Part shown: one piece after another, positions 1 through 28,236 of the stretch | How the letters are laid out: each line of letters starts with the position of its first letter | How positions within the stretch are numbered: the first letter of the stretch is position 1 | Virus record (IMG/VR): IMGVR_UViG_3300027985_001696 | Coordinates: 1-28,236 of that record | Reading direction: 5' to 3' (one strand) | DNA: 28,236 nt | Source: a virus | Notes under the pieces: model-generated | The model's database searches: none | The model's input: only the letters and a program-made list of their open reading frames with translations | What the model was told of the DNA's origin: nothing | Translations under genes and position numbers: made by a program

Positions 1-4
1 TAAA

Positions 5-26
5 ACAAAAGAGCCCCTTTAGGGGC
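5..26 (-). terminator. Possible minus-strand terminator
   Basis: GCCCC (13-17) pairs with GGGGC (22-26) around a 4-base loop. Read on the minus strand the stem is followed by CTCTTTTGTTTTA, a T-rich tract typical of intrinsic termination. The stem is only 5 bp, so it may instead be one of the cluster of small hairpins in this flank. Confidence 0.4.
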
Positions 27-233
27 ATAAAGTAAGAAGTTGCATGGTAGCTTGAATAAAGTGAAAGCAGCGCCTTGAGGCGTTTGTAGGCACCAAGGGC
101 TTATAGCCAAAAGTAAGCCACCCGTTTTACGGGTGGTCTTGACTGTTGCGGGGGATGGACTTCTTTGCTCAAGTCAGACACGTTTGCTTGCGCTCCGCGC
201 TGCGCGAACGGTCTTTTTCGCAGGCCTGCCGCT

Positions 234-260
234 AAAAATGCCGACACTGCGGCATTTTTT
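234..260. terminator. Bidirectional intrinsic terminator
   Basis: AAAAATGCCG (234-243) and CGGCATTTTT (250-259) form a perfect 10-bp stem with a 6-base loop. Both strands end in a T run, so it can stop transcription from either side. It lies just beyond the integrase gene and could end its transcript or that of a host gene on the left. Confidence 0.65.
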
Positions 261-298
261 CCGCCGCGCAACGACGGCGGCCGCGGCTTCAAGTCCAT

Positions 299-1759
299 CT
301 AAATCATATGCGAAATAAACAAAGACCATCCGATTGGATGGTCTTTGTTTGTTTGGTTGCGGGGGCTCGCACCAAGCGGTACACAAAACCAGATATCATA
401 ACCACCGCTGTCAAAAATAACTATTTTGTCAACCAGGGCGAGCACTGCTCGACGCTGCACCTCTTTTGAAGCCTTTCTAATATCGCCAAAGTGCTCGAGC
501 TGTGCGAGTATTTCAGCGCGAGAGAAAGTTGATGAACGTACATCCTGCAGCTGACTTTCTTCTTCGCGTAAAGCATTCAGTTTTTCTATAAGGCGCTCAT
601 GATATGCACCTCGGCTTATTGCATCCACGATGTTCTCAATTTCTTTGTGAACCTTTTGCAGACGCTTTTTGGCTTCGACTTCTGCACCCGAATTTTGTTG
701 TGAAAACAAGAGATCTGCAGCCGCGTCCAGATCGTAGAAAAACTCATCGTAGATAGTGGTTATTACTTCTGCCTCAATATATTCTTTGTTCACTCTTCGG
801 TTTCCGCAGCGCTTACTACACTCATAATAACCATAGAACTTTTTCGCACGTCCTCCGCGGACTGTTATACCGCTATAAGTAGCCCCACAACCACCGCACA
901 CAAGCTTTCCAGATAAAAGGTAGAAATGCTTTGCCCGGCCTGCGGCATTGCGCTTGTTTGCTCGCATGCGGCTTTGTACCAGCCTCCACGTTTCAGGGTC
1001 AATAATTGCCGGCATACCATCCTCGACACGGATGATATCTGCGTCTGCGTTGCGCTTCTTTCCGGCACCATAGGATCGTACGTTAAATGTGAAAGTACCA
1101 ACATATCTTTCGTTATTCAGTATGCTGTTTAGAGAATTTTTTCCGAAAGCACTACCACCTTTGGTCCGTTGCCCGCTGAGCTCTGTGAGAATGTCGGCAT
1201 AAGAATGTCCGGTGGCATATAATGAAAAAATCTGTTTTACGATTGCGGATTCACGGTCGTTGATGACATACTTCAGATCCACGATGTCGTAACCCAGTGG
1301 TGCGCGTCCGCCAGTGAATTTGCAGTTGTAGGCGTTTTCTTTTAACCCCTTCATAGTTTCAATGGCAAGATTTTCGGAATACATCTGATCTTTGCCTGCG
1401 ATTACAACTTCCATGAATCTACCAGTGGGATTGTCTTCGATTGGTTCACGTACGGAAATCACTCGAACATCGAATTTCCGCAGCTCAGCTTTATAAGTAA
1501 TGCTGTCTTTTGCATTCCTCGCGAATCTGCTGAACTCATGAACAATAACAGCATTAAAGTTGCGCAGGCGAGCGTCAACCATCATTTTCTGAAACTCATC
1601 GCGTTCATCAGTCTTGCCAGAAAGTGCTTCATCTGAGTATACCTTGACAATCTCATACCCATATCGATCAGCAAACGCGTTTATAGCACGTAACTGTGCG
1701 TCAATGCTTTCTTCTCTTTGGTTATCGGATGAATAACGCGCATAGGCGACTGCTTTCAA
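299..1759 (-). CDS. Large serine recombinase (phage integrase)
   Basis: Site-specific recombinase of the resolvase/invertase superfamily that would integrate and excise the prophage through a 5' phosphoserine intermediate. The N-terminal resolvase domain (about 1-145) has the motif YARYSSD with R8 and the likely catalytic S10, plus the SRFARN motif with R78 and R81. A recombinase domain follows (about 150-270). A zinc ribbon uses C288, C291, C314 and C318. A charged, probably coiled-coil segment spans about 358-405. At 486 residues it is within the usual range of large serine integrases. The start is TTG, preceded by GGAGGA about six bases upstream, and overlaps the stop of the upstream gene (TTGA). 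The last 15 or so residues, encoded by a terminator-like hairpin, do not look like conserved protein. Confidence 0.95.
   Translation of the reverse strand: MKAVAYARYSSDNQREESIDAQLRAINAFADRYGYEIVKVYSDEALSGKTDERDEFQKMMVDARLRNFNAVIVHEFSRFARNAKDSITYKAELRKFDVRVISVREPIEDNPTGRFMEVVIAGKDQMYSENLAIETMKGLKENAYNCKFTGGRAPLGYDIVDLKYVINDRESAIVKQIFSLYATGHSYADILTELSGQRTKGGSAFGKNSLNSILNNERYVGTFTFNVRSYGAGKKRNADADIIRVEDGMPAIIDPETWRLVQSRMRANKRNAAGRAKHFYLLSGKLVCGGCGATYSGITVRGGRAKKFYGYYECSKRCGNRRVNKEYIEAEVITTIYDEFFYDLDAAADLLFSQQNSGAEVEAKKRLQKVHKEIENIVDAISRGAYHERLIEKLNALREEESQLQDVRSSTFSRAEILAQLEHFGDIRKASKEVQRRAVLALVDKIVIFDSGGYDIWFCVPLGASPRNQTNKDHPIGWSLFISHMI
311..346 (-). terminator. Terminator-like hairpin inside the recombinase 3' end
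   Basis: AAAGACCATCC (321-331) and GGATGGTCTTT (336-346) form a perfect 11-bp stem with a 4-base loop. On the minus strand the stem ends in TCTTTGTTTATTT, the look of an intrinsic terminator. It sits inside the last codons of the recombinase frame, encoding about residues 472-481, which is unusual and suggests that the present stop codon is not the ancestral one. Confidence 0.65.
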
Positions 1760-1950
1760 GCTGATTCCTCCGATCTTTCTATTGTGATTTGCATAATCCC
1801 TAATGCAGCATTCAAGATTGAAAAATCAATACTATCGACCAATAAAACGCTGTGTGATCCATAATCAATGACAATTCGTTTTCCATCTGCAACTGACGCA
1901 ATAAAAGCTTCCGGATTTTCTTTAAACTCATTCAAACTAACGTGAATCAT
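1756..1950 (-). CDS. Phd/YefM-like small protein, orphan antitoxin fold
   Basis: A 64-residue protein with the layout of Phd/YefM DNA-binding antitoxins: a short N-terminal strand, the helix SLNEFKENPEAFIASV (residues 5-20), then GKRIVIDYGSHSVLLVDS, matching the family pattern of a glycine followed by an Ile/Val-rich strand, a turn and a second strand. The C-terminal toxin-neutralising tail is short and no toxin gene lies beside it. It is joined by a 4-base overlap to the recombinase downstream and by another to the gene upstream, with GAGGTG as ribosome site. I infer a DNA-binding or autoregulatory role in the integration operon, possibly a directionality or copy-control factor. The family assignment is by pattern only. 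Confidence 0.65.
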   Translation of the reverse strand: MIHVSLNEFKENPEAFIASVADGKRIVIDYGSHSVLLVDSIDFSILNAALGIMQITIERSEESA

Positions 1951-2210
1951 GTAGACACCTCACTAAACTCAGGAAACACATCAAAGGTTGATCCGTTAGG
2001 CAATGGAAGCGCATGAAATACTGCTGCTTTTACGAAACTAATACAATTTGGGCATGGATTCGCGCTTGAACTGCGATAACATCCTTCGGCTATTGGGGGG
2101 AAGACGGGCAGCCCATCATCCTCTGCAACTGTCACCAAAATTGTTGGTGTAAAATTTGCCTTTGCTTTTGGGCACTGAACCCGTGCTTTGATACGATAAT
2201 AAGAAATCAT
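1947..2210 (-). CDS. Small protein of unknown function, first gene of the integration operon
   Basis: Eighty-seven residues, not recognised. It has a Cys at about residue 13 and the cluster CPNC near residue 58, which may bind a metal. The N-terminus (MISYYRIKARV) and the strand-rich middle suggest a compact beta fold. The start at 2210 is chosen because GGGAGG lies about six bases upstream, and because an ATG further upstream at 2243 overlaps the -10 element of the promoter at 2242-2270 and so would not be in the transcript. It overlaps the Phd-like gene by ATGA, so the three genes to 299 appear translationally coupled. Confidence 0.7.
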   Translation of the reverse strand: MISYYRIKARVQCPKAKANFTPTILVTVAEDDGLPVFPPIAEGCYRSSSANPCPNCISFVKAAVFHALPLPNGSTFDVFPEFSEVST

Positions 2211-2241
2211 ACGAACCTCCCGAATACGAACGTGTGTTTGC

Positions 2242-2270
2242 ATTATCGCACGCTATTTCGATTTTGTAAA
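2242..2270 (-). promoter_or_regulatory. SigA-type promoter of the integration operon
   Basis: On the minus strand TTTACA (2265-2270) is followed after exactly 17 bases by GATAAT (2242-2247). Transcription would start near 2235, leaving about 25 bases before the chosen start at 2210. Its spacer is nearly identical to that of the repressor promoter at 3407-3435. Confidence 0.7.
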
Positions 2271-2289
2271 GCTAAGCAGAAGTTGTTTC

Positions 2290-2318
2290 TTGATTACACG
2301 CTTTAGTACTGATATTAT
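2290..2318 (+). promoter_or_regulatory. Promoter of a putative small RNA
   Basis: TTGATT (2290-2295), a 17-base spacer and TATTAT (2313-2318) form a good SigA-type promoter on the plus strand. It lies in a gap between two minus-strand genes and points at a hairpin and terminator with no open frame, so it most likely makes a non-coding RNA. Confidence 0.6.
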
Positions 2319-2320
2319 AA

Positions 2321-2405
2321 GGGTGCAGAAAAGAGACCCTGCCTAGGGCGTTTTACTATCTGCACTCACCGCTTTAGTGGTACGAACACTGAAGCGGTTT
2401 TTTAT
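2321..2405 (+). ncRNA. Putative small structured RNA, about 80 nt
   Basis: Directly downstream of the promoter at 2290-2318 the RNA would fold into two elements. The first is a closing stem GTGCAGA (2323-2329) with TCTGCAC (2359-2365), enclosing the small hairpin CCCT-GCCT-AGGG (2337-2348). The second is a strong terminator hairpin, ACCGCTTTAGTG (2368-2379) with CACTGAAGCGGT (2387-2398), followed by TTTTTTATCTTTT. There is no ribosome site or open frame. It is transcribed against the flanking minus-strand genes but overlaps neither. A regulatory RNA of the lysogeny region is the simplest reading. I do not recognise a named RNA family. Confidence 0.55.
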
Positions 2406-2410
2406 CTTTT
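2368..2410 (+). terminator. Intrinsic terminator of the small RNA
   Basis: A 12-bp stem (2368-2379 with 2387-2398, one G-U pair, 7-base loop) is followed by a T-rich tract on the plus strand. No plus-strand coding gene precedes it, which is the main argument for a small RNA here. Confidence 0.75.
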
Positions 2411-2426
2411 GGAATAGAGATAATTC

Positions 2427-2756
2427 TTATAATTTTATCAGATTAAAATAAGCAATTGCTTGACCATTAAACTGAGGGAATTCGCCTCCATTTACATTAA
2501 GAGCTACAGCAAGAATACCAAGTAAAATGGCGATAATCACAGAATAGAATCTTAGGTAGTGAACAACAGCTTCGGCAATTGCCCATACAATTAATATACA
2601 AGTTCCAATTAACATTAATACCCAAACGCCACCACCATCCCCCGCAAATGCTGCGGTGAAAAAAGCTGCGAGAATCGCAAATAAACCCATTGTGTTTAAG
2701 CCGCGTCTTGGTTTTTCACTCTCTTTATATACTGAGTTAGCATCAAGTTTGTTCAT
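2427..2756 (-). CDS. Small three-helix membrane protein cotranscribed with the repressor
   Basis: A 109-residue protein with a polar N-terminus (1-20) and three predicted membrane segments at about 22-38, 43-64 and 70-87, with a Gly-rich turn (AGDGGGVW) between the first two. It has a clear ribosome site (GGGAGA five bases before the ATG) and starts 11 bases after the repressor stop, so it should be made in the lysogen. Small membrane proteins in this position are often superinfection-exclusion or immunity factors; that role is inferred from position only. No family is recognised. Confidence 0.8.
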   Translation of the reverse strand: MNKLDANSVYKESEKPRRGLNTMGLFAILAAFFTAAFAGDGGGVWVLMLIGTCILIVWAIAEAVVHYLRFYSVIIAILLGILAVALNVNGGEFPQFNGQAIAYFNLIKL

Positions 2757-2767
2757 AGGTCTCCCAT

Positions 2768-3385
2768 CTATTTGATTAGACTAAAAAATCCAACTGCTTT
2801 ACCTAGAATTCGAGCCGAATGGGCGCCATTGATCTGTATTGGGGCATAAGCCGGATTTTCTGCTTGTAAAATCATACCGTGAGCAAGCTTATAAACCCGC
2901 TTTAGTGTCACTTCTTCTTCATCAATAATGACGGCTGCAATCTCGCTATTCTCAACATCATCTTGTTGTCGAATATAAACAACGTCACCATCAAAAATAC
3001 GCGCACCTGTCATGCTGTCACCTTTACAGCGTAAAGCAAAATCACAATGGATACCATCAGGAACATCAACATATCCATCAAGATTTTCAACAGCAAGTAT
3101 TGGATCGCCGCAAGCTATGTTTCCTAACAAAGGTTTTTTCGTTGTTAACGGAAGAGTCATGATGCCGGGAAGACTTAAAATATCGCTAGTATCATTTGAA
3201 AAGAAATACTTTGGAGATACGCTTAATGCTCCGCATAGATTTTCGACCATATCCATATCGGGTTTATTGATGTCATTCTCCCAGTTGCTGATTGCTGTAT
3301 TAGTTGCGTCAATTAAATCGGCTAACTCTTTTTGGGTATAGCCTTTTTTCTTACGCGCCTCTTTAAGTTTATTACCGAAAGTCAT
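2768..3385 (-). CDS. CI/LexA-like repressor with HTH and S24 self-cleavage domain
   Basis: A 205-residue lysogeny repressor. Residues 3-58 form an HTH_3 DNA-binding domain (KLKEARKKKGYTQKELADLI). Residues 85-205 form an S24/LexA-type peptidase domain with the cleavage site C92-G93 (ACGDPI, the Cys-Gly form known in UmuD), catalytic S124 in GDSM and lysine K162 in VTLKR. RecA-stimulated self-cleavage would induce the phage. The start is placed at 3385, with GGGGTG about six bases upstream. An ATG at 3415 lies upstream of the -10 element and cannot be in the mRNA. It faces the Cro-like gene across six or more TTYCAG half-sites that it probably binds. Confidence 0.95.
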   Translation of the reverse strand: MTFGNKLKEARKKKGYTQKELADLIDATNTAISNWENDINKPDMDMVENLCGALSVSPKYFFSNDTSDILSLPGIMTLPLTTKKPLLGNIACGDPILAVENLDGYVDVPDGIHCDFALRCKGDSMTGARIFDGDVVYIRQQDDVENSEIAAVIIDEEEVTLKRVYKLAHGMILQAENPAYAPIQINGAHSARILGKAVGFFSLIK

Positions 3386-3406
3386 GGTATCACCCCTCTG
3401 TCTGGA

Positions 3407-3435
3407 ATCATACACCGCAATTTCGATATTGTAAA
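3407..3435 (-). promoter_or_regulatory. Promoter of the repressor (maintenance promoter)
   Basis: On the minus strand TTTACA (3430-3435), a 17-base spacer and TATGAT (3407-3412). A CTGGAA half-site (3402-3407) touches the -10 and the operator at 3444-3460 lies just upstream of the -35, so both activation and autorepression are possible. Confidence 0.75.
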
Positions 3436-3443
3436 TAATTATT

Positions 3444-3530
3444 TTCCAGATTAGCTGAAATTATTCTGGAATTCTAGTTGACATTACAGCGAAGCTGGAA
3501 TAATATGAATATATTCCAGAATTACTGAAA
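3444..3530. promoter_or_regulatory. Repressor operators in the divergent switch
   Basis: Two 17-base dyads share the form TTCCAG-N5-CTGAAA at 3444-3460 and 3514-3530. A third, wider dyad pairs CTGGAA (3495-3500) with TTCCAG (3514-3519), and a further CTGGAA lies at 3466-3471. One more half-site is at 3402-3407. The half-sites flank or overlap both divergent promoters, as expected for repressor and Cro binding. Confidence 0.75.
3478..3506 (+). promoter_or_regulatory. Early rightward promoter
   Basis: TTGACA (3478-3483), exactly 17 bases, then TATAAT-like TAATAT (3501-3506): a consensus -35 at ideal spacing. The half-site CTGGAA at 3495-3500 sits in the spacer directly before the -10, and the dyad at 3514-3530 covers the start region, so bound repressor would block it. 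Confidence 0.85.
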
Positions 3531-3546
3531 TAAAGGGGGATGCCAA

Positions 3547-3768
3547 ATGTGTGTAGGACTTCGAATTCTTGAGTACATCCAAAGTAGCGGTATTTCACAA
3601 GCACATGTAAGTAAAAGAGCGGGGATTTCACTTCCCAAACTCAACTTAGCTCTACACGGGCGAAGAAAACTGCAAATGGATGAATATGAGGCCATATGCT
3701 ATGCCCTTGATGTAAACCCAGATAAATTTCTCGTCCCACGACCGATAAGCGGCGAGAAGAGCGCGTAA
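3547..3768 (+). CDS. Cro-like HTH regulator
   Basis: A 73-residue protein that is almost entirely one HTH_3 domain: RILEYIQSSGISQAHVSKRA, then GISLPKLNLALHGRRKL as the recognition region. It is the first gene after the early promoter and has a strong ribosome site (AGGGGG about eight bases upstream), the position of Cro in lambdoid and Firmicutes phages. It probably competes with the repressor for the TTYCAG sites. An alternative role as a regulator of the early operon only cannot be excluded. Confidence 0.88.
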   Translation: MCVGLRILEYIQSSGISQAHVSKRAGISLPKLNLALHGRRKLQMDEYEAICYALDVNPDKFLVPRPISGEKSA

Positions 3769-3785
3769 AAAACAAGCAGATTGCT

Positions 3786-3899
3786 CCCGGCGCTTTTCGA
3801 TGGATGCGGTAAATGGACACTACCTTTCCGGACGAACGGTTTTTTACGCTCTACCAGCGGTTTTTACGTTCGTCACTGTATTCATCGGAAAACGCCGGG
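3786..3899 (+). promoter_or_regulatory. Highly structured leader RNA before a small membrane gene
   Basis: Three nested inverted repeats share one axis. The outer pair is 3786-3802 with 3883-3899 (17 positions, one mismatch, one G-U). The middle pair is GACGAACG (3831-3838) with CGTTCGTC (3867-3874), perfect. The inner pair is CGCT (3847-3850) with AGCG (3856-3859). The outer stem ends two bases before the AAGGAG ribosome site (3901-3906) of the gene at 3915. No T run follows, so it is not a simple terminator. I infer a structured cis-acting RNA, for example one controlling translation or RNA processing; it matches no riboswitch I recognise. Confidence 0.55.
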
Positions 3900-3914
3900 C
3901 AAGGAGAAAAGATC

Positions 3915-4061
3915 ATGTTTGAATTCATGAGCAATGCTTTTTACGCCCTCGTCGGCGTAGTGTGTATCAGTCTCGCGGCAACAATTCTCACTGCGGTAGT
4001 TTCAGGAATTGTCAATATGTTTAGAAAACAAAAGAGAGGGGGGAAGGGAAATGCCACTTGA
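3915..4061 (+). CDS. Small single-pass membrane protein
   Basis: Forty-eight residues beginning MFEFMSNAFYALVG, with one hydrophobic segment (about residues 8-34) followed by a basic tail (MFRKQKRGGKG), so an N-out/C-in or hairpin-anchored small membrane protein is likely. The start at 3915 is chosen for its AAGGAG ribosome site at 3901-3906; an in-frame ATG at 3813 would put the coding region inside the folded leader. Its stop overlaps the start of the next gene. Function unknown; a tiny membrane-active early protein is plausible. Confidence 0.65.
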   Translation: MFEFMSNAFYALVGVVCISLAATILTAVVSGIVNMFRKQKRGGKGNAT

Positions 4062-4209
4062 TATAAAAGGCGAACGTGCGCCAATGACAGCGGAGACATT
4101 TTTGTTTATTATTACCGGACTTTACGGACAGGCTGCAATTGATGCAATCCTGTCCGATATGTCAAAAGAAGAGAAAAGAGAGGAGGGATTAAATGAGCAT
4201 ACAACTTAA
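4051..4209 (+). CDS. Small early protein of unknown function
   Basis: Fifty-two residues (MPLDIKGERAPMTAETFLFI...), not recognised. The ribosome site GAGAGGGGGG (4034-4043) precedes the ATG at 4051. It overlaps the 3' end of the preceding gene by 11 bases and the start of the next by 17, typical of a tightly packed early phage operon. A short amphipathic helix-rich body ends in a charged tail (KEEKREEG). Confidence 0.65.
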   Translation: MPLDIKGERAPMTAETFLFIITGLYGQAAIDAILSDMSKEEKREEGLNEHTT

Positions 4210-4486
4210 GGTAACAAAAAAGCCGGGCGACGTTGGCGCGTCAGTCCCAGCAAACGAAATTCATCAACGTCACAATACCACAAAAGCAGAGATTGTGTCA
4301 ATGCTCGAAGCATTGCTGCAGCATTGCGCCGAAGATGTCGTTTCTCTCGAGCCGCAGTATAACGCGCGGGAAGAGTTGGAAACGATCAAGGTAACGTTTG
4401 TCGGCGGCGGCGTTCGCTATGCGAACGTTTACGCTGACAGCCATCTTTCCATATGCCGTGATGTTCTTAATCAGGCATTCAAATGA
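4193..4486 (+). CDS. Conserved-type phage early protein, unknown function
   Basis: Ninety-seven residues with an alpha-helical middle (TKAEIVSMLEALLQHCAEDV) and a beta hairpin (ETIKVTFVGGGVRYANVYA) before a C-terminal helix. GAGAGGAGGG lies just upstream of the start. Proteins of this style are common in early operons of Clostridia phages, but I know no function. It is coupled to the next gene by an ATGA overlap. Confidence 0.75.
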   Translation: MSIQLKVTKKPGDVGASVPANEIHQRHNTTKAEIVSMLEALLQHCAEDVVSLEPQYNAREELETIKVTFVGGGVRYANVYADSHLSICRDVLNQAFK

Positions 4487-4737
4487 TTGCCGTCTGCGCG
4501 GAATGCGGCTACAAGCTGCTCGTACAATTTCGCGATAGTGCGGAGATGCAGTCAACCTTACGGGAAGCCAGGTGGATCTGCATCTACATCAATAACCACT
4601 GGCACACCGTTTGCCCGGCGTGTAGAAAGGAGATAGAACGTGCAAAAGCTAAAACGGCGATCGCTTCTAATCGTAGCAGGAACGATGCTTTACGCATTGT
4701 TGCTTCTGTGGGCGATCCCGACATTGGCCGACGGTGA
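4483..4737 (+). CDS. Zinc-ribbon-like small protein with extended C-terminus
   Basis: Eighty-four residues. CAECGYK (5-11) and CPAC (about 44-47) form a likely four-cysteine zinc site separated by a helix and strand. The start overlaps the preceding stop (ATGA). The C-terminal third (from about residue 53) is coded by DNA that overlaps by 98 bases the well-supported GTG start and signal peptide of the next gene, and looks like low-complexity filler. The original stop was probably earlier and may have been lost by mutation. Function unknown. Confidence 0.65.
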   Translation: MIAVCAECGYKLLVQFRDSAEMQSTLREARWICIYINNHWHTVCPACRKEIERAKAKTAIASNRSRNDALRIVASVGDPDIGRR

Positions 4738-5248
4738 GGTAGAAATTATTACGATTGAACTTTCACCAACACCATCACCTTCACCAATGACGCCACCCCC
4801 AGCTACCCCTACACCAACACCTGTTACCCGCCCAGAATTACCATCTTATGACTATCCAGCAGAGGATGCGCGTTGCCTATCCCGCGGGATATGGAGTGTA
4901 TGCCCGGCAAGTCCAACCCATGATACAAAATTGGCGTTTTGTGAGCTCGTGCAAAATCGTGAAGATGATACCAGCGGCGATTTTGATGATGGCATCAGAT
5001 GGATACTTCTGCAAGGGAATGAATTCCCCAGTTATGATCCGGACGCATACCGATCCCATGCGAACAACGAAATAGCGGACTACGCTATGCGCTCATGGAT
5101 TTATGCAACTGTTACAGGTGATCGGTCTTATCGGTTGGTACCGGAAGATGGACTTTACTGTGATTTTTATCGCATTCATGGATGGGATTACATCAAAATC
5201 TACAATCGTACCGGAGTTGTTGTTTACGACAGCGGTATAAAAAACTAA
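4640..5248 (+). CDS. Secreted protein with Pro/Thr-rich linker, cell-wall-hydrolase-like
   Basis: A 202-residue exported protein. Residues 1-30 form a signal peptide: basic MQKLKRR, hydrophobic core to LLLWAIP, and a likely cut after TLA (30). A Pro/Thr/Ser linker spans about 42-66. The globular part (70-202) contains LAFCELVQNRED and a Gly-rich loop, vaguely like SleB/CwlJ-type hydrolases, but the usual catalytic Glu region is not clear, so the enzyme call is weak. The start is GTG with AAAGGAG seven bases upstream. An exported protein in an early phage operon is unusual; a surface or superinfection role is possible. Confidence 0.7.
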   Translation: MQKLKRRSLLIVAGTMLYALLLLWAIPTLADGEVEIITIELSPTPSPSPMTPPPATPTPTPVTRPELPSYDYPAEDARCLSRGIWSVCPASPTHDTKLAFCELVQNREDDTSGDFDDGIRWILLQGNEFPSYDPDAYRSHANNEIADYAMRSWIYATVTGDRSYRLVPEDGLYCDFYRIHGWDYIKIYNRTGVVVYDSGIKN

Positions 5249-5262
5249 TAAGGAGTTAACAC

Positions 5263-5373
5263 ATGAAATACGATACATGTCCTCAAATTTGCCCGAATTG
5301 CGGGGCGCATCTTGACGCAGGAGAAGTCTGCGATTGCATTGGTAAAGACGAAGGCGATCATGAAAAAGACTAA
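5263..5373 (+). CDS. Very small cysteine-rich zinc-finger protein
   Basis: Thirty-six residues beginning MKYDTCPQICPNCGAHLD and continuing to CDC. The pairs CPNC and CDC make a treble-clef or zinc-knuckle-like site. AAGGAG (5250-5255) is ideally placed. Such tiny CPxCG proteins are frequent in early operons of Firmicutes phages; role unknown. It overlaps the next start by 14 bases. Confidence 0.7.
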   Translation: MKYDTCPQICPNCGAHLDAGEVCDCIGKDEGDHEKD

Positions 5374-5536
5374 GCAGCAAGATGATCCCTTAACCGTGAT
5401 CTGCGTCGCCGATTGCACGTTTCCTTGCAGATACAAACAGTTTCCTGCTTCAGGGAAAGTCGATCTAAGAGATCTACAACACACAAACTGGTGCGAAAAG
5501 GAGAATCGCCATGACGATGAAAATAAACAAGCTTGA
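5360..5536 (+). CDS. Small Cys-containing early protein
   Basis: Fifty-eight residues (MKKTKQQDDPLTVICVADCT...), with four cysteines (VICVADCTFPC and NWCEK) that could bind a metal. The start at 5360 overlaps the preceding small gene, and its 3' end overlaps the start of the ATPase gene by 26 bases. The ribosome site is weak (AAGGCG), so expression is probably by coupling. Not recognised. Confidence 0.6.
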   Translation: MKKTKQQDDPLTVICVADCTFPCRYKQFPASGKVDLRDLQHTNWCEKENRHDDENKQA

Positions 5537-6785
5537 AATCGAAAATGTCAAGCGCGTTCATGCGGTACGGCTCGAGCCAACGCAAAACGGGCTGACTATT
5601 ATCGGGGGACGAAATGGGCAGGGGAAAACTTCTGTCCTGGACGCGTTGGCATGGGCGCTGGGTGGAGAACGTTTCCGCCCAAGCGCACCGCAGAACGAAA
5701 GTTCTGTTATTCCTCCAAGTATCCGTGTGGTGCTTAATAATGGCCTGATCGTTGAACGAAAAGGAAAAAACAGCGATCTCAAAGTCATAGATCCAACCGG
5801 CGTAAAATCCGGCCAGCAGCTTCTGAACAGCTTTGTTGAAGAGCTTGCGATTGATCTGCCGCGATTCCTGCATTCTACCGACAAAGAAAAGGCGGATACC
5901 TTATTGCGCATTATCGGAGTCGGCGATCAGCTACTTGAGCTTGATCGACAAGAGACCGATATTTACAATCGGCGCCGCGCAATTGGTCAGATTGCCGACC
6001 AGAAAGAGAAATTTGCGAAGGAGCAAGTTTACTTTCCTGACGCGCCCAAAGAACCTGTTAGCGCATCGGAACTTATTAAACAGCAGCAGGATATTCTTGC
6101 AAAAAACGGAGAAAACCAGCGGAAACGACAGAATCTTTCATATTTTGAAAGCGAAGCGGAAAAACTCCAACGCCAGTTTATGGATATTCAGGAGAAGATC
6201 CGGCTAAACACCATCGACCTGGAGACTGCTCGCAAATCCGCTCTTGATCTTGTCGACGAGAGCACAGAAGAACTTGAAAAAAGCATTCAGGATATTGATG
6301 AAGTTAACCGGAAAGTCAGAATCAACCTTGATAAAGAAAAAGCCGAGGACGATGCGAAGCATTATACCGAACAGTATCAAGCACTGACAACCGATCTTGA
6401 GAGCGTTAGGCAAAAGAAAACGGATCTGCTTACGTCTGCAGATCTACCGCTTCCTGGTCTGACGGTCGACGAGGGAGTGCTTAAATACAACGGCTTTCCA
6501 TGGGACAACATGTCAGGATCAGATCGTCTTAAGGTCGCAACGGCTATCGTACGCAAGCTAAATCCGCAATGTGGTTTTGTATTGCTGGATCAGCTTGAGC
6601 AGATGGATATTCAAACTCTGAATGAATTTGGCTCATGGCTTGAGAGGGAAGGCTTGCAGGCGATTGCGACGCGAGTTTCTACCGGCGGAGAGTGCAGCAT
6701 TATCATTGAGGACGGCTATGTTGTTGGGGATGAAGTATCTGAGCCTGCAACACAACCGGTTGGTTGGAAGGAGGGCACGTTTTAA
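5511..6785 (+). CDS. SbcC/RecF/SMC-like AAA ATPase
   Basis: A 424-residue ABC-type ATPase of the Rad50/SbcC class. The N-terminus has LEIENVKRVHAVRLEP and the Walker A GGRNGQGKT (residues 32-40). A charged coiled coil occupies about 175-300. The C-terminal half-site has the signature-like MSGSDRLKVATA and Walker B-like GFVLLDQLEQMD. Unlike true SbcC it is short, with a reduced coiled coil, as in phage recombination modules where it accompanies a single-strand annealing protein. AAAGGAG precedes the start. It probably acts on phage DNA ends or replication intermediates together with the next two genes, which follow with almost no gap. Confidence 0.88.
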   Translation: MTMKINKLEIENVKRVHAVRLEPTQNGLTIIGGRNGQGKTSVLDALAWALGGERFRPSAPQNESSVIPPSIRVVLNNGLIVERKGKNSDLKVIDPTGVKSGQQLLNSFVEELAIDLPRFLHSTDKEKADTLLRIIGVGDQLLELDRQETDIYNRRRAIGQIADQKEKFAKEQVYFPDAPKEPVSASELIKQQQDILAKNGENQRKRQNLSYFESEAEKLQRQFMDIQEKIRLNTIDLETARKSALDLVDESTEELEKSIQDIDEVNRKVRINLDKEKAEDDAKHYTEQYQALTTDLESVRQKKTDLLTSADLPLPGLTVDEGVLKYNGFPWDNMSGSDRLKVATAIVRKLNPQCGFVLLDQLEQMDIQTLNEFGSWLEREGLQAIATRVSTGGECSIIIEDGYVVGDEVSEPATQPVGWKEGTF

Positions 6786-7906
6786 TGCAGATGGAAATTA
6801 TCCGCGGCCGTCAACAGGCTGCCAAAAAAGTCGTTATTTACGGACCAGAAGGAATCGGCAAATCCACTTTTGCTGCGCAATTTCCTAATCCGATTTTTAT
6901 TGATGCCGAAGGCAGCACGGCGTTTATGGATGTTGCACGCACGCCTAAACCTAGCAGTTTCACCATGTTGCTTGAGCAGATCAAGTATTTTATTTCAAAT
7001 CCGCAACTTCTAAGAACTCTTGTCATTGATACAGCTGATTGGGCGGAGCGGATGTGCACGGATGATATCCTGTCTTCTTATGGGAAGAAGAGCATCGAAG
7101 ACTTTGGATATGGCAAAGGATACGTGATGATCTATGAGCAATTTGGAAGCATGCTCAATCTTTGTACAACACTGGTTGAACGTTGCGGCGTCAACGTTGT
7201 TATCACTGCGCATGCATGGATGCGAAAGTTTGAACAACCCGACGAGATGGGGTCATACGACCGTTGGGAGCTAAAACTCGGACAGAAAACAGGATCCCGG
7301 ACATCACCGATTCTGAAAGAGTGGGCAGACATTCTACTATTTGCCAACTACAAAACATATGTGGTCAACGTTGACGATAAAGGGACCGCTAAAGGGAAGA
7401 ACAAGGTGCAGGGAGGCAAACGCGTTATGTATACCGCTCACCATGTGTGTTGGGATGCTAAAAACAGGTTTGGACTTGCAGAAGAACTTCCGTTCGAGTA
7501 TTCCCAGATCGCGCACTTATTCGACGCAATTCCTGTTCCGGAAAAGAGCATTCCGATCGAGCCGGTTATTGCGCAGACACCTCAGGCCCTGCCTGCTAAG
7601 GAAGAAAACAGCCCGATCGACGACACGCCAATTCTTCCTGAGCCTCAACCAGTGCCATTTGATGCGGAAGAAGAAGAGCCTGAAGGCGAAGACGGCGTGC
7701 CGCAGGCGTTACTTGATCTCATGCACGCCAACGACGTCAAAGCGCATGAGATACAACTTGCGGTAGGTCTAAAAGGTTATTACCCCAATGATACTCCGAT
7801 CAAAAATTATGCATCGGATTTCATAAACGGCGTACTTATCGCTGCTTGGTCGCAAGTGTTCTCTATGATTAAGCAGAATCGCGCCAACAACCCATTTATA
7901 AACTAA
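6785..7906 (+). CDS. Sak4-like RecA-fold ATPase (AAA_24), recombination
   Basis: A 373-residue RecA-fold protein. Walker A is GPEGIGKST (residues 20-28) and Walker B is LRTLVIDTADW (D82). Polar ITAHAW is a sensor-like element. From about residue 240 an acidic, Pro-rich linker leads to a C-terminal domain (about 300-373). This matches the Sak4/AAA_24 phage family linked to single-strand annealing or RecA-like recombination. The start at 6785 (TAATG overlap with the ATPase stop) is preceded by GGAGG; a TTG further upstream lacks support. The gene lies directly before a DUF669-type protein, a frequent partner. Confidence 0.88.
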   Translation: MQMEIIRGRQQAAKKVVIYGPEGIGKSTFAAQFPNPIFIDAEGSTAFMDVARTPKPSSFTMLLEQIKYFISNPQLLRTLVIDTADWAERMCTDDILSSYGKKSIEDFGYGKGYVMIYEQFGSMLNLCTTLVERCGVNVVITAHAWMRKFEQPDEMGSYDRWELKLGQKTGSRTSPILKEWADILLFANYKTYVVNVDDKGTAKGKNKVQGGKRVMYTAHHVCWDAKNRFGLAEELPFEYSQIAHLFDAIPVPEKSIPIEPVIAQTPQALPAKEENSPIDDTPILPEPQPVPFDAEEEEPEGEDGVPQALLDLMHANDVKAHEIQLAVGLKGYYPNDTPIKNYASDFINGVLIAAWSQVFSMIKQNRANNPFIN

Positions 7907-7921
7907 CAGGAGGAAAACAAA

Positions 7922-8401
7922 ATGGCAGAACAAAACAACATCCCGCGTGAACTCGGGTGGGAAGACGAAATCCAGAACGATAGCAGTTTTCAGCTGTTAC
8001 CGGAGGGCGACTACAATTTCGGTGTAATCAGTTTTGAACGCGGCCGACATAACGGAAGTGACAAATTGCCACCGTGCAATAAAGCAATTCTGCAAATAAA
8101 CATTTGGGACAAAGATAATAATCAAACCCAGATCACCCACAATCTATTCCTGCATTCCTCTGTTGAAGGAATATTGTGTGCATTTTTCATTGCCATCGGC
8201 CAGCGCAAACACGGTGACAAGCTGGCAATGAACTGGGCATCGGTGCCAGGGAGCTGCGGCCGCTGTCATGTTGGTATCAGAACATACCTCAAAGACGGTG
8301 AGGAGCGTCAGATCAATCAGATCACAAAGTTCCTTGAACCGGATGAGAGCGTTACCGGTACCGCGCAAAATACAGGTTCATACCAGGCAGGAAGGTTTTA
8401 A
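7922..8401 (+). CDS. DUF669-like, likely single-strand DNA-binding partner
   Basis: A 159-residue protein starting MAEQNNIPRELGWEDE, with the strand-rich pattern of phage DUF669 proteins: LPEGDYNFGVISFERG, a middle QTQITHNLFLHSSVEGIL, and a C-terminal acidic, flexible tail. DUF669 proteins are usually found beside Sak4-like ATPases and are thought to bind single-stranded DNA. AGGAGG lies eight bases upstream. The C-terminal GSYQAGRF resembles the protein-interaction tips of SSB-type proteins; this is inference. Confidence 0.82.
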   Translation: MAEQNNIPRELGWEDEIQNDSSFQLLPEGDYNFGVISFERGRHNGSDKLPPCNKAILQINIWDKDNNQTQITHNLFLHSSVEGILCAFFIAIGQRKHGDKLAMNWASVPGSCGRCHVGIRTYLKDGEERQINQITKFLEPDESVTGTAQNTGSYQAGRF

Positions 8402-8404
8402 GCA

Positions 8405-10018
8405 ATGATGCAGGAACGGCCGTATCAAATCGAAGCGAGAAACGCGATTGAAGCGGAATGGGACAAAGGCGTGAAAAGGACGCTCTTGTCCATGGTCACC
8501 GGCGGCGGTAAAACGATTATATTTTCAAAAGTGATCGAGAACCGCGTGCGTCAGAGTGATCGTGTTCTGGTGCTTGCGCATCGCGGCGAGCTGCTTGATC
8601 AAGCGGCCGATAAATTACGCAAATCAACCGGACTTGGATGCGCCGTTGAAAAAGCGGACGAGACATGCTTTGGATCTTGGTTTCGCGTAGTGGTTGGATC
8701 TGTGCAAACACTCATGCGGGAAAATCGGTTGAACCAGTTCCCGCATGATTTCTTCAACACAATCATTGTCGACGAGGCACACCATGTTCTTGCCGACAGC
8801 TATCAGCGCGTTCTGCAGCATTTTGATGAAGCTCGTGTTCTCGGTGTAACCGCAACCCCTGATCGCGGAGATATGCGGAATCTGGGTGAGTATTTCGAAT
8901 CACTTGCATACGAATATACCCTTCCGCGCGCGATCCGCGAAGGATACCTCTGCCCGATCCGCGCTCTTACGATTCCTCTTAAGTTGGATTTATCAGGTGT
9001 CGCAATCCAATCAGGCGACTTTAAAGCTGCAGACCTTGGAACCGCGTTGGATCCATACCTGCAACAAATTGCAGATGAAATGGAACGGAACTGTTCCAAT
9101 CGAAAGACTGTTGTTTTTCTGCCTTTGATCAAAACGAGCCAGAAGTTTTGCGACATTCTCAAGTCTCGGGGGTTCCGTGCAGCTGAAGTCAACGGTGGCA
9201 GCCAGGACCGTGCGGAAATCCTTGAGGCTTTTGATCGCGGCGATTATAACGTGCTTTGCAACTCAATGTTACTCACCGAAGGGTGGGATTGTCCGACGGT
9301 TGACTGTATCGTCGTTTTACGTCCGACGAAGATCCGGAGTTTGTATTGTCAGATGGTGGGTCGAGGCACGCGCCTCGCGGCCGGTAAGGCTGACTTGCTG
9401 CTTTTGGACTTCCTGTGGCACACAGAACGGCACGAACTCTGTCGCCCGGCACATCTGATATGTGAGCATGAAGAAGTCGCTCAGCAAATGACGAAGAACC
9501 TTGAGGAAGCAAGCGCTGCGTGTATTCCAATCAACATTGAAGAAGCACAAAGGCAAGCGTCTGAGGATGTTGTTGCAGCGCGTGAAGAAGCGTTGGCTAA
9601 GCAGCTGGCAGAGATGAAAAGCCGCAAACGAAAACTCGTGGATCCACTGCAGTTCGAAATGTCGATCCAAGCCGAAGACCTATCTGGATATATTCCAACT
9701 TTCGGCTGGGAGTCAGCACCTCCATCCAACAAGCAGATTGAAACACTTGAAAAACTGGGCATCTTTCCGGATGAAATCAACAATGCAGGTAAAGCCGCAA
9801 AGCTACTCGACCGGCTCGAAATGCGGCGCGCTGAAGGGCTTACAACGCCGAAACAAATTCGTTTCCTTGAAGGTAAAGGGTTCCAGCATGTGGGCACTTG
9901 GGAATTTGATCATGCCAAACGTTTAATTGATCGTATTGCAGGCAATGGTTGGCGCGTTCCTTATGAGATTGATCCGAATGTGTACATTCCTAATATTCAG
10001 ACGGGAGAATCATTCTAA
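8405..10018 (+). CDS. DEAH-box superfamily 2 helicase
   Basis: A 537-residue SF2 helicase. Motif I is VTGGGKT (31-37), motif II is VDEAHH with DEAH at 123-126, motif III is VTATP (148-152), and motif VI is QMVGRGTRLA (315-324). A C-terminal part (about 400-537) is specific to phage helicases and carries two copies of a K-Q-x-E/R-x-L-E-x-L/K-G-I/F-type repeat (near 435 and 480), likely small DNA- or protein-binding units. It probably unwinds DNA during phage replication or recombination. It overlaps the next gene by TAATG. Confidence 0.92.
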   Translation: MMQERPYQIEARNAIEAEWDKGVKRTLLSMVTGGGKTIIFSKVIENRVRQSDRVLVLAHRGELLDQAADKLRKSTGLGCAVEKADETCFGSWFRVVVGSVQTLMRENRLNQFPHDFFNTIIVDEAHHVLADSYQRVLQHFDEARVLGVTATPDRGDMRNLGEYFESLAYEYTLPRAIREGYLCPIRALTIPLKLDLSGVAIQSGDFKAADLGTALDPYLQQIADEMERNCSNRKTVVFLPLIKTSQKFCDILKSRGFRAAEVNGGSQDRAEILEAFDRGDYNVLCNSMLLTEGWDCPTVDCIVVLRPTKIRSLYCQMVGRGTRLAAGKADLLLLDFLWHTERHELCRPAHLICEHEEVAQQMTKNLEEASAACIPINIEEAQRQASEDVVAAREEALAKQLAEMKSRKRKLVDPLQFEMSIQAEDLSGYIPTFGWESAPPSNKQIETLEKLGIFPDEINNAGKAAKLLDRLEMRRAEGLTTPKQIRFLEGKGFQHVGTWEFDHAKRLIDRIAGNGWRVPYEIDPNVYIPNIQTGESF

Positions 10019-12231
10019 TGGTTGAACAATATGACGTCCGAGATGTGCTCAAACATATTGATCCCGCTGTGCTGGATTATAACGAGTGGCTGTATGTCGG
10101 TATGGCTTTGAAAGAAGCCGGATATTCCGTTCAGGACTGGGACGCATGGAGCAGCAGAGACACCCGCCGCTATCACTCCGGTGAGTGCGTGAAGAAGTGG
10201 GGGGGGTTCAATGGCGCGACACAACCGATTACTGCCGGCACGATTATTCAGCTTGCGCGTGACCAGGGATGGCAACCGCCGGAATGGCAAGGCGGCCGCG
10301 AACTCGACTGGAATGAAGCGATCGGCGCAAAGGATGATCTGGTTGTTGTCAACGCGAACTGGATTGAAAACCGTGAAGTACATGAACCGGAAAAATGGGA
10401 TCCCGTGAAAGATCTCATTACCTATCTTGAGATCATCTTTGAAGCATCTGACAAGGTTGGTTACGTTACTCGTTCATATGAACATGATGGTCGTTACCTT
10501 CCGGACAAAGGCTGCTACGACCGTACTGCCGGACAATTGATTGATCTGCTTAAGAAATGCAAAGGCGACATTGGAAGCATTCTGGGCGACTACAATCCCA
10601 GCGTTGGTGCGTGGATCCGGTTTAACCCGCTCGATGGAAAAGGGGTAAAGAACGACAATGTGACCGACTTTCGGTTCGCCCTGGTCGAATCCGACGAGAC
10701 GGATATCGACCGCCAGAATGCTATCATCCGCGAGTTGGAGCTCCCTGTTGCCTGCTTGGTGCACAGCGGGAAAAAGAGTCTGCACGCCATCGTACGTGTC
10801 GAGGCGGCTTCCTATGAAGAGTACCGCAAACGCGTCGACTATCTTTACACCGTATGCCAAAAGAACGGTCTTCGCATAGACAGTCAAAATCGCAATCCTT
10901 CGCGGCTTTCACGATTGCCCGGCGTAATGCGATCCGGCAAGAAACAATTCCTCGTTGATACAAACATCGGGAAACGCTCATGGACTGAGTGGTTCGAATG
11001 GATTGAGAGCGTCAATGATGATCTGCCGGAGCCGGAGAGTATTGCGACGGTTTGGGAGAGCCTGCCAGAGCTGGCGCCGCCGCTCATCGATGGAGTTTTA
11101 CGGCAGGGTCACAAGATGCTTTTAGCGGGTCCTAGTAAAGCTGGCAAGAGCTTCGCACTGATTGAGTTATGCTGCGCGATCGCAGAAGGTCGGCAATGGA
11201 TGTCATGGCAGTGCGCCAAAGGCCGCGTTATGTATGTCAATCTCGAGCTGGACAGGGCATCGTGCCTTCATCGATTCAAAGATGTTTATAACGCGCTCGG
11301 TTGGGATCCGCAGAGCATCGGGAATATTGACGTATGGAATTTGCGCGGAAAATCAATTCCAATGGACAAGCTTGCGCCGAAGTTGATTCGCCGGGCAGCG
11401 AAAAAACACTATATCGCAATCGTGATCGATCCGATATACAAGGTGATTACAGGTGACGAAAACAGTGCTGATCAAATGGCAAAATTCTGCAACCAGTTTG
11501 ACCTGGTATGCGCAGAATTAGGCGCCGCGGTGATCTATTGCCATCATCACAGTAAGGGCACACAAGGGCAAAAACGCTCTATGGACCGTGCATCTGGAAG
11601 CGGTGTCTTCGCTCGAGATCCGGACGCACTGCTCGACTACATAGAGCTGGAAACGACAGAGGCACTACTTGCTCAGGAAGAAAACAAAGCTGTCGCCGCG
11701 GCATGCTGTCAGTTCCTTGAAACTGCTGTTCAGAATTGGGATGAACATGTCTCACAGGATGATATGTGTAGCGCACCGTGCATGCTTAAACAAAGCGAAA
11801 AACTTCTGTCGCAGGCTGCATTCAGTGTACTTCGCGAAAAGGTGTTGCAAACCCGCGCTGAGGTTAAGAAAAGAAGTGCATGGCGAATCGATGGGACGCT
11901 TCGTGAATTCCCGAAGTTCAATCCAGTGAACATCTGGTTTACATATCCTGTGCATACAGTTGATACCGTGGGAAGTCTCAGAGACGTTCATGCGGACGGG
12001 GCAACAGTCGGTTACTCATACCTGAAACCGAAGAAGTCAGCCGCCGAAAGAACCGTGGAGAAACTCAAACAGCTTGACAATGCTTATCAAGCAATATCTG
12101 CATTGAATGGCGACGTCACGATAACGGACCTTGTTTCATACATGGGACTTTCGAAAAATACTGTGCGTGACCGGGTCGATCAAAGTGAAAAATATACGCG
12201 CGATGGTGGCAACGTTTATTACAAAATGTAG
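10018..12231 (+). CDS. Primase-helicase: PriCT, AEP primase and RepA-type ATPase
   Basis: A 737-residue replication protein. Residues 1-80 form a PriCT-like domain (DYNEWLYVGMALKEAGYS). Residues 90-330 form an archaeo-eukaryotic-type primase: metal ligands in VESDETD (E224, D226), then HSGKKSLHAIVRV, and D288 in DSQNRNPSRLSRLPGV. Residues 340-560 form an AAA_25/RepA-like helicase with Walker A GPSKAGKS (371-378), Walker B IVIDPIY (D471) and CHHHSKG. A winged-helix-like C-terminus (ITDLVSYMGLSKNTVRDRV) is suited to bind origin DNA. The gene's stop codon touches the first of the GGGGTCAAAA repeats, which supports origin recognition. Confidence 0.93.
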   Translation: MVEQYDVRDVLKHIDPAVLDYNEWLYVGMALKEAGYSVQDWDAWSSRDTRRYHSGECVKKWGGFNGATQPITAGTIIQLARDQGWQPPEWQGGRELDWNEAIGAKDDLVVVNANWIENREVHEPEKWDPVKDLITYLEIIFEASDKVGYVTRSYEHDGRYLPDKGCYDRTAGQLIDLLKKCKGDIGSILGDYNPSVGAWIRFNPLDGKGVKNDNVTDFRFALVESDETDIDRQNAIIRELELPVACLVHSGKKSLHAIVRVEAASYEEYRKRVDYLYTVCQKNGLRIDSQNRNPSRLSRLPGVMRSGKKQFLVDTNIGKRSWTEWFEWIESVNDDLPEPESIATVWESLPELAPPLIDGVLRQGHKMLLAGPSKAGKSFALIELCCAIAEGRQWMSWQCAKGRVMYVNLELDRASCLHRFKDVYNALGWDPQSIGNIDVWNLRGKSIPMDKLAPKLIRRAAKKHYIAIVIDPIYKVITGDENSADQMAKFCNQFDLVCAELGAAVIYCHHHSKGTQGQKRSMDRASGSGVFARDPDALLDYIELETTEALLAQEENKAVAAACCQFLETAVQNWDEHVSQDDMCSAPCMLKQSEKLLSQAAFSVLREKVLQTRAEVKKRSAWRIDGTLREFPKFNPVNIWFTYPVHTVDTVGSLRDVHADGATVGYSYLKPKKSAAERTVEKLKQLDNAYQAISALNGDVTITDLVSYMGLSKNTVRDRVDQSEKYTRDGGNVYYKM

Positions 12232-12452
12232 GGGTCAAAAAGTTCAAAAAGAAAATTGACCCCTGACCCCTAGGGGTCAAAAAACTCAAAAACACGGCTT
12301 TTGGACTTTTGACCCCTGTTCAAGTTTAGGGGTCAAAACGCAAAAAATACGGTTTTTGACCCCTAAATAAATGGCCTGTGGAGGGGTCAAAAACAGGGGT
12401 CAAAAAGTAGATATATATATATCTACTTTTTGACCGCCCCTGATTTGACCGC
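12231..12452. repeat. Origin-like array of GGGGTCAAAA repeats, both orientations
   Basis: No gene is present here. GGGGTCAAAA occurs at 12231-12240, 12273-12282, 12329-12338, 12383-12392 and 12396-12405. The inverse TTTTGACCCC occurs at 12307-12316 and 12354-12363. Shorter inverse copies (TTGACCCC, TGACCCC) are at 12256-12270, and variants TTTTTGACCGCCCC and TTTGACCGCC follow at about 12426-12452. Forward and inverse copies pair into four successive inverted repeats. Placed directly after the primase-helicase and next to an AT-rich palindrome, this fits a replication origin with iterons; a structured RNA or transcription-control array is the alternative. Confidence 0.75.
12398..12435. repeat. 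Perfect 38-bp palindrome with AT core
   Basis: Bases 12398-12416 are the exact reverse complement of 12417-12435, with no central loop. The ends are GGTCAAAAAG and CTTTTTGACC, so the palindrome is built from two facing copies of the array repeat, and its centre is pure alternating A/T (12410-12421). Such sequences can extrude as cruciforms and melt easily, suggesting the unwinding element or initiation site of the origin. Confidence 0.85.
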
Positions 12453-12484
12453 CACCACTCCAATCGCGCGAGAGAGGAACGAAG

Positions 12485-12907
12485 ATGCAAATCGAATTTT
12501 TTATGCCGATGAGTAAAGTACCGACAGCAACCGATCAGGAAAAGAAGATTGGTATTCGCAAAAACGGGAAGCCATACAAGTATCAGCCCGCAGAGCTCAA
12601 GGACGCCGAAGCAATGCTCGCCGCACACTTATCGCGTCACGTACCGATTCAACCATATGAAACTGGTGTGAGACTTATTGTGAAGTGGTGCTTTCCGCGA
12701 GGCGACCATGCTGATGGTGAATATCGGGTTACAGCGCCGGATACTGACAATCTGCAAAAGATGCTTAAGGACGTCATGTCGAAGCTTGGGTTCTGGAAAA
12801 ACGATGCATTGGTTGCATCAGAATTCTGTGAAAAGTTTTGGGCAGAGATACCAGGCATCTATATCAAAATTCAGTCACTTAATGAGATCGGCGGTGAACG
12901 TTCATGA
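12485..12907 (+). CDS. rusA: RusA-type Holliday junction resolvase
   Basis: A 140-residue endonuclease of the RusA family that cuts four-way junctions left by recombination and replication. The family motif is seen as APDTDNLQKMLKDVMSKLGF (84-103) followed by WKNDALV, giving the acidic cluster D86, D88, D96 and D107 and the lysine K95. Length is typical for the family. Its start lies 32 bases after the repeat/palindrome block, with GAGAGGA as ribosome site. It overlaps the next gene by ATGA. Confidence 0.92.
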   Translation: MQIEFFMPMSKVPTATDQEKKIGIRKNGKPYKYQPAELKDAEAMLAAHLSRHVPIQPYETGVRLIVKWCFPRGDHADGEYRVTAPDTDNLQKMLKDVMSKLGFWKNDALVASEFCEKFWAEIPGIYIKIQSLNEIGGERS

Positions 12908-13248
12908 CGCTCGAACAAATTATTGCAAATGTTGAAGATGCACTAGGTTGCCGCATCAACCGCAGTCGGATCATATACAGCATTAACGAGGTTGTGCTTG
13001 ATCTTGCACTTTCTATGCGAGTGACTCGCACGGATATCGCTTATAACAATCGTCTCCCACGGCAACCAGTTGAAATTATCGATGTACAACATGCTATCAA
13101 TGGCGACAGAGTAACATACACCTTCGTGCCTCGGACATTACGATATTCCGACGATGTTCCAGAACTGCCTGTATGGTGCCACAACGCGATCGTAACTTTT
13201 GTGATGCAGTTGTACAGAGATCAGTATCACTGGCAGGTAGCAGCATGA
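12904..13248 (+). CDS. Hypothetical phage protein
   Basis: A 114-residue protein, not recognised. It has an N-terminal helix pair (TLEQIIANVEDALGCRINRS...), a strand-rich centre (PVEIIDVQHAINGDRVTYTF) and a C-terminal helix. The fold pattern recalls small phage adaptor proteins, but its place between RusA and a zinc protein argues for a replication-side role. It is coupled on both sides by ATGA overlaps. The N-terminal helices could form a small DNA-binding unit; this is speculative. Confidence 0.75.
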   Translation: MTLEQIIANVEDALGCRINRSRIIYSINEVVLDLALSMRVTRTDIAYNNRLPRQPVEIIDVQHAINGDRVTYTFVPRTLRYSDDVPELPVWCHNAIVTFVMQLYRDQYHWQVAA

Positions 13249-13421
13249 TTATTACTGCAATGATTTCGAAGAGTGCGCCGGTGTGTCTCGGCTGCCGGTT
13301 CGCAACAAAGACTGAGGACGGCCGAGTGTACTGCTCGAATCAAAATTGCATTTGGTATTTGCAGACTACGGTGTGTAGATGCGAATTGAAAGAAACGAAA
13401 ATCTTTTCTGAGGTTGGTTAA
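13245..13421 (+). CDS. Small zinc-binding-like protein
   Basis: Fifty-eight residues. Six cysteines are arranged as CLGC, YCSNQNC, and VCRCE, a pattern suited to one or two zinc sites. It starts at an ATGA overlap with the preceding gene. No family name can be given; such proteins are common in Firmicutes phage replication regions. Confidence 0.65.
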   Translation: MIITAMISKSAPVCLGCRFATKTEDGRVYCSNQNCIWYLQTTVCRCELKETKIFSEVG

Positions 13422-13424
13422 ATT

Positions 13425-14510
13425 ATGAAGACTAGATATACACCGGAAAAATTGAAAGAAGATGAATACAAAATAGCTGTATTCCGGCAAAAACAATCAT
13501 TACCCTACGAAGCAAAAGTATATCACGCAGAACGTCGTGCAAAAGAATTCTATGATGAACTTGATGGCCATTGCCATGTATCAGTAGGGGGGTTGGATAG
13601 CATTACACTCTTAATATTTCTGCGGAGTATCGGCATTGATGTCCCTGCTATTTCCGTTTCAACGCTGGAAGATAAAAGCATACAGAAAATTCATAAACAA
13701 CTCGGCATCATAGAACTGAAACCATTAATGAGCAAGGTTGAAGTGTTGCGCGAATTTGGATACCCGGTTTTATCAAAAGAAACTGCTGGTAAGATTGCAC
13801 TTTTGCAAAATGCAAATAGCAAAAACAAGGTTGTTAGACATGCAATTATCACGGGGGAGACTGGCGAGTATGGCGGGAACAGGAAAAACACTCGTATGAA
13901 AATGTCGCAAAAGTGGTTAGAAAAGTTTGGCGGATCTGACCCAGAAGGGGAAGCACTAGGATATCAAAAAGCGCCTTTTAAAGTTTCTGACAAGTGTTGT
14001 TATTATCTAAAGGAAAAACCTTGTGACGATTATGCTCGAGCAAACCATAGTTATCCATATCTCGGATTGATGGCGTCAGAACATGGACGACGAGAGAAAG
14101 CACTTATGACGAATGGGTGCAACTATTTCGGTGAAAATACGAAACGTAGTGCACCATTTGCGATATTTGAGAGACAAGATATTCTTCAACTTGCGCTTGA
14201 TCTCAATGTCTCGGTTCCTGAGATTTATGGGGAAATTGTACGTGAGCCTGCTGGCATATTAAGAACAACTGGCGCACAACGCACTGGATGTTCGATGTGT
14301 GGCTTCGGAATACATCTTGAATCGCGTCCACATCGTTTCGACCAACTCAGACAGAAAAATTTAAAAGAATGGGAATTCTGGATGTTTGACATGGGGTGGG
14401 GCAAGGTTCTTGATTACATAGGTGTCGGATGGAAAGACGAGCAACTGAGTCTTGATTTAAACGCTGATGAAGAGCCCAAAGGAGATTTTTATGCCAAAGC
14501 AATACGGTGA
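13425..14510 (+). CDS. PAPS-reductase/DndC-like family protein with altered PP-loop
   Basis: A 361-residue protein of the adenine-nucleotide alpha-hydrolase (PP-loop) superfamily. The PP-loop position reads VSVGGLDS (52-59) in place of SGGxDS with Ser and Lys, so the first Ser is Val and the Lys is Leu. Cysteines include KCCYYLKEKPC (around 190) and GCSMCGFG (C289, C292), the latter followed by HLESRPHRFDQL, the usual C-terminal signature of phage PAPS-reductase-like proteins and a possible Fe-S or metal site. The gene is visibly more AT-rich than its neighbours. Substrate is unknown; DNA or nucleotide modification is a possible role. Confidence 0.85.
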   Translation: MKTRYTPEKLKEDEYKIAVFRQKQSLPYEAKVYHAERRAKEFYDELDGHCHVSVGGLDSITLLIFLRSIGIDVPAISVSTLEDKSIQKIHKQLGIIELKPLMSKVEVLREFGYPVLSKETAGKIALLQNANSKNKVVRHAIITGETGEYGGNRKNTRMKMSQKWLEKFGGSDPEGEALGYQKAPFKVSDKCCYYLKEKPCDDYARANHSYPYLGLMASEHGRREKALMTNGCNYFGENTKRSAPFAIFERQDILQLALDLNVSVPEIYGEIVREPAGILRTTGAQRTGCSMCGFGIHLESRPHRFDQLRQKNLKEWEFWMFDMGWGKVLDYIGVGWKDEQLSLDLNADEEPKGDFYAKAIR

Positions 14511-14586
14511 ACCAGCTTCGTATGAAACAAAGCTTGAACGCATCATGGCGCGACTTGGCGTTGACAAATATTTTAAGGAGGATTGA
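14491..14586 (+). CDS. Very small phage protein, 31 residues
   Basis: The frame starts MPKQYGEPASYETKLERIMA and ends FKED, with AAAGGAG six to eight bases before the ATG. Its C-terminal codons overlap the ribosome site of the next gene. Tiny proteins of this form (SYETKLERIMARLGV) recur in Clostridia phages at this place, before the late regulator. Function unknown. Confidence 0.65.
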   Translation: MPKQYGEPASYETKLERIMARLGVDKYFKED

Positions 14587-14590
14587 TTTT

Positions 14591-14845
14591 ATGACACCAG
14601 CAAAATTTAAGGAATCCAATCGCACGCTCAGAAAACCCGACAGTATGACCGACGAGGAATGCGGGTCGTTGGAAGTTTACACCGACGGAATGCAATGTAT
14701 TTCTTGCTGGCGGTTGAGCCTGCGTGAGCGGTTGAGCGCGGTGTTCTTCGGGCGGATATGGCTTGGTGTTGTCTTTGGCGAGACACAACCTCCTGTATGG
14801 CTCATATGCTGCAGAACGGCGTTTGAGAAGGAGAAAACTGTATGA
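14591..14845 (+). CDS. Hypothetical phage protein before the late regulator
   Basis: An 84-residue protein, MTPAKFKESNRTLRKPDSMT... The start at 14591 has AAGGAGG eight bases upstream and leaves five bases after the preceding tiny gene. A central CISCW and hydrophobic, aromatic C-terminus (FFGRIWLGVVFG, PPVWLICC) are seen, but it is not an obvious membrane protein. It overlaps the next start by ATGA, so it is coupled to the sigma-like gene. No function known. Confidence 0.75.
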   Translation: MTPAKFKESNRTLRKPDSMTDEECGSLEVYTDGMQCISCWRLSLRERLSAVFFGRIWLGVVFGETQPPVWLICCRTAFEKEKTV

Positions 14846-15228
14846 CGCTTGACGATCTGAAGAACGTACGCCGGCAAAGGTTGCGCATTGTATCACTGCA
14901 AGAACGAATCGACGGTCTGCGCTCCCGGGCGGAGTATACAGCTCGGCAGCTAGGCGAGTACGGATCCGATGATGCGACACGCGACCGTTTAGCAGAATAC
15001 GTCGCCGAATTGGACGATCTCGAGCATCATCTCACCAGTGAGATGATTACGCTTGAGCATGAGATGCAGGCTATAGACGATGCACTAAGCGTGTTGCCGG
15101 AGAATCAGGAAAAGGTGTTGCGATTGCGGTATTGTGAGGGGTTTTCGTGGAAACAAGTAGCAAAAAGAACGAATTATTGTGAGCAACATTGCAGGAAGAT
15201 ATCTAAGCTTGACATAAACCGTCTGTAG
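14842..15228 (+). CDS. Sigma-70 region 4-like late transcription regulator
   Basis: A 128-residue protein. Residues 1-75 form a long charged helix or coiled coil. Residues 78-128 resemble sigma-70 region 4 (LSVLPENQEKVLRLRYCEGFSWKQVAKRT), a helix-turn-helix that recognises -35 elements. Proteins of this kind (DUF1492 or ArpU-like) sit just before the packaging genes in Firmicutes phages and are thought to switch on late transcription. The position here, last of the replication-side genes, agrees. No late promoter could be identified with confidence. Confidence 0.85.
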   Translation: MTLDDLKNVRRQRLRIVSLQERIDGLRSRAEYTARQLGEYGSDDATRDRLAEYVAELDDLEHHLTSEMITLEHEMQAIDDALSVLPENQEKVLRLRYCEGFSWKQVAKRTNYCEQHCRKISKLDINRL

Positions 15229-15237
15229 CAGTATAAA
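15209..15237 (+). promoter_or_regulatory. Near-consensus promoter of a cargo gene pair
   Basis: TTGACA (15209-15214), a spacer of exactly 17 bases, then TATAAA (15232-15237). It overlaps the last codons of the sigma-like gene. Transcription is expected about seven bases after the -10, which is the A of the ATG at 15244, so the mRNA would have no leader. Confidence 0.75.
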
Positions 15238-15243
15238 TATTTT

Positions 15244-15738
15244 ATGAGTGATTCTTTGGTAAATCTAAAAGCTTGTTTTTCTGTGCTTGAAAATGAATAT
15301 CGTCGAGAAGATGCCCGATGTGAAGGTATTATTAACAGAAGCAGTATGTCCCTTCAGTTTGCAGGTGTTTTAGCGGGTATTTGTGTCGCTCAGTTGATAG
15401 CAGAAACAAGTAAAACTAATGTAAGTTATCTATTAGTGTGGTTATACTGCACATCAATTCTTATTTCCGTCGCAAGTGTTGTTATGCTAACCATGGCAAT
15501 GAGTATAAAAAACTATCTTAGATTCCCCGATGAAGAGATTGATGTTGTAATTGTCAGAAAAATGTCTGAAATTGATTATGTTTTATGTTTGATCGACAGC
15601 ATTCGGGTAATAATCCCTCACAACAGAGCTCAGAACGACACACGTTTAAATAAATTATCCATAGGTATATGGCTATGCGCGATTACTGTAATAATTATTT
15701 TCGCAACATTAATCAGTAGCGTTTTGACAAGGGTATAG
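15244..15738 (+). CDS. Three-segment membrane protein, likely cargo (moron) gene
   Basis: A 164-residue protein. A cytosolic N-terminal helix (1-34, LENEYRREDARCEGIINRSS) precedes two close membrane segments (about 36-53 and 61-85), a soluble charged helical part (88-136) and a last membrane segment (138-160). This helix/two-TM/helix/TM outline resembles SLATT-type or other effector-like membrane proteins of bacterial defence, but I see no diagnostic motif. There is no Shine-Dalgarno; the promoter places the start of the RNA at the ATG. It is visibly AT-rich. Superinfection exclusion or host protection are the likely roles, by inference. Confidence 0.78.
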   Translation: MSDSLVNLKACFSVLENEYRREDARCEGIINRSSMSLQFAGVLAGICVAQLIAETSKTNVSYLLVWLYCTSILISVASVVMLTMAMSIKNYLRFPDEEIDVVIVRKMSEIDYVLCLIDSIRVIIPHNRAQNDTRLNKLSIGIWLCAITVIIIFATLISSVLTRV

Positions 15739-15740
15739 AT

Positions 15741-16046
15741 ATGAGCGCTAAAAATACAAAAAAAACAGATCAACAGGAGCCAACAATTAGCCCAACTACT
15801 CCAATGGCTTTAAATCCAATGGCTCCTAAAAACATTCGATATCATTATAATTCTGATCCATTCCCCCCCTCAGAAGATGGTGGCTGTTTGGATTTACCAT
15901 TTGGTCATGATGTTTATTGCAATCGCAAAGCTGACATGGAAAGCTCGCTTAGGAAAAAAGAAGACTATCAACCAAGCGAACGAGAGAAATATCGGAAAAA
16001 ATTAGAAAAAATTTTTAAGGATCAAGACAAAACACTAAAGGAATAA
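15741..16046 (+). CDS. Small soluble partner of the membrane protein, unknown
   Basis: A 101-residue protein starting two bases after the stop of the membrane gene, with AAGGG as ribosome site, so the two form one transcript. The N-terminal half is Pro/Thr/Asn rich and probably disordered (TISPTTPMALNPMAP). A short centre, CLDLPFGHDVYC, may form a fold or disulfide. The C-terminus (66-101) is a charged helix or coiled coil. No family recognised. It is AT-rich like its neighbour and could be a regulator, sensor or neutralising partner of it. Confidence 0.7.
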   Translation: MSAKNTKKTDQQEPTISPTTPMALNPMAPKNIRYHYNSDPFPPSEDGGCLDLPFGHDVYCNRKADMESSLRKKEDYQPSEREKYRKKLEKIFKDQDKTLKE

Positions 16047-16104
16047 TAATTATGGCGCATAAATGCGCGGTTTACCTGTGTTAAATTAGTATTGTGAAGT
16101 AAGC

Positions 16105-16137
16105 AAAAGACCGTGGCGAAAAGCTCCGGTCTTTTTT
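16105..16137. terminator. Strong intrinsic terminator closing the cargo unit
   Basis: AAAAGACCG (16105-16113) pairs with CGGTCTTTT (16127-16135), followed by a T run on the plus strand. On the minus strand the stem is also followed by a T-rich tract, so it can end the converging minus-strand gene as well. It isolates the pair at 15244-16046 from the late operon. Confidence 0.85.
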
Positions 16138-16147
16138 ATGGGCATAT

Positions 16148-16399
16148 TTACACGATAATATTTGGATTCGTATAAAGCAGTTTTATTTCATCTTCGGTCA
16201 GCTCAATAGTATTTGCAGTGCGAAATTCATATGGACCGCCGTCAGGATTTTTGAAACGCTGGTTTACGATGGATTCGATGAGATCTGCATCTGGGTATTG
16301 ATCATTAATCTGCTCCGTATAGATTGTTATATCGTGTTCGCCAAATACATGGCCACCCTTGCCGCTAATGAGGGTGCATTTCCAATAAGTTACACTCAC
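16148..16399 (-). CDS. Lone minus-strand small protein of unknown function
   Basis: An 83-residue protein (MSVTYWKCTLISGKGGHVFG...), rich in strands with an acidic C-terminus (ELTEDEIKLLYTN). It uses GTG at 16399, because AGGAGG lies eight bases upstream; a GTG at 16408 would touch the ribosome site. It is the only minus-strand gene right of the repressor and sits between a bidirectional terminator and the terminase, so it is separately controlled. TATACT on the minus strand near 16420 may be its -10. Not recognised. Confidence 0.68.
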   Translation of the reverse strand: MSVTYWKCTLISGKGGHVFGEHDITIYTEQINDQYPDADLIESIVNQRFKNPDGGPYEFRTANTIELTEDEIKLLYTNPNIIV

Positions 16400-16466
16400 A
16401 AAATTCACCTCCTGCGATCAGTATAGCAGGGTTAATTCAAAAACACACGAACGAGAGGTGGTGGCC

Positions 16467-18446
16467 GTGGCGAAGCAGCGTGATCCGTTACGCGACGAGG
16501 CAAAGCGCCTGTTCGATGAAGCGAATGGCGAGATCTCCAACCGTGATATTGCTGCGCGCCTTGGTACCGATGAAAAGAAGGTCGCGGTCTGGAAACAGCG
16601 CGACGGCTGGACTGTTGTACAACAAAAAAAGTTAGTACAACAAAAGGCCAAAGTACAACAAAAGAAAGCCGATAAAAAACTGGTTAAAGCCGCGGCTGAA
16701 AACGAAGCACTCACGGAGCAGCAAGAAATATTTTGCTTGCTTTATGTTAAGACATATAATGCCACCCAATCGTATCAGACCGCTTTTCAATCTAGTCAGC
16801 GCACGGCACACTCTTACGGATATTCGCTGCTGCAGCGTCCGGAGATCCGCGAGGAAATCAAGCGGTTGCAAGCGGTGAAGAATGAAGCGCTGCTTGCTAC
16901 TGCCCAGGACGTTGTAAGCTTGCATATGCGGATCGCATTTGCGGATATTACCGACTTCGTGGATTTCAAGGGTTATATGGTTACTCTTCGAAAAAGTAAC
17001 GAAGTGGACGGACAACTTATTTCCTCAGTGCAGGAGACCAAGGACGGCGTTTCGCTCAAGCTTGCCGATCGCCAAAAGTCACTCGATTTTCTTGAACGCT
17101 ATTTCATGATGAACCCCATGGACGTTCACCGGAAAGCATACGATAATGCCCGGCTGGAACTTGATCGAAAGAAAGCACAGATTGAAGCAGCAGCCACGGG
17201 CGCTGGTTCACCAATCATCCCGGATGCGGTGTGGCGTGAGCTGATGAACCCTGCATACGCAGAACATTTAACGAATGATCGACCGATGCAAATTTATTTC
17301 GGCGGATCTTCCAGCGGGAAGTCGTTCGGGATTTTAGGTCAGCGTACTGTTCGTGACATGCTCCGCGGCGAACGCAATTACCTGATATTGCGAAAGACAG
17401 CACGTACGATTCGTAACAGCTGCTACAACGAGATTACGAAGTGCATCAATCGCATGGATCTCACTGCAGAGTTTACAATCAACAAAACTGACATGGTGAT
17501 CACCCATAAAGCAAGCGGCCGACAGATTCTCTTTGCTGGCTTGGATGATGTTGAAAAGGTCAAGTCTATCACTCCGGCAGTTGGCGTGATTACGGATATC
17601 ATGATTGAGGAAGCCACAGAGGCAGAATACAACGATTACAAGAGCTTGTTAAAACGCTTGCGTGGGCTATGTGAGGTCCCGAAACGCATGGTATTGCTAT
17701 TCAACCCTGTGACACAGGATCATTGGATATACACCGAATTTTTTGTCGGTCGTTTTGATGATGCAACTGGTGTGTTTTATGGCACTGATCTCAGCATCCT
17801 GCGAACGACCTATAAGCATAATCGTTTTCTTGCACAGGAAGATATCGACCGGCTTGAGGGCGAAACGGATAAATACTATTACGATGTCTATACTCTTGGG
17901 AAATGGGGCATCCTTGGGCATCTGATTTTCACCAACTGGGAAGTCCGGGAACTCTCCGATGTCCTAAAGACAATACATCAGTTTTACAACGGGCTGGACT
18001 TCGGATTCTTTCCGGATCCGGCCGCGTTCGTACGGGTCGGTTTAAATCGTGCGAAAAAAGAGGTATACATTTTTAAGGAGCGTAAAGGGACACACCTAAC
18101 AAATGATGTTCTCGCAAAGGAAATCAAACCGATTGTTGGTCGCGAAATAGTAACCTGTGACAGCGCTGAGCCTAAAAGCATACAAGAGCTCAATGATTTT
18201 AATATCACGGCGGTACCCGCCCGTAAAGGGCCAGGATCGCTTGAATTTGGTATTAAATGGTTGCAGCGCATGAAAATCATAGTCGACGTCAGCTGTACGG
18301 AAATGGCGGGCGAGCTTCGAAAGTATAAATACCGCGAAGATCGAGATGGTAACGTTCTCCCGCAGCCGCTTGACAAGGATAACCATTTGATTGATGGTAC
18401 GCGCTATGCGCTTGAAGATGTTATGGTAGCAACCAAGGTCTCATAA
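16467..18446 (+). CDS. Terminase: fused small and large subunits
   Basis: A 659-residue protein joining both terminase parts. Residues 1-48 resemble the HTH of PBSX-type small subunits (NGEISNRDIAARLGTDEKKV). A Gln/Lys linker with repeated VQQK follows, then a second small-subunit-type region (about 85-150, LTEQQEIFCLLYVKTYNATQ). From about 255 comes the large subunit: Walker A GGSSSGKS (279-286), Walker B near D377 to E382, and RNase H-type nuclease acids D511 (LDFGFFPDP), D565 (TCDSAEP) and D643 (LIDGTRY). It packages phage DNA. Of three in-frame GTG starts, that at 16467 has the best spacing from GAGAGG. Confidence 0.92.
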   Translation: MAKQRDPLRDEAKRLFDEANGEISNRDIAARLGTDEKKVAVWKQRDGWTVVQQKKLVQQKAKVQQKKADKKLVKAAAENEALTEQQEIFCLLYVKTYNATQSYQTAFQSSQRTAHSYGYSLLQRPEIREEIKRLQAVKNEALLATAQDVVSLHMRIAFADITDFVDFKGYMVTLRKSNEVDGQLISSVQETKDGVSLKLADRQKSLDFLERYFMMNPMDVHRKAYDNARLELDRKKAQIEAAATGAGSPIIPDAVWRELMNPAYAEHLTNDRPMQIYFGGSSSGKSFGILGQRTVRDMLRGERNYLILRKTARTIRNSCYNEITKCINRMDLTAEFTINKTDMVITHKASGRQILFAGLDDVEKVKSITPAVGVITDIMIEEATEAEYNDYKSLLKRLRGLCEVPKRMVLLFNPVTQDHWIYTEFFVGRFDDATGVFYGTDLSILRTTYKHNRFLAQEDIDRLEGETDKYYYDVYTLGKWGILGHLIFTNWEVRELSDVLKTIHQFYNGLDFGFFPDPAAFVRVGLNRAKKEVYIFKERKGTHLTNDVLAKEIKPIVGREIVTCDSAEPKSIQELNDFNITAVPARKGPGSLEFGIKWLQRMKIIVDVSCTEMAGELRKYKYREDRDGNVLPQPLDKDNHLIDGTRYALEDVMVATKVS

Positions 18447-18458
18447 CGGAGGATCGAT

Positions 18459-20027
18459 ATGTTTATTACACAGATGGAGCTGAATAAGCTTCGCGTCGTC
18501 CAGGGCGGCGCTATGTCTGAGGGCGAGATCCTCACGAGCTTGATACGCGAGGATAAGGAGACGGCATCTTTCAAGATGGCGGTAACTGCCGAACGGTATT
18601 ATCGTGGTGATCATGACGTCAAAGAGCACAGCTTCACGACAGAGTACATAACCGAACCAGTTGTTGCAGAAGACGGAACCCAAGCAGAACAGGTTGTGAC
18701 ATATACGAATTTTAACAGATCGGATATGCGTACCTCGAATCCGTTCTTTTGGATTCATGTGCTGCAGAAAACACAATATGTGTTAGGCCGCGAACCTTCG
18801 ATCAGCGTGCAAGAAACATTCACTGATGCAGATGCATATGCTGATGCTCTTCATTCTACAACCGACGCTACGTTCATGAAATTGCTCACTGAGTGGGCGA
18901 CAGCAGCTTCACAGGGCGGCAAAGCATGGATTAAAGAATATCGTGATCGTGACGGCCGGCTTCGCCAAGCTGTTATTCCACGGTGTAACGGCATCCCGAT
19001 TTACGATACTGTGCATGATAAAACGCTTGTTGAGTTCATTTATCACTATCCGGTTGTGATGCACATTGGTCGTGATAAACGAATTATCAGAACATACGCT
19101 GAATGGTGGACGAAAAATGGCGTTACATACTGGTTTGCAGATGAAAACGATTCTTTCAAACCAGATCCTGATCGGGCAGGTGTAAGACCTCATTACCGCA
19201 CAACCACATATATCAACGGTGAAGATGGCGTCACGCCCAAGGTAAAATCAGTTGAGCCAAAAACGTGGGAGCATTTCCCATTCGTTGAGCTGATGAACAA
19301 CGAAGAAGGGCTGAGTGATCTTTCACGCTATAAAGACTTAATTGACGCATACGATCTCATTCAATCCCAGGGCAGTAACAATGCTCTGGATTTCAATGAG
19401 TTTTTCGCCATACTTCAAGGTTATGGTGGAGAAACAGCAAATGCGATCGTACGAAAATTGAGGATTAACCAGGCTGTAAATATCAACGGGCAGGGTGGAA
19501 ACATTGACCTAAAACAGCTCGATCTTGACATGAAAGGCCGCATTGATTGGATAGCTGTTCTGCGTGATGCGATTCACGAATTCGGTATGGCGGTGGATAT
19601 CAAGAAAGCCGACTTTGGATCAGCACCGTCTGGTGTTTCACTAAAATTCCAGTATACGCTGCTCGATCTAAAGGCGAACGCGCTGATCACGCAAATGAAG
19701 TCCGCGCTTGAACAGCACTTCTGGTTCGTAACTCAAGATATAAATAAAAAGGCAACAGCTGCATACGACCCGACTGTGATTGATATCTCGTTCAATAAGA
19801 GCATGATTACGAACGACGTTGAGACGATTAGTATGATCAACGCTTCGACCGATCTAGTGCCTGAACGTATTCTTCTTGCTGCGCATCCGCTTGTTGATGA
19901 TCCTGATGCGGCACTCAAGGAAATGGAAAAGCAAAGAAAGAAAAAAGCCGCTGAAGCACGCAAAGCAATGGGTTCGTATGGACTGGCTGATGAAAAGGAT
20001 CCGGATGCCGGGGGCGATGCTGAGTGA
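18459..20027 (+). CDS. Portal protein (SPP1 gp6-like)
   Basis: A 522-residue portal of the SPP1 gp6 family, forming the ring at one capsid corner through which DNA passes. Family-type stretches include ERYYRGDHDVKEHSF near the N-terminus, VLQKTQYVLGREPSI (clip and stem region), FPFVELMNNEEGLSDLSRYK and SNNALDFNEFFAILQGY, followed by GVSLKFQYTLLDLKAN. The C-terminus is Lys/Ala/Glu rich. GGAGG precedes the start and the stop overlaps the next gene (GTGA). Confidence 0.93.
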   Translation: MFITQMELNKLRVVQGGAMSEGEILTSLIREDKETASFKMAVTAERYYRGDHDVKEHSFTTEYITEPVVAEDGTQAEQVVTYTNFNRSDMRTSNPFFWIHVLQKTQYVLGREPSISVQETFTDADAYADALHSTTDATFMKLLTEWATAASQGGKAWIKEYRDRDGRLRQAVIPRCNGIPIYDTVHDKTLVEFIYHYPVVMHIGRDKRIIRTYAEWWTKNGVTYWFADENDSFKPDPDRAGVRPHYRTTTYINGEDGVTPKVKSVEPKTWEHFPFVELMNNEEGLSDLSRYKDLIDAYDLIQSQGSNNALDFNEFFAILQGYGGETANAIVRKLRINQAVNINGQGGNIDLKQLDLDMKGRIDWIAVLRDAIHEFGMAVDIKKADFGSAPSGVSLKFQYTLLDLKANALITQMKSALEQHFWFVTQDINKKATAAYDPTVIDISFNKSMITNDVETISMINASTDLVPERILLAAHPLVDDPDAALKEMEKQRKKKAAEARKAMGSYGLADEKDPDAGGDAE

Positions 20028-21598
20028 CCGATTATTGGGTAAAGCGTGCGCTAGAACGACTACGCCGGGCAGAGTTGCTTGCGGACAACTATGAAGCGCG
20101 GATATTTCGACTTTACCAGGAATCATTTGAAGAGCTCAATGGCGAATTGAAAGCGCTTTTTCAGCATTATGCCGAACAAGGTTCACTTACTTCGTTGGAA
20201 GCAGCAGAATACTTGCGCGCACCGGTTACCCGTGAGCAAGCAGAAGTGATTATGCAAAAGCTTGCTGAAATCGAGGATCCTGATGTGCGCCGCCGCCTCC
20301 TTGCTCGTGCCAACAGTGCACAAGTATCCGCACGCATGAAACGTATTCAAGCTATGCAGGAAAATATCAAAGCAGAATGTGCTAAGATTGCGGATAAAGA
20401 AATCGCAATTCATCAGGAAGCTGCGCGGAAGTTAGGCACAGATGCTTATTACCGAAGTGCTTTTGATACTCAGCAGGGTGTCAACGCAGCGATACCATTT
20501 GCACAAATGACGATTGAAAAGATTGATGCGGTGCTTTCCGAACGTTGGGCTGGGGAGAATTACTCTTCACGCGTTTGGCAAAATGCTGAGGTGATGGCGC
20601 AAAAACTCGGAGAGCTCATACGCACCAATGTTGTTTCAGGGCGTCCATGGGAACAGTGCATCGATGAAATGCAACAGTATATGGCATCTCCGGATCAAGG
20701 CGGCTATTATGCTGCAACGCGACTTTTGCGGACGGAAACGATGCACGTCTACAATGAGATGTCAGCTGAGGCAAGCAGATCCATGGGTGCGCGAAGATAT
20801 CGCTTTATTGCAGTGCTGGATCTCAAAACGTCAGAAACTTGCCGGCGACATGATGGGCTTATGGATCCGGACACAGGAAAATATTACACTTATGCTAAGC
20901 GGAAAGCCGGCGTGAACTTCCCACCATTGCATCCGTGGTGTCGTTCAATTGAAGCGCCGTATATCAGCAAAGAGACGCTCAAAGACATGACGCGCCCGGC
21001 ACGAAATCCTGTGACTGGTGAGATCGTACAGGTGCCTGCCACAATGACATACAACGAGTGGTACAAAGAGTATGTCGAAGGTGACGAACAGGCAGTGTTG
21101 AACGAGCGAATGATCAAGAATACTTCTGGGGATCGCGAGCAATGGCAACGTTATCGTGAAGTTCTTGGAAAGAATGCTCCTAAGGACCTTGCTGCGTTTC
21201 AGCGTATAAAGTATACTGATTCTGCTAGTTGGGCAGACGCAAAGAGATCTTACCGAGATACGATCTCGGTAAATCGTGTATTAGCTGAGCCGCTGCAAAT
21301 TGATGCGGGGCAGTTTGGTAAAAAGGTTGGGAAACACGCTTCTGATTTTGGATTGGATGCATCAAGTGTTTCCGATCGCGAAGAAGTTACCAAGATCATA
21401 CATGGGATTGTTGACAACTATGACACTGTTTCCAAAGGAGCATGGCGCGGACAGCAATCTGAAGTGCTATTTTTCACGAAAGCAGAAGACGTTGTTGTGA
21501 CTAACCAACAAAAAGCATTTATTACTATCCTGAAAGGAGGAACCAACAATGCAAGGGTTAAAAACTCAAGAAGAATCCGCATTTTGCCGATTCTTTGA
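20024..21598 (+). CDS. SPP1 gp7/Mu F-like head morphogenesis protein with PBECR-like C-terminus
   Basis: A 524-residue minor head protein. The family part (1-330) has a long helical N-terminus and the metal-ligand signature CRRHDG ... NFPPLHPWCRS (about 272-313). After a linker a separate C-terminal domain (about 420-505) reads GKKVGKHASDFGLD ... LFFTKAEDVVVTNQQ, like the phage PBECR nuclease group (Barnase/EndoU/ColicinE5/RelE-like) often attached to this protein; this is by pattern and not certain. The last residues overlap the next gene by 50 bases. Starts at GTG overlapping the portal stop. Confidence 0.85.
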   Translation: MTDYWVKRALERLRRAELLADNYEARIFRLYQESFEELNGELKALFQHYAEQGSLTSLEAAEYLRAPVTREQAEVIMQKLAEIEDPDVRRRLLARANSAQVSARMKRIQAMQENIKAECAKIADKEIAIHQEAARKLGTDAYYRSAFDTQQGVNAAIPFAQMTIEKIDAVLSERWAGENYSSRVWQNAEVMAQKLGELIRTNVVSGRPWEQCIDEMQQYMASPDQGGYYAATRLLRTETMHVYNEMSAEASRSMGARRYRFIAVLDLKTSETCRRHDGLMDPDTGKYYTYAKRKAGVNFPPLHPWCRSIEAPYISKETLKDMTRPARNPVTGEIVQVPATMTYNEWYKEYVEGDEQAVLNERMIKNTSGDREQWQRYREVLGKNAPKDLAAFQRIKYTDSASWADAKRSYRDTISVNRVLAEPLQIDAGQFGKKVGKHASDFGLDASSVSDREEVTKIIHGIVDNYDTVSKGAWRGQQSEVLFFTKAEDVVVTNQQKAFITILKGGTNNARVKNSRRIRILPIL

Positions 21599-21851
21599 AG
21601 TCGTACAGCAACATGCGACGGCATTGGGGTTTGTGTTCTTCCTTGACACCGGCGAAGGTCGTGACGTTTCTTTTCAAGACATGGAAGGTGAGGATATTTC
21701 CGGATGGCTAATCCCGTGTCAACATGCCGCCGAATTTCAGGATGAATGGGAAAACACTCGACCTTCTGATCAATGGCTTTCGTTTTTCCGATTTGCAATT
21801 TGGCGATTAGAGAACGGAAATCTCATGATCGATTTCAAAGAATTTAACTGA
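21549..21851 (+). CDS. Small acidic protein, possible neutralising partner of the PBECR domain
   Basis: A 100-residue acidic protein (MQGLKTQEESAFCRFFEVVQ...). It begins inside the 3' end of the head-protein gene, with AAAGGAGG at the right distance. Proteins of this form follow minor head proteins in other Firmicutes phages. The tight overlap, small size and negative charge fit an immunity-type partner of the preceding nuclease-like domain; this is inference. The strand/helix pattern (LGFVFFLDTGEG, QWLSFFRFAIWRL) shows no known motif. A terminator follows. Confidence 0.75.
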   Translation: MQGLKTQEESAFCRFFEVVQQHATALGFVFFLDTGEGRDVSFQDMEGEDISGWLIPCQHAAEFQDEWENTRPSDQWLSFFRFAIWRLENGNLMIDFKEFN

Positions 21852-21872
21852 AGAACTTACAATCAATAACCC

Positions 21873-21904
21873 AAGGACGTTCTGAAACGGGCGTCCTTTT
21901 GTTA
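21873..21904 (+). terminator. Intrinsic terminator after the small acidic gene
   Basis: AAGGACG (21873-21879) and CGTCCTT (21892-21898) form a 7-bp stem followed by TTTTGTTATA. It lies between the portal/minor-head part and the scaffold/capsid part, suggesting separate tuning of capsid expression. Confidence 0.7.
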
Positions 21905-22006
21905 TACCCAAATTGCCAACCATGTCGGCGTTTAAATGCATGGACTGCCCCAGGCGCGGAGTGGCCGCGCGTTTATAAGTTAAATCGCGGGTGGGTAAGG
22001 AACAAT
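21905..22006 (+). other. Short intergenic stretch before the scaffold gene
   Basis: About 100 bases without a gene. A small stem GCGCGG (21954-21959) with CCGCGC (21965-21970) is present, followed by GTTTATAAGTT. No clear promoter is seen, although one would be expected after the terminator at 21873-21904. A frame upstream in phase with the scaffold has no ribosome site. Confidence 0.35.
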
Positions 22007-22591
22007 ATGCCTGAATTTCTCAAAAAGCTATTTGGTGAAAAAGCTGTGACATTCGAAGAGTTCGAGACAGCCTACAAAGCACAGGAGAAAGACGGTGTAA
22101 AAATCGTCAACCTGGCAGATGGGGGATATGTCGACAAGCAGAAGTTTGACGCGAAGGCTACGGAAGCGAAAACCGCTACCGACAGTCTGGCGACGCTGCA
22201 GGAAACCGTTAAGAAGTTTGATGGCGTAGACGTGGACAAGCTGAAAACAGCTGCCACAGATGCGCAGAAAAAATTTGATGCGGATCTTGCTACTGTACGC
22301 CGTGACAATGCTGTGGATCTGGCCCTTGTTAAGGCGGGTGCACGCAATGTCAAAGCGGCGCGTGCGCTGCTAGATCTCTCCAAAGCAAAGCTTAAGGACG
22401 ATGGTAGCGTGGAAGGCGTGGACATTGAAGCTCTGAAAAAGTCGGATGCCTATTTGTTCACGGTGGTAACTGAAACTGATACCGGCGACGGGCACGATGG
22501 CGGGGATCCCGGCGCAGGTGGCGACAAAACAAGTACGCTTGAGAGTGAAATCACGGGCGCGTTATTCGGTCCGCCCCCCGCCGCAAAATAA
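22007..22591 (+). CDS. Scaffolding protein (phage GP20-like)
   Basis: A 194-residue scaffold protein that would guide capsid assembly and then leave. MPEFLKKLFGEKAVTFEEFE at the N-terminus is typical; a long Ala/Lys/Asp/Thr-rich coiled coil (about 35-115) and a GDGHDGGDPGAGGD-type flexible loop before the C-terminus follow. The start at 22007 has TAAGGA six bases upstream. It lies 21 bases before the capsid gene, as expected. Confidence 0.88.
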   Translation: MPEFLKKLFGEKAVTFEEFETAYKAQEKDGVKIVNLADGGYVDKQKFDAKATEAKTATDSLATLQETVKKFDGVDVDKLKTAATDAQKKFDADLATVRRDNAVDLALVKAGARNVKAARALLDLSKAKLKDDGSVEGVDIEALKKSDAYLFTVVTETDTGDGHDGGDPGAGGDKTSTLESEITGALFGPPPAAK

Positions 22592-22612
22592 TAATTTACG
22601 GAGGTTATTTTT

Positions 22613-23566
22613 ATGCCTATTTCCCTTGCACAGGCGCAAGCTCTTTCTCAGAGCAAGCTGACCAATTTCGTTATCAGCGAATTTCGCAAGTCGGCGCTTC
22701 TTGATAAGCTGCCGTTCGACAACACGGTTCTTCCGCAGGGTGGCCAAACGCTTGCCTATGTGTACAACCGGGTTACAACGATGGCTACGGCGGCTAACCG
22801 TGCAATCAACGCCGAGTATGTACCGCAGGAAGCGGCAACCACGCAGCAAACTGTCAATCTCAAGGTTTTCGGTGGATCGTTCCAGGTTGATCGTGTGATT
22901 GCAAACCACCAGAAACAGGTTGTCGATCATGTTCAGTTCCAGGTGCAGCAGAAGACGCAGGCGACGATCGCGCTGTTCCACGATCAGTTCATCAATGGTG
23001 ATTCTGCTGTGAATGGCGGAGTCGCATTCGATGGACTTGATAAGGCAATTACAGGGAGTACGACCGAATATACGCCGACGGCGAACATCAACCTTTCCAG
23101 CTCTGCAAACATCGACAGCAACTGGAAAGTATTGCTTGATTCCCTGCGCAAACTTCGTGCGCTTATGGATCAGGCACCTACGCTTCTGCTCATGAACCTC
23201 GACGCGTTTGGCGTGTTTCAGAGCGTCATGGATCGTGCGGGCATCAATCTTGCATCGAAGCAGGACTATGGCTTTGAAACCGTCCAGTGGGGCAATGTTC
23301 TTGTTATGCCGCTGGGTGACAAGCCGGGCACATCCAATCCCGTTATCGAAACGGACGAGAACGGTCTGACGAGCATTTATGCAGCACGTCTTGCGTTGGA
23401 TGGTGTGCACGGCGTGTCTCCGGACGGTACCACCGTTGTAAGAACGTACCTGCCTAATATGACAGCGCCGGGTGCGGTGAAGACCGGTGAAGTTGAGATG
23501 GTAGCCGCTATGGCGCTAAAGGCGACGCGTGCGGCCGCTGTGCTCCGCAAAGTACAGATCGCGTAA
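22613..23566 (+). CDS. Major capsid protein, HK97-fold type
   Basis: A 317-residue capsid protein. Without a separate delta domain, which agrees with a stand-alone scaffold gene. Recognisable parts are an N-terminal arm, the E-loop region LPQGGQTLAYVYNRVTT, a spine-helix area HVQFQVQQKTQATIALFHDQ, and a C-terminal A/P domain (LLLMNLDAFGVFQSVMDRAG, AALALKAT-type end). CGGAGG precedes the start. This will be the most abundant virion protein. Neighbours (scaffold, connector) support the call. Confidence 0.92.
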   Translation: MPISLAQAQALSQSKLTNFVISEFRKSALLDKLPFDNTVLPQGGQTLAYVYNRVTTMATAANRAINAEYVPQEAATTQQTVNLKVFGGSFQVDRVIANHQKQVVDHVQFQVQQKTQATIALFHDQFINGDSAVNGGVAFDGLDKAITGSTTEYTPTANINLSSSANIDSNWKVLLDSLRKLRALMDQAPTLLLMNLDAFGVFQSVMDRAGINLASKQDYGFETVQWGNVLVMPLGDKPGTSNPVIETDENGLTSIYAARLALDGVHGVSPDGTTVVRTYLPNMTAPGAVKTGEVEMVAAMALKATRAAAVLRKVQIA

Positions 23567-23579
23567 GGAGGAAAAACGG

Positions 23580-24155
23580 ATGCCGAGAATCTATGCGCAA
23601 AATGAAACGCATGAGATGGACTTCGGTTACGTTGATTTTGTTGCTGGCGTCGCGGTGTTACCCGCTGGCGCCAGCGTTGACTATTTCAACGCTGCTGATC
23701 TCCACTATATCGTGGATGATTCCAAGCATAAGCTTGAGTTGTGGGATGGTATGACTGTCGCGCAGCTTGATGAACTTTACACTTACCTTGGCGGAACCCC
23801 GTCCGGCGAGGATACCAAGTATGCAAAGGTTCGAAAGATCGAAACGTTGCTGTCTGCGAAGCTCCTTGTTGCGTTGGTGGTGGCTTCCGAAGCGGGTACT
23901 GAGGTTGGTGACACAAAGATCACGATCACTGATCCCGGCGAAGCAACATACTTTGCGAAAACTGGCGAAACGACAGCGCCATCGCTGCTTTATGGCGACG
24001 TACCGGATGATACATGGACAGAGCTGACACTCGTTGCGGGGGTTACTCAGTTCACGCCGGGCGACGTAGCGCACGATAAGCTTGGCACTGTTCGGGTGAA
24101 TGCTGACGGCGCGGTCGATGCGATCGCAGCTGATGATTTGGTGGTGAATTCGTAA
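23580..24155 (+). CDS. Structural protein, possible head decoration or fibre
   Basis: A 191-residue protein (MPRIYAQNETHEMDFGYVDF...) placed right after the capsid gene with GGAGG upstream. Its first half has a KLELWDGMTVAQLDELYTYL helix; its second half (about 105-191) is strand-rich and Thr/Gly-rich (VGDTKITITDPGEA), like beta-sandwich decoration domains. The function is inferred from position. It overlaps the next gene by TAATG. Confidence 0.72.
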   Translation: MPRIYAQNETHEMDFGYVDFVAGVAVLPAGASVDYFNAADLHYIVDDSKHKLELWDGMTVAQLDELYTYLGGTPSGEDTKYAKVRKIETLLSAKLLVALVVASEAGTEVGDTKITITDPGEATYFAKTGETTAPSLLYGDVPDDTWTELTLVAGVTQFTPGDVAHDKLGTVRVNADGAVDAIAADDLVVNS

Positions 24156-24481
24156 TGTACAAAATCAAAACCAATCTTGATGTCAATGGGCGCGGCTGGG
24201 GACTTGATTTCGAGCATGGCGTTGCCTATACCGAACGTGACGACCTCGCTAGACGGTTAAAATCGCTCGGATACGAAGTCGAGAAACAAGAGCAGAAAGC
24301 TGAGCTGCCTGCTGTGATCGAAACAGTCAATACAAACCCTCCTGAGTCGACAGATGCAGAAACGACTGATCCCGTTAAGAACGACGTGGGTAAGTTTATT
24401 TGCTCGATATGCGGCAAAGAGTGCGGGAGCCAGGCAGTGCTTACCCGGCACATGAACAAAGAACACGCTGAACATGCTTGA
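24155..24481 (+). CDS. Small protein with a C-terminal C2H2 zinc finger, in the head module
   Basis: A 108-residue protein. The N-terminal part (1-45) reads MYKIKTNLDVNGRGWGLDFE and contains the helix DDLARRLKSLGYEV. A Glu/Thr/Pro-rich linker (45-78) leads to a C2H2-type finger, FICSICGKECGSQAVLTRHM, with NKEH supplying the last His. Eukaryote-like zinc fingers are rare in bacteria but do occur in some phage head modules. It might hold DNA or another head protein. The call is by pattern. Confidence 0.78.
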   Translation: MYKIKTNLDVNGRGWGLDFEHGVAYTERDDLARRLKSLGYEVEKQEQKAELPAVIETVNTNPPESTDAETTDPVKNDVGKFICSICGKECGSQAVLTRHMNKEHAEHA

Positions 24482-24496
24482 AAGGATGGCTGACGG

Positions 24497-24868
24497 ATGA
24501 GTACTGAAAGCACAATTGCAATACTCACTGTAAAGGCTAAGGTGCCGCTCGGTATCACCGATACGGACACACTTTTGGACTGGGTTGTTGCGGGAACACT
24601 TGATAAAGTGCTTGTCGACATCCGCCAGCCCTTTCTTCCCGCACTTCTTTACAACACTGTTGCGGAGATGTGCGTTGATGCCTATCGTATAGCGAAAGCC
24701 GCGGCAGGCGATGACGCAGGGCAGATTGTTGGTAGCGTGTCGAGCGTATCAGACAACGGACAATCTGTGTCTTACCGTGAGAGCCCGTACGCCGGCGCGA
24801 TCGCAAAAGCGGCGGAAACCATTCTAAAGGACTATGATAGGCAGCTGGCCGCATACAGAAGGATGTGA
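24497..24868 (+). CDS. Head-tail connector (gp15/gp6-like)
   Basis: A 123-residue protein with the helical form of phage head-tail adaptors: IAILTVKAKVPLGITDTDTL, a Tyr-rich helix FLPALLYNTVAEMCVDAYRI and the C-terminal AIAKAAETILKDYDRQLAAY. Expected to form the first ring under the portal. The ribosome site is weak (GGATGG). It lies 6 bases before the next gene. Confidence 0.82.
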   Translation: MSTESTIAILTVKAKVPLGITDTDTLLDWVVAGTLDKVLVDIRQPFLPALLYNTVAEMCVDAYRIAKAAAGDDAGQIVGSVSSVSDNGQSVSYRESPYAGAIAKAAETILKDYDRQLAAYRRM

Positions 24869-24874
24869 CGGCGC

Positions 24875-25216
24875 ATGAATATTCCCGCAAGTTTCCTGCA
24901 GGCGCAGGCGACGGCATTTCAGGATAAGACCATCGCGCTGCTTGCGACGGCAACTACCTCAGGCTCGCTTGGCAGCGTAACGAAGTCGCCGGGGGCAAGT
25001 GTGTCGACGCATGCTTGTAACGTTCAGTTTGCTTCTGACAAGCTGCTGATCGAGCAGTATGGGCTTGTTGCAGGGCAGGATATCATCATCACGGCTGGTA
25101 GTTTGCCGATTGTCAAGGACGATTTCGTATCCTATTGCGGAGTTGTATACCGGGTGATTGAAACGCCGCGTTTTGATTCCCACATCAAGTTGATTGCAAA
25201 GCGGTGGCAGACATGA
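24875..25216 (+). CDS. Head-closure protein (gp16-like)
   Basis: A 113-residue, strand-rich protein (LIEQYGLVAGQDIIITAGSL, KDDFVSYCGVVYRVIETPRF), the form of phage head-closure/stopper proteins. Place between connector and the HK97 gp10-like gene agrees. It overlaps the next gene by ATGA. Confidence 0.8.
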   Translation: MNIPASFLQAQATAFQDKTIALLATATTSGSLGSVTKSPGASVSTHACNVQFASDKLLIEQYGLVAGQDIIITAGSLPIVKDDFVSYCGVVYRVIETPRFDSHIKLIAKRWQT

Positions 25217-25728
25217 GCGTAGTATTTGAATGCGACAAGCTTGTAAACAAGCTCAGGGTAATCGGTGATAAGGATATCGCCGCTAATGTTGTTAAGCGTT
25301 TGGTTGCAAGGGGGATGAACATTGCAAAGCCTTTAGCGCAATCCACAAAAAGCGACGTTGCTGCCGGTATCGTTGCGGATCCGCTTGAGACAGATGGAGA
25401 TACAGCAACAGGCGGATTCGGGACCAACCATCAATTGGCACCTTTTTTTGAGTATGGCACGGGCTTGCCGGGGCACCAAGGTGTTGTTTCAAATGGTCAG
25501 CCGCGGAATCCAGCCGCATCTGGTTTTGCATTTACGCTTCAGACTACGATCTTGTCAGGACCGAATGCTGGAAAGCAGCGGCGTGGATGGGTCTATTTCA
25601 AAGATGGTCGTTTTTATCACACGCTTGGACAGCCAGCACGGCCGTTCATGTACCCGGCACAAGCCTTGCTTGAACAAGAAGCTGGTGAAATTGCCGGCAT
25701 TACTGTGAAAGACGCGATAAAGGGGTAA
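25213..25728 (+). CDS. HK97 gp10-like tail-completion protein
   Basis: A 171-residue protein. An N-terminal helix (KLVNKLRVIGDKDIAANVVK...MNIAKPLAQ), a central loop with FEYGTGLPGHQG and the C-terminal GQPARPFMYPAQALLEQ, which is the hallmark (R-PF-x-P-A) of HK97 gp10-type proteins. It joins head and tail. The start at 25213 overlaps the previous stop; an in-frame GTG at 25204 is less likely. Confidence 0.9.
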   Translation: MSVVFECDKLVNKLRVIGDKDIAANVVKRLVARGMNIAKPLAQSTKSDVAAGIVADPLETDGDTATGGFGTNHQLAPFFEYGTGLPGHQGVVSNGQPRNPAASGFAFTLQTTILSGPNAGKQRRGWVYFKDGRFYHTLGQPARPFMYPAQALLEQEAGEIAGITVKDAIKG

Positions 25729-25732
25729 TTAT

Positions 25733-26128
25733 ATGGGCATTGAAGAACTGATCAAGGAATTGATTGAAACAATCACGACAGTCACTTGGACGCCCGGCAC
25801 TTACCCTCAGAGCATCGCAACGATGAAGACGAAGCCTGTTGGCGCTTGGGGTGTAACTGTGGGAACCGGCCAGACAACCAACACGAGACGGCTTGCGACA
25901 GTTGAAACCAATGTTTCAGCCTCGGTATGGTGCGCGTCACCTGAGCTTCGTGCAGCGGTGAAAGAAGCTGTATTGAATACGCTTTCAGGGGTTGGATTCG
26001 TTGCCCTTGTACCATATGATGCCGAGGTTACACTCGAGGATCAGTCAACGGCCTATGTTTCAAACATGACATTCCGGGCATGGATTGATACCGTAACCGG
26101 ATGGGTTTATCAGAATCAGAATTCATAA
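25733..26128 (+). CDS. Tail terminator-like protein
   Basis: A 131-residue protein with a mixed fold: helix MGIEELIKELIETITTVTWT, strand region VGAWGVTVGTGQTTNTRR and ETNVSASVWCASPELRAAVK, fitting minor tail or tail-terminator proteins that cap the tube. Position before the tail tube gene supports the role. AGGGG is a moderate ribosome site. Confidence 0.8.
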   Translation: MGIEELIKELIETITTVTWTPGTYPQSIATMKTKPVGAWGVTVGTGQTTNTRRLATVETNVSASVWCASPELRAAVKEAVLNTLSGVGFVALVPYDAEVTLEDQSTAYVSNMTFRAWIDTVTGWVYQNQNS

Positions 26129-26145
26129 CAGAAGGAGTAAACAAT

Positions 26146-26844
26146 ATGGACAGACTTGTTTCGATGGGGACTATCTTAAAGGTTAAAGCCAGCGGCGCGT
26201 CTGTGTTCACACAGATCACCGATGTAAAGAAGTTCCCTGCATTCATGGGATCCGCAGAAATGGTGGATACCACCTGTATTGAGGATACCCAAAAAACATC
26301 TGCGCCCGGGCAATCTGATCCCGGCGACATGGAATTCACACTTGCCTATACCGGCATGCAAGCAGGATCGAATTGGGACACTCTGCGTGCCCTGCAGCTT
26401 GCTGATGTGGCGGCGGATTTCCAGGCGATTTTCCCGGACGGTTCCGGTTTCCAGTGGAACGCAAAAGTGGCGCTGTCCATGGGCGAGGTCGGTGACGGCA
26501 ACAGCCCGCTGGAATTCGGCTGCAAGCATTTCCCGACGGGTGAGATCCTGCCGATTGATGAAATCGTTGAGACTCCGACCTTTACAACGGATCTTCTGAG
26601 TGTTGATACCGTTGCTGAAGGCGCAAGCAAAACGCTGATGATCGTCGCGGCCGTGTCCGATGGCGGCACGCTGACGTATTTGTGGTACAAGAACCACATC
26701 GCCCTGCCGGAAGTAGCTGCGTCTCTTACGATTGCGGCCGCGGAAGCGTCCGATGCCGGCGCATACAAATGCGTCGTTACGAACACGAAGAATGGCGCGT
26801 ATGTCTCCGCACAGAGCAACGTATGCCAGCTCGCTGTAATCTAA
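26146..26844 (+). CDS. Major tail tube protein with C-terminal Ig-like domain
   Basis: A 232-residue tube protein. The tube domain (1-145) reads MDRLVSMGTILKVKASG..., with FPAFMGSAEMVDTTCIEDT and LEFGCKHFPTGEI. After LSVDTVAEGASKTL an immunoglobulin-like domain (about 155-232) follows: LTYLWYKN and SDAGAYKCVVTNT, the usual W and DxGxYxC signature. Such Ig domains project from phage tails and may bind the host surface. GAAGGAG precedes the ATG at 26146. Confidence 0.93.
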   Translation: MDRLVSMGTILKVKASGASVFTQITDVKKFPAFMGSAEMVDTTCIEDTQKTSAPGQSDPGDMEFTLAYTGMQAGSNWDTLRALQLADVAADFQAIFPDGSGFQWNAKVALSMGEVGDGNSPLEFGCKHFPTGEILPIDEIVETPTFTTDLLSVDTVAEGASKTLMIVAAVSDGGTLTYLWYKNHIALPEVAASLTIAAAEASDAGAYKCVVTNTKNGAYVSAQSNVCQLAVI

Positions 26845-26860
26845 GCAAATACAAACAAGG

Positions 26861-26885
26861 GGGCGGTTGCGTAAAACAACCGCCC
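26861..26885 (+). terminator. Hairpin after the tail tube gene
   Basis: GGGCGGTTG (26861-26869) and CAACCGCCC (26877-26885) form a perfect 9-bp stem with a 7-base loop, followed by AATATTTTC. The weak T run suggests partial termination or mRNA-end protection, lowering expression of the downstream tail chaperones. Confidence 0.7.
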
Positions 26886-26904
26886 AATATTTTCGGAGGG
26901 GAAT

Positions 26905-27276
26905 ATGGAAACATCTTTTGTGCTTACGGTTTCCGGTGAAGAGCACCGTCTTGCAATGCCCACGCGTTGGGTTATTGAAGCAGAGAAAAAGCTTGGCATG
27001 TCGCTCGTGGCTGCTATGGAACAGATCGATCGTAACTCGGTGATCTCCATTGTATTATGGGCAGCTATGCAGAAGCTTGATCACGGAATGACTTATGAAA
27101 AGACCTGCGACCTGATCGATAAGATGGTCGAAAACGGGTGTGAGTTTGGCGGCACTGGTTACGAGGACTTTTCCGTTACAGTTCGCGCTAAACTGTACTC
27201 GCAACTCATGGTCATTTCCGGTTTTTTTACGAAGGAGCAGTCGGCAGCGATTACGGCGGAGATGGCCAAAGCGTAA
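26905..27276 (+). CDS. Tail assembly chaperone, short form (gpG-like)
   Basis: A 123-residue protein (METSFVLTVSGEEHRLAMPT...), with the strand-then-helix layout of siphophage tail chaperones (RWVIEAEKKLGMSLVAAMEQ). It would bind the tape measure during tail assembly. GGAGGGG is the ribosome site. Near its end the run TTTTTTT (27222-27228) reads as GGT TTT TTT in frame, a classic -1 slippery site, so a fraction of ribosomes continues into the next frame. Confidence 0.88.
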   Translation: METSFVLTVSGEEHRLAMPTRWVIEAEKKLGMSLVAAMEQIDRNSVISIVLWAAMQKLDHGMTYEKTCDLIDKMVENGCEFGGTGYEDFSVTVRAKLYSQLMVISGFFTKEQSAAITAEMAKA

Positions 27277-27662
27277 CCGACGAAGAATTCAGCGCGACGA
27301 AGATTATCCAGAGCGAATACGATGATGCTTTGCGTATCGGTATTCGCTCTGTTGAGTTTTGGGATTTATCGCACGGTGAAATACAAGCAGAAATTCGAGC
27401 GTTTAACAGGCGTGAGAAAGAACGAGCCAAAGAAGAGCGGATCCGTTTTGAATGGCTTGCGATATTTCTGTATCGTACATCGATTGCTATCAGCGCAATG
27501 GTTTGGGAACCGAAAAAGGCGCCTACAATCAAAAAACTGTTCCCGGAACTCTTTCAGGAAGAAGAATCGTCTGAAGTTCCGCAGTGGAAAAGGCAACAAG
27601 CGGGAATGGCCGCATATGCGGCTGCACATAATGCAAGATTAAGAGCCAAAAAGAAGGGGTGA
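27228..27662 (+). CDS. Tail assembly chaperone extension (gpGT-like), by -1 frameshift
   Basis: This frame is open from the slippery run at 27222-27228 to the stop at 27660-27662, and lies at -1 relative to the short chaperone. Reading after the slip gives YEGAVGSDYGGDG and then KIIQSEYDDALRIGIRSVEF, a fusion of about 252 residues in all. No ATG with a ribosome site explains it as a separate gene; the first TTG (27330) is internal. Residues KKKG end the protein four bases before the tape measure. Confidence 0.85.
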   Translation, partial: YEGAVGSDYGGDGQSVTDEEFSATKIIQSEYDDALRIGIRSVEFWDLSHGEIQAEIRAFNRREKERAKEERIRFEWLAIFLYRTSIAISAMVWEPKKAPTIKKLFPELFQEEESSEVPQWKRQQAGMAAYAAAHNARLRAKKKG

Positions 27663-27666
27663 GATC

Positions 27667-28236
27667 ATGGGCAAGAGCGAAGAAATCAAGGTTTTAATAA
27701 CTGCTGACGCCGGAAAACTCAACCGTGAACTCACCTCAGCTGAGAAAGCAGTACTTAAGGCAAAGGGCATTGTGCAGTCCGCGAGCGGCGCGGTGGAAGG
27801 TTCCAGTAAATCCTGGGCTAAATATCGTAACGCAGCTGTCACTGAAATGAACAAGGCCATGGAAGGCGTAAGGAAAGCCCAGGAGAAGGTGCGCCAAATT
27901 CGTTCGCAGATCTCTGCAACTACTATGCCTGATAACGATCTTGCGCCTTATATCGAAGCTTACCGCGGGATGAATCGGAGCGATGCACAGATTCAGGACA
28001 TGATTGCAGAGATGCAGCGCCCAAGTCCTGCATTACAGCAGCAATTGGATACCGCAACCGCAGAGCTGGAAACGTACAAAAAGGCTGCTCAGGATGCCGG
28101 ACAAAGTGTTGATTACTTGAACCAAAAGGTTGAAGAGACTTCGCGTGCGGAAAACGCACAGGTAGAAGCGGCGAAATCAGCGGCCGCGCGTGCACGAGAT
28201 CAAGCGAAAGCTACCAGAGAAGCTGCAACAGCGCAT
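27667..28236 (+). CDS. Tape measure protein, N-terminal part (runs off the window)
   Basis: The frame opens at ATG 27667 with AGAAGGGG upstream and stays open for 190 codons to the end of the window. The N-terminus (MGKSEEIKVLITADAGKLNR) is typical for tape measure proteins, which set tail length; long coiled-coil stretches follow (RKAQEKVRQIRSQI, ATAELETYKKAAQDAGQ, ENAQVEAAKSAAARARDQA). The 3' part lies outside. Confidence 0.9.
   Translation, partial: MGKSEEIKVLITADAGKLNRELTSAEKAVLKAKGIVQSASGAVEGSSKSWAKYRNAAVTEMNKAMEGVRKAQEKVRQIRSQISATTMPDNDLAPYIEAYRGMNRSDAQIQDMIAEMQRPSPALQQQLDTATAELETYKKAAQDAGQSVDYLNQKVEETSRAENAQVEAAKSAAARARDQAKATREAATAH

Follow-up and report, generated by a model that had tools for sequence, protein, structure and literature searches.

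A putative RNA gene of about 80 nucleotides between the integrase and repressor operons of a temperate phage

The lysogeny region and its gap

In a virus record of 28,236 bases (IMG/VR IMGVR_UViG_3300027985_001696), analysed here at its full length and referred to as the window, a gap of 183 bases (2244-2426) separates two minus-strand operons, one on the integrase side and one on the repressor side. The plus strand of this gap carries signals of transcription, and the question that they raise is whether they make up a small RNA gene and, if so, what such an RNA would do to the operons that face it. A first-pass annotation had proposed an unassigned RNA gene between two minus-strand operons, and both operons do lie on the minus strand, between integrase and repressor. 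The features that the argument needs are as follows.

299-1759, minus strand: large serine integrase (Pfam Resolvase, Recombinase and Zn_ribbon_recom)
1947-2210, minus strand: 87-aa protein, first gene of the integrase operon, with GGGAGG ahead of the ATG at 2210
2242-2270, minus strand: predicted promoter of the integrase operon, TTTACA-17-GATAAT, TG extended
2290-2318, plus strand: predicted promoter of sigma-A/sigma-70 type, TTGATT-17-TATTAT, with a TG extended -10 and a 9/12 consensus match
2321-2367, plus strand: 5′ hairpin with an outer stem (2321-2329 paired to 2359-2367) and, around CCCTGCCTAGGG, a weaker inner one
2325-2404, plus strand: putative small RNA of about 80 nt, placed from promoter and terminator (start 2323-2325, end at the T run)
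2336-2349, minus strand: weak terminator-like site of 5 pairs, at chance frequency, a possible end of the repressor-operon transcript
2368-2404, plus strand: intrinsic terminator, 12-bp stem, loop GTACGAA, T run
2427-2756, minus strand: 109-aa protein, hydrophobic and probably membrane-bound, encoded at the 3′ end of the repressor operon
2768-3385, minus strand: S24 peptidase-type repressor, CI/LexA-like (Pfam HTH_3 and Peptidase_S24; PHROG 4, transcriptional repressor)
3547-3768, plus strand: Cro-like protein

The source of the window is a temperate phage, probably of Clostridia-type bacteria. Identity of its terminase and replication proteins to their counterparts in IMG/VR records, and in prophages of Clostridia-type genomes, is about 48-74%; the window also encodes replication genes and a head/tail module. 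The 87-aa protein was assigned no family by Pfam or PHROG search, and the 109-aa protein has a weak Pfam match to ThrE, under the cut-off. A 64-aa protein (1756-1950, minus strand) that overlaps the integrase start shows a weak match, also under the cut-off, to the N-terminal part of Phd/YefM antitoxins; no toxin gene was seen adjoining it. Farther away, a GP20-a RNA (Rfam RF02991, 67 bits) lies on the plus strand at 21911-22006, ahead of a head gene; a 10-bp terminator (21873-21898) comes immediately before this RNA. Directly 3′ of the primase/helicase gene, at 12231-12437, seven exact copies and one near copy of GGGGTCAAAA occur in both orientations and are iteron-like. In two relatives, L016 and L120, the corresponding place holds other repeats, based on TTTCCCTA / GGAAAGGGAAAA, and lacks GGGGTCAA; the region is a possible origin whose repeat differs between relatives.

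Within the lysogeny region, TTTACAAWATCGAAATWGCG occurs exactly twice on the minus strand (2251-2270 and 3416-3435; 0.05 expected), and the two copies form the -35 and spacer of the integrase-operon promoter and of the repressor promoter; a common regulator of the two operons is possible. A TTCCAGA...CTGAAAT motif, present in two copies (3444-3461 and 3514-3531) between the repressor and Cro-like genes, is likely to represent repressor operators.

Signals for a possible plus-strand transcript

The terminator, not the promoter, bears most of the evidential weight. Its stem (2368-2398) has 12 bp around a 7-base loop and is followed by TTTTTTA, and the strong terminator announced from 2368 on was borne out, going beyond chance: in 3000 shuffles that preserved the gap's dinucleotides, a 12-bp terminator arose once, and a unit defined as a promoter with a terminator of at least 10 bp no more than 140 bases downstream never arose. 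Across the whole window there are two such units, against a mean of 0.3 in whole-window shuffles, and only the one at 2290-2404 has a 12-bp stem. The fold of the whole unit (2322-2406) has an energy of -37.0 kcal/mol (z -6.3). The idea that the 12-bp hairpin might terminate the minus-strand operon was rejected, there being no T run on that side; because the T run is found on the plus strand only, plus-strand transcription of some kind ends there.

The plus-strand promoter TTGATT-17-TATTAT is also where the first-pass annotation put it, at 2290-2318, with a TG before the -10. Promoter-like sites of this kind number 9 in 6 kb against 11.0 expected from shuffles, which is chance level for the promoter alone. 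As for the 5′ hairpin, the stem of GTGCAGA (2323-2329) with TCTGCAC (2359-2365) was confirmed and can be lengthened to 9 pairs (2321-2329 with 2359-2367). The hairpin of 49 bases has a z of -3.5 and none of 200 shuffles is equally stable, while about 1% of this phage's 49-base windows fold equally well. From a start at 2325, 7 bases past the -10, four outer pairs are lost and five are left, z falls to -2.2 and 7 of 200 shuffles are as stable; the 5′ hairpin is therefore only moderate if the RNA begins at this, the usual base.

The gap was said to hold no open frame, and indeed no reading frame with a ribosome site occurs within it; two 24-codon GTG frames (2232-2306 and 2377-2451) are incidental. 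A 7-codon frame, GTG CAG ... TAG, is present at 2323, and the unit could be read as a tiny coding element, or as a site bound at the DNA level. That frame has no ribosome site and would be almost leaderless, and the fold and T run suit an RNA terminator, which makes either version highly improbable. The gap thus has what is looked for in a small RNA gene, with a promoter of its own (by consensus only), an intrinsic terminator and no coding frame. A gene for an RNA of some 80 nt is plausible and explains most simply why a strong terminator stands on the plus strand without any other plus-strand gene before it, and an RNA is probably made from the unit at 2290-2404. Promoter, terminator and intergenic place were rightly called. 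For the test first proposed, conservation of the stems in related phages, no relative of the RNA was found.

The main rival needs no RNA gene to explain the terminator, the strongest signal of the gap: a bare plus-strand terminator would shield the repressor operon from antisense stray or read-through transcription, and the promoter-like site and the hairpin would be incidental to it. The chance frequency of promoter-like sites and the merely moderate hairpin agree with such an insulator, as does a plus-strand terminator at a similar place in a distant relative (below). Against it, transcription from the left could already be stopped by a strong inverted repeat (313-354) where the integrase gene ends, there is no plus-strand gene upstream, and the promoter has its TG extended -10 and lies at the right distance. 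We regard the bare terminator as only slightly less probable than the antisense reading given below.

Proposed pairing with the repressor-operon trailer

If the RNA is made, it may have a regulatory role, on integrase, repressor or host genes. Our main reading, to which we give a probability of roughly one in three, about half the chance that an RNA is made at all, is that the unit encodes a non-coding RNA of about 80 nt on the plus strand that would be antisense to the repressor-operon trailer, in an OOP-like layout. The minus-strand site at 2349-2336 lies inside the putative RNA gene, in antisense. From the repressor operon to the integrase, the search for minus-strand terminators yielded none of more than 5 bp, and none with a stem of at least 7 bp in a 900-base stretch upstream of the integrase. 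Since the 5-bp site is the only one found in the gap, transcription of the repressor operon probably continues through most or all of the putative RNA gene. In the proposed mechanism, this transcript would extend beyond 2427 into the gap, and the small RNA would be a perfect complement of its trailer. Pairing of RNA and trailer followed by double-strand cleavage, or else collision of the polymerases, would then lower the amount of repressor-operon RNA, and the same unit would act as a barrier that keeps read-through from the integrase operon. Lambda OOP RNA acts on cII by such a mechanism; in this phage the target would instead be the untranslated trailer.

The absence of the unit from the shuffled gaps, its 12-bp stem being unique in the window, the stability of the whole-unit fold, the restriction of the T run to the plus strand, the likely overlap of the two transcripts and a like layout in L112 (below) all argue for the antisense reading. 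Against it, L112 has no sequence likeness and other integrase relatives lack a strong terminator there, the RNA stops about 23 bases before the nearest coding end (~2404 vs 2427), the promoter is at chance level, the hairpin is weak from 2325, and no homologue was found in the collections searched.

A different function would be pairing with other phage or host mRNAs, or binding of a protein, as with several prophage small RNAs. Promoter, hairpin, terminator and intergenic place are the anatomy of trans-acting small RNAs, and phage small RNAs that act on the host are described in a review (PMC12197685). But base pairing with translation starts of this phage's own genes gave no support, as predicted pairing was no better than for shuffled RNA: over 33 phage translation starts the best value was -45.1 kcal/mol, and the median for shuffled RNA was -46.7 kcal/mol. 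A trans-acting RNA is rather unlikely.

Relatives and known phage RNAs

Searches for relatives of the RNA itself were empty. Rfam gave no family at gathering or permissive thresholds (the best, a rimP leader, had 18 bits vs 47 needed and is put down to chance), blastn of phage and plasmid records returned nothing but chance pieces, and a pattern scan of IMG/VR with the loop region had zero matches. The corresponding stem-pair scan of IMG/VR gave two matches, neither of which then has a terminator hairpin; both resemble coding sequence. No homologue turned up in 11 related viral records, in 40 genomes with related terminases, or in overlapping class (391 genomes), order (395) and family (351 and 397) samples of Clostridia-type genomes. 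A single-sequence covariance model, R1, found no match in the related loci or in the 391 and 395 genomes. The blastn matches in the 351-genome family sample (E 3e-4 to 7e-4) were rejected, none continuing into the RNA; two of them fall within genes, one for an ABC transporter and the other for a transcription regulator.

The proteins around the gap fare little better. Repressor relatives are at 31-41% identity in three records. The integrase, 98-aa and 109-aa proteins have no relatives in IMG/VR, the integrase none in the genome contigs scanned, and the 87-aa protein, like the integrase and the 109-aa protein, no close relative in the scanned collections. Because these three proteins are also without close relatives there, the empty RNA searches say little. 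Terminase and primase relatives exist, but with other lysogeny modules where these are readable. The whole lysogeny module is an orphan in the scanned collections, and missing RNA homologues do not disprove conservation.

One distant integrase relative (L112, 36% identity) has TGATATTATA and a 10-bp terminator at 2840-2912 on its plus strand. This unit is placed between a serine integrase and a minus-strand operon of ImmA-like and repressor genes, a layout that matches the window's, and it has no sequence likeness to the window RNA. Just ~45 bases lie before its terminator, and the layout fits either an RNA gene or a bare terminator. In the other six integrase relatives of the same search and in L126 a strong terminator is absent at that place, with one 8-bp site in L117. 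It is quite improbable that the window and L112 represent a new family of phage small RNAs. Such RNAs would pair with the transcript joining the repressor operon to the serine-integrase operon and so set the balance of the two, and their layout would recur in serine-integrase phages without sequence conservation.

The nearest known system is lambda OOP RNA, which is transcribed convergently with cII and covers 52 bases of the cII coding sequence (PMC5869508; PMC12197685). The window RNA would resemble it as a short RNA with its own promoter and an intrinsic terminator, set in the immunity region against a lysogeny-control gene (PMC5869508, PMC12197685). It is likewise convergent with a lysogeny-control operon, their overlap depending on where the minus-strand transcript ends. 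In contrast to OOP, it would overlap only the repressor-operon trailer and no coding end, and no sequence relation was found between the two; by analogy it may work like OOP, though it is not classed as OOP. The sar RNA of P22 and the c4 RNA of P1/P7 are phage antisense RNAs of immunity control (PMC12197685), but both target an antirepressor mRNA, and no antirepressor gene was seen beside the window RNA. RCd22/AbiF RNA is a non-coding RNA of a Clostridioides difficile prophage (PMC12373285), and so shares with the window RNA a prophage setting and, probably, a Clostridia-type host. It differs in adjoining an Abi_2/AbiF gene and in having abiF motifs, whereas Pfam and PADLOC show no Abi gene in the window and the candidate has no Rfam match; as an AbiF or type III antitoxin RNA the candidate lacks both the adjacent Abi_2 gene and a matching RNA family.

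The RNA is a possible addition to the known phage small RNAs, ordinary in kind. If it exists, it would be a lysogeny control element in a group of phages from largely uncultured Clostridia, and would offer an uncomplicated case in which to study antisense regulation between a repressor and a serine-integrase operon; if not, the locus would be a terminator guarding the repressor operon.

Follow-up and report, generated by a model that had tools for sequence, protein, structure and literature searches.

A candidate replication origin of inverted repeats next to a phage primase-helicase gene, with repeats that covary with the C-terminal winged helix of the protein

The sequence analysed here, referred to as the window, is a stretch of viral DNA of 28,236 nt in which a primase-helicase gene (10018-12231, plus strand) is followed by an array of short repeats and by a gene for a RusA-like Holliday junction resolvase (12485-12907, plus strand). 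The primase-helicase comprises a PriCT_2 domain (residues 8-80), a probable AEP primase region, a RepA-like hexameric helicase (AAA_25, residues 353-515) and a C-terminal winged helix. It corresponds over its full length to the phage DNA primase profile PHROG 2597 (E 0, 1168.8 bits, residues 3-734 of 737), and a search against NCBIfam gave no match. RSF1010 RepA was the only solved sequence relative of the helicase part (phmmer, 1g8y, E 1.1e-7), and it also ranked first when the fold of the complete protein model was compared (Foldseek, 1nlf, E 7.2e-9). Assignment of the N-terminal region as an AEP primase is probable, on weak profile evidence: Pfam DNA_primase_S was matched in 6 of 26 proteins with a best E of 0.032. 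The depositor of phage FP_Lugh labelled the counterpart gene an AEP primase-helicase. A profile search of this part against the PDB returned two chance-level matches only, and none to RepB'. The winged-helix domain (12040-12222, plus strand, residues 675-735) was delimited in AlphaFold models, and its predicted recognition helix (12154-12183, plus strand, residues 713-722) carries N714 (12157-12159) and D718 (12169-12171). Its model resembled DtxR/IdeR/MntR in the PDB (VIA second look, Z 9.9, rmsd 1.4 over 60 residues) and reached Foldseek E values no better than 0.026; the predicted fold is a common one, and no family assignment was drawn from these structure matches.

Other parts of the window were also inspected. 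A gene for an SbcC/RecF-like ATPase (phrog_1499, 5511-6785) lies upstream of a Sak4-like gene, and a PAPS-reductase-like gene (phrog_424, 13425-14510) is found downstream of rusA. A GP20-a RNA (RF02991, 67 bits), which belongs to an Rfam cis-regulatory family, was detected at 21911-22006. By eye, a reading frame on the minus strand (299-1759) resembles a large serine recombinase, suggesting a temperate phage, and late-gene-like reading frames downstream suggest that the window derives from a phage rather than from a satellite.

The array (12231-12453) fills the gap of 220 nt between the primase-helicase and rusA-like genes. Seven exact copies of GGGGTCAAAA are present in the window, five forward (starting at 12231, 12273, 12329, 12383 and 12396) and two reverse (12307-12316 and 12354-12363), with shorter copies between them; none lies outside the array in the 28,236 nt. 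Allowing up to one mismatch added just two matches, at 12428 within the array and at 1340, and the resulting nine compare with 1.96 expected, a number reached in 0 of 100 shuffles. The sites are organised into four successive inverted repeats. The first (12229-12272) contains the first site (12231-12240), whose initial G is shared with the TAG stop codon of the primase-helicase (12229-12231). The second (12271-12318) pairs sites 12273-12282 (forward) and 12307-12316 (reverse), and the third (12325-12367) pairs 12329-12338 (forward) and 12354-12363 (reverse). The fourth is a long terminal hairpin of 81 nt (12378-12458) with sites at 12383 and 12396 (forward) and at 12428 and 12444 (reverse), and with additional bases on its 3' arm. 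Its tip is formed by a perfect AT-rich palindrome of 38 nt (12398-12435), a candidate melting site that is flanked on both sides by very uneven sets of sites. As single-stranded DNA, the four inverted repeats folded with z-scores of -3.3, -6.3, -4.8 and -10.6, the last computed on 12374-12460 (-29.8 kcal/mol). The sequence-only reading had described at least seven ten-base copies, four successive inverted repeats and an overlap with the stop codon, and all three were recovered in the window. No turn of the cumulative GC skew of the window was seen at the array, a measure that says little here because beyond 3.5 kb almost every gene points the same way. Directly past the array stands GCGCGAGAG (12466-12474), and the similar strings CGCGAGA or CGCGTGAGA were noticed by eye past the array in several relatives.

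A collection of 177 primase-gene loci, window included, was assembled from IMG/VR, genome contigs and twelve annotated phage records. After removal of near-duplicates (judged by the first 150 nt downstream), loci without a stop codon and loci with less than 150 nt downstream, 158 were kept; protein comparisons were based on 157, short proteins being dropped too, and hairpin tests on 151, for which 300-330 nt downstream were required. Hosts of these PHROG 2597 phages and prophages were Streptococcus, Enterococcus, Paenibacillus, Faecalibacterium, Flavonifractor and many uncultured Firmicutes. The arrays of the relatives stand directly 3' of the primase gene, and their repeat sequences differ widely. 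The best 8-mer occurred at least three times within 303 nt past the stop codon in 135 of 158 loci, and coding DNA taken from these loci as a control gave 3 of 158; its repetition exceeded all 100 dinucleotide shuffles in 96 of 158, and both orientations were represented in 108 of 158. Among the 104 loci with a classified repeat, site density was 24.7 per kb past the stop codon versus 0.86 per kb elsewhere, a contrast due partly to selection, since the class was picked from the same stretch. The sequence-only reading had made its case depend on the presence of repeats next to homologous primases, and they are indeed kept there. Its claim of alternating orientation held in the window in the form of the four inverted repeats; as a strict rule for the family it was only weakly above random order, with 399 of 712 neighbouring site pairs alternating (362 expected) and 313 direct.

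Repeat sharing between loci was correlated with winged-helix identity (Spearman 0.39; partial correlation given the core 0.385, 0 of 200 permutations, 157 loci), as opposed to a partial correlation of 0.048 with core identity (13 of 200 permutations, 157 loci). Repeat sequence thus tracks the C-terminal winged helix of the primase-helicase rather than its remaining parts. When 447 alignment columns were scanned without guidance, 390 from the core and 57 from the C-terminal part, residues 714 (r 0.391) and 718 (r 0.309) came first; the best core column reached 0.142 and the permutation maximum was 0.109. Both residues are placed by the AlphaFold models on the predicted recognition helix, one helical turn apart. 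Residue N714 was associated with GTCAAA (12 of 15 loci versus 1 of 142 others), K/R714+R718 with GACAAA (13 of 16 versus 0 of 141), D714+R718 with CGCAAA (6 of 7 versus 2 of 150), K714+N/S718 with GGGAAA (48 of 64 versus 10 of 93) and R714+D/G718 with GGGGAA (24 of 35 versus 1 of 122). Misses in the same order amounted to 3/15, 3/16, 1/7, 16/64 (loci without at least three copies of GGGAAA) and 11/35, and 53 of 157 loci fell outside all five hexamer classes. The Fisher tests of these associations ignore relatedness, which was addressed by phylogenetically independent pairs on a core tree displaying 61 changes of repeat class and 54 of residue 714. Among such pairs differing in both residues and repeats, on average 8.7, 7.3, 6.0, 15.1 and 9.4 changed jointly for the five classes as listed, and 0, 0, 0, 1.1 and 0 changed oppositely. 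Residues 714 and 718 thus seem to constitute a rough code for the repeat sequence.

The winged helix and the array also switch jointly, as one cassette, between otherwise near-identical phages. In seven phage pairs, not all independent as some share a member, DNA similarity ends 235-278 nt before the stop codon and returns 221-572 nt after it, flanked by identities of 83-94% on the left and 72-91% on the right; one of the seven still shares a 60-nt segment of the winged-helix region at 77% identity. Where the core was at least 82% identical and the winged helix below 50%, the repeat class was the same in 2 of 30 pairs, versus 28 of 31 where the core was below 66% and the winged helix at least 62% identical (pairs with an unclassified member omitted, from 45 and 38 pairs in all).

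Searches were also performed in the opposite direction, by scanning IMG/VR for inverted repeat pairs regardless of genes. Among the matches listed, which comprised 225 loci, a primase of the PHROG 2597 family was encountered in 12; in all 12 the repeats adjoin the primase end (pattern start -42 to +143 nt from the stop codon) and the expected 714/718 residues are present. Nine of these listed primases, six with N714 and three with K714+R718, were on contigs outside those from which the code was derived. One of the repeat-found primases (L244) is only 37% identical overall to the protein of the window, yet it shares with the window both the SKNT helix and the repeats. One unrelated contig (L184) was returned by the strict pattern AGGGGTCAAAA-N8-34-TTTTGACCCCT, and the looser GGGGTCAA pattern at least 120 stretches, most probably due mostly to chance. 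From the strict and looser patterns together, 12 of 121 loci had at least four sites in 400 nt among the matches listed. Six of those 12 lie beside a PHROG 2597-family primase. Another, L301, is a plain tandem repeat. Loci L245 (6627-6806) and L212 (5470-5526) contain GGGGTCAA arrays inside lambda-O-like reading frames, whose helices (SRNSV and SKNTV, respectively) resemble SKNTV of the window, possibly through convergent recognition. The remaining three were L184, L258 and L259; in L184 (2596-2670), dense GGGGTCAAAA inverted repeats were seen by eye after a different gene, beside DnaA-box-like strings, and may represent another origin, separate from the PHROG 2597 primase. The AGACGCAAA pair scan yielded 11 loci with a primase beside none of them, so that class D714+R718 is without blind confirmation, and the two blind matches of GCGGGGAA were contigs already used in deriving the code (L050 and L085).

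On the basis of these comparisons, it is very probable that the array is the replication origin of the phage and that the primase-helicase binds its repeats through the winged helix. The sequence-only reading had put forward a candidate origin bound by this C-terminal domain, a proposal that now finds strong support in the covariation of winged helix and repeats, residues 714/718, the cassette exchange and the repeat-only scans. The same binding logic would also suit an operator, which needs no replication: the winged helix might bind the array, located between two co-directional genes, in order to control rusA and later genes or to shut the replication operon, the origin being elsewhere. This we regard as unlikely. 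No sigma-70-like promoter was found in 12000-12700 (0.8 expected), the many sites and the long terminal hairpin exceed usual operators, the winged helix is carried by a primase-helicase, and the origins of SaPI, PICI, pRN1 and SCC, as far as the available accounts describe them, occupy the same place.

The terminal hairpin of the window is the positional equivalent of a GTC...GAC hairpin found in 109 of 151 loci versus 6 of 151 coding controls (median length 65 nt, median start 191 nt past the stop codon). In most relatives this hairpin is separate from the array and 3' of it; at the N714 loci that were viewed by eye (the window, L158, L161, L168 and L181), the stem is formed by the repeats themselves. 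In 73 of 96 distinct cases, the inner stem, which played no part in finding the hairpin, comprised at least seven perfect pairs (median 8 versus 4.3 when shuffled). Perfect palindromes with arms of at least 8 nt, some of them parts of arrays, were present in 88 of 151 loci versus 7 of 151 coding controls and 5 of 151 shuffles. A metric based on the largest number of pairs gave the same median (34 bp) in the coding control and was for this reason replaced by the outer-arm and inner-stem tests. A looser hairpin criterion (144 of 151 versus 19 coding and 20 shuffled) can be satisfied by the array alone, and the hairpin claim therefore rests on the 109 of 151 loci and the inner-stem tests. RNAalifold found 0 pairs in 50 terminal hairpins, apparently because their arms are out of register in the sequence alignment, and no covariation is claimed from this result.

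Once transcribed, strong inverted repeats such as these could serve as terminators or attenuators, or could stabilise the RNA. Such a role is very unlikely, as the terminator-like sites of the array all lie on the minus strand, on which no gene is expected to end, the repeat sequence tracks a DNA-binding helix, and no Rfam family was found at the array. Moreover, terminal hairpins are less stable as RNA of the transcript strand (mean difference 1.35 kcal/mol, p 3e-4), with 77 G-U pairs on that strand versus 141 on the other, a deficit which disfavours an RNA role. This bias points tentatively to a hairpin formed in DNA, possibly by the opposite strand, and could also be caused by base composition. 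The first inspection had envisaged a series of hairpins, in single strands or in RNA; of these, only the terminal one looks conserved as a structural element, and a role in operon RNA is disfavoured. That the array is a REP-like or transposon-derived dispersed repeat, or arose by chance or through misassembly, as short inverted repeats in an intergenic gap may suggest, is hardly credible given that no exact copy occurs elsewhere in the window, that genomes of phage isolates and of bacteria have arrays of the same design at this position, and that the closest relative (L024) keeps the arrangement of the window with changed spacers.

Comparison of the loci thus provides the elements of a putative origin: the repeats and their position, the pairing of repeat and recognition helix, the joint exchange of domain and array, and the terminal hairpin in most relatives. 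Several copies of the primase-helicase would dock via their winged helices on the inverted site pairs, and this docking may nucleate the hexameric, RepA-like helicase on the AT-rich palindrome. The opened DNA would expose the terminal hairpin, at which the fused primase domain may prime synthesis for host polymerases, by analogy with ssiA/ssiB of RSF1010. Helicase loading at the palindrome and priming at the hairpin are proposed from what the available parts of reports on RSF1010, pRN1 and P4 describe (PMC4234260, PMC4538821).

A wider proposition, on which we are evenly divided, is that a widespread family of Firmicutes phages carries an exchangeable cassette for origin specificity (winged helix, repeats and terminal hairpin), in which residues 714/718 largely predict the repeats, and that switching under selection from competing phages, satellites or origin-targeting nucleases has produced many replication 'incompatibility groups'. 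If so, these groups could be predicted from sequence. The drivers of origin switching can now be asked about at scale, including satellites, superinfection, origin-directed nucleases and decoy origins such as PER, an origin-like element described in the available text as protecting Streptococcus thermophilus from phage (PMC6356513). A likely origin is placed for a family of phages and prophages that is large and has been little studied, and the prediction from residue to base is falsifiable with a small protein domain and a short DNA.

Several known systems share features with this module. In the lambda-O type, iterons lie inside the initiator reading frame, whereas the array of the window follows the stop codon with one base in common; the lambda iterons are themselves inverted or palindromic initiator sites. 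Phage P4 possesses a helicase of a family different from that of the window, and a separate crr site. Its alpha protein is likewise a single polypeptide that acts as primase and helicase and binds origin repeats through a winged helix, with a primase of another type (PMC4234260). The pRN1 and Bordetella phage BIP-1 proteins also combine primase, helicase and C-terminal winged helix, PriCT_2 being present in that of BIP-1, and their origins lie 3' of the gene with a structure conserved without conserved sequence; in the sections available they differ by an SF3 helicase and a stem-loop without iterons, as opposed to an iteron array plus hairpin (PMC4234260). RSF1010 oriV has initiator-read repeats, a RepA helicase, matched in the window, and hairpins that serve as primase sites, but distributes over three proteins (RepA, RepB' and RepC) what is one chain in the window, where a RepB' match is absent by PDB profile (PMC4538821, PMC4234260).

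In Vibrio PLE satellites, the DNA-binding domain of a RepA_N initiator and the origin covary and swap jointly while the remainder of the gene is conserved, with an origin-directed nuclease as the suspected driver (PMC8263062). This covariation and joint swapping are as in the PHROG 2597 phages, so that an exchange reported for a handful of satellites is now extended to a broad phage family. PLE differ in the N-terminal position of the RepA_N binding domain, in having few variants and in being satellites rather than a phage family, and the text available describes no residue code (PMC8263062). The array had been called unusual in form on the ground that iterons are normally direct; inverted site pairs are present, but inverted or palindromic initiator sites were already known, such as the semi-palindromic iterons of PLE (PMC8263062). 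The excerpts available from PMC7157519 and PMC5601072 contained no further case, and no description of such an origin type for the PHROG 2597 family was found in the open-access literature, to which the search was largely confined.

A close layout is that of SaPI and PICI, whose origins are directly 3' of the initiator gene, so that short repeats immediately follow this gene in both (PMC7581432, PMC6092414). According to the parts of these sources at hand, the initiator recognises the repeats through its C-terminal domain, a role for which the winged helix of the phages is a candidate in view of its strong covariation with the repeats. A primase is sometimes fused to the initiator and an AT-rich part is present, likewise in the module of the window. 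PICI origins are described as two iteron sets flanking an AT-rich region, and the window has inverted site pairs ending in a terminal hairpin; the RSF1010-RepA-like helicase of the window is a further difference in what appears a functionally similar layout. The array may be viewed as a new variant on origins already known 3' of initiator genes (SaPI/PICI and pRN1). What is new is the combination of array and hairpin beside a RepA-like primase-helicase gene, a code made up of two residues, and cassette exchange across a broad family of phages.
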